NCBI GenBank assembly: GCA_002731275.1
Contig: PCBK01000038.1
Location: 1 to 59,505 of the forward strand
Reading direction: 5' to 3'
DNA: 59,505 nucleotides
DNA from: Deltaproteobacteria bacterium
GTDB taxonomy: Bacteria; Myxococcota_C; UBA6777
In this document: positions 1 to 59,505 of the stretch, one piece after another
How positions within the stretch are numbered: position 1 is the stretch's first letter
Layout of the letters: every line of letters begins with the position of its first letter
Notes under the pieces: model-generated
The model's input: the letters and a program-made list of their open reading frames with translations, nothing else
The model's database searches: none
What the model was told of the DNA's origin: nothing
Made by a program: the position numbers and the translations under genes

Positions 1-448
1 AAAACGCACCTCAAGGGCGTTCAGTACTTCATCTTTATAAAGCAAAATCGCACCTTTGTCAACACCAGTGATGCTTTTTTGTCACTTTTTCACCTTTTTT
101 CTCTCACCCCTGGTAAAAATATGGCATATTGTCTACTTTTTTACACCCAAAAACCCCCTGCCTCCTCTCCTCTTCTTCCTCAATCTTCTCCCAACCTTTA
201 AAGAACCCCAAAGAACCCCAAAGCGAAGCGCAAAAAACAACCCCGAAGGGGTTCAATTGGGGGGGAAGGCAAGCGAAGCGCGCCTGGGGGGCATTCATGT
301 CCCCCGATAGTCCAAGACGAACCTCAATCCCTCAATAGCCCAAAACCAAACACTAATCCCCTCAATAGTCCAAGCCAAACATCAAAATGAATCCCCCAAA
401 ACAACAAAACCCTCCTTTTTTACAAACTCCCTAAAGACCGCCTGGATC
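1..448. other. Intergenic, low complexity, no gene recognised
   Basis: No open frame here looks like a protein I recognise; the short frames overlap each other on both strands. The sequence holds C-rich mini-repeats of the form TCAATAGYCCAA near 305, 332 and 363, an AAAGAACCCC duplication near 200-222, and a segment near 266-290 containing AAGCGAAGCGC. A related, inverted version of that segment recurs near 2485-2520. This is seen in the sequence; the idea that it is a dispersed intergenic repeat family is inference. Confidence 0.5.
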
Positions 449-530
449 ATGCGCTGCAAAGCTTTGTAATGCGTGTTCGGGTCCCGGAGCATGCTCTGCA
501 AAGCTTTGTAATGCGTGTTCGGGTCCTGTT
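449..530. repeat. Two-copy 42-bp tandem repeat
   Basis: The unit starting ATGCGCTGCAAAGC at 449 recurs at 491 with period 42; positions 454-484 and 496-526 are identical over 31 bp. Each copy contains the near-palindrome TGCAAAGCTTTGTA. No function is assigned. Confidence 0.8.
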
Positions 531-707
531 TCTTGCATTACAAGCTCCAAGACGTGTGTTTGCCTCCTGTTTCTTGCGCTGTTGGAGAGTGCGTGGACAT
601 ATGCTTTGTGTTGGGTTGTGTGGAGAAGTGTTTGTCTCCAGGATACTGGAAAGTTTGTTTTGTCCGAAAAGTCTGCGTAGGCTTTGTACGGGTTGGGGGA
701 GGGTGTA

Positions 708-824
708 TTGGGTTTCGTTTGTGGTTAGGAGATTGGGGAGGGGGTGTTGGGTTTCGTTTATGGTTAGGAGATTGGAATGGGTGTGTTGGGTTTCGTTTGT
801 GGTTAGGAGATTGGGGAGGGGGTG
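708..824. repeat. Three-copy 39-bp GT-rich tandem repeat
   Basis: Units begin at 708, 747 and 786, each starting TTGGGTTTCGTTT and ending in a G-run. The period is a multiple of three, so it leaves a long open frame with a 13-residue repeat. I regard that frame as a by-product because it lacks a ribosome-binding site and resembles no known protein. The array lies just upstream of the MFS transporter gene. Confidence 0.75.
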
Positions 825-899
825 TGGTATATTCTCTGATTTTTTTGCTCTTGTATTGATTGCAGAACTTTACCCATCTTTTGACATTCGAGGTAACGG

Positions 900-2234
900 A
901 TGACGACCGAGCAAGCTCTCTCTCCTCTCTCGCCAGAGCAAAAGCGCTGGCGCATTAATGTACTGGCAGCGACCTGGTCTTCTTATGTTGGTTACTATTT
1001 TTGTCGCAAGGCGTTTGGTGTACTCAAGCCTGCTTTGCGCGAACAGTATCACTTTCAGGATATCGAGCTGGCCCAGATCTGGACGGCGTTTTTGGTGGCC
1101 TACATGTTGGGTCAATTTCTCTCTGCGTGGTTGGGGAGAAAGACGACGTGTCGACTGTTGTTATTGACTGGGATGGGCGTCTCGTTGATCGCGAACCTCG
1201 CGTTTGGGTTCGCGACCCTTGGTGGGACATCTGCGTACTGGTGGATGATTACCTTTATGACGGTCAATGGCTTCGCGCAGGCGACTGGTTGGCCTGGTAA
1301 CGTCGGTCTTTTGGCGAAGTGGGCGCGACATGAGGAGCGCGGTCGTCTGATGGCGTTGTGGGGGACATGTTACCAGCTCGGGAGCATCGCGGCCAAGCAC
1401 TTTGCGGCGTTTATGCTCGCGTGGTTGGGGATCGCGTGGTCATTTTGGGGGGCGTCGATCATCTTGTTCGCCATCTGGGTCTTGTTTTACTTTTGGGGAC
1501 AGGAGCAACCTGAGGATGTCGGGCTCCCTTCGATTGTCGAAGAGATTACGCTGACAGATGAAGAGGCCGCAGAGGAGGCCAAAAAGGATGGTGGTGCGCT
1601 CGCTGATTCTTCGACCCGTCCATGGGAAGAGGCGATCAAAGTCGTCATCGCGATGGGGATGATCTATTTTTGCTTTAAATTCTTGCGTTACGCGCTCGAC
1701 AGTTGGTCCTCGACGTTACTCAAAGACGCCTTTATGTCCGGTCCCAACGCGATCTCTTCTGCGACCGCTGGTCACCTGTCTGTGGCGTTTGACTGGGTGG
1801 GTTTTCTCGGTGTTATTGTCGGCGGTTTTCTCTCCGATAAGATCTTCAAGAGTCAGCGTACACCTGTGATCTTCTTTATGACTGTGGGGATGTTTATCTC
1901 GACGCTGTTCTTGTGGTGGTTTGGGACGTCTTCATTGTGGGTCTTTGTCGCGCTCCTTGGGTTCATTGGGTTTATGTTGATGGGACCGGATTCGTTGATC
2001 TCGGGGACCGCAGCGATGGATGTTTGCAGTAAGGAGATGGCCGTCGTCGCGAGTGGGATCATCAATGGTTTGGGCTCGATTGGTCCGATCGTACAGGAAC
2101 TCGTGATTGGCTATCTCAAGACGAGTCACGGACCACAGGCTGTGTTCACCTTGCTGCTTGGAGTCTCGATCCTGGCTGTTTTTGGGACAGGGCTGCTGTG
2201 GTGGCGTACCCATCGAGGTGGCGCTGCATTGTGA
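900..2234 (+). CDS. MFS transporter, organophosphate:phosphate antiporter (GlpT/UhpT-like)
   Basis: 444 residues with about twelve hydrophobic segments, the usual size for the major facilitator superfamily. The N-terminal GYYFCRKAF (about 31-39), the NGFAQATGWPGNV segment (about 123-135) and the following EERGRLMALWGTCYQLG (about 145-161) match the organophosphate:phosphate antiporter branch (GlpT, UhpT, PgtP), which exchanges sugar or glycerol phosphates for inorganic phosphate across the inner membrane. The start ATG has GAGG a few bases upstream. The gene stands alone, with a tandem repeat before it and a hairpin repeat array directly after its stop. The substrate cannot be read from the sequence. 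Family assignment is firm; the exact transported compound is unknown. Confidence 0.85.
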   Translation: MTTEQALSPLSPEQKRWRINVLAATWSSYVGYYFCRKAFGVLKPALREQYHFQDIELAQIWTAFLVAYMLGQFLSAWLGRKTTCRLLLLTGMGVSLIANLAFGFATLGGTSAYWWMITFMTVNGFAQATGWPGNVGLLAKWARHEERGRLMALWGTCYQLGSIAAKHFAAFMLAWLGIAWSFWGASIILFAIWVLFYFWGQEQPEDVGLPSIVEEITLTDEEAAEEAKKDGGALADSSTRPWEEAIKVVIAMGMIYFCFKFLRYALDSWSSTLLKDAFMSGPNAISSATAGHLSVAFDWVGFLGVIVGGFLSDKIFKSQRTPVIFFMTVGMFISTLFLWWFGTSSLWVFVALLGFIGFMLMGPDSLISGTAAMDVCSKEMAVVASGIINGLGSIGPIVQELVIGYLKTSHGPQAVFTLLLGVSILAVFGTGLLWWRTHRGGAAL

Positions 2235-2248
2235 GGCTCGCCCCTACT

Positions 2249-2408
2249 GTTGGGGCGGGTTTGGGGCGAGTTGCCACTCGCCCTTGCTGTTGGGGCGGGT
2301 TTGGGGCGAGCTGCCACTCGCCCTTACTGTTGGGGTGGGTTTGGGGCGAGCTGCCACTCGCCCTTACTGTTGGGGTGGGTTTGGGGCGAGCTGCCACTCG
2401 CCCTTACT
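2249..2408. repeat. Four-copy 40-bp hairpin-forming tandem repeat
   Basis: Units start at 2249, 2289, 2329 and 2369. Each carries GGGCGAG, a six-base loop (TTGCCA or CTGCCA) and CTCGCCC, a perfect 7-bp stem. The array begins 15 bp after the stop of the MFS transporter. From 2409 to 2516 the DNA is GC-rich and carries two related copies of GCTGCCGCGCTTYGCTTG (near 2409 and 2489). The RNA could fold into a row of four stem-loops; a role in mRNA stability or termination is inference. Confidence 0.85.
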
Positions 2409-2516
2409 GGCTGCCGCGCTTTGCTTGGCATTGTGGGTTTGCCACCCACACCCGCTCGGGGAGCAGCGCCCCCCGAACCCCCGCATGGGCTGCCGCGCTT
2501 CGCTTGCCGGGCTGCC

Positions 2517-2546
2517 TTGCATCAGCTTTTACAAAAGCTGATGCAA
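2517..2546. terminator. Perfect 14-bp inverted repeat, possible terminator
   Basis: TTGCATCAGCTTTT at 2517-2530 pairs perfectly with AAAAGCTGATGCAA at 2533-2546 across a 2-base centre. There is no T-run after it on either strand, so it is not a textbook intrinsic terminator. It sits between the repeat array and the 3' end of the convergent gene. Confidence 0.45.
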
Positions 2547-2600
2547 TGAGACGAGGGATGAGGGAAGGGAAGGAGCTGAGGGAAGGGGAGAGAGGGATGC

Positions 2601-3275
2601 TTAGAAGTAGGATGTCTGTTTGCTCGGGAGGAGGACTTCGCCTTGCAAACGTCTGACAAGTTGCCCACTTAATGTCACAAACTGCTCCATACGTTCAACT
2701 GTATGGAATCGACCTCGTGAGTTGATTTGCAAAACACCCCCTCTCACTTCAATCTCGACAAAGTAGGGCTCAAGGATCTCTCCTTCAGGTTTGAGTTGAT
2801 CGAGTGAGACGATGATCTGCCGTGTCTTTTCGTCTAGAAGTGCTTGTAATCTCTCTGGTTGATTGCTCTTCAGTCGAAAGCGTGCGTCAAAATCTTCATC
2901 GCCAACCTTGATATCATCCATCCCCATTGCCTGTCCCATCAAGCTCAAGACACCTTCTGGCTGAATGTTGAGTGTCCACCCTTCACAATGTTGAATCGGC
3001 ATGGCCAACCATGTGTAATGGGTCGGGTTCTTCGAGCCAAACGACATAAAGTACAGCTGCGCGTCCGTTCCTACGACTGGGATCGTCGCGCGCCCTTGTG
3101 TCAAAAAGAAGATACCCGGATATGCATGACCACCTCGCTCATTTGCCAATAACTGGAGCGCTTGGTTGCGCTTCTTGTGTGTTTTGTAGTCCTCTGTATA
3201 AGCCCAAATGATCAGCAAAACAAAGGTGATGAGGCCGACAACGATCCATGTCTCCTGGGAAGCGATGTAGAGCAT
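2601..3275 (-). CDS. Membrane-anchored protein of unknown function
   Basis: 224 residues from the ATG at 3275, chosen because GAGAGAGG lies just upstream; an earlier in-frame ATG at 3323 has no such site. Residues about 5-24 (WIVVGLITFVLLIIWAY) form one membrane segment, followed by a basic stretch and a soluble domain of mixed alpha/beta character. The segment with DFDARFRLKSNQPERLQALL (about 120-140 in this protein) resembles cytosolic domains of small unknown membrane proteins common in Myxococcota, but I cannot name a family. It converges on the MFS gene and is divergent from the alpha/beta hydrolase. Confidence 0.65.
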   Translation of the reverse strand: MLYIASQETWIVVGLITFVLLIIWAYTEDYKTHKKRNQALQLLANERGGHAYPGIFFLTQGRATIPVVGTDAQLYFMSFGSKNPTHYTWLAMPIQHCEGWTLNIQPEGVLSLMGQAMGMDDIKVGDEDFDARFRLKSNQPERLQALLDEKTRQIIVSLDQLKPEGEILEPYFVEIEVRGGVLQINSRGRFHTVERMEQFVTLSGQLVRRLQGEVLLPSKQTSYF

Positions 3276-3531
3276 GTGGTACCTCTCTCGTTTTTTGGGT
3301 TGTGCTCTTGAATGACAAAACAATCCTCAAAAAGGAACATTTTTGTGAGCGGTGTACTTCTGTTTGGATAGTCGAAGCGAGCTTCCAAAATGCCCACGTC
3401 ATTTTGGAGGAGAGTTTGTACACAGACATCGTCGTGCTACACTTTGCATGTCTACGTGTTTTCTTACAAATGTGAAGAGCCAAAGTCTATCGACGCTTTG
3501 ACTTTTCGCACATCACAAAGGTGGATCTATC

Positions 3532-4557
3532 TTGAAGTGGTTAAAACGGATCTTGTTGGCGTTGGTGGCTCTGCTCGGTGTATGTTTGGTTGCGTTGTTG
3601 ATCGCCTACTTTGCGGCGGCTGGTGAGTATCGTGTCCCTGCGACTGTCGCCAAAGACACATCTCTTCCGCGTTTGACGGTCAAAGGTGTCACCTATCACG
3701 GTGAAATCCATGGCCCCAAAGACGCGCCCGTTGTGATCGTCATTCATGGTGGTCCTGGGAATGATTATCGTTACCTGCTCCCACTCAAACCTCTCGCAGA
3801 CACGTACCGTGTGGTCTTCTACGATCAGCGGGGGACAGGGCTCTCGCCGCGAGTGCCACGTGAGGAGCTTACCCTCAACAACATGATCGAAGACCTCGCC
3901 AATATCGCCAAACACTTTGGCAAAGGTCAGAAGGCCCGTCTCATTGGACACTCCTGGGGTGCGATGTTGGCCTCCGCTGTGGCTGGACGCTATCCCAAGT
4001 TATTTAGTCACATCGTCCTCGCTGAGCCCGGCTTGTTAACGACCGAAGCGGCCAAAGCCTTCATGAAGAAGTTCCGCTTTATGCCTGGTCTGAAGAGTGG
4101 TCTCTCTCTGATCTGGCTGTGGCTTCAGTCCCGTCATGTAAAGGGGCCTGATAAGTGGGCAAAGAATGACCTCTTTTTTGCTTCGTTGACGGGACTTGAT
4201 GCTCCCGAGAATCCACTCAAAGGATACGCTTGCAACGGTGACAAAAAGACCATGCATATCCCGATGTGGCGTTATGGAATGGATGCGTCGATGGAGATCC
4301 AGGGCAAAGCGATGGGGGGCAAGACGATCAGCATCAATCTGGTCAAAGGCATCGAACAATACAAAGGCAAGACGCTCTTTGTGACGGGGAGCTGCAACAA
4401 GTTGATCGGCGCACCACACCAAAAACGCTACCACATGAAGTTCTTTCCAGGGGCGACACTCAAAGTGATCAAGGACGCTGGACACACGATGTTTGGTGAG
4501 AAACCAAAGGTCACTCTCAAGATCCTACGTGACTTCCTCAAAAGTAACCCAAAGTGA
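3532..4557 (+). CDS. Membrane-anchored alpha/beta hydrolase (proline iminopeptidase-like)
   Basis: 341 residues from a TTG start preceded by AAGGTGG. Residues 5-30 are a signal anchor, so the catalytic domain is probably periplasmic. It shows HGGPG (72-76, oxyanion hole), DQRGTGLS (98-105), and GHSWGA with nucleophile Ser141, all hallmarks of the prolyl aminopeptidase/alpha-beta hydrolase branch (S33). The late histidine sits in DAGHTMFGE (His about 318). At the place where the acid usually stands (GxxD) the sequence reads GSCNKLIG, with Asn instead of Asp. This may be a subfamily trait or mean the acid lies elsewhere. The substrate is unknown; peptidase, esterase or thioesterase activity are all possible. 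Confidence 0.8.
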   Translation: MKWLKRILLALVALLGVCLVALLIAYFAAAGEYRVPATVAKDTSLPRLTVKGVTYHGEIHGPKDAPVVIVIHGGPGNDYRYLLPLKPLADTYRVVFYDQRGTGLSPRVPREELTLNNMIEDLANIAKHFGKGQKARLIGHSWGAMLASAVAGRYPKLFSHIVLAEPGLLTTEAAKAFMKKFRFMPGLKSGLSLIWLWLQSRHVKGPDKWAKNDLFFASLTGLDAPENPLKGYACNGDKKTMHIPMWRYGMDASMEIQGKAMGGKTISINLVKGIEQYKGKTLFVTGSCNKLIGAPHQKRYHMKFFPGATLKVIKDAGHTMFGEKPKVTLKILRDFLKSNPK

Positions 4558-4610
4558 TGCGTACAATGGCAAATGCTTTCTGAGGATAAGTGGCTCGTTT
4601 ACGTTGTTAT

Positions 4611-7600
4611 TTACAGGTCCGTGGGCTGACTTTCACTTTCGCTTTGTTGTTCACTGAATCTTTGTTCGTAGTCACGTGCGATTTTTTGGATTTCCTCAAG
4701 CGGTGGAAGAGATTTTGCTTTTTGACAGAAGCGATTCACCTTGATCTTGTTCCAGATATCGTCTGCGATTTTCCAGTTTATTTTGTTATTTTCTTTTTTC
4801 AACAACGCGCGTTCTTGCTGTGCTTTTTCTTCTTCTTGTGATTTTCGTAAAAAGCAAGCATATGCAAGTCGGAGTTCGGAGTTGTTTGGGTGTAGGGTCA
4901 ATTCCTCTTCGAGCAAGCGCAAACCCTCAAGCACGAAGTAGCAATCTGTTTCACTTTCTGTACAATGAGCCAGACGCAAGAGGCCTTTCTTTGTCTTTCC
5001 CCACATAAACTCCACGAGCATTGCGTTGTATTGGAATTCTGCTGTTTCTATTGCTTCGGTGTTCTTTTGGGAGGCTAGAGACAGAGCTTGGCTCTTGTTT
5101 TTGAGTTTGTAGTGGCACCACATTGCAGCGCAAACTCCACCTTCTAGAGCATTTTCCGAAGTGAGCTCGATAACCTTCACCCAGTTACGTTGCATGAATG
5201 AAAGGCTCACAAGCATTTCGTTGTACTCTCTAGTGTCTCCAAATCTTTCGGTGTACAAAGATAGTATTTCTTCAGTCTTTGCGGAGTTTTTTAGCCTTGC
5301 TTGGCTGAAGAAAAGATGGCGTAGATACTTTTCATTTGTTGGTTCCTGTCTACATGCTCTTCTTACAAGGGGAATACACAGCTGTGGAAAGTCATAAAGT
5401 GCTTCGCTTACACGGTGCCATACGGATGCAGTCGCTGAGTATTTGTAGAGCAAATGCAAAACTTCCTCAAAAATTTCAAGCGGTTCTTTGTATTCTAGCC
5501 AAGACATTACCAACAAGGGGAGTTCTGCAATTTGTTTTTCTTCAGGAATATCCTCCAAGAGAGGAGCTATTTCCGCATACTTTTTCTGGCATGACAAGGT
5601 GTGTGCCAAGAAGATCCTGTGTTTTTCTTCTTGTGGTTCTTGCTCCATCAATTTTCGAAGTAAGTGCTCGCTTTTTTCATACTCTTTTTGCTGAAAGGAA
5701 GAAACCACTAGCAGTTGGTATGCCTCTTTTTTATATGATTTGTCGGAGTTTTCTGAGACTACTTTGGCGAACTTGTCAGTGATGGACCACTCTTTTAAGT
5801 CCATAAACCAACCTGCAAGGAGAAGGAGTTCTTGTGGATCTTCTTTTCCTTTTGGTAGGTTCATGATCTGCTTTCGTAGACTTAATCTCTTTTTGGGATC
5901 AGTATGGAGTGTGTACAAGCCAAATAAATGGAGTCCCTTGCCAAAAATGTTGTTTGGTTCGCCAAAAGCATACAATATGGAATGAAAAACCACTCCCAAA
6001 AGATGAGCATTTTTGGCTGAAAAATCATTGAGTTTGTCCAGATCTGGATTCATACCGAAGCAAAAGGCCAACACATCAAGCCAATGCAATGCATCCTCGC
6101 GTGATGTGATGGAGTCGAATAGATCGATGTTTTGTTGGTGGGCGTGGTATGCCGCGAGGAACGCCCAAACTTGTGTACTTTGTGGTTGGATCAAGTCGTC
6201 TTCTGTGTAACTCAAAATCCCCGCACTCATCAGGAGCCGGGGAATGTTCAGAACGGGAATGCTTAATGAACGATTTGATTCGAAGAGTTCAATGGCTTTG
6301 CCAAAGTCTATCTCACTCATTTTGTGTGTGTACATGTGGAATGCGAGCATGCTAGCCTGATTCATCAAATGTTCACGAATGTTACCCTCTTCGGTGATGC
6401 GTTCCAGACGCCAAGTGACAAACTTACGAAAGAGTTCAGCGAGATTACTGGGGAGTTGTTTGTCCTGATCCCATAATTGGGCGATCATCCTGGCGATGAG
6501 GGGAGCGCGAACTTCTGTAACGAGCATTTTATTTTGTCGTATTCGCTGGATGAGCTTTCGTACCTGCCCTCCACCACATCGCTCTTTAAAGAATGCCTCC
6601 AGCTCCTCGCCATCAAATAAAGCCAGTTTGTAGTGTTTGAAGGATTCAAACTCAAGAAAGCTCTCTGGGCACAGATCTTTGCGGCCTGATATGATCAGTT
6701 GGTGTTTTCTTGTTCCTTGGTATCGTAAAAATGCACGGATGAGTCGTTCTTTGGGGACTTGAGCAGGAAGCTCCGTCCATCCATCCAGAAGAAAGCAGAA
6801 GCGGTAGTCCTTCAGCATGTCTTCGATGGGTGGGGTATGGGTTTGGTATCGTGCGATAGCCTGTCGTATGAGTTCTTTTGCTTGCTCGCCTTTGTATCTG
6901 TCCAAAGGGATATAAAGTGGAATGACGACATCTCCTGTGGAAATTCCACTTTTGATTGCTGCGAGAGATGATTCAGATTGTTCTGTGAGTGTGCTTAAAA
7001 GTTGGAGTGTTTTGCCCCCTCCAATTGGACCTGTCAGAAGTACTTTTTGATGGGTTTGAGTATATTCCCAGAGTGTTTTAGGCTCTTTGTCTATGTCATG
7101 GAGTGAGAGTCTATCCCCTGGGATAAGGCGCTGGAGTTTATGGAATTCTTCCAATAGCGCGAAATCCGGATCGAGCGTCACGTTTTCCAGGTATTCATAG
7201 GGGAAAGTATGATTGGGTTTGGGGAGAGCGTATCCTGGAGAAAAATAACGCGAAAACCCTTTCCAGTCGTAGAGGTCGTGTGCCTTTGTAGCCATTTGTT
7301 GGTAGAAATCACTTGTTCCAAAGAGTACGAGAGGGTAGGGGATGCGCAACAGACCATCACGGTTGAAGTTGCTCGCTTGCAAAAATCCGTCGAGTTGCTC
7401 TGAAGAGAGTGATTCGAAGCCATACGCGAAAAGAACGATTTGTTTGTATGATGTTGAAAACTCGATCTCTCTGAAACGTGAAGAGTCTGTTTTTCTTCGT
7501 AGTTCTCGGGTTAAATTGATATCTCTTTGGGCTGGTAAAGCCTCATGTGGTGGAGAAAAGCGAACGGGATACAAATAGGCTTGTTGTTCCGCGAGGGCAT

Positions 7601-7760
7601 CTTTTAATGGAAGCAAAAGCGCACGGAAATTTTCGGGGGCATCGGACTCTATTGCGAATATTTGCCCGGCTTTGTAGTGTTGGATAAATACACGTATTGT
7701 CCTAAGTAGCTCTTTGTAAGGTTCTTCGCTGGACATAGTTTGCTTTAGCATTCCAACCAT
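4611..7760 (-). CDS. NACHT-like STAND NTPase with C-terminal TPR-like repeats
   Basis: 1049 residues. Residues about 15-180 form an ATPase-like module without a Walker A motif (IVLFAYGFESL, 108-118; PLVLFGTSDFY, 143-153). Next comes a full NTPase: Walker A GPIGGGKT (244-251), Walker B FCFLLDG with Asp326, and LIISGRKD (355-362). The C-terminal half is helical with TPR-like pairs such as EKSEHLLRKLMEQEP. This is the STAND/NACHT plan: N-terminal module, switch NTPase, repeat sensor. The ATG lies 3 bp after the upstream ATPase stop, with its ribosome site overlapping that stop, so the two genes are almost certainly translated together. The gene is visibly AT-richer than its neighbours, which suggests transfer. 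STAND pairs often act in phage defence or stress signalling; for this pair that is inference. Confidence 0.75.
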   Translation of the reverse strand: MVGMLKQTMSSEEPYKELLRTIRVFIQHYKAGQIFAIESDAPENFRALLLPLKDALAEQQAYLYPVRFSPPHEALPAQRDINLTRELRRKTDSSRFREIEFSTSYKQIVLFAYGFESLSSEQLDGFLQASNFNRDGLLRIPYPLVLFGTSDFYQQMATKAHDLYDWKGFSRYFSPGYALPKPNHTFPYEYLENVTLDPDFALLEEFHKLQRLIPGDRLSLHDIDKEPKTLWEYTQTHQKVLLTGPIGGGKTLQLLSTLTEQSESSLAAIKSGISTGDVVIPLYIPLDRYKGEQAKELIRQAIARYQTHTPPIEDMLKDYRFCFLLDGWTELPAQVPKERLIRAFLRYQGTRKHQLIISGRKDLCPESFLEFESFKHYKLALFDGEELEAFFKERCGGGQVRKLIQRIRQNKMLVTEVRAPLIARMIAQLWDQDKQLPSNLAELFRKFVTWRLERITEEGNIREHLMNQASMLAFHMYTHKMSEIDFGKAIELFESNRSLSIPVLNIPRLLMSAGILSYTEDDLIQPQSTQVWAFLAAYHAHQQNIDLFDSITSREDALHWLDVLAFCFGMNPDLDKLNDFSAKNAHLLGVVFHSILYAFGEPNNIFGKGLHLFGLYTLHTDPKKRLSLRKQIMNLPKGKEDPQELLLLAGWFMDLKEWSITDKFAKVVSENSDKSYKKEAYQLLVVSSFQQKEYEKSEHLLRKLMEQEPQEEKHRIFLAHTLSCQKKYAEIAPLLEDIPEEKQIAELPLLVMSWLEYKEPLEIFEEVLHLLYKYSATASVWHRVSEALYDFPQLCIPLVRRACRQEPTNEKYLRHLFFSQARLKNSAKTEEILSLYTERFGDTREYNEMLVSLSFMQRNWVKVIELTSENALEGGVCAAMWCHYKLKNKSQALSLASQKNTEAIETAEFQYNAMLVEFMWGKTKKGLLRLAHCTESETDCYFVLEGLRLLEEELTLHPNNSELRLAYACFLRKSQEEEKAQQERALLKKENNKINWKIADDIWNKIKVNRFCQKAKSLPPLEEIQKIARDYEQRFSEQQSESESQPTDL

Positions 7761-7763
7761 ACT

Positions 7764-9098
7764 CTACCCCACGATGCTGCTGTTGAGTCCCTCAACAAAC
7801 TTTTTGGCCTTCTCAGGAAACGAGTCTCTGAAGCGCTCTAGCAAGTCTTTTGCCAGAGGATGAACATCGAACCATTGTTGCCCGTTGGAATATTCGAGTG
7901 CAACAAGTGCGTGCAGGTGTTCTTTTTTTACATATGTTCGTTCTTGTGTGGCTTCGAGCTTTAGGAGAGCTTCGTAATCACTCTCTTCCAGAAAGCGGTA
8001 AAATTCATTTCTTTGTTTTTTCAAAGCTTCGGAGACTTCTGGTTGTTCAATTTGCTCTTTCTCTGCCAACATCGCCGCCATGGATGCTTCTTGGAGGACT
8101 TTGACGAGGTGACGGAGCACGCCTCCAGTCTTTTTGATGGCTTCGTTGAGTGCTTGTTGTGTGATTAAATCCTCTGAAATTCTCTTGTACACGAGCTCTT
8201 GAAGTTTTTCAACTTGGGGTTTGGGAGTGGGGTTTTTTAGTTTGCGAGGTTCCTCTATTCGGAACATGGGGAGATAGTACTCGTGGAAACCGGAGTTATG
8301 AAGAATTTCTTCGTAGTATGACTCCAGCATCAATGCGACTGGAGCTGTGTAGATGACACAACAGGGGATTTGAGCAAGTCCTTGTGAGTGATTTTTGAAC
8401 AAATCCAAACCTTTATTCACTGGGTAGATCTTGTCGATGTCATCGAGCATCAGGACGGGTTTCTTGTGCGTTTTGAGCGATATATCTGTAAACAGAGTGT
8501 CCAAGATTTCCAGCAACTGAGGCATCTTTTGTTGCACAACCCGCTTGGTTTTTGTGATTTGATCACTGCCTGCTTTTAGTTTTAATCCAATAAATTCCAA
8601 CAGTTTCGGGATGCCAAGCGAAACAAGAGCTCCTTTGGAAGTTGTTGTTTCTATTGTTTCGGTCGCAAGCCATGAGTACACTTTTTCCAAGTGTTTTGAT
8701 GCGAGTGAAAGTCCATGGCTTTGTGAAGTGTTGTAGGTTGCCAATAGCATAGACAGGGCAAGTTGCGGAAAATCGCACTCATGTGCTCCAACAAGATCAC
8801 TGATGGAGTAATGTATGGGTAGGTATGCCTCTTTTTTGGTCTCATCGGACTCTATTTGCTGAGCTATGTTGAATAGTTCTGTGGATTTTCCAATCCCTCG
8901 ATGTCCAAGAAGCAAGAATTTTGGGAGTGAGTCATTTGCACCTGACATCTCTAGATCCAACTTCATCAGGATCTGTCTGGCAATGCTGCGATCTTGATAA
9001 AATAGCGTGAGCTCATCGTTTTCGAGAGGGTTATTGGGGGTCAAGTTTCGGTAGGCTTGTTCAAGGTTTGTTGCTTTTTGGTGTTGAGGCACGCTCAT
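7764..9098 (-). CDS. AAA/STAND P-loop ATPase (Orc1/Cdc6-like)
   Basis: 444 residues from the ATG at 9098, selected for its TGGAG site; an in-frame extension further upstream has no good start. Walker A is GHRGIGKST (65-73), Walker B is LMLDDID (216-222), followed by a sensor-1-like strand CCVIYTAP (246-253). The N-terminal region before the P-loop (NLEQAYRNLTPNNPLEND, about 11-28) and a helical and winged-helix-like C-terminus fit the Orc1/Cdc6-like AAA group used in bacterial STAND systems. It is the first gene of a two-gene operon with the NACHT-like protein. Both are AT-rich and flanked by ordinary metabolic genes. No nuclease or membrane effector domain is visible, so the effector, if any, is unknown. 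Confidence 0.75.
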   Translation of the reverse strand: MSVPQHQKATNLEQAYRNLTPNNPLENDELTLFYQDRSIARQILMKLDLEMSGANDSLPKFLLLGHRGIGKSTELFNIAQQIESDETKKEAYLPIHYSISDLVGAHECDFPQLALSMLLATYNTSQSHGLSLASKHLEKVYSWLATETIETTTSKGALVSLGIPKLLEFIGLKLKAGSDQITKTKRVVQQKMPQLLEILDTLFTDISLKTHKKPVLMLDDIDKIYPVNKGLDLFKNHSQGLAQIPCCVIYTAPVALMLESYYEEILHNSGFHEYYLPMFRIEEPRKLKNPTPKPQVEKLQELVYKRISEDLITQQALNEAIKKTGGVLRHLVKVLQEASMAAMLAEKEQIEQPEVSEALKKQRNEFYRFLEESDYEALLKLEATQERTYVKKEHLHALVALEYSNGQQWFDVHPLAKDLLERFRDSFPEKAKKFVEGLNSSIVG

Positions 9099-9299
9099 TT
9101 TTTTCTCCAGGTTGGTTTGTTGAAAGAACTTATCAAATCCGATGTCGAAAGGCAACATGTGGGAGCGACTTGAGACATGCACATTCGAGAGGAGATGGAT
9201 TGGACAAACATCGCAAAAACGGAATAGCCCACCCCACCCAAAGCCTCTATGATGGTGTTGCAAGTACGTACTGCACACCAACATATCCAGGAGGCTATC

Positions 9300-10175
9300 T
9301 TGCCACAACATCGCAAAGAGACCATCGAAGACTATCAGACACGCATCCTCAAGGTGCTCGTGCATATCCAAACCCACTTGGACGAGTTACCACAACGGGA
9401 TGAGCTCGCGTCGATCGCCTGTATGTCTCCCTTTCATTTTCATCGCATCTTCACCTCATTTGTCGGTGAACCACTCCACCAGTACATCAAGCGGTTGCGC
9501 CTAGAACGCGCTGCGAAGTGGTTGAGTAATGGCAGTGATTCGATTACGGACATTGCGCTGCGCACGGGATATGAAACACCTGCGGCGTTTGGGAAAGCCT
9601 TCAAACAACATTTTCAAACGACACCCTCACACTTTCGAGAACAACAACTCTCGTATCAATACGAGAACATCAACTTTTCTCTTCGTGTGAGGAAGGAGCT
9701 AACCATGACACCATCTATCCAAACTCTTCCGGAACAACGTGTGATGTTCGTACGCAAAACAGGCAGCTACCAAGACTCCTCGCCACAAGCATGGCAGGCG
9801 CTCTTTGGCTTCCTCGCAAAGAAGAATGTCCCCCTCCAATCTGTCGAAATGTTCGGCATCTCACACGACACACCGAGTGTGACTGAGCCCGATAAGCTTC
9901 GCTACGATGCCTGTGTCCCCGCTGCTGATGACTTCAAAGGAGAAGGGGAGGTCGGTGTGCAGACGATTGATGGTGGGACATTCGCCGTCTTTTTGCACAA
10001 AGGCAGCTACCAAAAACTCAATGAGACGTACAACAATATCTTCTCCGTGTGGTTGCCACAGAGCCAAAAAGAGCTGCGTGATGAACCTTGCTTTGAGAAG
10101 TATCTCAACAGTCTCTTCACGGTCCCCTCTGAAGATGATTTGCAAACGGAGATCTATGTCCCCATCAAGTCATAG
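9300..10175 (+). CDS. AraC-family regulator with GyrI-like effector domain
   Basis: 291 residues from a TTG at 9300, chosen because a perfect AGGAGG (9289-9294) lies five bases upstream and the protein then starts where AraC proteins of this class usually do. Residues about 10-115 hold two helix-turn-helix motifs (ELASIACMSPFHFHRIF; ITDIALRTGYETPAAFGKAF). Residues about 135-291 are a GyrI-like small-molecule binding domain. This is the Rob/SoxS-type architecture of ligand-responsive transcription activators. It is divergent from the STAND operon (201 bp apart), so it could regulate that operon, but nothing shows this. Its 3' end overlaps the convergent epimerase gene by 6 bp. Confidence 0.85.
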   Translation: MPQHRKETIEDYQTRILKVLVHIQTHLDELPQRDELASIACMSPFHFHRIFTSFVGEPLHQYIKRLRLERAAKWLSNGSDSITDIALRTGYETPAAFGKAFKQHFQTTPSHFREQQLSYQYENINFSLRVRKELTMTPSIQTLPEQRVMFVRKTGSYQDSSPQAWQALFGFLAKKNVPLQSVEMFGISHDTPSVTEPDKLRYDACVPAADDFKGEGEVGVQTIDGGTFAVFLHKGSYQKLNETYNNIFSVWLPQSQKELRDEPCFEKYLNSLFTVPSEDDLQTEIYVPIKS

Positions 10176-11699
10176 ATTTGGCTTGAAGGTCTTCTCTGAG
10201 TAACGTTTTTTGACGACAAAGGGGGTCTCATCTTTGGGGTGGAGAGGGTCCCAGACCTGGGCAAAGAATGGATCGCGTCTCGCGCGCTCGTACCCATTCC
10301 AGCTCTCACGTTCACAGACTGGACACCAATGACCACCTTCGAGGACCAACCGCGGACTGGCTTCGAAGGTGTGGTCAAAGGCACATTGAAACTGCAGCTT
10401 CTGTGTCCAATCCCCCACCTGCATATCATCAGACAGACACGTCCCACCTCGAAAAGTCGCCGCCTCCTTCATGTCCTGCAATCGCAAGGCATGCTCTGGT
10501 TGATCTTCGTCGTATCCGTGGTCGATATGGACGACCTTCTCGAAGTCCGGCTGTGTCCATTGATCGAGATGTGGGATAGCCTTCCATGCTTCGTAACTGC
10601 CCCAATAGGCTGCGATCTTCTCCTCCATATCCTGCTCAATAAAGCGGACCGTCCCGTGCGCTGTGCGGGCGAGCTTTAAGAAGTTCTTGTGCAAAAGACT
10701 CCCAAAGCCTTTTTTCCCACCAGGAAGTGACGTAAGCCCCTTCACCGCCCACTTTCCAAGCCCCATATTTTGCTCGAAGCAGTGATAGTGGTAGTCCAAC
10801 GTGTCACGACGGAAGTCGAAGAGGTCGTTGAGGACGTCGGAGTCGAGATAATATTGCCCGTGGAAGTTCCGCGTGGCATACCATTTGGAGTCCATCACAT
10901 CGGAGAGTTTTGAGAGTCCAAGACGCTGGAAGGAGTTTGTGTACATGTCATAGGCGTTGAGCTGACAGTCTTCACCGCCACCGATGTTGAAGATGTGCCC
11001 CCAAAATGTCTCGTCGAGTTGTTGTGTGCGTTCTTTGTAGCAGAGATTGCGCATCAGCCTTGCGGAGTCGCGGTCCGAGACGTATTCGAGGACGTTGTCG
11101 AGGCAGTTGTGGAAGATGATGGCGTCATAAGACTTGATCATGGCTGGTCCCATCATGCCGGTTTGACGAAGGCTCACCCAATGTGGCAACCCCGACTCGA
11201 TCAGGTAGCGCTCTGCGGCGACTTTGGAGACCGCGTAGTAGTCGTAGATGCTCGTCTTGATTGGATCTCCGATGCGTCCCCAGTGAATGGGAGGCATACG
11301 ATCTCCTGTCTCCGCGATCGTGCCGATATTCACGATCTTTGTCGTGTCTTGTTGTTTGCAGTCTTTGACGGCGTTGACGATGTTGTACATCGCGCCAAAG
11401 TTGATCTGCACAGCCTTTTCGGGTTCATAGTCGGCAGCAGGAGATACAAACGCGCCCATATGAAGGATAAGATCGCAGCCTTCGACACATCGTCTGACGT
11501 CGTCGTATGAACGCAGATCACCCCAGTGGATCTCGACGCCGTTCATCTTTTTGAAAGGTTTAAGTTTTTTTCGGTCTTGTTTGGTGGGTAAGGCGAGCAG
11601 TACGAGTTGAAGTTCATCGCGCTCCTTGAGCAACGCCTGAAAGGTTAAGAAGCCCATCGCACCTGTTGCACCTGTCAAAAAGACCCTGTACTTTGTCAT
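10170..11699 (-). CDS. Extended SDR (NAD-dependent epimerase) with C-terminal zinc-ribbon-like tail
   Basis: 509 residues, well above the roughly 310-350 of usual extended short-chain dehydrogenases. The N-terminus has the nucleotide-binding TGATGAMG (9-16), and YYAVSK near residue 160 is the catalytic Tyr-x-x-x-Lys. Residues about 330-509 are an extra region that ends in an FQCAFDHTF ... GGHWCPVCE segment, with three cysteines and histidines spaced like a zinc ribbon. The substrate is not evident; a nucleotide-sugar or lipid-linked substrate is possible. AGAGG precedes the ATG. Its last 6 bp overlap the end of the AraC gene. Confidence 0.8.
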   Translation of the reverse strand: MTKYRVFLTGATGAMGFLTFQALLKERDELQLVLLALPTKQDRKKLKPFKKMNGVEIHWGDLRSYDDVRRCVEGCDLILHMGAFVSPAADYEPEKAVQINFGAMYNIVNAVKDCKQQDTTKIVNIGTIAETGDRMPPIHWGRIGDPIKTSIYDYYAVSKVAAERYLIESGLPHWVSLRQTGMMGPAMIKSYDAIIFHNCLDNVLEYVSDRDSARLMRNLCYKERTQQLDETFWGHIFNIGGGEDCQLNAYDMYTNSFQRLGLSKLSDVMDSKWYATRNFHGQYYLDSDVLNDLFDFRRDTLDYHYHCFEQNMGLGKWAVKGLTSLPGGKKGFGSLLHKNFLKLARTAHGTVRFIEQDMEEKIAAYWGSYEAWKAIPHLDQWTQPDFEKVVHIDHGYDEDQPEHALRLQDMKEAATFRGGTCLSDDMQVGDWTQKLQFQCAFDHTFEASPRLVLEGGHWCPVCERESWNGYERARRDPFFAQVWDPLHPKDETPFVVKKRYSEKTFKPNL

Positions 11700-11785
11700 C
11701 CAACCAACCTCTTATCTATATGTCGAAATCTGAAGAGGTCTCATTGTATCGGTTGTGAAGCTGTTTGTGGGTTTTTTTTCCAGGC

Positions 11786-12838
11786 TCAAGAGGGGATAAT
11801 GTGGACTTTCAAGGCGTTGTCGAGGGGTTCAAACTCGATCTGGACGTGGGGAAGGAAGTGTTTGATGATATCGGCGTTGGTCTCCAAGTGACCAGATCGT
11901 GTCGTCGTCGTAAATTGTGAGGGGCTTGTCGCCATCGCGAGAGGGAGCAACATCTGATCAGAGGCGTGTTCATCAAGGACAGCGTCTGTCTCCAAAAACG
12001 CTAAGACCTGACGTGCGGCGTCTTTGCCGACTTCTTCTGCTGGGAGGCCTTTACGGCCAAAGGCGTCAAAGCCAGCTTTTAACGTACCAGACGTCAAGAA
12101 GACCCCACAATATGCGCTGATCGAGGCCGAAGGTGGTGTCAAAATGACCTGCTCGATCTCGACATCCAGATGTTGAAGCTCCGCTTCGACCTGCGCGGCC
12201 ATCCGTCTCGCGACGTCAGGCTGTGGTTTCCGCTTGTTTTTGGGATGGGCGAACATCGACACGATACGGATCTTGGAGAGCGGTGGGCGTGTGAGCCATT
12301 CGACGCCGTGAGCTGTCTGCCCTGCAGGGATCTCTGCGCGAATGACACCACCACCTTTGGGATAGACTCCGACCTTGTCGAGCGCAACATCGACCTGCAT
12401 TCCTGTCTGTCTGAGCAGCGGTTGCCAGACCTCTTCGAGATAGGGGAAGCTCGGCGCGCGATCGTTGTGTGTGCCGCCTTCGAGGGTGAGGACGCCGCCC
12501 TCGTCACCTTTGGCCATTGGGTAGAACAGCGCGTGCAGGAGCAGAGACGTCGCGCCGGCTGTCCCGATGGAGATCGTATGATCACCACCTTCCCAATGTG
12601 TCGGATGAAAGGTCAACTCAGCGCTGCCAACCTTGCCACCCTCCAGCGTCGCCTCTGAGAGACGCGCGAGGGCTTGTGCGACGGTCAGGTGTTGTGGACG
12701 AAGACCGGGCTTGTCCCTGTTTGCGCGGATGTTGATGACCTTGAGGGACTGCCGAAGGATGACAGACAGAGACAAACTCGTGCGCAGTATCTGTCCGCCA
12801 CCTTCGCCCTGGTTACCTTGAATGATGATGTCTTGCAT
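11786..12838 (-). CDS. rtcA: RNA 3'-terminal phosphate cyclase
   Basis: 350 residues from the ATG at 12838. The enzyme uses ATP to convert RNA 3'-phosphate ends to 2',3'-cyclic phosphates in the cytoplasm. The family signature GNQGEGGGQILRTSLSLS (8-25) is present, as are HLTVAQAL and the late EHASDQMLLPLA, whose His (about 291) aligns with the adenylated histidine of RtcA. The length matches the family (about 340). The ATG shares a base with the stop of the upstream protease gene (TAATG), so translation is coupled. No rtcB or RtcR regulator is present here, unlike the enterobacterial rtc locus. Confidence 0.93.
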   Translation of the reverse strand: MQDIIIQGNQGEGGGQILRTSLSLSVILRQSLKVINIRANRDKPGLRPQHLTVAQALARLSEATLEGGKVGSAELTFHPTHWEGGDHTISIGTAGATSLLLHALFYPMAKGDEGGVLTLEGGTHNDRAPSFPYLEEVWQPLLRQTGMQVDVALDKVGVYPKGGGVIRAEIPAGQTAHGVEWLTRPPLSKIRIVSMFAHPKNKRKPQPDVARRMAAQVEAELQHLDVEIEQVILTPPSASISAYCGVFLTSGTLKAGFDAFGRKGLPAEEVGKDAARQVLAFLETDAVLDEHASDQMLLPLAMATSPSQFTTTTRSGHLETNADIIKHFLPHVQIEFEPLDNALKVHIIPS

Positions 12839-15800
12839 TACCACATGTACCAGCGGTTGTTGTGTTTGCGGAGCTTCCAGTAGTAGAACTTGACCTTGCC
12901 GTACCCAAAGCGAGCTTTGAAATAGTAGCGCGCGATCTGACCGTGTTTTGGATGCTTTGCCCACTTGATGTTGACACGCGATGAGGGGAAGTAGGCGAAG
13001 CGCCCTTTACTGAGTGCAAAGGAGAGGTTTCGGAATATGCGACGATAGCGAGCCTTGTTACCTCTTGGATCGTGGATGGACATCCACAACTTGAGGTCGC
13101 CTCTGTAAATGGACTTGATCGCGGCTGCGGCGAGCTTGATGATCGCTGCGCGGTCACTCGCGGTGCCTTTTCCGCCACCAAAATTTCCACCGATCCGCTT
13201 GCGTTTGGACAGACGTGTGGGACGCATCCCTTTTTTGGCGCGTTTGAGGCTGAGCAGGTACATGCTCAGCACGAGTTTGGGGGAGACGCGCTTTTTGTAG
13301 AGGAAGCGAGCGGTCCGTTTGCTGATGACTGTCGGGGTGCTCTTGAACAGGCGCCAGAGCATCTCCGTTGACCATCGTGGGATGGGTCGAAAGAGGACAA
13401 AAAACAGCTCAATCGTCGAGAGCCCTCTGGGTTTGAGCTTGCTGTAGAGCTTGTTGAGGCGTTTTTTGGTTTTGCCTTCTTTGACGATGAAGCGGAGCAT
13501 CTTGATCAGCCCGTATGCAAGGCCTGTGTACCCTTTGCGCTTGGCTTCGAGTGCGAGGCGGATCCCTGCGCGGCCTGCGTAGGACGTGCGGGTGTGGTCG
13601 CTGAGCAGCTTGCCCCACAAGCCCCACAGCAACTTGTCCGCCGACTTTCTTGGCAGGTTGCGTCGCGCGAGGAGCCCACCGAGGTAAAGGGCGAAGGCGT
13701 GTGGGTCGACGTGTTTGATCATACAGATGCGGAAGTATTTCAGGAATGTCTTCCACGCAGGCTTGACCTGTCTTTTGCTGATGTAGGCGAGCATCATCGC
13801 GCGATAGACGTCTGGTTCGAGGGGGTGTTGCTTGGCGATGGTGTTGAGTCGGCTGATGGCGTCTTCGTATTGCTTGAGGTAGACGTAGCCCATCGCCTCA
13901 CCGAGCTTGGCTTCGAGGTTGGAGGGGTCGATTTGAAGTGCCTGTCGATACGCTTGTTGTCCCTCAAAGTAGCGTTTGGCGCTGTAAAGAATCCAACCTC
14001 TCGTGCTGTGTCCGATGGGGAGGAGGCTACCAGCGAGTTCGATCACGGAGTAGGCGTCGTTGAGGGCGAGGTTGTACTTTTTCTGTTTGTTGTACATCTG
14101 TGCGCGGAGCAGGTATGTCGACCACTTGTTGGGGTCAGCTTTGAGCATTTTGCTGATCAGATAGCGTGTGGTCATCCACTCTTTTTGGGAGATGGTGATC
14201 TGGGCGAGGAGCTGCATCAGACGTGGGTGTGCGAGGTCTCTCTTGAGGCCACGATCGGCCCAGCGGCGAGCGACTTTCATGTACTTGTCGCGCTTGTCGT
14301 TGTGGTACTTGTGCGCGCGGCGTGTGTAAAGCGTCGCGAGTTGAGCGTAGGCTGGGATAAAGGAAGGTTTTTTCTTGATCACACGCAAAAACGCGCGTTT
14401 GGCTGGAGCGTATTGACCTTTGGACAGCCACTTGGAGCCCAGCTCGTACCACTGCAAGTGAGTGAGCTTGTCTTGTGGATAATCCACATAATCAGGGAAG
14501 AATTGCCACGCGAGATTGATCGGGAGGGCGTAGTAGTAGCCGAGTCCCATCGCCGGGCGGGGGAGGCGTTTATCGAAGATCCCGACCCACGTATTGATAC
14601 CGATGACACCACCTGTGTGGACATCGAGGAGGGGGCCACCACTGTTACCACCTGCGACCTTTGCCGTGTGTTGGATTTCGTTGACCATACGATCACCCAT
14701 GCGGACAAAGCGAGAGATACGACCTGTTGTGGCGGTGATATCTTCGTTACCGAGGTTTTGGATGCCGCTGCCTTCGAGGGGGAAGCCCATCGCGATGACT
14801 GTGTCACCGAGCATCGCGCTCTTGATCGGCCTGAGCTTCACAGGTTGGTAGGTGCCGGGCGTCTTGATCTTGAGCAGGGCGATATCGACGTGTTGCAGGA
14901 TGTATTTGACGCTGATGCGACCGGTCTTGCTGTCGATGGTGCGAGAACGTCGCCACTGTGGATACTTAAAGTGGGCTGCGACACAACGGGCTTCGACGCT
15001 CTTGAGACCAGTGCTGCGATCCCAGTTGAGGATATATTTTGAGTATGGCTTGCCTGTCGTGCGGTTGATCGCGACGTGGTGGTTGGTCAGGACATAGCCA
15101 TTCTTGGTGATGACGAAGCCTGTCCCTGACGCGACGAAGGATTTTTTGCCTTTGCGTTTGCGCAAGACGCTGATGCTGACGACGCTCTTTGTGTTCTTTT
15201 GGATCAGCGATTGAACAGAGGCTTCACGTTGAAGGCGCTTTTTTCTGTGGTGTTTGAGCGGATCGAGGAAGGCGAAAGAGGAGAGATGTTTGTCGACCTG
15301 CTTGGCGAAGGCTTTGAATTTGGATGGCTTGGCAAAGTAGGCGACTTGGATGATTGTATTTTTGTGTCGGACAAAGGTCCACTTGGCGCGTAACTCGTTG
15401 GTGTGCGTTTGTTCTTTTCCTTCGAGCAGGACATCAAGCGCCTTTTTCTTCTGGAATGTTGTGGCGGTTAGAGGTTTGATCTCACCGACTTTTGGTTCGG
15501 AGCCGAGATACTCTTGTAGAGCGAAGAGGGAGATCTGTTTGAGCGAGCGCGTCAGCAAGAAGCGGTCGTTGTGTGGGAGGTAGGAGATGGTGATCGCGAT
15601 GCCGCGTTTGAGTCGACGAATATGAGGTTCTGCATCGGGGGTGATGTAGACGTCGAGGTCACCACCGTCTGGGTTGACATCTTCGTAGACATTCCATCCT
15701 TTGGGGATTTTGAGGGAATAGTAGTGTCCGATGTGGGTGTAAACGCGATTGGCTGGCAATGTGACGAGCGTGCCTTTGCGATTGGCGATGCGTTTTTTGC

Positions 15801-16551
15801 GTGGTGAGAGCGGCGCGGCGTGTGTGCGCTGTGTACCCCAACGTGTGACCTTTGGGGGTTGCTTTGTGTTGGTTGAGGGGGTGGGTTTTGTGCGGGTCTG
15901 TGGTGGTGTGCGTCGAGCGGGTGAAGGGGGCTCAAAGGGAAAGCTCGGTACGAGCGGGAGGTCTTTGAGCAGCTTGTTGGGATCGTCTTTGGGGCGTGGT
16001 GTCGGAGGTTGTCTTCGCACAGGTGGGGTGGGTTTTGTGCGGACGCCAGGTTTTTTTTGCTTGAGCTGGTGCAGGAGTTTGAGCAAGGACATGGGCAGGC
16101 CAAGTCGGCTCAACTGGAGGATCGTGAAGGTGCCAAATTGTTGCTTGACGATGCCTCTCTTTGTGAGCTGTGCGCGCATCCAGGCGGTGGGTTTTTTTTG
16201 TTTGAGCCAACGCTGCATTTCGCTGAGAGAGACGGGCTTGCTGGTGACTGCTTTTTTGATCCCCATCATCCGTATGATCGCGATGGAGAATCCTTCTTTG
16301 CGTAGCTTGAGCACTTGTTTGGGGGTCAGCGCAAACTTTCCGGTCATGCCAGACTTTTTGATCTCATCGACGAGTTGTGTGTCGCTGTATCCGACTTGTT
16401 TGAGCACGATCAGGTCTTGAAGTTGTAGCTTTTTGGCGTGCGCGTGGGTGTAGGGGAGTGCGATACCTGCGGTCAAAATAGCCAAAAAGAGCAGGAGATG
16501 CCACGAAGCACCTCGCCAGCTTTTTGGACTGATCTTGCTTTGGTTTTCCAT
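12838..16551 (-). CDS. Secreted HtrA-like serine protease with large C-terminal TPR region
   Basis: 1237 residues. A signal peptide (about 13-38) precedes repeated helical units (about 45-165) of the pattern VGYSDTQLVDEIKKSG ... LTPKQVLKL. A Pro/Thr/Lys-rich linker (about 165-265) and a PsbP/DUF1795-like domain (about 270-430) follow. The trypsin-like domain (about 450-660) has His492 (TNHHVA), Asp556 (VDIALL) and Ser637 (GGNSGGPL), the complete S1C triad of DegP/HtrA proteases. The remainder to about 1000 is TPR-like, and the end is an unassigned basic domain. No PDZ domain is visible, so the TPRs may do the substrate recognition. AAAGGAG precedes the ATG. It acts in the periplasm or outside the cell, and is co-transcribed with rtcA. 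Confidence 0.85.
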   Translation of the reverse strand: MENQSKISPKSWRGASWHLLLFLAILTAGIALPYTHAHAKKLQLQDLIVLKQVGYSDTQLVDEIKKSGMTGKFALTPKQVLKLRKEGFSIAIIRMMGIKKAVTSKPVSLSEMQRWLKQKKPTAWMRAQLTKRGIVKQQFGTFTILQLSRLGLPMSLLKLLHQLKQKKPGVRTKPTPPVRRQPPTPRPKDDPNKLLKDLPLVPSFPFEPPSPARRTPPQTRTKPTPSTNTKQPPKVTRWGTQRTHAAPLSPRKKRIANRKGTLVTLPANRVYTHIGHYYSLKIPKGWNVYEDVNPDGGDLDVYITPDAEPHIRRLKRGIAITISYLPHNDRFLLTRSLKQISLFALQEYLGSEPKVGEIKPLTATTFQKKKALDVLLEGKEQTHTNELRAKWTFVRHKNTIIQVAYFAKPSKFKAFAKQVDKHLSSFAFLDPLKHHRKKRLQREASVQSLIQKNTKSVVSISVLRKRKGKKSFVASGTGFVITKNGYVLTNHHVAINRTTGKPYSKYILNWDRSTGLKSVEARCVAAHFKYPQWRRSRTIDSKTGRISVKYILQHVDIALLKIKTPGTYQPVKLRPIKSAMLGDTVIAMGFPLEGSGIQNLGNEDITATTGRISRFVRMGDRMVNEIQHTAKVAGGNSGGPLLDVHTGGVIGINTWVGIFDKRLPRPAMGLGYYYALPINLAWQFFPDYVDYPQDKLTHLQWYELGSKWLSKGQYAPAKRAFLRVIKKKPSFIPAYAQLATLYTRRAHKYHNDKRDKYMKVARRWADRGLKRDLAHPRLMQLLAQITISQKEWMTTRYLISKMLKADPNKWSTYLLRAQMYNKQKKYNLALNDAYSVIELAGSLLPIGHSTRGWILYSAKRYFEGQQAYRQALQIDPSNLEAKLGEAMGYVYLKQYEDAISRLNTIAKQHPLEPDVYRAMMLAYISKRQVKPAWKTFLKYFRICMIKHVDPHAFALYLGGLLARRNLPRKSADKLLWGLWGKLLSDHTRTSYAGRAGIRLALEAKRKGYTGLAYGLIKMLRFIVKEGKTKKRLNKLYSKLKPRGLSTIELFFVLFRPIPRWSTEMLWRLFKSTPTVISKRTARFLYKKRVSPKLVLSMYLLSLKRAKKGMRPTRLSKRKRIGGNFGGGKGTASDRAAIIKLAAAAIKSIYRGDLKLWMSIHDPRGNKARYRRIFRNLSFALSKGRFAYFPSSRVNIKWAKHPKHGQIARYYFKARFGYGKVKFYYWKLRKHNNRWYMW

Positions 16552-16886
16552 CTGATTCTCCTTTGAGAGCAGTCACATGCATGAGTAAACCCCCTCTCGC
16601 TCTCACGCACGTGAAAAGCTGGGGGACTTGATGTAGTGGGTGGTCTCTTTCTAGCACAAATCAACACACCAAAACAGGAAAATATTCTCCCGGGCTCTCC
16701 AAAAATAGGGCTGTTACAAACCATTTATGAACTTGTGTGTAACAAAACTCTCTTGTATAAAGTCATAAATAAGGGCAAAAAAGCTCATGGATGTAAGAAT
16801 GTTCGTCTGGTGGGAGAGGTGTGTTGGGAAAGTGACACGCTTTGCTCGTCGTTCAACTTTTTGTTTGTTTGAATTTGGATGTATGG
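16552..16886. other. Divergent intergenic region between protease and sigma-factor genes
   Basis: 335 bp without a convincing gene. It should hold the promoters of the protease (leftward) and the ECF sigma operon (rightward). I see no clear -35/-10 pair or operator; an AT-rich stretch at about 16700-16780 is the likeliest promoter site. Confidence 0.4.
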
Positions 16887-17483
16887 ATGCAAAACGAAGA
16901 ACAATTGCTCGAAGGACTAAGGCGTGGGGACAATGCGGCTTATTCCGAGTTGCTTCGTGTTTATGGACCGACGTTGCTTGGGTATGCCACGCGCTTGATC
17001 GGTAACCGCGACGACGCTGAAGAGGCTGTACAAGAAGCCATCGTGAGTATCATTGGCCACATCAATCGCTTTGAAGGGCGTTGCAGTCTTCGTAGCTGGC
17101 TCTTTCGAATCGTTCACCACAAGTCTGTCGATCAACTTCGTCGTGGAGCGCGTTATGTCACCGTCTCCGAGGACAACGATCCACTCGAAGACAAATTTAC
17201 CCGATTGGGTAAATGGGCTGAGGATGTGTACGCCTGGGAAAATTCTCCCGAAGCCCAGGTCGACGCGAGGCAGATGCTTGAGATCGTCCACCGCAAGATG
17301 AACGATCTTCCTCACAATTATCGTCAGATGTTGTTGCTGCGTGAAGTCTACCAGCTCGACACCCCTGAGATTTGTGAGATCCTCGATGTGACGCCTGTCC
17401 ACGCGCGTGTCATGTTGCACCGGGCGAGACAGGCTCTCTATCAAGCCGTTGAAACGTACAGAAAACAAAGGGGGTCCACATGA
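16887..17483 (+). CDS. ECF-type RNA polymerase sigma factor
   Basis: 198 residues from the ATG at 16887, where the family alignment begins; an upstream ATG at 16842 would add an unrelated hydrophobic leader. Region 2 is LLRVYGPTLLGYATRLIGNRDDAEEAVQEA with the RSWLFRIVHHKSVDQLRR helix. Region 4 is LPHNYRQMLLLREVYQLDTPEICEILDVTPVHARVMLHRARQAL, the DNA-binding helix-turn-helix. Its stop codon overlaps the next gene (ATGA), which encodes a zinc-finger anti-sigma candidate, the classical arrangement for stress-responsive ECF factors. The signal sensed is unknown. Confidence 0.92.
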   Translation: MQNEEQLLEGLRRGDNAAYSELLRVYGPTLLGYATRLIGNRDDAEEAVQEAIVSIIGHINRFEGRCSLRSWLFRIVHHKSVDQLRRGARYVTVSEDNDPLEDKFTRLGKWAEDVYAWENSPEAQVDARQMLEIVHRKMNDLPHNYRQMLLLREVYQLDTPEICEILDVTPVHARVMLHRARQALYQAVETYRKQRGST

Positions 17484-17725
17484 AGATGATATTTCAGTGC
17501 AAGACTGCCATTGGGTTTCTCAGTGAGATCGTCGATGGCAGAGCGTCGTTTTGGCAACGTGTCCAGTTTTACATGCACTTGATGATGTGCGGAAAGTGTC
17601 GACTGTACTTTCGACAATTTAAAGAGGTCAAAGCGCTCGCCGAACAAGATCCCTTCCCGATCGACAAACTCCCAGACGATTTTTTTGAGGTGATGGAGGA
17701 CTCCATGCAGTCGAGAAAAAGCTAA
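17480..17725 (+). CDS. Small soluble zinc-finger anti-sigma factor candidate
   Basis: 81 residues. The HLMMCGKC segment (about residues 33-40) fits the HxxxCxxC zinc motif of ZAS-type anti-sigma factors such as RsrA/ChrR, and the start overlaps the sigma-factor stop by 4 bp (ATGA). There is no membrane segment, so it should act in the cytoplasm, perhaps as a redox or metal sensor that releases the sigma factor when zinc is lost. The protein is as short as the minimal ZAS domain. Assignment rests on the motif and the coupling, not on overall similarity. Confidence 0.7.
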   Translation: MKMIFQCKTAIGFLSEIVDGRASFWQRVQFYMHLMMCGKCRLYFRQFKEVKALAEQDPFPIDKLPDDFFEVMEDSMQSRKS

Positions 17726-17734
17726 GTTTTTCTC
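17713..17734 (+). terminator. A/T-stem hairpin at end of sigma operon
   Basis: GAGAAAAA (17713-17720) pairs with TTTTTCTC (17727-17734) around GCTAAG. The stem overlaps the stop codon of the anti-sigma gene. The weak A/T stem and the lack of a following T-run make termination uncertain. Confidence 0.35.
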
Positions 17735-17800
17735 ACGACTGGAGCGGCAGGGATTGATTGAGGGGGAGAGAGTATAGGCGCTGTGGTGGGGGAGAGCGGA

Positions 17801-20392
17801 TCAGGGTTTGCGGCGGAGGAGCGAGAAGAAGCCAAAGAAGAGGAGCATAAAGAAGGCAGCCATTCCGAAGCCTTCTGTGGGGTTGTCGACGTTACAGACA
17901 CAAGTATTTCCACGTGGTCTGGTGACGCTCTCGGGGGGCGTGTAGTTGATCTGGTCTGGTGTTTTGGTCACAATCCCTTGATCTCCACTGGGTGTGTCAG
18001 GTGTGGTACTTGGCGTGTCGGGTTGCGCTGGTGCGTCAGGTGTGACGACTGGCTCGGGGGAGGGACCAGCATCTCCGGGGGGACCTTCGGTCGGTTGACC
18101 AGGGCCACGGCCGAAGCAATCACCTTGTGGGCGGACACAGACCTGTCCTGCTGGGCAGACCACTGCAGCACAGGGGTCATCGATACATTTTCCACCTGTA
18201 CATGTTTGGCCATTTTGGCAGGCGACAGAGAGGCAAGGATCGGCTGCACATGTCCCTGCGACACAAGCCTGTCCTGCTGGACATTGAACACCTGCACAGG
18301 GATCCCCCTGACAAGTCCCGTCTTTACAGGATTGTCCTGCTGGACATTGGACATCCGCACAGCTACCCACACATTTTCCGTTTTTACACTGTTGTTGATT
18401 GGAACATTGTACACCTGAACATGGGTTGGCTGTACATTGTCCGGCCTTACAGTATTGTCCGGGGATACACTTTTTGGGATTGTTGTAGCAGTCGTCCTTG
18501 ATACATTTTCCGTTGGTGCAGAGGTGTTCAGCGGGACATTGAATACCTTCACAGACGCCAACACATCGACCATTTCGGCAGACTTTTCCTTCGCTTTTGC
18601 ATTGGACTTCGAGCTGGGCGCAGGGGGTGTTTCCTACACAGTAGCGCCCACCGTCGATGTCTTTACAGGTTTGTCCGAGTGGACACTCTCCTGTACAGGA
18701 GCGTTTACAAGTTCCGGCGTTACACAAGGAGTTGGCACCACAGAGCGTTGTGCCTTCATCGATCTCACCGTCGCAATCGTTGTCTTTGCCGTCACAGATC
18801 TCGACTGTGGGGTAGGGTGCGGAACAGACGAGCCAATCCCCTGCGTGGCAGGAGGTGACACCTGAGCCACATTTGGTGCGGCAATTTTTGACGAGGGGAG
18901 TGTTGGTACCGGGGACGTTGTCGATAAATCCATCACAGTCGTTGTCTTTGCCATCGCAGATCTCGACCCCTGTTGGTTCGGAGACGAGTGTGATGTCCGT
19001 GACGCTAGGGGTGATTTGTCCATCGAAGGTCTTCATGGAGACTTCAATTTCGATCCAGGGAGCATCGGGGACAGCAGGCTTGGCGCCGTTGGAGAGAGGA
19101 GCGCTCCATTTGGCAGTCGCGAGCGCGACGCGGCTGTGTGCTGTACGTGCACGGATCGTGATGGAGGTTCCTTGTGGGGTTGTCCCATTCCAGGAGAGGC
19201 TGAGCCACTTGGAGTGACATTGACTGGAGTGGATGCTGCGCCATGTGCCTTCTGCGGGTTGGGCGATATTCTGGAATTGAAAACCGGTCATGTCAGAGTA
19301 TGTGTAGGGGCCGGAACCGTGTGTGGGGTATTTACCGACAGCCTTGAGGGTTTTGGTGTTGATCTTCGTCGCTGTTGCGTCACCACGTGCGACGATCCAG
19401 ACGAAGCCATCAGCGTCGACCGCGACACCCACACAGTGTGAACCCACTGTTGTGTTTTTGCCAAGGGCTTGTCCTGTGGCTGAGACTTTGACCGCGACTG
19501 GAGAGTTTGAGCACGCTACCCACAGGTTGTTGTCGCCATCGACTGCGAGTCCACGTGGGTTTTTACAGCCTTGGCTGCTGACATCTGCGCAGCCGAGAGG
19601 ATTGCCGTTGTTGTCGTATCTGTGAACACAACCTCCACCGTATCGAGCGACCCAGACCTGACCGTTGAGGTCTGTGGCGATCCCGTAACCATCTGCAGCG
19701 TCAGAGACTTTGATGATCTTTCCGTCGCTGTTGCGGTGTTTGGAGAGCTTGCCTTTACAGCGGTTGACGACCCAGATGTTTCCTTTGATGTCTGTCGTCG
19801 CGCCGTAGGGACAGTCTGTCGCGACAGTAAAGAGCTTGGCGCCTGTTTTTCCGTTGAGCTTGGTGAGGTTGTTCGCGTCGTAACCACCTACCCACACATC
19901 TCCGTTGAGATCGACTGTAATCGCGCGTGGACGCTTGCCTGTATCGACGATCTTCTTGATCTTGCCTGCGGCGCTAATCCAGACGACCTTTGTCGTGTTG
20001 CGAAGGCCTACCCACACATCGCCTTTGGCGTCGACTGTGGTCCTTGATGGGTCACTGTTTTTGGCGACAGAGTCGAGAGAGATGACCCAGTTCTTTTTCC
20101 CTGTCTTGGTGTCGAGCTGGGCGATCGTGTTGGATGATGAGTTGGGGATGTAAATAAAGGGTGTGCTCTTGCTCTTGGGGGCGTTTTTGATCAACTGCAG
20201 TTGTCCGGCGACGTCTGTCCAGGTGGTGTTCTTCACTTGGCTTGCGCCGGCCCATTCAGGTGTGTCTGTCCACACCTTCGTCTCTTTTTTGGCCTCTGCT
20301 TGTGGTAACCCACAGAGCAAGCCTGCTAACACACCAAAGACAAGACCCCACCTGATCGTGTGCCTTCTCCTTGGCTGATTTACTGTGCTCAT
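17801..20392 (-). CDS. Secreted propeller/MopE/Cys-rich surface protein with MYXO-CTERM-like tail
   Basis: 863 residues from the ATG at 20392, which follows GAGGAG. A signal peptide ends near AEA-K. Residues about 50-340 are a beta-propeller of Vgb/NHL type with repeating TVDxxGDVWVG and TDxxGQVWVA strands. Two MopE-type calcium motifs follow (VEICDGKDNDCDG..ID). A long row of short Cys-rich repeats (CxxGxxCxxGxCxxDPCxxVxCxxGQ) follows, then a Pro/Thr linker, and the end is Cys-containing TCVC followed by GFGMAAFFMLLFFGFFSLLRRKP. A hydrophobic segment plus Arg cluster is the MYXO-CTERM plan, so the mature protein is probably anchored to the cell surface. Function is unknown; adhesion or ligand binding is likely. 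Confidence 0.85.
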   Translation of the reverse strand: MSTVNQPRRRHTIRWGLVFGVLAGLLCGLPQAEAKKETKVWTDTPEWAGASQVKNTTWTDVAGQLQLIKNAPKSKSTPFIYIPNSSSNTIAQLDTKTGKKNWVISLDSVAKNSDPSRTTVDAKGDVWVGLRNTTKVVWISAAGKIKKIVDTGKRPRAITVDLNGDVWVGGYDANNLTKLNGKTGAKLFTVATDCPYGATTDIKGNIWVVNRCKGKLSKHRNSDGKIIKVSDAADGYGIATDLNGQVWVARYGGGCVHRYDNNGNPLGCADVSSQGCKNPRGLAVDGDNNLWVACSNSPVAVKVSATGQALGKNTTVGSHCVGVAVDADGFVWIVARGDATATKINTKTLKAVGKYPTHGSGPYTYSDMTGFQFQNIAQPAEGTWRSIHSSQCHSKWLSLSWNGTTPQGTSITIRARTAHSRVALATAKWSAPLSNGAKPAVPDAPWIEIEVSMKTFDGQITPSVTDITLVSEPTGVEICDGKDNDCDGFIDNVPGTNTPLVKNCRTKCGSGVTSCHAGDWLVCSAPYPTVEICDGKDNDCDGEIDEGTTLCGANSLCNAGTCKRSCTGECPLGQTCKDIDGGRYCVGNTPCAQLEVQCKSEGKVCRNGRCVGVCEGIQCPAEHLCTNGKCIKDDCYNNPKKCIPGQYCKAGQCTANPCSGVQCSNQQQCKNGKCVGSCADVQCPAGQSCKDGTCQGDPCAGVQCPAGQACVAGTCAADPCLSVACQNGQTCTGGKCIDDPCAAVVCPAGQVCVRPQGDCFGRGPGQPTEGPPGDAGPSPEPVVTPDAPAQPDTPSTTPDTPSGDQGIVTKTPDQINYTPPESVTRPRGNTCVCNVDNPTEGFGMAAFFMLLFFGFFSLLRRKP

Positions 20393-20668
20393 GATTGTTC
20401 TCCTCATCCAAACAAGTGTGGTCTGTTTGTTCGAAAATCCTACATACTTTCTATCTACCAAAAATAAATCGAAAACGTCTCTATATGTAATGTTACACGA
20501 TAGGAGAAAATCTCCACACCGTCAAGCAACGAGCTTGTAAAAGCTCCACCCTTATAAGATCCGTTTTTGTAAGGAAAAGTTGCGAAGAAAGATGGTGGAA
20601 ATGTGACGGATGAGGTGGGAGAGGGTGCGGGGAGAGTTCTGGTGTAGGCTTGCTTCTTTGCGGTGTCT
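20393..20668. other. Intergenic with small hairpin
   Basis: No gene seen. GAGCTT (20531-20536) pairs with AAGCTC (20541-20546) around GTAA. The upstream part should carry the promoter of the surface protein gene; no consensus element stands out. Confidence 0.4.
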
Positions 20669-22057
20669 CTAACGAATAAAAAGGAGCACGTAGATTGTCG
20701 CGAGGGCGATCTGTAGCAGCGCGAAGGGGACGGCTTTCACCACAAATCCACCAAAGGAAAGAGGCAGCTTGTACTTGTGAATGATGGTGACCGCGACCAA
20801 CGTCGACGCTGAGCCGATCGGGGTGATGTTCCCGCCAAGGTTACAGCCAAAGACGACTGACCACCACATCTGTCCGGTCGTTCCATCACGTGCGCTCAAG
20901 ATCTTGGCGAGCATCGCCGAGAGGGGGATGTTGTCCGTCACAGAGCTGAACGCCGCTGAGGACAACAACAACGCCGCTGTCCCGACTGTTTTCCCCAGGC
21001 CGAGCATCCACCCGATCCCCGAACCGATCAACGCCAGCACCTGCGCGTGCTCCATCACGTTGATGACCACAAACAGCGCCGCAAAAAAGCCCAGCAGATC
21101 CCAGTCAATCGCTTGGTAAAAGCGATCCGCTTCCGACTTGTAACGCAGCAACATGATCAGGGCAAAGCCAAGCGCCACATAGCCCATCCCGAGCTGCTTG
21201 ATCACTGGCAAGACAGACGCTGAGGCGATCGTGAGGATAAACAAACACGTCATCACCGCGCCAAACCAAAAGAACCCTTTGCTCTCGATGCTGTCATTTT
21301 CGTCAAAGCTCTCGACGAGAGATGCGGCTTTCTCCTTCTCCTCTTCTGTCGTGAGCTTTTGAATGTCGAAGAGTTTGGCACCCATGAAGATCGTGACCAC
21401 TGTCGCAATAAGCACATAAGGCCCCGCGACCAAAAAGAATTTGATGAACGAGATGCCCGCCGCTTTGCCCACGATGATGTTGGGGACGGAGCTGATGAGC
21501 GTCAGTAAGCCACCGATATTGGTCAACAAACCTTCGATGAGCAGGAAGCCGAGCAGCTTCTCTTCTCGTTCGAGCTTTTTGAGCGAGACACCTGTCAGCG
21601 AACCGACAATAATCATCGCCGTGACGTTGTTGAGGACCGCCGAGAAGAGGACCGTCATCGCGCCATAGTAAATGAGCAACATCATCGGATCGCCCTTGGA
21701 GGCTTTCGTCAGCTTGATCGCGATCCACGTAAATAGACCCGAACCTGACGTGACATCGACGAACAAACTCGAACCGAGGATGATCGCGATGACGCTCCAA
21801 TCGATCGCCGGGATGTAGATGGGCATGTGAAGTTTTTCGAAGAAGCTAAATGGCAAGAGCCCAAAGGCTGTCCCAAAGAACAAAGAGACGAGGGCGAAGA
21901 AGCCCACGATGATACTCTTTTTCGCGTGGAGCTTTTCTTCGAAGGCCAACGACAAGACCATCGCGACGAGCAAGAACGTAAAGAAGAGCGTCGTACCAAA
22001 GGAGACGTGCACTTTGTGGTGAACGGCTGCCGACGCAAACAGATTGAGAAGTGTCAT
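20669..22057 (-). CDS. ArsB/NhaD-type ion transporter (SLC13/citrate transporter superfamily)
   Basis: 462 residues with about eleven hydrophobic segments and the ion transporter signature region AVLNNVTAMIIVGSLTG, followed later by the symmetric DNIPLSAMLAKIL and GGNITPIGSASTLVA segments. These two inverted-repeat hairpins with Asn-Asn/Thr motifs are typical of ArsB, NhaD and the tyrosinase-related P-protein group, which move arsenite or exchange Na+ and H+ across the inner membrane. The ion cannot be decided here, and no arsenic resistance genes are nearby. AGGATAG precedes the ATG, and the gene lies 42 bp after a universal-stress-protein gene on the same strand, so they probably form an operon. 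Confidence 0.8.
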   Translation of the reverse strand: MTLLNLFASAAVHHKVHVSFGTTLFFTFLLVAMVLSLAFEEKLHAKKSIIVGFFALVSLFFGTAFGLLPFSFFEKLHMPIYIPAIDWSVIAIILGSSLFVDVTSGSGLFTWIAIKLTKASKGDPMMLLIYYGAMTVLFSAVLNNVTAMIIVGSLTGVSLKKLEREEKLLGFLLIEGLLTNIGGLLTLISSVPNIIVGKAAGISFIKFFLVAGPYVLIATVVTIFMGAKLFDIQKLTTEEEKEKAASLVESFDENDSIESKGFFWFGAVMTCLFILTIASASVLPVIKQLGMGYVALGFALIMLLRYKSEADRFYQAIDWDLLGFFAALFVVINVMEHAQVLALIGSGIGWMLGLGKTVGTAALLLSSAAFSSVTDNIPLSAMLAKILSARDGTTGQMWWSVVFGCNLGGNITPIGSASTLVAVTIIHKYKLPLSFGGFVVKAVPFALLQIALATIYVLLFIR

Positions 22058-22099
22058 CTATCTATCCTGATTCCTTAGAGATATGAGGGGATTCAAGGT

Positions 22100-22954
22100 T
22101 TACAACATGAGCAGCGGGATATCACGTAGCTCGACGGCGAGTGGGTAAGCGAGGCCGTGCATCGCGAGCTGGTCGTCATCTTTGGTGTTGAGGACGAGCA
22201 GATCGATCTCATGTTTGTCGATCAACGCCTTGTACCGTTCAAGTTGGTTGCCCATCGTGATGATCTCTTCGAGCTGGATGGGGAGCTGTTGTTCCTGCAA
22301 GACACTACGACATGACGTGATGTAGTCATGTGGTTCTTTGAGCAGCTGGTGTTTGATCGTTTGTCTTGCTGTCGTCGAGTCGATCTCGGGGATCTTCTCT
22401 GTCGTCTGCATGTAGCGCTCAAAGACCCCTTCGTCTTCGATGTGTGTCAAAAAGAGTTTGCCGTCATTTTGTGTGAAGTGGACGGCGTAGTGGATCAGGT
22501 GGTCATCGCCTGTGAGGTGATCGGTGATGGCCATGACACGATCGGTATTTTTGAGCGCGTGCTCAGGGGCTTCTTTATCTGGGCGAGGGAGGACGAGGAT
22601 GGGTGTTGGTGTGGTCTGTGTGAGGACCATCAGGTGTTCACCAAGTGTGAAGTTCCACTTCCAGCCGTCACTGTAAACATGTCTATAGGTGCAGATCAGG
22701 TCAGGGCGGTGTGTCTCAACGGCTTCGAGGAGCGCTTCGATGGTGCGGTAGTCTTCACCTGTGATATTGATCCACTCCGTGTCTTTTCCGAGCACGTCGA
22801 GAAATTCGTGGATCTGTTGGACGAACATCTTGTTCTCGTATTCGTCTTTGAGGTCTGTCAACAACATGACCTTCTTGATGGAAGGTGTGTCGTGTTTGTA
22901 AAGCGTCCTTGTGGCCGCCTTAAATACACTTTCAAATTGATCTATTTTGGTCAT
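22100..22954 (-). CDS. Tandem universal stress protein (UspA family)
   Basis: 284 residues, the length of a two-domain Usp. The first half has strands around IKKVMLLTDL (26-35) and PDLICTYRHV; the second has RVMAITDHLTGDD (about 139-151) and IDLLVLNTKDDDQLAMHGLAYPLAVELRDIPLLML at the end, the usual last strand and helix. A clear ATP-binding GxxGxxGS motif is not visible, so it may be of the non-ATP-binding kind. GAGAGG precedes the ATG. It is transcribed just ahead of the ArsB/NhaD-like transporter, a combination that suggests stress-linked control of ion transport. Confidence 0.8.
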   Translation of the reverse strand: MTKIDQFESVFKAATRTLYKHDTPSIKKVMLLTDLKDEYENKMFVQQIHEFLDVLGKDTEWINITGEDYRTIEALLEAVETHRPDLICTYRHVYSDGWKWNFTLGEHLMVLTQTTPTPILVLPRPDKEAPEHALKNTDRVMAITDHLTGDDHLIHYAVHFTQNDGKLFLTHIEDEGVFERYMQTTEKIPEIDSTTARQTIKHQLLKEPHDYITSCRSVLQEQQLPIQLEEIITMGNQLERYKALIDKHEIDLLVLNTKDDDQLAMHGLAYPLAVELRDIPLLML

Positions 22955-22997
22955 ACTTTCCTCTCAAGTCTTTGTGTCGAGTGGAGGGGAGGTCGGT

Positions 22998-23555
22998 CTA
23001 GCGGCAGCGGAGGTCGAACATACTGATACCAAACGCCGCCTGGGTCACTCCCTGCAAGACGTACAATCGCTTCTTTGTGAGCTTATGTCGGGTGACCATT
23101 CCTTGTATCATGTCTTCGTTGTGATTGGTGAATTTTGGTCGAACCCGGACAATTTTCTTCTTTTGTTCCGTGACGGTGTATGCCTTACCATTCTTCCAGA
23201 TGAAGAGCTGCAAGTGCCGCAGTGGGACCACTTGGCCTCGGCTCTCAAATGGAAACGCCAGCGTCGTCTTTCGCTTGAGCGCTGTGAGCATCTGCGCGTC
23301 TGTTGTGTGTTGCCCTTCGATCAGGAAGGTGACCTCGACATCACAGTGGTTGCCGTGTCCAAAGAGCAGACCAAAGCGACTGGATTCTGCGAGGATGCGG
23401 CTTTTAGGAGGGAGTGGTAGCTTCCTGATGCTTGCAGCATATCGCGAGACCTTCCAGTTGTTATAGATGGCGATCCACGGCCAGCCCGTGACAAAACTCG
23501 CCAGGATAGAGAGTACAAAGAACCCAACAGACCACCAAATGATACGCCTCACCAT
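22998..23555 (-). CDS. Single-pass membrane protein of unknown function (DUF3592-like)
   Basis: 185 residues with a strong AGGAGGAG site. One membrane segment (about 4-28, IIWWSVGFFVLSILASFVTGW) is followed by a mostly beta domain that includes CDVEVTFLIEGQHTT and FESRGQVVPLRHLQLFI. The layout recalls DUF3592-type proteins, but no decisive motif is visible. It lies between the Usp/transporter operon and a lipoprotein gene, all leftward; the gaps are large enough for separate transcription. Confidence 0.55.
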   Translation of the reverse strand: MVRRIIWWSVGFFVLSILASFVTGWPWIAIYNNWKVSRYAASIRKLPLPPKSRILAESSRFGLLFGHGNHCDVEVTFLIEGQHTTDAQMLTALKRKTTLAFPFESRGQVVPLRHLQLFIWKNGKAYTVTEQKKKIVRVRPKFTNHNEDMIQGMVTRHKLTKKRLYVLQGVTQAAFGISMFDLRCR

Positions 23556-23751
23556 GTCGCTCCTCCTCCTCGAAGTGCAAAAAGATAGATATGTAAGAAT
23601 AAGACTCTACTATATACAGATATGCTCTCGTCGCAAGTCGCTGTTTGAAGAAGAGGGAGGGGATGTATCTGGAAGTGTTTGTGTTTTTGAGTGGGCGTCA
23701 GGGGCAGTTGAGGGTCACTTTGTAGAGGTTGTCCTGAGACGAGAGCGGGAG

Positions 23752-24837
23752 TTAGGGGAGAGGTGTACAGTTGCCGAGGGTGCATCCTTCTGTGAGTTTG
23801 CAGACGACGCCACATGCGCCACAGTTATGAGCATCTGATGCGATGTCTACACACGTGCCATTTTGTAGGCAATTGTCTTTTCCGACACCACAGGCGATCC
23901 CATTTTCACATAACCCATCAGCACCACAGGTTTCCCGTGAGAGGCAGTTTCCGCACTTACGACAATTTTCGTCAACTTGACCGTCACAGTCGTTGTCTTT
24001 TTTGTCTCCACAGATATCGAACGTCGCTGTACAAGCTGTACATGAACCGACGACACAGATCTCGTTGCTCTGGCAGTCGGACTTTTGCGTACATTCTGGT
24101 GTGCATTGGTTGCCTGTACAGGTCTCGTTGGAGAGACACGTCGCGTCTGTTTGGCAACTTTGCTGGGCGAGGACCAATCCCCAGATCGAGAAGTGTGTCG
24201 TCTCACCTCTCACCTCTTGCTTTTGTGCATCGTAGACCGTGAACACTGGTTCCCAGCGGCCATTGCTCACGAAGGCCACACGAAGCTGCTCGTAAGAGGC
24301 GCCTTGTGGCAGCTTGAGACCTTTTGTGCTGAAGATGATATGGACGGCTTCTGCTGGTTTCCAGTTGTCCGGTCCAATGTCCATCGGGGGGTAGTATGAA
24401 CCTGTGGGGGCACCTGTCGTTTCGCTTACATGGACCGTGACAGTTTTCTTTTTGACGGCCTCCGCCGAAGCTTTGACACAAACATTGAGCGCACATTTCG
24501 TGCCGCCCTCCGGTGGGAAGATCAATGTCTTTTTTTGTGTCGTTTGTTCTGGGAGGATAGGCTCTCTGTCGATCTCGCGAGGCGACTCTACACCTGCGTC
24601 TCTCACACGCTCTGCACCTGTATCTTTTACGCGCTCTGCACCTGTGTCTCTTACGCGCTCTGGACTTGGTTCGTTGTTTGGGATCTCTGTGGTGTCTGGC
24701 TCCCTTACAGATTCCTTTTTGTTTTCAGTGGTGTGCTCTTGGATGGCTTCGTATTGAGGGGGATCGGAACATCCTGTACCGATCCAGTAGCTTGCGAGTA
24801 ACATACAACAAATGATTTTCAACAGTTGGACACGCAT
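23752..24837 (-). CDS. Cys-rich lipoprotein with MopE-type calcium motif
   Basis: 361 residues. The N-terminus has a signal segment ending at Cys23 (WIGTGC), a plausible though imperfect lipobox. Next is a low-complexity region with an eight-residue repeat (ERVRDTGA, ERVKDTGA, ERVRDAGV) matched by a 24-bp DNA repeat near 24600-24660. A beta domain (about 105-225) follows, then Cys-rich repeats around DATCLSNETCTGNQC, a MopE-type motif (DICGDKKDNDCDGQVDENC), and a final CGACGVVC unit. It resembles the extracellular ligand- or metal-binding lipoproteins abundant in Myxococcota. AAGGATAG precedes the ATG. Function unknown. Confidence 0.75.
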   Translation of the reverse strand: MRVQLLKIICCMLLASYWIGTGCSDPPQYEAIQEHTTENKKESVREPDTTEIPNNEPSPERVRDTGAERVKDTGAERVRDAGVESPREIDREPILPEQTTQKKTLIFPPEGGTKCALNVCVKASAEAVKKKTVTVHVSETTGAPTGSYYPPMDIGPDNWKPAEAVHIIFSTKGLKLPQGASYEQLRVAFVSNGRWEPVFTVYDAQKQEVRGETTHFSIWGLVLAQQSCQTDATCLSNETCTGNQCTPECTQKSDCQSNEICVVGSCTACTATFDICGDKKDNDCDGQVDENCRKCGNCLSRETCGADGLCENGIACGVGKDNCLQNGTCVDIASDAHNCGACGVVCKLTEGCTLGNCTPLP

Positions 24838-25252
24838 AACCTTCTATCCTTTATCCTTGACGAGTGAAACAAGTCACACGAGATCGTAAAATACAATACA
24901 TTTAAAAAGATGCAAATGAAATACCAATGTGTACAGACCTGCTTGTTTCCTCTTGTTTCTTTAGAGGTTGGCTCTTTTTCTCCCCACACCCCCAAAAAGA
25001 AAATAAGGATAGAAAGTATCCGGCATGTTTGTTTTGGATAGAGAGTATCCGCGAAAGGAGGGGTTTTTTGGGGCTGATGGTGTTAGTGGCTCTCTCGCGA
25101 AGTAAGCGCATGAGTTTGATGTTGCATTTTTCCTGTAGGATCGGACCTTATGTCCGATTTTGATGTCGCATTTTTCCCCGTAGGGTCGGGCCTTGTGTCC
25201 GACCTCGATGTTGTATGTCCTTTCCGTGAGAGGAATAGTTAGGCCGACAGCT
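24838..25252. other. Intergenic region with two hairpins in 45-bp repeat
   Basis: No gene seen in 415 bp. Between about 25110 and 25205 a 45-bp unit is repeated. TCGGAC (25141-25146) pairs with GTCCGA (25152-25157), and TCGGGC (25186-25191) pairs with GTCCGA (25197-25202) using one G-U pair. Both loops are five bases. The region is downstream of the kinase-sigma54 fusion gene and upstream of the lipoprotein gene. The stems could be transcript-end structures. Confidence 0.55.
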
Positions 25253-28200
25253 TTAAAGTTGGTAACGTTTCATTTTGAGTTGGAGGCCACGTTTGGAGAG
25301 GCCGAGTTTGCGTGCTGTTTCGGCTTTGTTTCCGTTGGCTTGTTCGAGGGCGAGGGCGATGGCATTGCGTTCGACCTCTGCGACGATATCGCGAAGTGTC
25401 CCCTGAAGTCGTTGGGGTTCGTGTGCATTTTGTCGTCGGATCTTTCGACTGAATGCTTGTGCGTCGAGTGTGCCCTCTGCGATCACGAGGGCGCGTCGCA
25501 ATTCGTTCTCCAGCTCACGCACATTACCAGGCCACTCATACGCTTGAAGAAGCTCCATCGTCTCTTCGGGGATATGTGCGTCGACGTGCCAATCACTGAG
25601 GAAGCGCTGGATCAGCGTTGGGATATCTTCTGGACGTTTGCGCAGAGGAGGCACTTCGACCTCCAGGACAACAAGGCGCCAGTAAAGGTCTTCGCGGAAT
25701 GTCCCTTCATCGACGAGTTGTTTGAGGTCGCGGTGTGTCGCGGCGAGGATACGCGCTTCGAAGGGATACTCTTTGTAGCCTCCAACAGGTCGTACGGCCC
25801 GGTTTTGCAATGCGCGCAAGAGTTTGACCTGCGCGTCGAGGGGCAGCTCGCCGATCTCATCGAGGAAGAGCGTGCCATTGTGTGCCTGCTGGAAGAGTCC
25901 TGTTTGATCGCGCTCTGCACCTGTAAAGGCTCCCTTCACGTAACCAAAGAACTCACTCTCGATTAGATTTTCGGGGATCGCGCCACAATTGACAGGGACA
26001 AAGGGACCGTCGGCTGTGGGACCATTTTGATGGATACTACGTGCGACACGTTCTTTACCGACACCACTCTCACCTCGGATCAACACGTTGACCTGTGATT
26101 GTGTGACGCGGTCGAGTAATCGAAACAGGCGACGCATCGAAGGGCTTCGTCCATCGATCAGCGGATAGGTCTCGTTGAGATAGGTCTCTGGTGCGACGGT
26201 CGCGAACGCCTCTTTGATGATGGTGAGCTGCTTTTGGGCTGAGTGTGCCTCCTCGATCGCCTTGGTCTCTCTTGTGTGTGCGCGTTTTTGTTCTTGTTTG
26301 CGCTTGAGGACGAGGGCGATCGCCGCACATAGAGGTGTTTGTTCTTCACCTAAGAGATGGTGGTTTTCGGGGAGTACAAGGTAGCCGATGATCTCTTCTG
26401 AGGTCTTACACGGATAGAATGTGTAGGGTGTGTTGTCCACGTCGGGAGCTTTTTCGGGGGCATCACCAGCGCTCGCGAGGGGCCACTCTTCTTTGGGATC
26501 GATGATCATCGCCCACGTGATGTCCTGCGAAGTCACTGCGAGGACGAGTTGTGTGAGCACCCACTCGTCGCGATTTTCGGCGAGCGCAGACCACAGCCCC
26601 GGATCGGACAGACGTTTGCGGATCTCCGAACGTTTGGTCGGGGGGGTCTCTTGGACCACATGTCGTCGCTTGATCTCCTGTGGGATACGTTCGGGAGGCG
26701 ACGCGAAGCCCTCGTGGTAGGACATCGTGGGGGCATCGAGGACGAGCCTCATCCCGATCCCTGGCGCGACCTGTCCTTTTTGAAGGACCCATCTGTGGGC
26801 TGCACGTGAGGTCAGCTCCGAGCCTGACCAATTGCCACCAAAGGCCAGCGCGCCGTCTGGTGGATCGAAGTCATCTCCACACCATTCACGGATACCGCCG
26901 GCCAGATCGCGTACATTGTACACGGAAATGTCCGCCTCAAAGACACCGACAGGTTCGGGCTTGGGTGGTCCCGGACGGCTCTTGCCCATTTTACAGAAGG
27001 TCGCGTCAAAGTGGTCCCCCCACGGGTAGTACCGACCATCAACACCTCTCGCGGCCTTTTCGAGCTCGGCAGCTTTGGGGAGTCTGTAGGGTTTGCCTGT
27101 GACCTTGGCCTTCCAGTCTGCGTAAGCCTTCGCGTCATGCCAGGAGATCGCCAGCACTGGGAACGCCAGATCCCACTCATCACCTTCCTCGTCGACCTCT
27201 GGAGCTTGCCAGATACCTTCGTCATTGCGAAAGAGGTAATAGCCTCCATCTGGTGAACGTCTGGGGACGTGTTGTCTGGCTTGTTCTTTGTCCTTAAAAT
27301 CGTTGAGAAATTCGATATACTCGCCCATCGTGACGGGGAGTGTACAGACCCACAGGTCATCGATGAAGGGGTGCTCTGTCCGACCAGCGCTCGCTGTCAG
27401 TGGGTCGCCTCCCATGATAAAGCGTCCCTGTGGCATGTAGCAGACGTCTTCGCTCATATCTTCTGTCTTGTAGAGTCTGCCTCTGTAGACATGTTTTTTG
27501 TTGCGTTGGACGAGGATGGGGACGATCGTGTCGGCAAATCCTTCTCGCTGAAGGTGTGCGATGTAGCTCCCCATTGGGGCCTTTTTGGGGCCAAGTGGGG
27601 TCGTGCCGAGCGCCTGTCCATCGACAGCTTGAAGTCGATGAGCGTGTTCCTCAAGGCCATAAAGTGTGACCTGTGCGCCGGGAGGATCGGAGATCAACCA
27701 GAATTGTCCTTCGCCGCGCAAGAACTCTTCATACCCACCGTCGTGATAGCGTCGGAGCATTGACTCATTGAATGCTTCTTGGGCTGGATCTTTTTGGGCC
27801 TCTGCCTTGATCAGACGGACGTGGTAAAGATCGGCGAGCTGTCCGCGAGCTTCTTTGCTCTCTGGATCGAGCGCGAGGGCCTGTGTGAATGCGCTGTACG
27901 CTTCTCCCAACCAGACCATCGCTTCCTTTTGTAGTCGCTCGACTTGCTTCTCTTTTTCCCACAGGGGCAGCTTCTTTTCGAGCGCGTCGTAGGGTCTGAT
28001 ACGTGTCTGTTTGCCACGTAATTCGCCGAGCAGCTCCTGCGCGGATTGTTCTTTTTGTTCTAGCTGTGTGCGTGCCTCGATCCCTTCGAGGACTTTAGAG
28101 AGGGCACGCTGTTGTCGAAGCTTCCTCGTCCGCGTCCCTTCGAGATAGAGGGTCAACGCGGAGCTGAGTTCGCGGACCGAACGATAGCGTTCTTCGGGAT

Positions 28201-29230
28201 CGATGGAGAGTGTTTTGAGGATAATCTCTTCGATTTCTTCGGGGACATTGGGTTGCCAATGGTGAGGTGGGTGGGCGAGGCCTTTTTGCAGTGATTGTTG
28301 GTAGGTATCGAGCTGTGTTCCATGGAAGGGCAGACGTCCTGTTGTTAACTCGTATAGGATACAGCCGAGGCTGAAGATATCAGCACGTTCATCGATCAGT
28401 GTAGAGCCTGAGAGCTGCTCGGGGGCCATATATCCTGGTGTGCCGACGACTTCATAGGTGGAGGAGAGTGGCTGTGTTTGGGGAGGAGGTGTGGGGAGAT
28501 TGTCGTCTCGTAGTTGGAGCGCGATCCCCCAGTCCATGACTTGGGCTTCGCCGAGCTCACCGACCATGATGTTTGAAGGTTTGAGATCCCTGTGCAAGAT
28601 CCCTTTGCTGTGTGCGTAAGCCATCGCGGCGGAGATTTCGAGAAAGGTGCGCAAGAGACTCGTGCGGCTTGGGACGCCTTGATCGTGGGCTGTACGCAGG
28701 ACCTCGCGCAGTGTGTTCCCTTCGAGCAGACGCATCACATAGAAGGGACCAAGCTCAGGGTGGGTGCTGGCGTCGTGGATCGAGATGATGTTGGGGTGTT
28801 CGAGCTGTCCTGTGATCTTGTACTCATTCTCAAAGCGCTCTTGTGCGACAGTGTCATCTGGATGGTGGAGGGTCTTGATCGCGACTTTGCGTCCGATGAT
28901 TTTGTCGAATGCTCTGTGGATGCGACCACTTCCGCCTTGCTGGATGACCTCTTCGAGGATGTAGCGTTCTTCGTCTGTGGGAGGCAGGGCGGATTGTGTG
29001 GGGGGATGAAGATGTGTGGGGAGGGGAGGGAGCTTCTTTTGCAGGGCATTACATTGAAAGGGAGTGAGCAACCCTTTGTGTGAGAGAGCCTCTGGGAATG
29101 TGTGTGTTGGTTGACTTTGCAGGTAGGTAAAGAGTTCTTCGAGGAGCGCGTCTGCCGGAGCAAATCCACCTTCAGATGCGTGCCTGATGAACCAGAGTGC
29201 GTGGATGATGTCGTGTGAATATGTGGACAT
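25253..29230 (-). CDS. Ser/Thr kinase - FGE-like - sigma54 activator (AAA+) - Fis fusion regulator
   Basis: 1325 residues. An N-terminal helical segment is followed by a Hanks kinase (about 90-370): Lys119 (VAIK), HRDLKPSN (213-220), metal motif DWG instead of DFG (233-235), and GTPGYMAPEQL. Next come a coiled-coil/TPR-like part and a PEGA-like beta module (FWLISDPPGAQVTLYG). An FGE-sulfatase-like domain (about 590-850) runs from MPQGRFIMGGD to GIGMRLV. A GAF-like domain follows. The C-terminal third is a sigma54-interacting AAA+ domain: Walker A GESGVGKE, the ESEFFGYVKGAFTGAERD loop with GAFTGA, Walker B GTLFLDEIGE, and a Fis-type helix-turn-helix (NKAETARKLGLSKRGLQ). It can thus phosphorylate targets and also remodel sigma54 polymerase. 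GGGAG precedes the ATG. It follows the 686-residue unknown gene by 47 bp. Confidence 0.9.
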   Translation of the reverse strand: MSTYSHDIIHALWFIRHASEGGFAPADALLEELFTYLQSQPTHTFPEALSHKGLLTPFQCNALQKKLPPLPTHLHPPTQSALPPTDEERYILEEVIQQGGSGRIHRAFDKIIGRKVAIKTLHHPDDTVAQERFENEYKITGQLEHPNIISIHDASTHPELGPFYVMRLLEGNTLREVLRTAHDQGVPSRTSLLRTFLEISAAMAYAHSKGILHRDLKPSNIMVGELGEAQVMDWGIALQLRDDNLPTPPPQTQPLSSTYEVVGTPGYMAPEQLSGSTLIDERADIFSLGCILYELTTGRLPFHGTQLDTYQQSLQKGLAHPPHHWQPNVPEEIEEIILKTLSIDPEERYRSVRELSSALTLYLEGTRTRKLRQQRALSKVLEGIEARTQLEQKEQSAQELLGELRGKQTRIRPYDALEKKLPLWEKEKQVERLQKEAMVWLGEAYSAFTQALALDPESKEARGQLADLYHVRLIKAEAQKDPAQEAFNESMLRRYHDGGYEEFLRGEGQFWLISDPPGAQVTLYGLEEHAHRLQAVDGQALGTTPLGPKKAPMGSYIAHLQREGFADTIVPILVQRNKKHVYRGRLYKTEDMSEDVCYMPQGRFIMGGDPLTASAGRTEHPFIDDLWVCTLPVTMGEYIEFLNDFKDKEQARQHVPRRSPDGGYYLFRNDEGIWQAPEVDEEGDEWDLAFPVLAISWHDAKAYADWKAKVTGKPYRLPKAAELEKAARGVDGRYYPWGDHFDATFCKMGKSRPGPPKPEPVGVFEADISVYNVRDLAGGIREWCGDDFDPPDGALAFGGNWSGSELTSRAAHRWVLQKGQVAPGIGMRLVLDAPTMSYHEGFASPPERIPQEIKRRHVVQETPPTKRSEIRKRLSDPGLWSALAENRDEWVLTQLVLAVTSQDITWAMIIDPKEEWPLASAGDAPEKAPDVDNTPYTFYPCKTSEEIIGYLVLPENHHLLGEEQTPLCAAIALVLKRKQEQKRAHTRETKAIEEAHSAQKQLTIIKEAFATVAPETYLNETYPLIDGRSPSMRRLFRLLDRVTQSQVNVLIRGESGVGKERVARSIHQNGPTADGPFVPVNCGAIPENLIESEFFGYVKGAFTGAERDQTGLFQQAHNGTLFLDEIGELPLDAQVKLLRALQNRAVRPVGGYKEYPFEARILAATHRDLKQLVDEGTFREDLYWRLVVLEVEVPPLRKRPEDIPTLIQRFLSDWHVDAHIPEETMELLQAYEWPGNVRELENELRRALVIAEGTLDAQAFSRKIRRQNAHEPQRLQGTLRDIVAEVERNAIALALEQANGNKAETARKLGLSKRGLQLKMKRYQL

Positions 29231-29277
29231 GGGCTCCCTTTTCGGCTGCGTTTCGTACTCTTCTTGATCTACCAGTC

Positions 29278-31338
29278 TCAGTCACGGGGGGGGAGTTTGA
29301 GTAACCACGGGAAGTTAAAACGCGTGAGTTTTCCGAGGTAGAGGTCGATCTCTCGATGATCTGTGAGAGGGAGCGAGAGCAGATATTGTCTTACGGGGCC
29401 AAGGTCAAACTGTCCTTTTTTGATCAGCGAGGGCAACTGCTCTTGGAGATACCTAGTAAATCCACGCACGTCCATATCCTGATACATATCAAATTCGTAG
29501 AGCTCATCGACCATGCGATCGATGGCTTTCTCGTGTTGTTCTTTTTGGTGTTGTTCTTGGAGGCCATTCATGACACTCGTCAGCGGAGCGTAGCCGTCCT
29601 TTGAGTCCGTGGAGTAAAAGAGGTCGTACTCTTTGTCCTCTGCGCCCAAGGCGATATCGGCTTCGAGACTGCCCTCTGGCAAAGAATGGTAGGGATTTTT
29701 GGATGTTTTGACAGCTCGTTTGGAGGCCAGAAATTCCTCCAACATCTCTTCTGCGTCTTCTTTTTCGTCCAGGATGGGGGCAGCAGGTGCCTTGAGTGGC
29801 GCGCGCAGATCGGGGATGGAGGACATACTCTCGTGGCTTTGTGAGCTCTCTGAGATGACAGGGTGCCAGGGTAGACCACATCGGACGATAGATTGGAAGT
29901 AGGCCTCGATGTGTTCGGCATCGGCTGATGGGACACGTGTCATCATACGTCTGATCGGCGCGAGGTTGATTTGTTCTTGTTTGACGTACTCCGGCAGACG
30001 TCTACGGAGATAGTATTCAAAGCTCTCTTCGGAGATCGAGGTTTTGAGAGGGGAGCGCTTGAGCAGCGAGACCATATCCCGGATGGCGTTCTCATAAGTC
30101 CTTGGGAGCGTGATACATTCGAGGTCTTCCCAGGATCTGGAGGGAGAGCTTACAAACTCTCCAGAGAGCGGGCCTGTTTTTGTGAGGACATCTTTTGGCG
30201 CAGGAGCCTCTTGTTCCTTGCTGGTCGTTGGCGTCGTCGTTCTCTCTGGAGGGGGGACGCTCATCCGGCTGGTCTTGGTGCGAGGAGGCTCTGTGGGTGC
30301 GTTCGCACGTGTTGTCGATGATGAGAGCTCAAAGTCGTTGAGGGAGATGGCACCTGAATCCCTTGGTTCACGGGAGTAGGGGCCTCCACTGTGTGAAGGA
30401 GGTGGCATCGTCGGGCGGCTTGCCTGCTCAGGAGCGCTCTGAAGAGGGCGACGCCTTGGGATACGGTGTCTGCCTGCGATTGTCGGGGGTGGGGGTTGTC
30501 CTTCTTTATGGATGGGCATCGGACGCAATGGGGTGGGCTTATGAGATGGACGTGGCTTTGGACGCTCTCGTCGTGTTGGGATGGGACGTCTTGGGGGAGA
30601 AGGTGGAGCGTGTGAGGTGTGCTCTTGTGAAGATGGAGTGTTTGGAACAGGCCGACGTTCTGGGAGCTTGTAAGAAGATGAGGTCGAGATGTAGCGCGCT
30701 TTGACGGTTGTGTTGGAGATGTAGTCTTTGTTTGTGTCGTACGAGCTCGTGTGTTGGATCGGCTCTTGTGGTGGGCGTTGTCGGATATCTGTCCGATGGT
30801 GTCTGTTTGAGGTCGTGGATGTGCGCTCGTAAGAGGCCGTCAGTTGATGTGAAGGCGCTGGTTCATGTTGTAGATAGTGTCGATCCTGGTATCTGTCTGC
30901 CGGAGGTGGGTTATGTCCGAGTGTTGAATACGACCGTGTTGGTTGATTCGAGATGTCTGAGGGGGGGATATGTTGTGAGAGGGCTGCGTGTTGCGTGTGT
31001 GCAGGAGCGTGTGGACTTGAAAGGGGCGCGCTAAGGTCGTGATGCTCAGATTGTTTGAGTTCGAGCTCGCGCTCCAAAATTTCCCGTAAAAAGTGCCAGA
31101 GCCTGTGGACAGGTAGCGCAGGTGTGAGCTGGTGGGACTGTGATGAGAGCCAATGGTGAATGTAGCGAAGTCCTTCATCTGGGAGATTGGCTTCTGCTGC
31201 AAGTACTAGATTTTGCTCAAACGCATCCATAAATGAATCATTCGAGAAGAGCGGGCGAAAGAACGCACCTGTCTCTTCTTGAAAGAGACGTATCTTCAAC
31301 GTGCGGATGACTTTTTGCGTGTCCCAAAATGAAACCAT
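29278..31338 (-). CDS. Unknown protein with duplicated C-terminal helical domain and Pro/Ser/His-rich middle
   Basis: 686 residues from the ATG at 31338 (GAGGAA site); an ATG 27 bp earlier is less well placed. Residues 1-95 are helical. Residues about 100-390 are disordered, rich in Pro, Ser, Thr, His and Arg. Two similar segments of about 75 residues follow: ENAIRDMVSLLKRS ... FEYYLRRRLPEYVKQEQINL and EKAIDRMVDELYEF ... FTRYLQEQLPSLIKKGQFDL. Both end in a RxxLPW or RxNFPW strand, an internal duplication. No known domain is recognised. It is the first gene of a likely operon with the kinase-sigma54 fusion and may be its partner or target; the Ser/Thr-rich middle offers many phosphorylation sites. 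That role is inference. Confidence 0.75.
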   Translation of the reverse strand: MVSFWDTQKVIRTLKIRLFQEETGAFFRPLFSNDSFMDAFEQNLVLAAEANLPDEGLRYIHHWLSSQSHQLTPALPVHRLWHFLREILERELELKQSEHHDLSAPLSSPHAPAHTQHAALSQHIPPSDISNQPTRSYSTLGHNPPPADRYQDRHYLQHEPAPSHQLTASYERTSTTSNRHHRTDIRQRPPQEPIQHTSSYDTNKDYISNTTVKARYISTSSSYKLPERRPVPNTPSSQEHTSHAPPSPPRRPIPTRRERPKPRPSHKPTPLRPMPIHKEGQPPPPTIAGRHRIPRRRPLQSAPEQASRPTMPPPSHSGGPYSREPRDSGAISLNDFELSSSTTRANAPTEPPRTKTSRMSVPPPERTTTPTTSKEQEAPAPKDVLTKTGPLSGEFVSSPSRSWEDLECITLPRTYENAIRDMVSLLKRSPLKTSISEESFEYYLRRRLPEYVKQEQINLAPIRRMMTRVPSADAEHIEAYFQSIVRCGLPWHPVISESSQSHESMSSIPDLRAPLKAPAAPILDEKEDAEEMLEEFLASKRAVKTSKNPYHSLPEGSLEADIALGAEDKEYDLFYSTDSKDGYAPLTSVMNGLQEQHQKEQHEKAIDRMVDELYEFDMYQDMDVRGFTRYLQEQLPSLIKKGQFDLGPVRQYLLSLPLTDHREIDLYLGKLTRFNFPWLLKLPPRD

Positions 31339-31698
31339 AACTTCCTCAATACATGCCGGAGACAAACATGTACAGTAGTAGCGAAAAAAGTGGATTTTTG
31401 CAAGATCCTGTGTCTGCTCTCAAGCCATTCCAAATACTTGTGATGTCAGGAAGGCTGTCCCAAGGAAAAGAGCTCTCTGTGTGTTTCTTTTCCCCCCACC
31501 TCTTTTCTCTCGAAGCTGCCTTGCGTACCACAATGACTGCCCTCGTTGGTGACTGGTCGCCTGCTTGTATGTCTATGTGTTCTTTCGTAGAAAAACATTC
31601 TCTTCCTGGGCGAAATCGTGTATGAAGAGTACAACACCGGCCCAAGCGGGCTTGACTTTGTCCCTGCTCACCACCTAACCCATGAGAGTTGAAGACTT
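31339..31698. other. Divergent intergenic region upstream of upp
   Basis: 360 bp with no supported gene. It must hold the promoters of the leftward unknown/kinase operon and of upp. I see no riboswitch-like or PyrR-type structure I can defend. Confidence 0.4.
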
Positions 31699-32325
31699 AT
31701 GTCCGAGCTGTATGTATCAAACCATCCCCTCGTCGTTCACAAATTGTCCATTCTCCGCAAACAGGAGACAGGTCCCAAAAAGTTTCGTGAGTTGATTCGT
31801 GAGATCGCGATCCTGCTCGCCTGTGAAGCCACTCGCGATCTCGAAACCCTTGAGGAGATCGTCGAAACCCCTCTCGGGAACGCAGATGGACAGCTACTCA
31901 AGGAGAAGATCGGTCTCGTCCCTGTCCTTCGTGCTGGACTTGGTATGGTAGAGGGGATCTGGGAGCTGATGCCCGGTGCAGAGGTCTGGCATATCGGCCT
32001 GAAGCGCGATGAGCGCACCCTCGAACCTGTCACCTACTACGCCAACAAACCTGTCGAGCCTTGTGTCTCTGTCTGTCTGATCCTCGATCCCATGCTCGCG
32101 ACAGGAGGGACCGCTGTTGCCACCTGTGATCTGCTCAAAGAGTGGGGGGTTAAGCGCATCAAGTACATCGGTCTGCTCGGTGCACCCGAAGGCGTAAAGC
32201 GCCTGCAAGATGCCCACCCTGACGTCTCTATCTACCTCGGTGCCCTCGATCGAGAGCTCAATGAACACGGGTACATCGTCCCTGGTCTGGGTGACGCTGG
32301 TGATCGCCAATTTGGAACGGCTTGA
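31699..32325 (+). CDS. upp: Uracil phosphoribosyltransferase
   Basis: 208 residues, the exact family length. The enzyme makes UMP from uracil and PRPP in pyrimidine salvage. The PRPP-binding motif is [21 protein letters not shown] (about 128-148), [13 protein letters not shown] (about 73-85) is the conserved N-terminal loop, and the C-terminal [17 protein letters not shown] is the uracil-binding end. It stands alone and is divergent from the kinase operon. A weak hairpin lies just after the stop (32333-32351). Confidence 0.97.
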
Positions 32326-32680
32326 TATCACTACACCTTCAAAAAAGGTGTCCTAGTGCGCTGTTTTCTTTGTTGATTGGAAAAAAGATCGATCTTTTTC
32401 GAACTTTATTTTTCCTGTGCTCGTATTGATGAAGCAAGTGGAGTCTTGTCTCCACAACATATCGATTTGTATCCATTCACTCTTTGGAGTTTGATATACC
32501 CATGATCCTCTGCCCCTGTTCACCATCAACGACCATAACATGGTCCTCAGCGCGTCGTAGTACCGACGTCAACAAGGGGCAATTTATCCTAGACGCCAAG
32601 ATTGAGGGCGCGCTCGTCAATGGGCAACCCGAAAGTCCAGGAGGATAGAGGATCAAACGAGATACCATCTGTTGATTCTT
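32326..32680. other. Noncoding stretch downstream of upp
   Basis: Holds ACACCTT (32333-32339) paired with AAGGTGT (32345-32351), without a T-run. A 48-codon frame at 32501-32648 has no ribosome-binding site and resembles nothing known. The stretch ends at a strong terminator. Confidence 0.4.
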
Positions 32681-32682
32681 AA

Positions 32683-32720
32683 AGCCGCCTGGAAAAGACT
32701 TTCCAGGCGGCTTTTTTTTT
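32683..32720 (+). terminator. Strong intrinsic terminator
   Basis: AGCCGCCTGGAAA (32683-32695) pairs with TTTCCAGGCGGCT (32700-32712), a 13-bp stem with a 4-base loop, followed by eight T. Orientation is rightward; it may end upp transcription or an unseen RNA. Confidence 0.85.
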
Positions 32721-32735
32721 GCACACAGTTTTTTT

Positions 32736-32946
32736 GGAGGTTGTGGTGGTTGGTCGGTGTACGTATATGGCTTTGCTCACCCTTCGATTTCAAGTCGATG
32801 ATCCTTCGACTGACAACCTTCCTTTTGGAGCTGTCCGATGGCTCGGACAGGACATCGCGTTTCTTTCGAACTGTACTGGTTGAGGTTCGATTCCTCACTG
32901 CTCCTTTTGAGGGCCGCTGATTGTCACAATCAGCGGCCCTTTTTTT
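32736..32946 (+). ncRNA. Structured noncoding unit between two terminators, with a tRNA-like T-arm
   Basis: GGAGGTTGT (32736-32744) can pair with ACAACCTTCC (32813-32822) around inner hairpins such as AGTCGA/TCGACT (32793-32811). A second part begins at 32827: GGAGCTG, hairpin GTCCGA-TGGC-TCGGAC (32833-32848), a perfect T-arm (TGAGG, loop TTCGATT, CCTCA, 32881-32897), and CTGCTCC (32898-32904), which pairs with GGAGCTG except at one T-T. A standard anticodon arm cannot be formed, so it is not a normal tRNA as far as I can fold it. It could be a decayed tRNA or a small RNA. It is closed by its own terminator. Confidence 0.35.
32911..32946 (+). terminator. Strong intrinsic terminator
   Basis: GGGCCGCTGATTG (32911-32923) pairs with CAATCAGCGGCCC (32927-32939), followed by seven T (32940-32946). 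It ends rightward transcription through the noncoding unit; the stop codon of the convergent lipoprotein gene (32930) lies inside the stem. Confidence 0.88.
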
Positions 32947-33733
32947 GTCTCCCCCACAGCGAAAATGTGTAACTCACATGAAGACTTGCGGCCCACGCAA
33001 GGCGCGTGTCTGCTTGCCCTCCCAATGTCGCGATGTACAGCGCACACTCCACACCAAATGTCCACTGTCTCCAGCGTGTCTGTGCGCCCAGCGCGGGCAT
33101 AAAGAACAGCGTCCACCGAGACTCTTCTGGTAGCGTCATGCTTTGCCCTGTGCCTGGGAGCGCCAAGACGCCTTCTGGGGGTGTGGGGCTGCCAAGCTCT
33201 CCGAGCAATCTGCTCAACATCACCCTCATCCCAATGTAGGGTTCGACGGGACCGAATGTGTAGGACAAGAGCACGCCAGGACCTCCCCCCAGTGATTCCC
33301 AGGATGTCCCGTACAGACCCGTCCCCACGCCGAGAAAGAGCGCGCTCTGCAAGGGCATGGTCGGCGGGAGGAGGGCGTATTTACCTTCGAAGTGTGCGCC
33401 CCAGTACGGAGGACGATATTGGAAGGGGCCGACGACATACCCACCGAGCGCAAGCTCCCACTGTTTTGTGATGCCGAGGCGCGCGCGTGCGCTCCATTGT
33501 GTTGGGATGGTTGATTCTTGTTGTGTGCTACCTGCGAACTGGCCGAGTGCGCCACCTGTTGCGGTGGCCTGGAGTGTGCCTGTTTTGAGTGCGCGGGGGC
33601 TTTGTGAAAAGTGTCCAAGAGGAGCGAGCACACAGCCTTGTAAGAGCAGGCATGTGGACCATGAGAGACATTGTAGGAAGTGTCGCCATCTTTGTGTGGG
33701 GAGCCCACATCTTTTTTCACCCAACGGCCTCAC
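32930..33733 (-). CDS. Predicted outer-membrane beta-barrel-like lipoprotein
   Basis: 267 residues from a GTG at 33733 that overlaps the upstream stop by 4 bp (GTGA). Residues about 20-34 are a signal segment ending in LLLQGC, a lipobox. The rest alternates Gly/aromatic-rich strands such as WELALGGYVVGPFQY and LFLGVGTGLYG, and ends with an amphipathic HVSYTFSLW. This pattern suggests a small outer-membrane barrel or a barrel-like outer-membrane protein. It is co-translated with the carboxypeptidase-regulatory-repeat lipoprotein, so the two may work together at the cell surface. Function is not known. Confidence 0.6.
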   Translation of the reverse strand: MRPLGEKRCGLPTQRWRHFLQCLSWSTCLLLQGCVLAPLGHFSQSPRALKTGTLQATATGGALGQFAGSTQQESTIPTQWSARARLGITKQWELALGGYVVGPFQYRPPYWGAHFEGKYALLPPTMPLQSALFLGVGTGLYGTSWESLGGGPGVLLSYTFGPVEPYIGMRVMLSRLLGELGSPTPPEGVLALPGTGQSMTLPEESRWTLFFMPALGAQTRWRQWTFGVECALYIATLGGQADTRLAWAASLHVSYTFSLWGRQKKGR

Positions 33734-35811
33734 CAGCTGACGTCGAGCGTTTTGTTTCCACTGAGTGCGTAAGCTGAAAATGTTTTCGAGCTGCCTGCCT
33801 GTCCTGCTGGTGGGTAAAACGTCAGCCTGTATGCCTTTCCTGCTGGCAAGAACGCTTTGTATTTACCTGTTGTGTCCGTTTCGACGTACTGTGTGACGCT
33901 CGTGAAGGGGGCGATACACTGCGATGAACCGCTACATCTCATGTAAACACGCGACTTTTGTGATGGGGTGCCGTTGAATGTGACTGTCCCTGAGAGCGTG
34001 TACAACTTCGGAATCGTGATGTTGTAGGTTTTATTTCCTGTGATGGAGAGTGCGCTGGTTATCGTGAGCTGTGTTGAGGCTGAGGTCGCATTGGGGCTCA
34101 AAAACTTTGTGCTCCCTGTGACCCTGACAGAGGCGCTCCCCACTGAAGCGCTGATGCTGTACTTGCCTGTTGTGTCGACGCTGTCTGAGTAGGAGTACCC
34201 ATCAACTGTGACGCGGACAGTTGTGTTCTTTGGGATGCTGCCGTCATTGTGCTTGACTGTCCCTGAGATCTGTGCGCTGCGGCTGAGTGCGATGTCGTAC
34301 ACCCCATTCGCTGTGAAATTCAGGCCATTATAAGCTTTTTTGGCGTACCCACTTGATGTGGGGGGGGACACACTGCCCGAATACATCCCGGCCATGATGA
34401 TCATACTGTACTGACCTTGTGTGTTGGTCGTCGTGCTGTTGCTAAAGCGTCGTACTTTGTCCGCAGATGACAGTCTTTGTCGGTTGATAGAGAGCGAAGT
34501 GTTGGGTTGTGGTGTGCCGTCACCTGTCACTTTCCCTGTGAGGGTGTAAGTCGCTGGTAACTTGATGTCGATGGTGGTGGGGCCTGTCGCTGTGTAATTA
34601 TCTCGCTCTCTGTATGTGATGCGGACATTGGGGGCGTTGGGGAGCCCATAGATATCCAGCTCAAAGTCATCTCTTCTGCTGCTGCTCGTTGGAATTTGCA
34701 ATGTATACGCGCCTTTGGCGTCTGTTTTTGCTTCCTCTCTTGCGTAGTTGATCGTGGCGTTGGGGACGGGGTTCCCGCTGGCGTCTGTGACTGTCCCTGT
34801 GATGTTGAAGACCTTCTCCAACAGGAAATCTTTTTGTTGATCGCTTCGGACTGTGATGGTGTCGCTTGTATTTCCGTAGTTGCTGCTCGTTGGGGGGTGG
34901 GCGGAGAGCGTATACCTGCTGTACGAAAGAATGGAGCGTTCGCTCTCGAACAGATAGAAGCTGTATTGTCCACTTGCGTCTGTCGTTGTGGTGTTGCTAC
35001 AGGCGCGTACGATCTTTTTGGGGTTTGTCATCACAGCATTCAGTGTCACCCCTTGGATGGGTTGCTGGGATATTTTGTCTTTGACCGACCCTGAGATCTT
35101 ATACAGACGTGGCAAAGTCAAGGTCAATCGTTGGTCTCTCGTGATGGAGAGATTTTCGTGGACACGCAGTGTCGCTTTGAGCTTGGGAGAACCTTTGATC
35201 TCTCCATCAATTTTGACGATGACATCGTGTTGGTTTTTCGGGACATAGACGGAGTAGGTTCCATCTGAGATGGTTTTGACGGAGACGTTCGAGAATTGGA
35301 TCGTCACGCCAGCGACGGGGACTTGTGCAGCGGTCTTCACGCTCCCTGTGATCAAGACGCTGTTGGCTGGTGGAGCGTCGGGAGAGTCGTCTTTTGTATT
35401 GGATTGTTCTGCCTGTGTCTCATCTGGCGTGGGGGTCTTGTCTGGAGTCTGGGCTTGATCGGGCTGTGTGGTCTGATCGGGTTGCTGTGGTTCGTCACTT
35501 GGCGTCTCTGGTGTCGAAGCATCAGGCTGGATAGTGGGTTCTTGTTGGATAGTGGGTTCTTGTTGGATGGTGGGTTCTTGCTGGATGGTGGGCTCTTGCT
35601 GGATGGTGGGTTCTGTGATGTCGGCGAAGCGTCGAGAGCAATCACAGGTCCCCCAATGGATCGTGGGGGCGACTTCGCAGACCTGCACACCTTCGGATTG
35701 TCCGGGACAGTAACAGGCGCCAAGGTTTCCAGGTCTACAGATCTCACTCTCCTTGGTGGGACTGCACGCGGCGAGAAGTGTCATGATGAAGAGGAGCAGA
35801 TATTTTCGCAT
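33730..35811 (-). CDS. Surface lipoprotein with carboxypeptidase-regulatory-like beta repeats
   Basis: 693 residues from the ATG at 35811; translation from here gives a perfect lipoprotein signal (MRKYLLLFIMTLLAAC). A short Cys-rich part precedes five tandem EPTIQQ-type hexapeptides (18-bp DNA repeat, about 35526-35612) and a Pro/Asp/Thr/Gln-rich stalk. Then follow about seven Ig-like carboxypeptidase-regulatory domains, each opening with xxITGxV or LTGKVT and carrying DASGxYS or DAKGAYT strands. Such repeats occur in large secreted proteins and adhesins. The long stalk would carry them away from the outer membrane. It is followed by, and overlaps, the barrel-like lipoprotein gene. Confidence 0.78.
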   Translation of the reverse strand: MRKYLLLFIMTLLAACSPTKESEICRPGNLGACYCPGQSEGVQVCEVAPTIHWGTCDCSRRFADITEPTIQQEPTIQQEPTIQQEPTIQQEPTIQPDASTPETPSDEPQQPDQTTQPDQAQTPDKTPTPDETQAEQSNTKDDSPDAPPANSVLITGSVKTAAQVPVAGVTIQFSNVSVKTISDGTYSVYVPKNQHDVIVKIDGEIKGSPKLKATLRVHENLSITRDQRLTLTLPRLYKISGSVKDKISQQPIQGVTLNAVMTNPKKIVRACSNTTTTDASGQYSFYLFESERSILSYSRYTLSAHPPTSSNYGNTSDTITVRSDQQKDFLLEKVFNITGTVTDASGNPVPNATINYAREEAKTDAKGAYTLQIPTSSSRRDDFELDIYGLPNAPNVRITYRERDNYTATGPTTIDIKLPATYTLTGKVTGDGTPQPNTSLSINRQRLSSADKVRRFSNSTTTNTQGQYSMIIMAGMYSGSVSPPTSSGYAKKAYNGLNFTANGVYDIALSRSAQISGTVKHNDGSIPKNTTVRVTVDGYSYSDSVDTTGKYSISASVGSASVRVTGSTKFLSPNATSASTQLTITSALSITGNKTYNITIPKLYTLSGTVTFNGTPSQKSRVYMRCSGSSQCIAPFTSVTQYVETDTTGKYKAFLPAGKAYRLTFYPPAGQAGSSKTFSAYALSGNKTLDVSW

Positions 35812-36083
35812 GATTTGGGTTCTCTTTTGTTGAAGTCCACGACTGTCTTTGTTTGACCACTTTTTCAGGATATGTGTCTCATGTGTTCTTGTCAAACGGT
35901 TGTATTGTTGCGGTTTTGGGGAGCAGAGCGTTGTGAGTGTCTTGTTGGCGGATGAACTGCATCGTGGCGATTTGTGTCAGAAAAATGCACCTGATGCCTT
36001 GATCGTTTACGCTGGTTGTGGGAACCTTCTGTGAAGGTGAGCCTATCATTAAATATGTGCGTTGCTTGAAAAGGAGGAGCAAG

Positions 36084-37544
36084 ATGGCAGATGTCATGCG
36101 TCAGCATTTGGCTGGTGAGATCTCGCTGGAAGACGCGGTCAAGGGTCCTGAACGTGCGATTACACAGAGCCTTGGTCGTGAGCATGGGTTTGAACCTCTT
36201 CGTATAGAGGGGACACTTCCTCCTGCGCTTCGAGGGACATTGTATCGTAATGGGCCTGGGACTGTGGGTTTATTTGGTCGCCATTACACACACGTCTTCG
36301 AAGGTGATGGTGCGGTCTCGGCTGTTCGCTTTGATGGTGAAGGCGCACAGGGTGCGATCCGGCTTGTGCGCAGTGAGGGGCTTGTCGAAGAGTTCCAGCA
36401 GAAGAAGATGCTGTACAGTTTTAGTGTCCCTTGGCCGATGCGTTTTTGGCGTTCGATGGTGCAAAAAAAGTCGAAGAACACAGCCAATACGAGCGTGATG
36501 TGTTGGCAAGGTCGGCTCTTTGCGTTGATGGAGGCTGCGTTGCCAACGGAGCTGTCACCTGAGACGCTTGAGACGTTGGGAGAACGGGATTTTGATGGTG
36601 TGATTCAGCACTCCTTTTCGGCTCATCCCCACACAGTCCCAGGGCGCAAAGCGATTTACAACTTTGGGATGAATTACGGAAAAGATTCGAGCATTGAGCT
36701 GTTTGAGTTCCCGTTTCAGGGGACACCTCGTCATTTGGGGAGTGTACCGCTGGCATTTCCTGTGATGCTTCATGACTTTATCGCGACAGAGAAGCACCTC
36801 GTGTTTTTCGTCGCGCCGGCGCGGGTCAAGGTGCTTCGGGCGTTGCTTTCTGTTGGGCCATTCGAGAAGATGTTTACCTGGGACCCTGCACAGGGGACGG
36901 AGATCATCGTTGTGCCTATTGATGACCCTGCGCACCCGATTCGGTTCCACGTCGATCCATTTTATCAGTGGCACTTTGCCAACGGCTTCGAGCTAGAAGG
37001 TGACAGGCTCGCCATCGATCTTGTGCGGTATACTGATTTTCGGAGCTTTACGGGGATCAACGAGGCCAATTATCTCGGCAAAAAGAAGACCATTGAAGAT
37101 TGGGGACAGTTGGGTCGGATCATCGTAGAGCCTGCTCAAAAGAAGCTGCACTGGGAACCTTTCTGGGATCAGATCTGTGAATTTCCTCGTATCCATCCTG
37201 ATTATGAAGGCAAGGATTACCGCTATGTTTGGTTGGAGAGTGCGCCTGGGGGAGGGGTTCACGACCAGATTATCAAGCTGGATGTCGAGACCAAGCAACA
37301 AGAGGTGTTCTATTTCGATGAGGGGGAGGTGGTGTCTGAGCCGATCTTTGTCCCTCGTGAGGACGCAAAGAGCGAAGATGACGGTTATGTCCTCTCTTTG
37401 ATTTATCACCGCGCTTCCCATACGAGTTACGTGGCTGTGTTCGATGGGTTGGATCTTCTCTCAGGTCCACTCTGTAAGGCGTGGTTTGATCATCATATCC
37501 CTGGGACATTTCACGGTAACTGGATGCCTGCTGTGTCATCATAG
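36084..37544 (+). CDS. Carotenoid cleavage oxygenase (RPE65/CCD family)
   Basis: 486 residues from the ATG at 36084, preceded by AGGAGGAG. These non-heme iron enzymes cleave carotenoids or related polyenes with O2. Conserved histidines expected to bind Fe(II) are seen in SAHPHTVPG (about 181-183), MLHDFIATEKH (230), FYQWHFANGFE (297) and near the C-terminus in GTFHGNW (477). The N-terminal GTLYRNGPG motif (51-59) is also family-typical. No carotenoid synthesis genes are in the window, so the substrate (carotenoid, apocarotenoid or a lignin-type stilbene) is open. It converges on the LCIB-type carbonic anhydrase gene. Confidence 0.92.
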   Translation: MADVMRQHLAGEISLEDAVKGPERAITQSLGREHGFEPLRIEGTLPPALRGTLYRNGPGTVGLFGRHYTHVFEGDGAVSAVRFDGEGAQGAIRLVRSEGLVEEFQQKKMLYSFSVPWPMRFWRSMVQKKSKNTANTSVMCWQGRLFALMEAALPTELSPETLETLGERDFDGVIQHSFSAHPHTVPGRKAIYNFGMNYGKDSSIELFEFPFQGTPRHLGSVPLAFPVMLHDFIATEKHLVFFVAPARVKVLRALLSVGPFEKMFTWDPAQGTEIIVVPIDDPAHPIRFHVDPFYQWHFANGFELEGDRLAIDLVRYTDFRSFTGINEANYLGKKKTIEDWGQLGRIIVEPAQKKLHWEPFWDQICEFPRIHPDYEGKDYRYVWLESAPGGGVHDQIIKLDVETKQQEVFYFDEGEVVSEPIFVPREDAKSEDDGYVLSLIYHRASHTSYVAVFDGLDLLSGPLCKAWFDHHIPGTFHGNWMPAVSS

Positions 37545-37623
37545 TTGGCTTGCCGACCGGCACGAGAGCAAAGGGCGAGTAGGGGAATATGTCGAATGTA
37601 AGGGAGGCTGGGGGGGCTTGTTT

Positions 37624-38361
37624 TCAGGAGAAGCACTCCGTGTACCAATCGTGTTTGACACCATTTTGGCCATTATAATTGATGATCGCGGCGTGACGTG
37701 GGGCGAAGTAATCATCTTCGTCGAGGGGGGTGTTGACGAAGATCCCGCCGAGTAGGGCGATGGGGCCTTCGAAGCCGAGGGCGTCGAGGATGGTGTAGGT
37801 TTGTTCTTGGATGGCGTGATACATCTCTTCTGTGACAGCTTTTCCGGGGTTGGCTGCGTTGAGGAACTTGTCAGCGCGTTGGATGAGTGCTGATTCGACG
37901 AGATATTGTTCGGGGTCGATGGAGGTCAGCTTGGGGGTGTAGTCGCGATTGGCCTGGACTTTACTGAGGAAGCCAAGGAGGGAACCGCATGCTGCGCCGG
38001 GTTGATGGCGTCCTCTGCGTTGGACAAGGCACAGCTCACCTTCGGGACTGATGCCAATGTGTGGACCAAAGAAGACGAATAAGTTGCCGCCTTCTGGGAC
38101 GTGGTGGCTGTAAGCTGTGAAGCCTGTTAAGCCGCCGGAGGGGTAGCCACCTAATCCAGAGAGGTTAAAGTTTTCGCCCCAGTATTTGGAGAAGGCATCA
38201 ACGGAAGTGGCGTTGACTTCGTCTCGACATGAGATATTGGTGAGGAGTGTATTTTTGGGTGTGAACCCTTTTCCGGCGAGGGCTTTTCCTGTTGTGTTGA
38301 TCAGGGAGGTCCAGTCAATCGCGTTTGGGTACTCTGTTTGAAGGGCTGTCTTCCAACTCAT
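37624..38361 (-). CDS. LCIB-type (limiting-CO2-inducible) beta carbonic anhydrase
   Basis: 245 residues from the ATG at 38361, which follows AAAGGAG. Key features of the LCIB/LCIC domain are present: ISCRDEVN with Cys45-Arg46-Asp47 (zinc ligand and Asp-Arg pair), LGGYPSGGLTGFTAYSHHVP (70-89), FFGPHIGISPEGE with His101 (zinc ligand), and GAACGSLLG with Cys125 (third zinc ligand). Known members hydrate CO2, and in algae take part in carbon concentration. The complete Cys-His-Cys set suggests a working enzyme. Length matches the isolated domain. No carbon fixation genes are nearby, so a housekeeping CO2/bicarbonate role is more likely. Confidence 0.85.
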   Translation of the reverse strand: MSWKTALQTEYPNAIDWTSLINTTGKALAGKGFTPKNTLLTNISCRDEVNATSVDAFSKYWGENFNLSGLGGYPSGGLTGFTAYSHHVPEGGNLFVFFGPHIGISPEGELCLVQRRGRHQPGAACGSLLGFLSKVQANRDYTPKLTSIDPEQYLVESALIQRADKFLNAANPGKAVTEEMYHAIQEQTYTILDALGFEGPIALLGGIFVNTPLDEDDYFAPRHAAIINYNGQNGVKHDWYTECFS

Positions 38362-38525
38362 CGGCGTCTCCTTTGTTACAGTTTGAGAGATGTCGCAAGT
38401 ATAGTAGGGGCTTTGTGCCGCTACGTCCAGTGATAGACAAGCCATCGCGTCTCGGCGTCCCTTGGAAGAGGGTGTGTTGAGACACAAAACCGATATCCTG
38501 CCATGTGACATCCATCATAACCTCC

Positions 38526-38715
38526 CGAAATCCTCTTTTTTATCCTCGAAAATGGAAAATAATCTCCGAAATCCTCTTTTTCATCTTCGAAAACCAAAAA
38601 TGTAGGCTCGAAAATCAAAAAAGCATGCTCAAAAACCAAAAATGAGCCCCGAAAATGGAAAATATAGGCTCGAAAATCAAAAAGGCATGCTCGAAAATCA
38701 GTAATGGGCTGTGAT
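38526..38715. repeat. Nine-unit phased repeat (CGAAAA every 20-21 bp)
   Basis: CGAAA-type cores occur at 38526, 38547, 38567, 38588, 38609, 38630, 38650, 38671 and 38692, a mean spacing close to two turns of DNA. Each is followed by a second A-tract (CAAAAA or GGAAAA). Where the spacing drops to 20 the reading phase shifts but the DNA pattern is kept, so conservation is at DNA level. Such phased A-tracts bend DNA; the consequence here is inference. Confidence 0.8.
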
Positions 38716-38763
38716 GACTCACTTTTTTGCATGTGTTTTTGATTTTTGAGCAGGTTCTTTTGG

Positions 38764-38773
38764 ATTTCGAAAT
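38764..38773. other. ATTTCGAAAT palindrome between the two repeat arms
   Basis: A perfect 10-bp palindrome built from the same TTTCG/CGAAA core as both flanking arrays, lying between the left arm (CGAAAA orientation) and the right arm (TTTTCG orientation). Confidence 0.5.
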
Positions 38774-38810
38774 AGGGTTGTATGAAAAACGTGTATGTTT
38801 TTCATGTTTT

Positions 38811-38897
38811 CGAGGTCTATTTTTGATTTTCGGGGATAGTGATCGTGTTTTCGGGGATGGTAAACACGTTTTCGGGGCTTGCGTTCGTGTTTTTGGT
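38811..38897. repeat. Five-unit phased repeat in opposite orientation (TTTTCG every 20-21 bp)
   Basis: TTTTCG cores have their C at 38811, 38831, 38852 and 38873, with a variant near 38894, most followed by GGG. This is the reverse complement of the left arm's core, so the two arrays form a large imperfect inverted arrangement. It lies 185 bp upstream of the SBBP lipoprotein start. Confidence 0.75.
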
Positions 38898-39082
38898 GAT
38901 GGGTGACTTTGGAATGTTGGGCTTCGAAGCTGTTTTTTTGGGGTTAGGAACCATTTGTTTTGATAAAAAAGTAACCTTGATTCGAATCAGATCCGCAAGT
39001 ATCCTACGTTTTGAGTGGCTTGGAGTATTGGTTATGACTTTCCTCTGATGAGGGGGATGACTCAACAAAAGAGGAGGTTTTT

Positions 39083-40639
39083 GTGAAGGGTATTCGTATT
39101 TTTGGATGCTTGGTATTTTTTGGCTTTGCTTTGAGTTGTACTTGCGAAGCAAACTTGTGTTCGGAAAATCGCTGTTTGGATGGGCAAGTCTGTAAAGATG
39201 GAGTGTGTCTTCCTTTGTGTTCTTTGGGGGAGAGTGTTTGTTATGGGAGGTGTGTTGATACAAAAGTCAATCCTGATCACTGTGGTTCATGTGGGGTGAG
39301 TTGTGAGACAACAGTGCTTATTTCTGGGGCTATGCGAGTTGGTGATTCTGCGAATGATATGATAAATGGTCTTGTCTCCGATAGTCTTGGGAACGTGTAT
39401 GTGACGGGTCAATTTGGTGGTTCTGTTTCGTTTGGTCGTATCAAGTTGACCGCCAGTAATACGAGTGTTTTTGTTGCAAAAATAACCCCCAAAGGTAAGT
39501 GGGAGTGGGCTGTTTCTGTGCAAGGTTCTTCCGTGAGTGTGGGGCGTGGGATTGTTATAGACAAGGCTCGGAATCTCTTTGTGGTTGGGTCATTTCAAAA
39601 CAGAGTGGTTTTTGGTCAGACTGTCTTGAGTAGCCTGGGTTACAATGATGTGTTTGTCGCGAAAATAACCCCCAAAGGCGAGTGGGGATGGGTTGTGGCT
39701 GCTGGAGGGGAGGTTTCGACTGATGAGGGGCAAAGCATCGCTATAGATGCAATGGGAGATCTGTACATCACAGGTTCTTTCCAAGGATCGGCTTCTTTTG
39801 GCCAGACACAATTAACGAGTTTTGGTGAAAAGGATATCTTTGTTTCCAAAATCGACTCAAATGGTCAATGGCTCTGGGCACGAGCAGCGGGCGGTCCTGA
39901 TGATGATGAAGGTCATAGTATCGCGGTGGATGCGCTTGGTGATGTGTATGTTACTGGATTCTTTTTGGGAGAGGCTCGTTTTGGGGAGCTTGTGTTATGG
40001 GATGCTTCCCAAAAAGCTGGTGTTTTTGTTGTGAAAGTAAGCACAAAAGGTGAGTGGAAGTGGAGTCGTAAGTCTGGTGGGACAGCATACGCGTATGGGC
40101 AAAGTATTGTGGTTGATCCTACAGGATTTGCATACCTGACAGGGGTTTTTCGTGGTGGACATGTGACTTTTGGCACTACGCAGTTGGCTGGTTTGGGGGA
40201 AGATGACATCTTTGTTGCGAAAATAAGCTTGGATGGTAGGTGGGAGTGGGCCCTTCAGGCTGGAGGTTCTATGGTGGATAAAGGTCATCAAGTTGCACTC
40301 GATGGCACAGGTTCTATTTATCTTACAGGCGCTTTTTCTGGAGCGGCCTCTTTTGGTGAGAAGCGATTCGTTAGTGATGGGGGTTTCGATGTGTTTATCT
40401 CTAAAATCAATCCTGTAGGGCATTGGTTATGGGTGGAGCACTTGAGAGGAGTATCTCATGATGAGGGGGGAGCTCTTTCTGTTGGTGTTGGAGGGAATGT
40501 TCACGTTGCAGGGTATTTTCGAGAGCGACTACACGCAGGCGATATCCGGTTTGATAACGTTGGTAGCCAAGACGGCTTTGTTGTAACTTTACAGCAAAAC
40601 ACACAACCCTGCCTTGCTGGTACGTGTCAATGGAGATAG
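39083..40639 (+). CDS. SBBP-type beta-propeller lipoprotein
   Basis: 518 residues from a GTG preceded by GAGGAGG. The signal ends at ALSCTC, a plausible lipobox. Residues about 20-75 are Cys-rich. From about 90 onward come repeats of about 55 residues carrying xIxxDxxGxxYVTGxF and DxFVAKIxPKGxWxWxxxAGG, the SBBP (seven-bladed-beta-propeller-like) pattern. The tail is CLAGTCQW. The codon use is AT-leaning compared with most neighbours, and a broken paralogue follows directly, which points to a transferred or recently duplicated locus. Extracytoplasmic binding is likely; the ligand is unknown. The phased repeat region lies upstream. Confidence 0.8.
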   Translation: MKGIRIFGCLVFFGFALSCTCEANLCSENRCLDGQVCKDGVCLPLCSLGESVCYGRCVDTKVNPDHCGSCGVSCETTVLISGAMRVGDSANDMINGLVSDSLGNVYVTGQFGGSVSFGRIKLTASNTSVFVAKITPKGKWEWAVSVQGSSVSVGRGIVIDKARNLFVVGSFQNRVVFGQTVLSSLGYNDVFVAKITPKGEWGWVVAAGGEVSTDEGQSIAIDAMGDLYITGSFQGSASFGQTQLTSFGEKDIFVSKIDSNGQWLWARAAGGPDDDEGHSIAVDALGDVYVTGFFLGEARFGELVLWDASQKAGVFVVKVSTKGEWKWSRKSGGTAYAYGQSIVVDPTGFAYLTGVFRGGHVTFGTTQLAGLGEDDIFVAKISLDGRWEWALQAGGSMVDKGHQVALDGTGSIYLTGAFSGAASFGEKRFVSDGGFDVFISKINPVGHWLWVEHLRGVSHDEGGALSVGVGGNVHVAGYFRERLHAGDIRFDNVGSQDGFVVTLQQNTQPCLAGTCQWR

Positions 40640-40752
40640 AGAGAGCCAAATTTTTGGTGATGTCCTTTTACATTTTTTGGGGCTGGTTCCTTCTTACAGT
40701 GTGGGGTGTTTGACATCCGCATCGTTGGAAATGCCCGCAGCATCAAAAATAA

Positions 40753-40917
40753 AAGGACATTGTTGTAAACAAGGATGGAGAGCTCTACGTCGTCGGGACG
40801 TTTTCAAAGACACTTACGATGGGACGTCTAGAGTTAAAAGGGCGTGTTGGTTTTGATGGTTTTATCGCAACCGTTGCAGAAGGTGCTCCCGTTTGCTCCG
40901 AAGGAGTGTGTTTGTAA
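40753..40917 (+). pseudogene. Decayed C-terminal fragment of an SBBP lipoprotein
   Basis: The frame at 40753-40917 reads NKDGELYVVGTFSKTLTMG ... FDGFIATVAEG ... CSEGVCL and then stops, which matches the C-terminal blade and Cys tail of the preceding SBBP lipoprotein. No start codon or signal is present; stops break the frame upstream, and the sequence back to 40640 looks like scrambled remains. It is best read as the remnant of a tandem paralogue, now overlapping only intergenic space. Confidence 0.65.
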
Positions 40918-40954
40918 TGAGCTGATGTAAAGGGGAGGATTGGGGACGCGGGTC

Positions 40955-42340
40955 TTAATTACAGGAGAGCAGACAGGCTTTGTTGGGGCAGCATTGTGTG
41001 GCGGTGCCTTCTTGTGTGGGAGGGCAGTCTGCGTCTGTGTTACAACCACAGCTCTTCACAACGAGGAGCGGTCTTTTATCGCATTTGAAGCCATTACAAC
41101 AATCTGAGTCTTGTTTGCACTGAAAGAGCAAAAAGTTACCTTGGTATTGGCAAGTCTGTGTGTTGGTCTGTGCACATTGTCCATTTTGGCAGACTTGTCC
41201 TGCTGAACACGGTGATGGTGTGCTCCACACGAAACATCCTGTTGTCGGATCTTTTTGACAGCTTTGGACACCATTGTTCTGGCACTGAAAGCTCCCTAAA
41301 GTACATTGGTTACCACCTGCAGGGCAGGTCGCGGTGCTGTTTTGGCAGGAGCCATTTTTACAGACCTGAGAGCCACTACAAGTGGTGATCTTCTTGCCTT
41401 GTTTGCCACAGCTATCAAAGAAGTACACGTCGTTTCCAACACAACGCTGCTCTGTCTCTGGCGTGCAGGTCGTGCCGCCACCTGTACAGGCACCAGCTTC
41501 GCATTTTTTGGGGGGGTTACAGTCTTCGACTTTGGTGCTCTGTTTTCCACAATCATCAAACCAGTAAACGGTGCTGCCGACACACTTCTTTTCGACTTGT
41601 GGGTTGTTGGGTTGGCACCCGGCCTGGACACACTTGCCCCCCTGACAGGTGAAGCCATTGATACACGTCTCGATCATCTGCGCTTTGTTGCCGCAATCAT
41701 CAAACCAGTAAACAGAATCACCGTCACATTTCTTTTCGACCTCTGTGTTGGTGGGGGTGCAACCGTTGGGGGATTTACAGGCGCCGTTCTCACACGTCAT
41801 CGGCGCGTTACATGCCTCGACCTGCTGTCCTTGTTGACCACAATCGTCGAACCAATGAACCGCGCTGCCGACACACTTTTTGGTCGCCTGTGGGTTTTGT
41901 GCGGTGCAACCACCTGCTTTACATTGAAGGGTCGTTGGATCACAGGTCTCACCTGCCGCACATTGTTTGCTGACGGACCACTCTGGGCAGCTTGTTGAGG
42001 GGTTGACCTGACAGGTCATGACGTTGGTCCCCTGACACTGCTGACTTCCTGCTGTACAGGAGGTTGTACATTGACCTGTCTTGTCAACGACACATGTCGG
42101 AAGTCCTGATTGTCCATTACATACAGTCCCCTGCGCACAAGGATCTTGTACCCAATCCCAGCAACCGTCTGTGCTGCTGATTTTACACGTCAAAATACTC
42201 AGGCCGTCGACCGCGCACTTTTTGTCTCCACCCTTACAATTGCCACAATTGCCTGTCTTCGGCTTGCCACAAGCCACACTCAACAACATAAGCGCAGCCA
42301 CGAATCCCAAACCACGTGCCCAAAATGTCCACTGTCTCAT
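40955..42340 (-). CDS. Cys-rich repeat lipoprotein (VYWFDDCG repeats)
   Basis: 461 residues. The signal ends in MLLSVAC, a good lipobox. The mature part holds four repeats of about 45 residues with the core KKCxGxxVYWFDDCG, followed by CxNGxxCxxGxC, plus flanking CSAGQVCQNGQC-like units and a C-terminal disulphide-rich part. A protein with this many cysteines must be oxidised outside the cytoplasm, so it is a surface lipoprotein. The WFDDCG core occurs in myxobacterial Cys-rich proteins of unknown role. AAAAGG precedes the ATG. No enzyme motif is seen. Confidence 0.75.
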   Translation of the reverse strand: MRQWTFWARGLGFVAALMLLSVACGKPKTGNCGNCKGGDKKCAVDGLSILTCKISSTDGCWDWVQDPCAQGTVCNGQSGLPTCVVDKTGQCTTSCTAGSQQCQGTNVMTCQVNPSTSCPEWSVSKQCAAGETCDPTTLQCKAGGCTAQNPQATKKCVGSAVHWFDDCGQQGQQVEACNAPMTCENGACKSPNGCTPTNTEVEKKCDGDSVYWFDDCGNKAQMIETCINGFTCQGGKCVQAGCQPNNPQVEKKCVGSTVYWFDDCGKQSTKVEDCNPPKKCEAGACTGGGTTCTPETEQRCVGNDVYFFDSCGKQGKKITTCSGSQVCKNGSCQNSTATCPAGGNQCTLGSFQCQNNGVQSCQKDPTTGCFVWSTPSPCSAGQVCQNGQCAQTNTQTCQYQGNFLLFQCKQDSDCCNGFKCDKRPLLVVKSCGCNTDADCPPTQEGTATQCCPNKACLLSCN

Positions 42341-42935
42341 GATGATACTACCTTTTTGTTACAATCTATACTTTCCCTGTCGCAGAACAAATTCCACGAG
42401 AATCAACTTCTTCACAAAGCAGGGCCGCAAAGGCTCCCATCTCTTTATCGGTTTGTGTGTGTGACATGTTGTGACATCTTCTGTGTGTAGACTTTAACTC
42501 CAAGAAGTCACTCACTTATTTACATGACTACCAATATGGGTTGTCTGCTGTTGGATCACAAACCATGAACGAGTATACCATCAAAGCAAGTCACGTCAAA
42601 AACGCAAAAGCTCGTAAAAATAAGATATTGTTGAGATTGCGCTTGCTCCAGCGACAAGCCTCCCCCTCCAACACACCGACAACACCCTCTTCGCCCCATA
42701 CCCAACCCCAACCCCCCACCAAAAACGAAACCCTCTGCCTCCACAAACAACGCCAAAACTGAACATCATCACAAGCTCCCCAAACTCAACCGACCCCTTC
42801 GTACACAAAAATATGCAGTTGCAACGCGCATACAATTCCATTACTTTGTGATCCAGTCTCCGATCGCAAAGAACAAAGAGCACGCTGCGAGGAGCGTTTC
42901 TTCGCGTGCTGCTCGCAAACACGACGAGAAATACA
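42341..42935. other. Divergent intergenic region, Pro/Thr-like low complexity, no gene
   Basis: 595 bp. A 73-codon frame at 42541 is low-complexity, has no ribosome-binding site and is rejected as a gene. The region must hold the promoter of selD (rightward) and of the Cys-rich lipoprotein (leftward). No operator is apparent. Confidence 0.4.
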
Positions 42936-43979
42936 TTGAAAGAACAAACAAAACTCACGCACCTTGTGACCTGCGCTGGTTGAGCAGCGAAACTGGGTCC
43001 GGGTGACCTGGAAGGTTTGTTGAGTGAATTAACACAAGTTGATGATCCCCGTCTGCTCGTCGGTATTGGCACACGAGATGATGCCGGTGCGTATCTCGTC
43101 AGTGATGACCTTGCGATCGTGCAGACAGTTGATTTCTTTACTCCTATTGTCGATGACCCGTTTGACTATGGGTACATCGCGGCGGCCAACTCTCTGAGTG
43201 ACGCATATGCGATGGGCGCGACACCGATCACCGCTCTTAACATCGTCGGGTTTCCCACTACACAGCTCGATATCTCCATCCTCGGTGAGATCTTGAAAGG
43301 TGGTTCACAAGCCGCAAAGGACGCCAAAGTCGCGATCCTTGGTGGACACTCTGTCAAAGATCCAGAGCTGAAGTACGGGATGGCTGTGACCGCGACGGCC
43401 AGACCTTCTGAGATCGTGAAGAACAGCTCGCTACGTGTCGGAGATCAGTTGATCCTGACCAAGCCCATCGGCACAGGTATTCTCACCACTGCGCTCAAGC
43501 AAGAACGTCTCGATGACAGGCTGCTCCAGATCATCACCAATGTGATGAAGCAGCTCAATCACCACGCGTCTGTGATTATGAGGCGACACAAAGTCTCCGC
43601 GTGTACAGACGTCACAGGCTTTGGTCTGCTCGGTCACCTCTACGAGATGACCATGGAAGGTGGTGCCTCTGTCTGTCTCGATGCGGCCTCTGTCCCGCTC
43701 TTCGAAGATGTCCTCGCGCTGAGTGAAGCGGGTCGGGTGCCTGGTGGGCTCAAAACCAACAGGAAGTATCTGTCACCTTCATTACATATCATTGAAGGTG
43801 TCTCCGACGCGCTTGTGAACGCGCTGTGTGATCCACAGACCTCTGGTGGGCTGCTCTTTGCGATCCCCGAAGAAGAGGTGACGTCGTGTCTTCAAGAGCT
43901 TCACGACGCAGGCATTGTCGACGCAGCGCATGTCGGTGAGGTCGTCGCTCTGGGGTCACATCCTATCACCATCCGTTGA
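42936..43979 (+). CDS. selD: Selenophosphate synthetase SelD, itself a selenoprotein (in-frame TGA)
   Basis: 347 residues if the TGA at 42981-42983 is read as selenocysteine. From the TTG at 42936 the frame gives a start like MKEQTKLTHLVTCAG, then Sec16, then AAKLGPGDLEGLLSEL, aligning with the SelD active-site loop (Cys17 and Lys20 in E. coli). The rest is unmistakably SelD: DDAGAYLVSDDLAIVQTVDFFTP, NSLSDAYAMG, GGHSVKDPELKYG and CTDVTGFGLLGHLYEM. SelD makes selenophosphate from selenide and ATP, the donor for Sec and selenouridine. Without the TGA readthrough the protein would start at 43017 and lack its catalytic residue. The TTG start is my choice by alignment; its ribosome site is weak. 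nth-nudix follows by 44 bp. Confidence 0.92.
42981..42983 (+). other. selD: In-frame TGA selenocysteine codon of selD
   Basis: Codons on both sides keep SelD homology, so this TGA is inside the gene. The position corresponds to the catalytic Cys/Sec of SelD. The gene also ends in TGA (43977-43979), so the two are told apart by context. Confidence 0.88.
42993..43011 (+). promoter_or_regulatory. Candidate bacterial SECIS hairpin
   Basis: CTGGGTC (42993-42999) pairs with GACCTGG (43005-43011) using two G-U pairs; the loop CGGGT contains the GG usual in bacterial SECIS loops. The loop starts 17 nt after the TGA, within the range known for SelB-dependent elements. Pairing is read by eye. Confidence 0.6.
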
Positions 43980-44023
43980 GAAGCCGCCGTAAGGAAATAA
44001 GTCCACGAAAGGCATAGTGTTTT

Positions 44024-45469
44024 ATGAAGCTGGAAACAAAGGCGCGAAAGATCCACAAGATGCTCGAAGAGCTGTATCCTGAGACGCCTATCCCACTCGA
44101 CCACAAAGATCCATACACCCTCCTGATCGCTGTCCTGCTCTCCGCACAGTGCAAAGATGAACGCGTCAACAAGATCACACCTCACCTGTTCAAAAGAGCT
44201 GACAAACCAGCAGATATGATCGAGTGTTCTGTCGATGAGATCGAAGATATTATTCGGCCTTGTGGACTCGCACCGCGTAAATCTGCCGCGATCTGGGAAC
44301 TCTCACAGATCCTGCTCAAAAAACATGGTGGTGAGGTCCCCGACACATTCGAAGATCTGGAGGCGTTGCCCGGTGTGGGACACAAGACCGCGTCTGTCGT
44401 GATGGCGCAGGCGTTCGAACATCCAGCCTTTCCTGTCGATACACACATCCACAGACTCGCACGACGCTGGGGCCTGAGTGAAGGCAAAAATGTCGTCCAG
44501 GTCGAGAACGATCTCAAAGCGCTCTTCCCCAAAGATAAGTGGAACAAAGTGCACCTTCAGATCATCTTCTTCGGTCGCGAATACTGTCCTGCACGTGGCC
44601 ACAATCCCGAAGAATGTCCGATCTGTTCATGGGCCGGGGTCAAGTCCGTCCTCGATGCTGAGAAGAAAAAGAAAAAGAAACCCACCAAAAAGGACACAAT
44701 TCCCACAAAGAAAACTGCCACGAAGAAAGCCGCCGCGAAAACAACGACGAAGAAGACCACCAAGAAAACAACTGCCGCAAAGAAGGCAACGACCACCACA
44801 AAAGAGACCGCTCCCAAGAAGTCTCCCACCAAAACGACAACCACGACAAAAAAGACCTCCACGAAGAAGTCTTCAAAAACAACGACAAAGGCTGCACCTT
44901 CTAAGCGCACACCTGCGAAGTCGACGACCAAGGCTGTGCCAAAGCAAGCCGCCTCCAAAAAGGTGGAAGAGCCGACGTTGTGGTCCATCGCAGTGGGGGT
45001 CGTGATGTATCGTCGGAAGGTGTTGATGATCAAGCGCGCACGTGAGCCGTACAAGGGGCTTTGGGCGTTACCTGGTGGGAAGATCGAGGCGAATGAGTTC
45101 ATGGTTGACGCGGCGATCCGCGAGATCAAAGAGGAGACAGGCCTTGATGTGTCCTTCGAGGACTATTTGGGCTTGGTCTCTGAGCACCTTATCGAGAAGA
45201 AGGCGATCCACGATCACTTCTTGCTGCATATTTGTCGACTGAAGCCAAAGAAAGGCTCGAAGATCAGCGCCCAAGAAGAGGGTGAGGTGGCGTGGTTCAC
45301 GATGAAGCAGCTCGAAGCACAGAAAGACGAAATGGTACCAAGTGATTACGAGATCATTGAGCGGATGGTCAACGAGGAGGAGGGCAACGCCTTCGCGTGT
45401 GTGATCGAGAAGAAGGGGAGACGTCACACATTGCGTTCATTTGAGTCCATGTCGTGTCAGAGTCGTTAG
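44024..45469 (+). CDS. Endonuclease III fused to a Nudix hydrolase by a Lys/Thr-rich linker
   Basis: 481 residues. Residues 1-212 are a DNA glycosylase/AP lyase of the Nth type: helix-hairpin-helix LEALPGVGHKTAS with Lys121, and VDTHIHR with Asp139, equal to Lys120/Asp138 in E. coli. The iron-sulphur region has Cys188, Cys198 and Cys201 but no fourth cysteine. Residues about 213-315 are a linker of Lys, Thr, Ala and Pro. Residues about 316-480 form a Nudix hydrolase with a perfect Nudix box (G352 to L374: GKIEANE ... REIKEETGL), likely MutT-like. The two halves would excise oxidised bases and remove oxidised nucleotides. The gene follows selD by 44 bp and overlaps the convergent kinase gene by 4 bp. 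Confidence 0.9.
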   Translation: MKLETKARKIHKMLEELYPETPIPLDHKDPYTLLIAVLLSAQCKDERVNKITPHLFKRADKPADMIECSVDEIEDIIRPCGLAPRKSAAIWELSQILLKKHGGEVPDTFEDLEALPGVGHKTASVVMAQAFEHPAFPVDTHIHRLARRWGLSEGKNVVQVENDLKALFPKDKWNKVHLQIIFFGREYCPARGHNPEECPICSWAGVKSVLDAEKKKKKKPTKKDTIPTKKTATKKAAAKTTTKKTTKKTTAAKKATTTTKETAPKKSPTKTTTTTKKTSTKKSSKTTTKAAPSKRTPAKSTTKAVPKQAASKKVEEPTLWSIAVGVVMYRRKVLMIKRAREPYKGLWALPGGKIEANEFMVDAAIREIKEETGLDVSFEDYLGLVSEHLIEKKAIHDHFLLHICRLKPKKGSKISAQEEGEVAWFTMKQLEAQKDEMVPSDYEIIERMVNEEEGNAFACVIEKKGRRHTLRSFESMSCQSR

Positions 45470-47388
45470 GGCCATGCGCAGCGGAAGCCAATGTCATCCG
45501 CTTGTGTGTCTGGTGAGAGGGCGTGTTGATGGGTGGTGTAGAGTTCTTTGTAGGGGGAACGGAAGCTCCCACCACGAAGTGTACGTTTGAAACAGTGCTT
45601 TTCTTTTTGCTCGGTACATCCGAGAGTCCATTCTTTGACATTGCCTGTCATGTGATAGACGCCGAAGAAGCTCTTGTCGCGTTTGAAGGTCGCACGAGGT
45701 GAGGGTGCGCCTGGGTTGTTTGGGCACTCGTGTGAGTGTGCGACGTTGGCGGCTTTGCAGGAGAGTCGTTTGCCGAGGGGGATGAGTCGTTTATCCCAAC
45801 CTCTCGCAGCTTTTTCCCACTCGTAGGGGGTGGGGAGTCGTTTTTGTCTGAATTTACAATATCGCACGGCGTCGTGCCACGAGACAAACGCGATGGGAGC
45901 GTCGAGATCGCCACTGTTGGTGTGTTTGGGGTGCTTTGTGCACTGTTTGGCTTCGACACACTGTGCGTATTCACGTCGTGTGACCTCGTAGGTGTCGATC
46001 CAGAAGGTGGGCAGTCGTTTCCAGCTGATAGGGTGTGGGCCGCCTTTGCCGCCAAAGTAGAACCAGCCTTTGGGGATCTTGACCATCTGGTCGAGCTGCA
46101 TGGGTGGATCTGGGCGTCTTTGTTCGAGATACTGTGCCTGGACGAGTGGTGCGTCTGGTGCGGCGCTGAGGGCTGGCAACATCCAGGGACTTGGTGTGAG
46201 GGGTTGTTTCTTCCAGGGGTTGATATGTTGCCACTGTGTCGTGAGGAAGTTGCGTGAGGAGGGGAGAGCAGCGGCGATGATCAGCGTCAGCGCTGCGAAG
46301 ATAAAGAAGACCGGCAGCGATCGTCGTTTAGGGATGGAGACCTCTGTTGGGTGTGAGAGGGCGAGCAGTGATTGTCGTGCTGTTTGTGCGTTGGCTGGAC
46401 GCTTTGCGGCGTCTTTGTAGAGTAGTTTTTGGTGCCACGCGTTGAGACCTTCTGGGAGGTAGGTGAGGACATCGGAGGGGAGGCGAGGTGGTTCCTCTTC
46501 GAGGACTTGCCGGACCATATGAAGGACGTTGTTGGTGGTGATCAGTCGGGCACCGGACCAGACCTCATAGAGCATCGCGCCGAGCGCGTAAAGATCGGTC
46601 TTTGGTGTGATCGGAAGCTCTGGTCGGAGCTGTTCGGGGGCCATGTAGGGGACGGTCCCAGTCTCTTCGTAGCGGTTGCCGATCGTTGTGGAGAGGCCAC
46701 TGTCTCGGATCTGTGCGAGGCCAAAGTCCATGACCTTGACTTTGTATGTGGGCAGTGGTTGGAGGATGGGTTCATCGTCGAACCAGGCTTCGCGTTGTTG
46801 TGGCGCGTTATTTTCGGGGGTGGAGCCGACGAGGAAGATGTTGTCGGGCTTGAGATCTCTGTGAATGACGCCGCGTTCGTGTGCGTGATGAAGGGCGGAG
46901 AGGATGTCTTCGGCGAGGGAGAGGCCTTCATGTGGTGGGAGGGGACCGCGTTTGAGGCGGTCGCCGAGGGTTTCGCCTTCGAGCAGCTCCATAATGATAG
47001 CGAAGCGGTTGTGTTCTTCGATCATCTCGTGAAATTTCACGATGTGTGGGTGTTCGAGCGCGGCGAGGGCTTTGCCTTCTCGTTGGAGGCGGCGGCGTGC
47101 GCGTGGGTCGCCTTCTCGAAGGGCGGGGAGCATTTTGAGCGCGAAGTAGGTCTGTGTTTTGACGTGGAGGGCCTTGTAGACTTCTCCCATACCGCCTTCA
47201 CCGAGTCGCTCTTTGAGGACGTAGCCGGCCATTTGTTTGGGCGTGGTGGAGGGAGGTTCTGTGGGGACGTGGCTCTCTGGGGGAGGTGTTTTGGGAGGGA
47301 CAGTACTGAGTCCTCCCATCAGACGACCACAGTAAGTACAAAAACGACTTTCTGATGGATTCTCACGCCCACAAGCTTCACACTTCAT
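45466..47388 (-). CDS. Zinc-ribbon Ser/Thr protein kinase with C-terminal FGE-like domain
   Basis: 640 residues from the ATG at 47388, where a zinc ribbon begins (Cys3, 6, 17, 20). The kinase domain (about 55-320) has Gly loop GEGGMGEV (63-70), Lys85 (ALK), HRDLKPDN, and VMDFGLAQ; it is complete. A membrane segment near 350-372 (SLPVFFIFAALTLIIAAAL) puts the C-terminal FGE-sulfatase-like domain (about 430-640, ending RGGSFRS ... GFRCAWP) outside. A receptor-like kinase whose periplasmic part senses a ligand is the likely design. The FGE-like fold in such kinases is usually a binding domain, not a catalyst. Its stop overlaps the end of nth-nudix. This gene and the kinase-sigma54 fusion share the kinase-FGE combination. 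Confidence 0.87.
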   Translation of the reverse strand: MKCEACGRENPSESRFCTYCGRLMGGLSTVPPKTPPPESHVPTEPPSTTPKQMAGYVLKERLGEGGMGEVYKALHVKTQTYFALKMLPALREGDPRARRRLQREGKALAALEHPHIVKFHEMIEEHNRFAIIMELLEGETLGDRLKRGPLPPHEGLSLAEDILSALHHAHERGVIHRDLKPDNIFLVGSTPENNAPQQREAWFDDEPILQPLPTYKVKVMDFGLAQIRDSGLSTTIGNRYEETGTVPYMAPEQLRPELPITPKTDLYALGAMLYEVWSGARLITTNNVLHMVRQVLEEEPPRLPSDVLTYLPEGLNAWHQKLLYKDAAKRPANAQTARQSLLALSHPTEVSIPKRRSLPVFFIFAALTLIIAAALPSSRNFLTTQWQHINPWKKQPLTPSPWMLPALSAAPDAPLVQAQYLEQRRPDPPMQLDQMVKIPKGWFYFGGKGGPHPISWKRLPTFWIDTYEVTRREYAQCVEAKQCTKHPKHTNSGDLDAPIAFVSWHDAVRYCKFRQKRLPTPYEWEKAARGWDKRLIPLGKRLSCKAANVAHSHECPNNPGAPSPRATFKRDKSFFGVYHMTGNVKEWTLGCTEQKEKHCFKRTLRGGSFRSPYKELYTTHQHALSPDTQADDIGFRCAWP

Positions 47389-47915
47389 ACAGCTTTGCCT
47401 TTTGCTCTCGAAATATCGGGTCTTCGAATGTTTCTTTTGCTGGAGATCATGTGCAGTGATGGGTGTTTGTGTTCCAGCGTTGGCTTTTGTTCTTTTCCTT
47501 TGGGTAAAGATAACATGCTTGTGGGGGGATGCCAATGTCTATGAAGAAAGAGTGAGGGGGAGTCATTTTGGGACTGTAGAGACCTTACTGCGGGATAGTT
47601 TCCCAGGAATACATTGTTTTTTGGGGTTGGAATAAATTTGGAGAAAAATCGAAAAAATTCCCTTGACATCTTGTAGTCAAGCATTATCACTTACGCTGCA
47701 TTTGTTGAGCACAACTTGTTCCCGAATGGGACAGTGAAGCTTGTGTTCTTCCGGCAGGGAAGGGCACACATAAACAAACGATTGTCTGTGTCAGGCGTAT
47801 GATTGTGATGCCACAACAGGTGAGAGCCGACGCAGGATTTATTTTTGATGAACGTTCAAAAACGAACGAGTTATCTCTTTTTCCAGATGAAAAAAACAAA
47901 AGGGAGAGATGGACG
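47389..47915. other. Intergenic region with groE promoter and long leader
   Basis: 527 bp without a supported gene. It holds the groE promoter candidate (47663-47690) and an about 220-base groES leader. In the leader CGTTC and GAACG form a small inverted repeat near 47850-47866. No CIRCE element (TTAGCACTC-N9-GAGTGCTAA) is present. Confidence 0.5.
47662..47690 (+). promoter_or_regulatory. Candidate groE promoter with inverted repeat over the -35
   Basis: TTGACA (47663-47668) is followed after 16 bp by TATCAC (47685-47690). CTTGAC (47662-47667) and GTCAAG (47676-47681) form an inverted repeat across the -35 and spacer, suitable for a repressor. A link to groE control is inference. Confidence 0.5.
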
Positions 47916-48206
47916 ATGAAGGTGCAACCACTCCACGATCGAATCTTGGTCCGTCGTGTTGAAAGCGAAGAAAAAACAGCAGGTGGTCTTTACATTCCTG
48001 AGACAGCCAAAGAGAAGCCCCTCTCCGGGCTGGTTGTTGCGTGCGGAAAAGGTAAGATCCTTGAAGATGGATCACGCCGCACACTCGACGTCAAAGAAGG
48101 CGACAAGATCCTCTTTGGCAAGTATGCAGGTACAGAGATCAATCTCGATGGAGAAGAACACCTCATTCTCCGCGAAGACGACATTCTCGCAGTTGTAAAC
48201 GACTAA
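47916..48206 (+). CDS. groES: Co-chaperonin GroES
   Basis: 96 residues from the ATG at 47916, with the GGGAG site upstream; the in-frame ATG at 47799 would add 39 unrelated residues. The sequence [28 protein letters not shown] is typical, and the mobile loop (about 17-32) and the [21 protein letters not shown] core are complete. It caps GroEL in the protein-folding cage. groEL follows by 45 bp, forming the usual groESL operon. Confidence 0.97.
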
Positions 48207-48215
48207 TTTTTCTGA

Positions 48216-49904
<1,689 letters not shown>

Positions 49905-49930
49905 TCCTCCTTCTCCTCTCGCTCCTATGC

Positions 49931-49961
49931 AAAAGGACCCTCTTCAGGGTCCTTTTTTTTT
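49931..49961 (+). terminator. Strong intrinsic terminator after groEL
   Basis: AAAAGGACCCT (49931-49941) pairs with AGGGTCCTTTT (49946-49956) across CTTC, followed by a T-run. Confidence 0.93.
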
Positions 49962-50093
49962 GCCTTTTTCTCCCCCATATAGCCTTTTCTCTGCACATTC
50001 CTTCAAAACGTGCTATCCTGCCTTCCACTCTATCGTCTACAGATCATGAGCAAACCAAACGTTTTGACAAAAACAACACGAAAGGTTTCTACG

Positions 50094-50573
50094 ATGAATC
50101 GACTGTTCTTTTTTGTATGTATATGTCTGAGTCTGACGTGTCTGACGGCCTGTCCCAAAAAACAGGTCAAGCCCGCTCGTGTGGCGCTCTCATATGGAAA
50201 AAAATACATCGCATGGCGCACCATCACCAAGCGCAAGTTCCCCTCGCAAAACCACGGCAACTTTGTCCAACAAATCTACGCCAACGATATTGCTTTGCGC
50301 ACCAGCAATGGTGACAAGCCCCTACCTTATAAAGAAGGCGCGACGTTTGTCATGATCATGCACAACGACGAAGGCACACGCCAAGAGAACGCCTACGTCA
50401 TGCGCAAGATGGGCAGCTCCTACCACCCCGGCTACAAGAATTGGCGCTACACTGTCGTTCGTCTCTCTGACTGGACCATCGAGCGCGATGGCAAACTCGC
50501 CGATTGTATCCGCTGCCACTACAAGAGCAGACGACGTGACTATGTCCCCCTCATGAAAAAAGATAATCTGTAA
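50094..50573 (+). CDS. Cytochrome P460-like lipoprotein
   Basis: 159 residues from the ATG at 50094, preceded by AAAGG; an upstream in-frame ATG gives no signal-compatible start. The signal ends at LTCLTAC with lipid Cys20. The mature part has a beta fold and a C-terminal heme c motif CIRCH (about 138-142), preceded by conserved aromatics (GYKNWRYTVVRL). This is the cytochrome P460 layout: small periplasmic heme proteins that oxidise hydroxylamine or detoxify NO/peroxide, or are of unknown role. A lysine that could crosslink to the heme (GKLADCIRCH) is present. It stands alone downstream of groEL. Confidence 0.75.
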   Translation: MNRLFFFVCICLSLTCLTACPKKQVKPARVALSYGKKYIAWRTITKRKFPSQNHGNFVQQIYANDIALRTSNGDKPLPYKEGATFVMIMHNDEGTRQENAYVMRKMGSSYHPGYKNWRYTVVRLSDWTIERDGKLADCIRCHYKSRRRDYVPLMKKDNL

Positions 50574-50748
50574 GTGCCTTCCCCCCATTCACAACCTTCA
50601 TCCACATGTGCTGATTTTTTTCATTCTCTTTCTCTGGGATTCGTGCATCATAGAGGGAGCATTGGTGATGTCTCTTTGGGCATTCATTACAAATTTTCAC
50701 ATTTTTTGAGCGGTGTGTGAGACCAAATAGCGCACGTAGGAGTCTTGC

Positions 50749-51324
50749 ATGTCAGAAGGCGGAAGGAGCGTGGAAGAGAAAGATCTGTTGGAGCTGGCCA
50801 AGGCCGGAGACCAAGAAGCATTTGTCAAGCTGTATCGCCGTTACTACCCCGTGGTGTACCGTTTCTGTATGACCTTTGGGGGGATCGACGCGGATACAGC
50901 CAAAGACGTCTTGCAAGAGTCCTTTATTCGGGCTTTTCGACACATCGATAAGCTGCGAGAAGGGCAAAAGTTTCTGGCGTGGTTGCTGACCATCACAAGA
51001 AATCGTTGTCTGAGTTACCTCAGTAAAGAAGATGGCTTTGATCGCAAACATCTTGCCTGGAGCCGTGAAGCTGACCTGCTGCTCGCTGGTACGACAGCCG
51101 AAACGTTTGAAACTGAAAGGCAAATCAAGATCGTCCAAGAGGTGATTGAGGAGATGCCCGACGGTGGCATGAAAGATTGCGCGAGAGCCTTTTACACACA
51201 AGGACTCAGCACTTCCGAGATCGCCGAGACACTTGGTATCCCCAAGAGCACTGTGACGACCCGTTTGGATCGCTTTCGCACTCGTATCCGCAAGCGACTG
51301 CTTGCTCGTTTAATGATCTCATGA
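50749..51324 (+). CDS. ECF-type RNA polymerase sigma factor
   Basis: 191 residues, TAGGAG upstream of the ATG. Region 2 spans AFVKLYRRYYPVVYRFCMTFGGIDADTAKDVLQESFIRAFRHI; region 4 has GLSTSEIAETLGIPKSTVTTRLDRFRTRIRKRL. The usual helix-turn-helix is intact. It heads a same-strand cluster with a membrane-anchored DUF4384 protein (49 bp after), a caspase and a large lipoprotein. It probably controls its own cluster, with the DUF4384 protein as the likely anti-sigma factor. Confidence 0.9.
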   Translation: MSEGGRSVEEKDLLELAKAGDQEAFVKLYRRYYPVVYRFCMTFGGIDADTAKDVLQESFIRAFRHIDKLREGQKFLAWLLTITRNRCLSYLSKEDGFDRKHLAWSREADLLLAGTTAETFETERQIKIVQEVIEEMPDGGMKDCARAFYTQGLSTSEIAETLGIPKSTVTTRLDRFRTRIRKRLLARLMIS

Positions 51325-51373
51325 AGACCTCATCTCATGAGCGCATCAAAACAAAGATAGAAGAGAAGGAACC

Positions 51374-52324
51374 ATGCATCAACAAGATCAATCTCCCCTC
51401 ACAAGACAGGACCTCCCCCTGATCTATGAGGGTTCATGGAGCGAAGATACACACCCCGATATCATCGCCTATCTTATGGATGAAGCCTCCGACCTCGACC
51501 CACTCTTTGATGTCGGTGATCAAGGTGCGTCCATCGAGCTCTCTACCGATGAGGCTGACGCGATCCTCACACAGGTCCTTCGTGAGACCGCAAATGAACG
51601 CAAACAAATGGCTGCCCGTGCCGAGGCGATGAAGGCACCTTCTTTCTGGGGATGGCTGCAAGACATGCTCTCCTCCCCGCTGATGTGGGCGGCGGCTGCC
51701 TGTCTCTTTGTCCTCGCCTCACCCTCCCTCTCCATGTGGTCTGCCGACGTCGAACCCAAACAACAGCTCAAACACACAACGCCTCGTAAGGTGACAACAC
51801 CTCGCAAGGTCGCGCCCCGCAAAGTTGTGCAGAGAAAGTTGCCTGTCCGCGTCGTCCCCAAAGAGATCCTGACGACGAAGGGCGACGCACGTGGGACACT
51901 TCATATTGAGCAGGTCCTGCGTTTGCACGCGACGACCAAAGGTCCTTCCTATAAAAGAGAGTCCTTCCAACACAAACGCACGTACTTTGTTGGAGATGGT
52001 TTTGACCTGCGGTTGCGTCTACAAAAGGAGGGCTACGTGACTCTCCTGCGGATCGACAAAAAGGGCCAGATCGAGCATCTCTTCCCCTTCTCGAAAAAGG
52101 CACACAAACACTGCAAAGCAGGGGAGACACGGTTGGCCATGAGAGGTCAGCCTGTGGTGTACTTTTTGGACAAACCTTTCGGTCAACAGACGCTCGTGCT
52201 GCTTTACAGCCAAAAACCTTACGCTGCATTTCCTGCACAGCTAGATGCGCTCAGTAAGGAACAACGTGAGCTGCTACACGCGGCTGACAAAATCGCGTTC
52301 TCCGTTGCGCCTCGTGAACCTTGA
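51374..52324 (+). CDS. Single-pass DUF4384 protein, likely anti-sigma factor
   Basis: 316 residues with a GAGAAGG site. The cytoplasmic part (1-95) is acidic and helical, with a helix (STDEADAILTQVLRETANERKQM) that could hold the sigma factor. One membrane segment spans about 102-121. A basic Pro/Arg/Lys stretch (about 130-160) and a C-terminal DUF4384 domain (about 165-290; GFDLRLRLQKEGYVTLLRID) are outside. Genes encoding DUF4384 next to caspases are recurrent in bacteria. The anti-sigma role is inferred from the neighbouring ECF gene and the membrane topology; no zinc motif is seen. Confidence 0.75.
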   Translation: MHQQDQSPLTRQDLPLIYEGSWSEDTHPDIIAYLMDEASDLDPLFDVGDQGASIELSTDEADAILTQVLRETANERKQMAARAEAMKAPSFWGWLQDMLSSPLMWAAAACLFVLASPSLSMWSADVEPKQQLKHTTPRKVTTPRKVAPRKVVQRKLPVRVVPKEILTTKGDARGTLHIEQVLRLHATTKGPSYKRESFQHKRTYFVGDGFDLRLRLQKEGYVTLLRIDKKGQIEHLFPFSKKAHKHCKAGETRLAMRGQPVVYFLDKPFGQQTLVLLYSQKPYAAFPAQLDALSKEQRELLHAADKIAFSVAPREP

Positions 52325-52432
52325 ATTGCTCGTGCGTCGGCACTATCCTTTATAAAGAATGAAGAAGTGTCGTCTTGCGACGTCTGAATGAATAGAGCTT
52401 GTATTTTTTTCTGATTGATATGGTTGTGATAG

Positions 52433-54169
52433 ATGTCCCACATGAAGAGCTTGCACAGGCTTCCTGAGTGGGGAGCACTGGTTCTACTTTTGCCATTTCT
52501 CTGGCAGTGCAGCTCTTCGATCCAACAGACCTCTACCAACCAAAACAAAGGGTTTCGTCCCTTCCCTGTTGGTTCCAGTCGCTCGGCACTTCAAGCCGCA
52601 AGTCTGTCCAAAAAATCTTCCCCTCAAGAGACCACAATCCCCCAAAAAGGACGTCGAATCGCGTTGCTCATCGGTATCAATGAGTACCGTGACAAGACCT
52701 GGCACCGCCTTCGTTTTGCGGCCAAAGACGCCAACGATCTCGCGCGTGTTTTGCGCGAGAAGAAGCTCGGGCACTTCAACACGATGATGCTCCACGTTGG
52801 ACGTTCAAGTACGACCAAGGCCTCTATCCTCGCCGCGTTCAAGAAGCTCGCGTCGCTCAACGTCAACAAGCACGACACGGTCCTCGTGTACGTCTCTGGT
52901 CACGGGACACTTGCGCGAGACAAACAGTACAGGATGAGGCGGTATCTCGTGACACACGACGCGAACGCCAAGGACATCCACAACACGGCGCTCGCGATCA
53001 ACCGACTTCGCAAGCTGTTTAATGGCCTCAAGAGCCAGCGAAAGGTCTTGCTCCTCGCGACATGCCACTCTGGTAATGGGAAGAGTGGTCTCAACGGCAA
53101 AGTGAAAGCCGAGCTGCGTACATTAAAAGGACCGTTTTTTGTCAAGCCGATGGAGCTCGTCTCTCGTGCGACGATCTTTTTGGGCGTGTGTGGCTTTGGG
53201 GAGACCGCGCAAGAGTCTTCAAAGCTGCGCAACGACATCTACACACACTACTTTATCAAGGCGCTGAAGAATCGCTACGACGCGAATGGTGATGGCGCCG
53301 TCACTGTCCTCGAAGCCCACGATTACGCCAAAGAGTTGACCTACCACCACACCCACGGACGTCAGCGTCCCTATGCAGAGTCCGATATTCTCGGGACGGA
53401 CCCGATCGTCCTCGTCGGCAAAAAGAAGCGCCTCGGTAAGCCTGTTTTGTACGCTTATAACAATCGCTTCTTTGGTGTTGAGGTGCGTGTCAATGGGACC
53501 CCCAAAGGGACCTTCCCACGTGGGATCGATGTGGGGACTGGAAAACAAAAGATCACGCTCGTCACACCCACTCAAAAAGTGCTCTTTCAAGGAGATGTGT
53601 ACTTCCGTTCGGGACAACGTATGGAGGTGAATCAACTCTTTGAGAGTCGTTTCTTTAGTTTTTCGATGGCAGCCAAGAGCGGGTATCAGATCTTTTTGGA
53701 GGGCTCTTCTGAGGATCGTATGACCGCAAATCTTCCGATCTTTGGTATCGATCTTCGTTGGAAGCGCTTCGCACACGTGAGCGTCCCGCTCGATCTTCGT
53801 TTGGAGTTCGCCTTCGCACGTAACAGTCATGCCCTCGCAGCGCAGGACAATCGTCCACAGACCGTGACGGAGCTGAATCTCGGCGTCGCGCTCCTGTACC
53901 ACTTTGACTGGAAAATGATCTCGGCATTTACGGGGATCCGTTTGAGTGGGATTTACCTGGATCGTCAATCCGATCTGCATGTCGACATCAATGACTTCTT
54001 CTTCTCATTTCAGCCGGGCCTTCTGCTTGGTGGCGAGTGGCGTCTTCATCCTCGTTGGAGTCTGTTCGCCGAGTCCAGATTAAATTACACCTATATCACC
54101 ACCGCAGACGGTCAACCGCGCCACCAAGGCTCGTTTGAGATCGTCGGCGGATTTCACTTTCACTTCTGA
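52433..54169 (+). CDS. Exported caspase (C14) with beta-barrel-like C-terminal domain
   Basis: 578 residues. An N-terminal hydrophobic leader ends near LPFLWQCSSS and may be a lipoprotein signal, although Gln at -1 is unusual. The peptidase C14/caspase domain (about 72-330) has RRIALLIGINEY (74-85), YVSGHGT with catalytic His157, and LLATCHSGN with catalytic Cys211. An Ig-like or PEGA-like part (about 345-390) follows. The C-terminal 190 residues, rich in alternating aromatic strands (GVALLYHFDWKMISAFTGIRLSG) and ending in ...FHFHF, look like an outer-membrane beta-barrel. The protease would therefore sit at the cell surface, unlike cytosolic bacterial caspases. Target unknown. Confidence 0.82.
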   Translation: MSHMKSLHRLPEWGALVLLLPFLWQCSSSIQQTSTNQNKGFRPFPVGSSRSALQAASLSKKSSPQETTIPQKGRRIALLIGINEYRDKTWHRLRFAAKDANDLARVLREKKLGHFNTMMLHVGRSSTTKASILAAFKKLASLNVNKHDTVLVYVSGHGTLARDKQYRMRRYLVTHDANAKDIHNTALAINRLRKLFNGLKSQRKVLLLATCHSGNGKSGLNGKVKAELRTLKGPFFVKPMELVSRATIFLGVCGFGETAQESSKLRNDIYTHYFIKALKNRYDANGDGAVTVLEAHDYAKELTYHHTHGRQRPYAESDILGTDPIVLVGKKKRLGKPVLYAYNNRFFGVEVRVNGTPKGTFPRGIDVGTGKQKITLVTPTQKVLFQGDVYFRSGQRMEVNQLFESRFFSFSMAAKSGYQIFLEGSSEDRMTANLPIFGIDLRWKRFAHVSVPLDLRLEFAFARNSHALAAQDNRPQTVTELNLGVALLYHFDWKMISAFTGIRLSGIYLDRQSDLHVDINDFFFSFQPGLLLGGEWRLHPRWSLFAESRLNYTYITTADGQPRHQGSFEIVGGFHFHF

Positions 54170-54177
54170 GGAACACC

Positions 54178-56979
54178 ATGCGTTACTGGCGTCTTCAGTC
54201 TCTCTCTCGACGGCTCTTGCACATGTTGTGTGTGTGGTGTGGGCTGAGCTTTTTGTGGGCGTGTGGAGGGAACATCTCCAACAAAAAATTCCACTCCGGT
54301 ACGGGCAGCATCACTGGGACGCTGCTCTTACCTGATGGTGCGCCTGCTGCACGAGCACAAGTCCAGATCGTGAATCTTCCAAAGCTGCGTGCGGTGACGG
54401 ATGAGAAGGGACAATTTTCGATCAAAGATGTCCCTGCAGGGCGTCGGGAGTTGATGGCACTTCACCAACAACATGGAGCACGTCTTGAGGTGTGGGTGAT
54501 CGGTGGCCGGGTGATTCAGCTCACCGAGACACAGGCTGTCCTCGCTGAGACTGGACAGATCTCTGGACACGTCGAAGCGCTTCATCGATTTGGTGCCAAA
54601 GGGATCAAGATCGCGATCAAGGGGACACCACACTACGTACTGTCCTCTCAGCACAACGGCGCCTTTACGCTCCCCCATGTCCCCAAAGGTTGCCATACGT
54701 TGTTCGTCACCACGCCGATGTTTATGGATGCCAAACGTGCAGAGATCTGCATCGAGGCTGGGCAGCGGCTGTCACTGCAAAAGGCGATCACGATGGAGCC
54801 TGCGCAGACGTGTACAAGTACATGTGGCGACGGCGCATTTTGTCGTGATGGTTACTGCGTCCCTGATGAAGGTGGAGAGATCAAGACCAGTGATGAGCTT
54901 CAGATCAAGGTGGGGGAGATCTTCATCAAAGATCACCAGACACAACAGATCGAGCTGCTCAAGAACACTGGACCTGGTCGTTTGCACATCAAAGATATCC
55001 GATTCCAGAAAGGTGACGCGATCTTTTCTGTAAGGTTGCCGACGTTGCCTTTGGTCCTGGAGAGTGGGAAGGCTCTGGGTCTTGAGATCGATATCGCCGC
55101 AGAGGAGTTGGGAAGTCACCAGATGGTGATCGAGGTCGACAGCAATGATCAGGCACACCCAGTTCTTCGCAAGATCTTGCGTGCTGAGATCAAGGGATAC
55201 AGCTCTGACTGTCTCGTTCCACAACAAACTTCGATTGAGCTTGAGACATTGGCGCTGAGTGAGTCACGCCGCTTTCAGCTTGAGATTTTCAACCGCTGTG
55301 AGACAGATCAACACATCAGCGTCCCCGAAGATGCCAAAGGGTTTCCAACAGAGGCTGGCTTTACGCCCATCCAACTCCAAACGACGATTCCAGCAGGGAA
55401 GACTGTCAAGTTGGCTTTCGATCTGTTGCCACAAGCGTATGGGGAGTTGAGAGGGGATATCCAATTACAATCTGGCAAAGCGATGTTGTATGTGCCTGTC
55501 AGTGGGTTTGTCGCTCCGCCTGGAGACAAGACTCCTGTCCTCTCACTACGTCGTCGTGTGCTGGATTTTGGACTCGTTGCGCCTGGAGAACAGCGCACAT
55601 TGTGGTTGCATCTTCAGTTTGCAACGCCGCCTTCTGCTGAGGAGCTTAAGGAGCTTAAAGCGTCGACCTTTCAGATCTATTCTACAGGTCTGAAGACGGA
55701 GACGAAGAGTCCATTTTCCGTATCAACTGATTTGCTCGCGCGCTCTGTTCTCGCTGGCAATCAAGCACACTACATGGCGGTCCGGTACACAGCGCCGATG
55801 TCAGGTTCATTGCAAAAAGCTTGGCTGAAGCTCTCTGGTGTACCGGGGTTGGGAGGGCGAGATTATATGCTCCCCATACAAGGAAACATTGCTTCGTTGG
55901 GGATGCCAATCGCGCCTGCTGATATCCACGTTGGTGCGGTACAACAATGCACATCAAAAGCACAAACCATTCAGCTCTCCAACCCTGGCGATGAAGAGGT
56001 CATTGTACAGGGAGTGTCACTGGAGGGCGCAACAGGCAAAGACTTTCTGTTGGCGAAGGAGAGTTTCCCACTCCGTATCCCTGCACATTCAAAGAAGATC
56101 ATCGGGAAGATCCAGTTCTCTTCTAAGGTCTCGATTCGTTCATTTGCTCAGTTACGTATCCAGGTGAAGAAGTCGGGCGCGACGTTGCCCCCTTACATTG
56201 TGGGGCTTCGTGCATCGTCTGGTTTTCCACGAACGGAGTCTTACACACAAGCTGATGGCAAACGTGCGCGTGTGTTGTTCTATCTCGATCCTGGGATCGA
56301 ACGTATTCCAGCGATGTATTCGACATTTATTACGGTGTTGTCCGAACTTCAGGTGCGTGGGATTGATTTTGAGATCGCGACGTTGAGTAAGCAAAACAAG
56401 GTTGGCGCGATCACACCGAGTACGATCGATGGGATCCAGCAGCTCCTCGCGTTGCTTGGCCTCTCTGCTGATGATGGTCAGCGTGGGTTCGAGCAGATGT
56501 TGCAGATGTGGCAATCGTCGAGTGAGGTTCAAAAAGCAACACCGACAGCGATCATCTACATTACACAAAAAGATGATCGTTCAGGTTACTCACTGCGTCG
56601 TTATTTGCCTCATGACATGAAGGCACCATTTGCGGTCTTTGGTGCGATCTCGAAGGGTGGATGTGAAGGGGGAGGGAGTGCTCAGCGTTATCTCAGCATG
56701 ATCGAGCAAACACAGGGCGCTTCCATCGATGTTTGTACGGCTGATAAGCTCGCTTGGGAGGCGTGGGGGAAACAGATCCGAGCATTTTTATTGGGTGAGC
56801 GCCGTACCAGTGTGTTGTCCTCTGTACCGAAGTCGAGCACGTTGGAGCTGCAGATCAATGGTCACCGCCTGACCTCTAGTGAGTGGTCTTACAGTGACTC
56901 AAAGAATCAGCTTACTCTCCAAACCCTTCTCCCCCCTGGTCAAACTCTTCAGGTGTCATACTACAATCATTGTGAGTAA
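54178..56979 (+). CDS. Large lipoprotein: carboxypeptidase-regulatory, choice-of-anchor and VWA-like domains
   Basis: 933 residues; the ATG follows the caspase stop by 8 bp with GAGGA in between. The signal ends at SFLWAC, a good lipobox. Residues about 45-210 hold two carboxypeptidase-regulatory-like folds, then a CGDGAFCRDGYC knot. About 240-700 are several Ig-like ASH/choice-of-anchor D domains (VGEIFIKDHQTQQIELLKNTG; DFGLVAPGEQ). About 705-890 is a VWA-like domain that starts RARVLFYLDPG, with an end module (LQINGHRLTSSEWSYSD ... LQVSYYNHC) seen in myxobacterial lipoproteins. It is in one transcription unit with the caspase and might present or sense ligands for it; that is inference. Confidence 0.75.
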   Translation: MRYWRLQSLSRRLLHMLCVWCGLSFLWACGGNISNKKFHSGTGSITGTLLLPDGAPAARAQVQIVNLPKLRAVTDEKGQFSIKDVPAGRRELMALHQQHGARLEVWVIGGRVIQLTETQAVLAETGQISGHVEALHRFGAKGIKIAIKGTPHYVLSSQHNGAFTLPHVPKGCHTLFVTTPMFMDAKRAEICIEAGQRLSLQKAITMEPAQTCTSTCGDGAFCRDGYCVPDEGGEIKTSDELQIKVGEIFIKDHQTQQIELLKNTGPGRLHIKDIRFQKGDAIFSVRLPTLPLVLESGKALGLEIDIAAEELGSHQMVIEVDSNDQAHPVLRKILRAEIKGYSSDCLVPQQTSIELETLALSESRRFQLEIFNRCETDQHISVPEDAKGFPTEAGFTPIQLQTTIPAGKTVKLAFDLLPQAYGELRGDIQLQSGKAMLYVPVSGFVAPPGDKTPVLSLRRRVLDFGLVAPGEQRTLWLHLQFATPPSAEELKELKASTFQIYSTGLKTETKSPFSVSTDLLARSVLAGNQAHYMAVRYTAPMSGSLQKAWLKLSGVPGLGGRDYMLPIQGNIASLGMPIAPADIHVGAVQQCTSKAQTIQLSNPGDEEVIVQGVSLEGATGKDFLLAKESFPLRIPAHSKKIIGKIQFSSKVSIRSFAQLRIQVKKSGATLPPYIVGLRASSGFPRTESYTQADGKRARVLFYLDPGIERIPAMYSTFITVLSELQVRGIDFEIATLSKQNKVGAITPSTIDGIQQLLALLGLSADDGQRGFEQMLQMWQSSSEVQKATPTAIIYITQKDDRSGYSLRRYLPHDMKAPFAVFGAISKGGCEGGGSAQRYLSMIEQTQGASIDVCTADKLAWEAWGKQIRAFLLGERRTSVLSSVPKSSTLELQINGHRLTSSEWSYSDSKNQLTLQTLLPPGQTLQVSYYNHCE

Positions 56980-57031
56980 GCTTTTCGATTGTGGATGACT
57001 TTTTCCTCTTTGCTAGAGCCTTCGTATTGTA

Positions 57032-58321
57032 TCAAGCGACAATTTGTTCTGTCAGGATGTCTTCTTCTTCATCATCCATGAAGGGGATTTCTTCAGGCAT
57101 TTCTTCGACAACGACTTCAGGGAATGGATCGGGGTAAGTGAGCCAGGCTTGATCTCCTTCTGCGATCTCATCGTCTGTGAGGAGACATTTGTCGAGCGCA
57201 GTGATGATCTGTTCTTTATCCATGTCGATCCCAATAAAGACGAGTTCTTGTCTCCTATCCCCATATGTAGGATCCCAATCTGCGAGTGCTCTTTCTCGCT
57301 CAGTTTCGTCGTGGAACGTCCAGAATTCTTCTGGTTGTGAGGCGAGCCATAGGCCTGATGCAGAGTAGAGACAAGAGCCGCCGGCTTGGGACCATTCATA
57401 GAGGAAGGCTGGTTTGGAGGCGATCCAAAAGAAGCCTTTGGCGCGAAGGATCTCTGCCCAGAGATCGTGATTTTCGATCATTGTGTCCCAGAGACGTTGT
57501 GGGTGGAAGGGTTTTTTCTGGCGGTAGACAAAACTGGAGATGCCATACTCTTCTGTTTCAGGAGTGTGTTCGCCTTCGAGTTCTTTTTGCCATGCGGCGG
57601 ACTGACTGATCTTGTCAAAGTCAAAGAGCCGGGTGTGGAAGATCTTGTCGAGATCGATCTGTCCATGTGTGGAGCGAATGATCTCAGCTTCTGGGTTGAG
57701 GTGATAGAGGATCGCTTCGAGCTCAGAGGCTTCTTCTGCGGTGACGAGATCGAGTTTGTTAAGCACAATAACATTTGCAAATTCAACTTGATCGACGAGA
57801 AGATCAGAGATGATCCGATCATCCTCTTCACCGAGTGCAAGATCGCGATCTCGGAGATCGTCAGCTTGATTGTATTCCTCCATGAAGTTTTTGGCGTCGA
57901 CGACAGTGACCATCGTGTCGAGACGTGCGAGGGAAGAGAGGGAGGCTCCTTCTTCTGTCTCAAAAATGAACGTCATCGCGACAGGGAGGGGCTCAGAGAT
58001 CCCCGTTGATTCGATTAGGAGGTAATCGAAATGTCCCCCTGTCGCGAGACGTGCAACTTCTTGGAGGAGGTCTTCGCGCAACGTGCAGCAGATACATCCA
58101 TTACTCATTTCGACGAATTGTGCGTCTACACGGGAGAGGTTGCCCTGTTTTAGTTTGGGGGCGTCAATGTTGATCTCGCTCATATCATTGACGATCACTG
58201 CGACCTTGTAGCCCTGACTATTTTGCAAGACGTGGTTGAGGAGGGTGGTTTTTCCTGCGCCCAAAAAGCCAGAAAGAACTGTGACAGGTAAGCGTGTTTT
58301 CTTATTTGTATCCAGTTGCAT
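57032..58321 (-). CDS. COG0523 (CobW/ZigA-like) metal-chaperone GTPase
   Basis: 429 residues. G1/Walker A is GFLGAGKT (18-25), a metal-binding CxCC follows (NGCICC, Cys76/78/79), and [11 protein letters not shown] is switch-type. NKLD (LNKLDLV) is the guanine motif. The C-terminal CobW domain ends in an acidic Asp/Glu tail (EEEDI). These GTPases deliver zinc or other metals to target proteins. The length fits the larger ZigA subgroup. AAGG precedes the ATG. It is convergent with the lipoprotein gene and upstream of the rRNA region. Metal-responsive control by Zur is common for the family, but I see no certain Zur box. Confidence 0.88.
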
Positions 58322-58826
58322 AGAGGTAAATCCTTGTTGGTTTGAGTGTCGTCTGTGTTCTGTTTAATGAGATTGATTTATCATCAACAAGGGTTTTGAT
58401 ATTCTATTCTCATTAATAAGTCAAGTGATGATCGTGGTTGTGGAGTGAAGATCGTGTTGTTGTGATCATGAGTGTCATGAGGGGGTAGGGGAGAGGGGTT
58501 ATTTTTCTTTTGTTTTGTTGTGGATAGGTTTCTTTGGATGATGTCATTTGGGTGATCCTTGATCTTGTGAGGGAGGGGTAGGGGAGGGGGATCAGTGAGC
58601 GCAAGAGTTGGGAATATGTATCTCCTATATATAATGAAGAGGGGGAGTGGGAAGTTCTGCTTGGCGATCTATTTTGGAGAGGATATGGGAGAATTTTGGG
58701 GGAAAGAGAGAAAGAATTGTGCAAAAGTGACCCCAAAAAGGTCGCTGAATTGTGAAAAGCTGAAAAAAGATGTGTGATGCAGCTCACTGTTTTCTTTCGA
58801 TAAATAAAGAATGTTTATTTTTGTTG
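58322..58826. other. Intergenic, purine-rich, no gene
   Basis: 505 bp, divergent between the GTPase gene and the rRNA region. It has two G-rich segments of type GAGGGNNGGTAGGGGAG near 58478-58496 and 58570-58590. An AT-rich part at 58322-58420 is the likely promoter region of the GTPase gene. No convincing frame. Confidence 0.45.
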
Positions 58827-58923
58827 TTGACAGGGGGGGGCTCTGCATGTAGAACCCGACTCGCACCTCGGGGGAAACGAGGACGACTTGAAAGAACCAA
58901 AAAGTCTTTGGTTTCAAGTTTTT
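58827..58923 (+). ncRNA. Candidate small RNA with its own promoter and terminator
   Basis: TTGACA (58827-58832) and TAGAAC (58850-58855), 17 bp apart, form a sigma70-type promoter. The expected transcript from about 58862 folds as CCTCG-loop-CGAGG (58866-58882) and then into a terminator, CTTGAAA (58887-58893) with TTTCAAG (58912-58918) and a T-run (58919-58923). Length would be about 60 nt. It is the first of three successive promoters before the 16S gene. No family is recognised. Confidence 0.5.
58887..58923 (+). terminator. Intrinsic terminator upstream of the rRNA promoters
   Basis: CTTGAAAGAACCAAA pairs with CTTTGGTTTCAAG with one bulge, followed by five T. It separates the first promoter from the two rRNA promoters. 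Confidence 0.75.
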
Positions 58924-58970
58924 AAATCGCTCCCCTGTTCAGGCAAGGTTTTCCTTCTTGAAAAAAATCC

Positions 58971-58998
58971 TTGACAATGTCTGGATTCTGAGTAAAAG
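58971..58998 (+). promoter_or_regulatory. rRNA promoter P1 candidate
   Basis: TTGACA (58971-58976) and TAAAAG (58993-58998), spacer 16 bp, with an A-rich run just upstream (CTTGAAAAAAATCC). Confidence 0.5.
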
Positions 58999-59047
58999 GA
59001 ATAAATCGCCTGAGCGAATCGTTGAGAAACTTCTTCAAAAAAAGTTC

Positions 59048-59076
59048 TTGACAAACTGACTCTCAGTCAGTAAGAT
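59048..59076 (+). promoter_or_regulatory. rRNA promoter P2 with palindromic spacer
   Basis: TTGACA (59048-59053) and TAAGAT (59071-59076), spacer 17 bp, with an A-tract upstream (CTTCAAAAAAAG). The spacer contains CTGACT (59056-59061) and AGTCAG (59065-59070), a perfect 6-bp inverted repeat. Confidence 0.72.
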
Positions 59077-59384
59077 TCGCGGCCCGGTCAACGAAGAAAA
59101 CTTCAGAGGCCAATCACAAACACAACTGAGTTCTTAAAAAAGAAAACAAATCAGTTGTACTTGTGCGAGTGGAATACTCGATCTTTGAAAACTGAATAGC
59201 AAGAGAGTACATACAAAGCGTATATGGTTCATTAAAAAGCGCATTGTCCCAAGCAACTCTTCGGAGTTGATGAGGTTTCCAAATCCTTCTCGCTTGGAAG
59301 GTGGAGTGCCAAGAGTGACAATGACGACTGTCAATTTCTAAGCAAATGATTCGAGCTCTTAGTGAGATCGTTGAAATAATGATT
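59077..59384 (+). other. 16S rRNA leader
   Basis: Transcribed leader of about 300 nt. It carries hairpin CGAGT-GGAAT-ACTCG (59166-59180), the widespread pre-rRNA motif GATCTTTGAAAACTGAATAG (59180-59199), and the UUCG tetraloop hairpin CAACTC-TTCG-GAGTTG (59254-59269). These are typical antitermination and processing signals. Confidence 0.65.
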
Positions 59385-59505
59385 TAACTGGAGAGTTTGA
59401 TCCTGGCTCAGAACGAACGCTGGCGGTATGCCTAACACATGCAAGTCGAGCGCGAAGCTCCTCTTCGGAGGAGTGTTAGAGCGGCGAACGGGTGCGTAAC
59501 ACGTG
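59385..59505 (+). rRNA. rrs: 16S ribosomal RNA, 5' end (runs off the window)
   Basis: GAGTTTGATCCTGGCTCAG at 59393 corresponds to the universal 8F/27F priming region, so the mature 5' end is about 59385. It continues with GAACGCTGGCGGTATGCC and CACATGCAAGTCGAGCG, which is deltaproteobacterial in style. Only about 121 nt are in the window; the rest lies downstream. Confidence 0.97.

Follow-up and report, generated by a model that had tools for sequence, protein, structure and literature searches.

An in-frame UGA codon at the active-site position of selD in a Myxococcota-like bacterium points to a selenocysteine-containing SelD

The window, the whole stretch of 59,505 nucleotides that was analysed, contains on its forward strand a long open reading frame (43017-43979) with homology to selenide, water dikinase (SelD). 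A TGA codon at 42981-42983 is in frame with it, and the locus raises the question whether this TGA is a true stop, an error, or a codon for selenocysteine (Sec) in the active site of the enzyme. No other stop codon than this TGA interrupts the frame between 42852 and the terminal stop at 43977-43979. The features of the locus are as follows.

42936-43979, + strand: selD, selenide, water dikinase, 347 amino acids, with predicted Sec at residue 16 and a TTG start (TIGR00476 and PRK00943 matches; N-terminus aligned with relatives)
42906-42908, + strand: GTG, alternative start codon, with AGGAG at 42890-42894, 11 nt upstream
42936-42938, + strand: TTG, favoured start codon (Met at equal distance from the UGA in five relatives)
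42981-42983, + strand: in-frame TGA, predicted to be read as Sec, at the position of Cys17 of Escherichia coli SelD (alignment with PDB entry 3u0o and 44 homologues)
42990-42992, + strand: codon for Lys19, counterpart of the conserved, catalytic Lys20 in E. coli SelD (3u0o alignment)
42993-43012, + strand: putative bacterial SECIS element, two overlapping alternative hairpins (folding energies, gene comparison)

With the TGA read as Sec, the peptide is LKEQTKLTHLVTCAG-U-AAKLGPGDL..., and the protein matches the selD model TIGR00476 with 371.1 bits (cut-off 125; model positions 1-310 of 311, residues 6-314) and PRK00943 with 327.8 bits (cut-off 299). A previous interpretation of this DNA, hereafter the sequence-only reading, had proposed such a read-through into Sec-AAKLGPGDL; the peptide could be reproduced, and homology to SelD is present on both sides of the codon. 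When the protein is aligned by phmmer with E. coli SelD (PDB entry 3u0o), over residues 5-337, residue 16 falls opposite Cys17 and Lys19 opposite Lys20, a known catalytic residue; E. coli SelD thus has a cysteine where the window protein would have Sec. A start at 43017 would drop the N-terminal catalytic loop, as had been pointed out in the sequence-only reading, since the loop with U16 and K19 lies upstream of this position.

The TTG codon at 42936 is located 15 codons 5' of the UGA, and an identical distance between the UGA and the initial methionine is found in five relatives (L022, L035, L037, L052 and L071), in agreement with the start that had been assigned before. As judged from these alignments, TTG 42936 is the favoured start; a start at GTG 42906 is possible but less likely, because it would not match the N-terminal length of the relatives.

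A gene downstream of selD (44024-45469, + strand) encodes Endonuclease III (HhH-GPD), a Lys/Thr-rich linker and a C-terminal NUDIX domain in one protein. The nth genes near selD in sister genomes (L041, L042) align over residues 1-209 only and lie on the strand opposite to selD; the NUDIX part may therefore be a peculiarity of the lineage of the window. Further downstream, a single protein (45466-47535, - strand) combines zinc-ribbon-like, Ser/Thr protein kinase and formylglycine-generating-enzyme-like (FGE-sulfatase) domains, and the window ends within the start of a 16S rRNA gene (59385-59505, + strand). Upstream of selD are located a gene for a protein with SBBP beta-propeller repeats (39083-40639, + strand) and one for a Cys-rich repeat protein with no Pfam match (40955-42340, - strand).

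The possibility that the TGA is a true stop, leaving either a truncated SelD that starts at TTG 43017 or a pseudogene, agrees with the output of a standard ORF caller, which yields 43017-43979, but not with the conservation of the sequence upstream of the codon. Relatives at 60% identity read REEILKLTHLVTCAG-U-ASKLGPGDL, which shows that the resemblance upstream of the codon is no product of chance. Protein-level conservation of the segment that precedes the TGA (LTHLVTCAG) extends to distant relatives, which implies that translation must pass through the TGA. The catalytic loop belongs to this conserved upstream part. In addition, a second SelD match was not found in the genome, yet selA, selB, selC and the other UGA-containing genes described below need a SelD. 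A true stop is therefore given a negligible probability.

Conservation of the UGA codon itself was observed directly in homologous genes. Within the same family, each of the three other genomes with a SelD match contains one internal TGA at this codon, at 38-60% identity, and TGA is likewise present at the Sec codon of all 13 loci of another collection (labelled Myxococcota, Calditrichaeota, Acidobacteria, Krumholzibacteriota, Chloroflexota, Desulfosudis and others), two of which are genomes already included in the same-family search. Thirty further loci came from 282 sampled genomes belonging to the phylum in which L029 is placed, another Myxococcota group that was reached via a related locus; order- and phylum-level searches around the window itself covered five genomes only. 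The N-terminal alignment with Cys- and Sec-containing SelDs that the sequence-only reading had proposed comprises 44 distinct SelD genes, with TGA at the Sec codon in 32, a Cys codon (TGC or TGT) in 12 and a codon for another residue in none, a ratio that is no estimate of frequency because the genes were picked by similarity to the window SelD. The occurrence of TGA or Cys, and nothing else, in these 44 genes makes a sequencing error or a pseudogene very unlikely. An error in a Cys codon TGT or TGC would need one base change only, in an assembly that consists of multiple contigs and for which some contamination is estimated. However, where the sequence-only reading had looked to TGT or TGC in other strains as a sign of such an error, the same-family matches all carry TGA, as do most homologues from other phyla, and the machinery for Sec incorporation is present in the genome. 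A sequencing or assembly error is, in view of this, extremely improbable.

The presence of selA, selB and selC had been predicted from the UGA codon, and all three were found in the same assembly: selA (TIGR00474, 550 bits), full-length selB (TIGR00475, 380 bits) and selC (RF01852, 71.5 bits), the last of which is also identified by ARAGORN as tRNA-SeC with anticodon TCA (UCA). A tRNA-Sec was found in 14 of the 15 genomes tested. The assembly has a size of 10.75 Mb, with a completeness of 94.65% and an estimated contamination of 5.5%. The contigs with selA, selB, selC and the fdhA and selW candidates show tetranucleotide correlations with the window of 0.94-0.95, as do the other contigs of the genome, whereas those of sister genomes with the window are 0.81-0.85. 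On this compositional evidence, the idea that the Sec machinery derives from contamination was discarded, and contamination of the contigs concerned is unlikely. A search for ybbB/mnmH gave no TIGR03167 match in the genome (94.65% complete), with a positive E. coli control, and the selenouridine trait appears to be absent within this completeness. Since YbbB was not found, SelD most likely serves Sec synthesis alone.

Three other genes of the genome (G000) contain an in-frame UGA at a site where Sec would be expected. The candidate for the alpha subunit of formate dehydrogenase (FdhA; L074, C35:221726-223744) has the UGA in the motif CAATUHAPTVAGL and shares one 262-kb contig with selB. Starting 18 nt downstream of its UGA, a 7-bp stem encloses the loop GGUCU, which resembles the SECIS loop of E. 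coli fdhF. In the SelW-like candidate (L073, C174:3466-3678) the UGA belongs to a CVRU motif, and 22 nt downstream of it lies a 7-bp stem that encloses the loop GUU. In the peroxiredoxin-like candidate (L097, C84:45779-46207) the UGA is part of GYWUPYC (UPYC motif). On the evidence of these motifs, the FdhA, SelW-like and peroxiredoxin-like proteins are likely to be further selenoproteins.

Two overlapping hairpins can be formed downstream of the selD UGA. The first (42993-43011; CUGGGUC-CGGGU-GACCUGG) has the loop CGGGU and a folding energy of -8.0 kcal/mol, with 16 nt between the UGA and the apical loop; its competitor (42998-43012; UCCGGG-UGA-CCUGGA) has the loop UGA and an energy of -7.4 kcal/mol, with 20 nt between the UGA and the apical loop. 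Both carry a G in the apical loop. The sequence-only reading had described the hairpin at 42993-43011, which indeed exists, but had placed it 17 nt downstream; the stem begins 9 nt and the loop 16 nt after the UGA. In the window sequence alone neither form reaches significance: with shuffled dinucleotides as the reference the downstream hairpin has a z of about 0 to -1.5, shuffling of synonymous codons gives p=0.15, and the region has no SECIS family match in Rfam. At the level of groups, Sec-SelDs are more structured after this codon than Cys-SelDs, with mean z values of -1.70 and -0.61, respectively, for the following 39 nt against synonymous shuffles (Mann-Whitney p=5e-4, a value that is optimistic since the sequences are related). 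Counts of base pairs do not separate the two hairpin forms (paired cells 67% versus 69% in Sec genes, 48% versus 45% in Cys genes). The sequence of a sister genus favours the 42993-43011 form, with a perfect 7-bp stem and -9.9 kcal/mol, and several more distant genes favour the 42998-43012 form. A SECIS hairpin downstream of the selD UGA is plausible, although weak by itself and uncertain in its exact form, and it constitutes the weakest part of the claim that SelD is a selenoprotein.

The weakness of the selD hairpin on its own would fit with a UGA that is read by a route other than Sec incorporation, i.e. near-cognate read-through or a reassigned code. Such a route is nevertheless hardly credible, given the presence of tRNA-Sec, SelA and SelB, the occurrence of UGA at the Sec position in four distinct Sec families, and the use of UGA as a stop in this genome, with selD itself ending at TGA 43977-43979.

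The gene is almost certainly a functional selD whose product, as predicted from the comparisons above, is itself a selenoprotein with Sec at residue 16. From these observations we infer actual read-through, a SECIS structure and catalysis along the following lines. SelB with Sec-tRNA-Sec (selC, anticodon UCA) would recognize the stem-loop just 3' of the UGA and insert Sec at residue 16, where it would take the place of the catalytic Cys of other SelDs, near the catalytic Lys19. The enzyme would make selenophosphate from selenide and ATP, which SelA would use for the conversion of Ser-tRNA-Sec to Sec-tRNA-Sec. Since SelA needs selenophosphate for this conversion, SelD would depend on its own product. 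The selenophosphate would most likely feed only the synthesis of Sec for SelD, FdhA and the SelW-like and peroxiredoxin-like proteins. A more specific proposal, in which a Sec-dependent SelD serves Sec synthesis only in a lineage without selenouridine and the alternative SECIS hairpins differ between sister genera, is considered unlikely; if true, it would represent a small variation in how bacterial SECIS elements have evolved.

Sec-containing SelD is already well described in the literature, and the window gene is ordinary biology in this respect. Sec is encoded, invariably at one position, by 19% of the SelD genes in prokaryote reference genomes, the rest having Cys, and RNAz recovers the bacterial SECIS elements of Sec-SelD genes (PMC4561486). 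The window gene shares with bacterial Sec-SelD (SPS2-Sec) the enzyme family, the position of Sec, the in-frame UGA, with a putative structure downstream, and the co-occurrence with selA, selB and selC. Nothing essential differs apart from the new sequence, with which none of the homologues found shares more than 60% identity. SelD and FdhA, among others, are selenoproteins of Deltaproteobacteria, Anaeromyxobacter dehalogenans included, and no selenoproteome lacks both FdhA and SelD (PMC1794560). A. dehalogenans has 11 selenoproteins, including SelD and three FdhA (PMC1794560, Table 3), and combines SelD, FdhA and peroxiredoxin selenoproteins in one bacterium, a combination also predicted for the window genome, in which a SelW-like candidate is found additionally.

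The general understanding of these enzymes is unchanged by the window selD. For the organism, the start of one gene is corrected and a Myxococcota-like lineage emerges as a user of selenocysteine. If open reading frames are closed at UGA during annotation, its SelD is deprived of the catalytic residue, and the FdhA, SelW and peroxiredoxin-like genes are broken.
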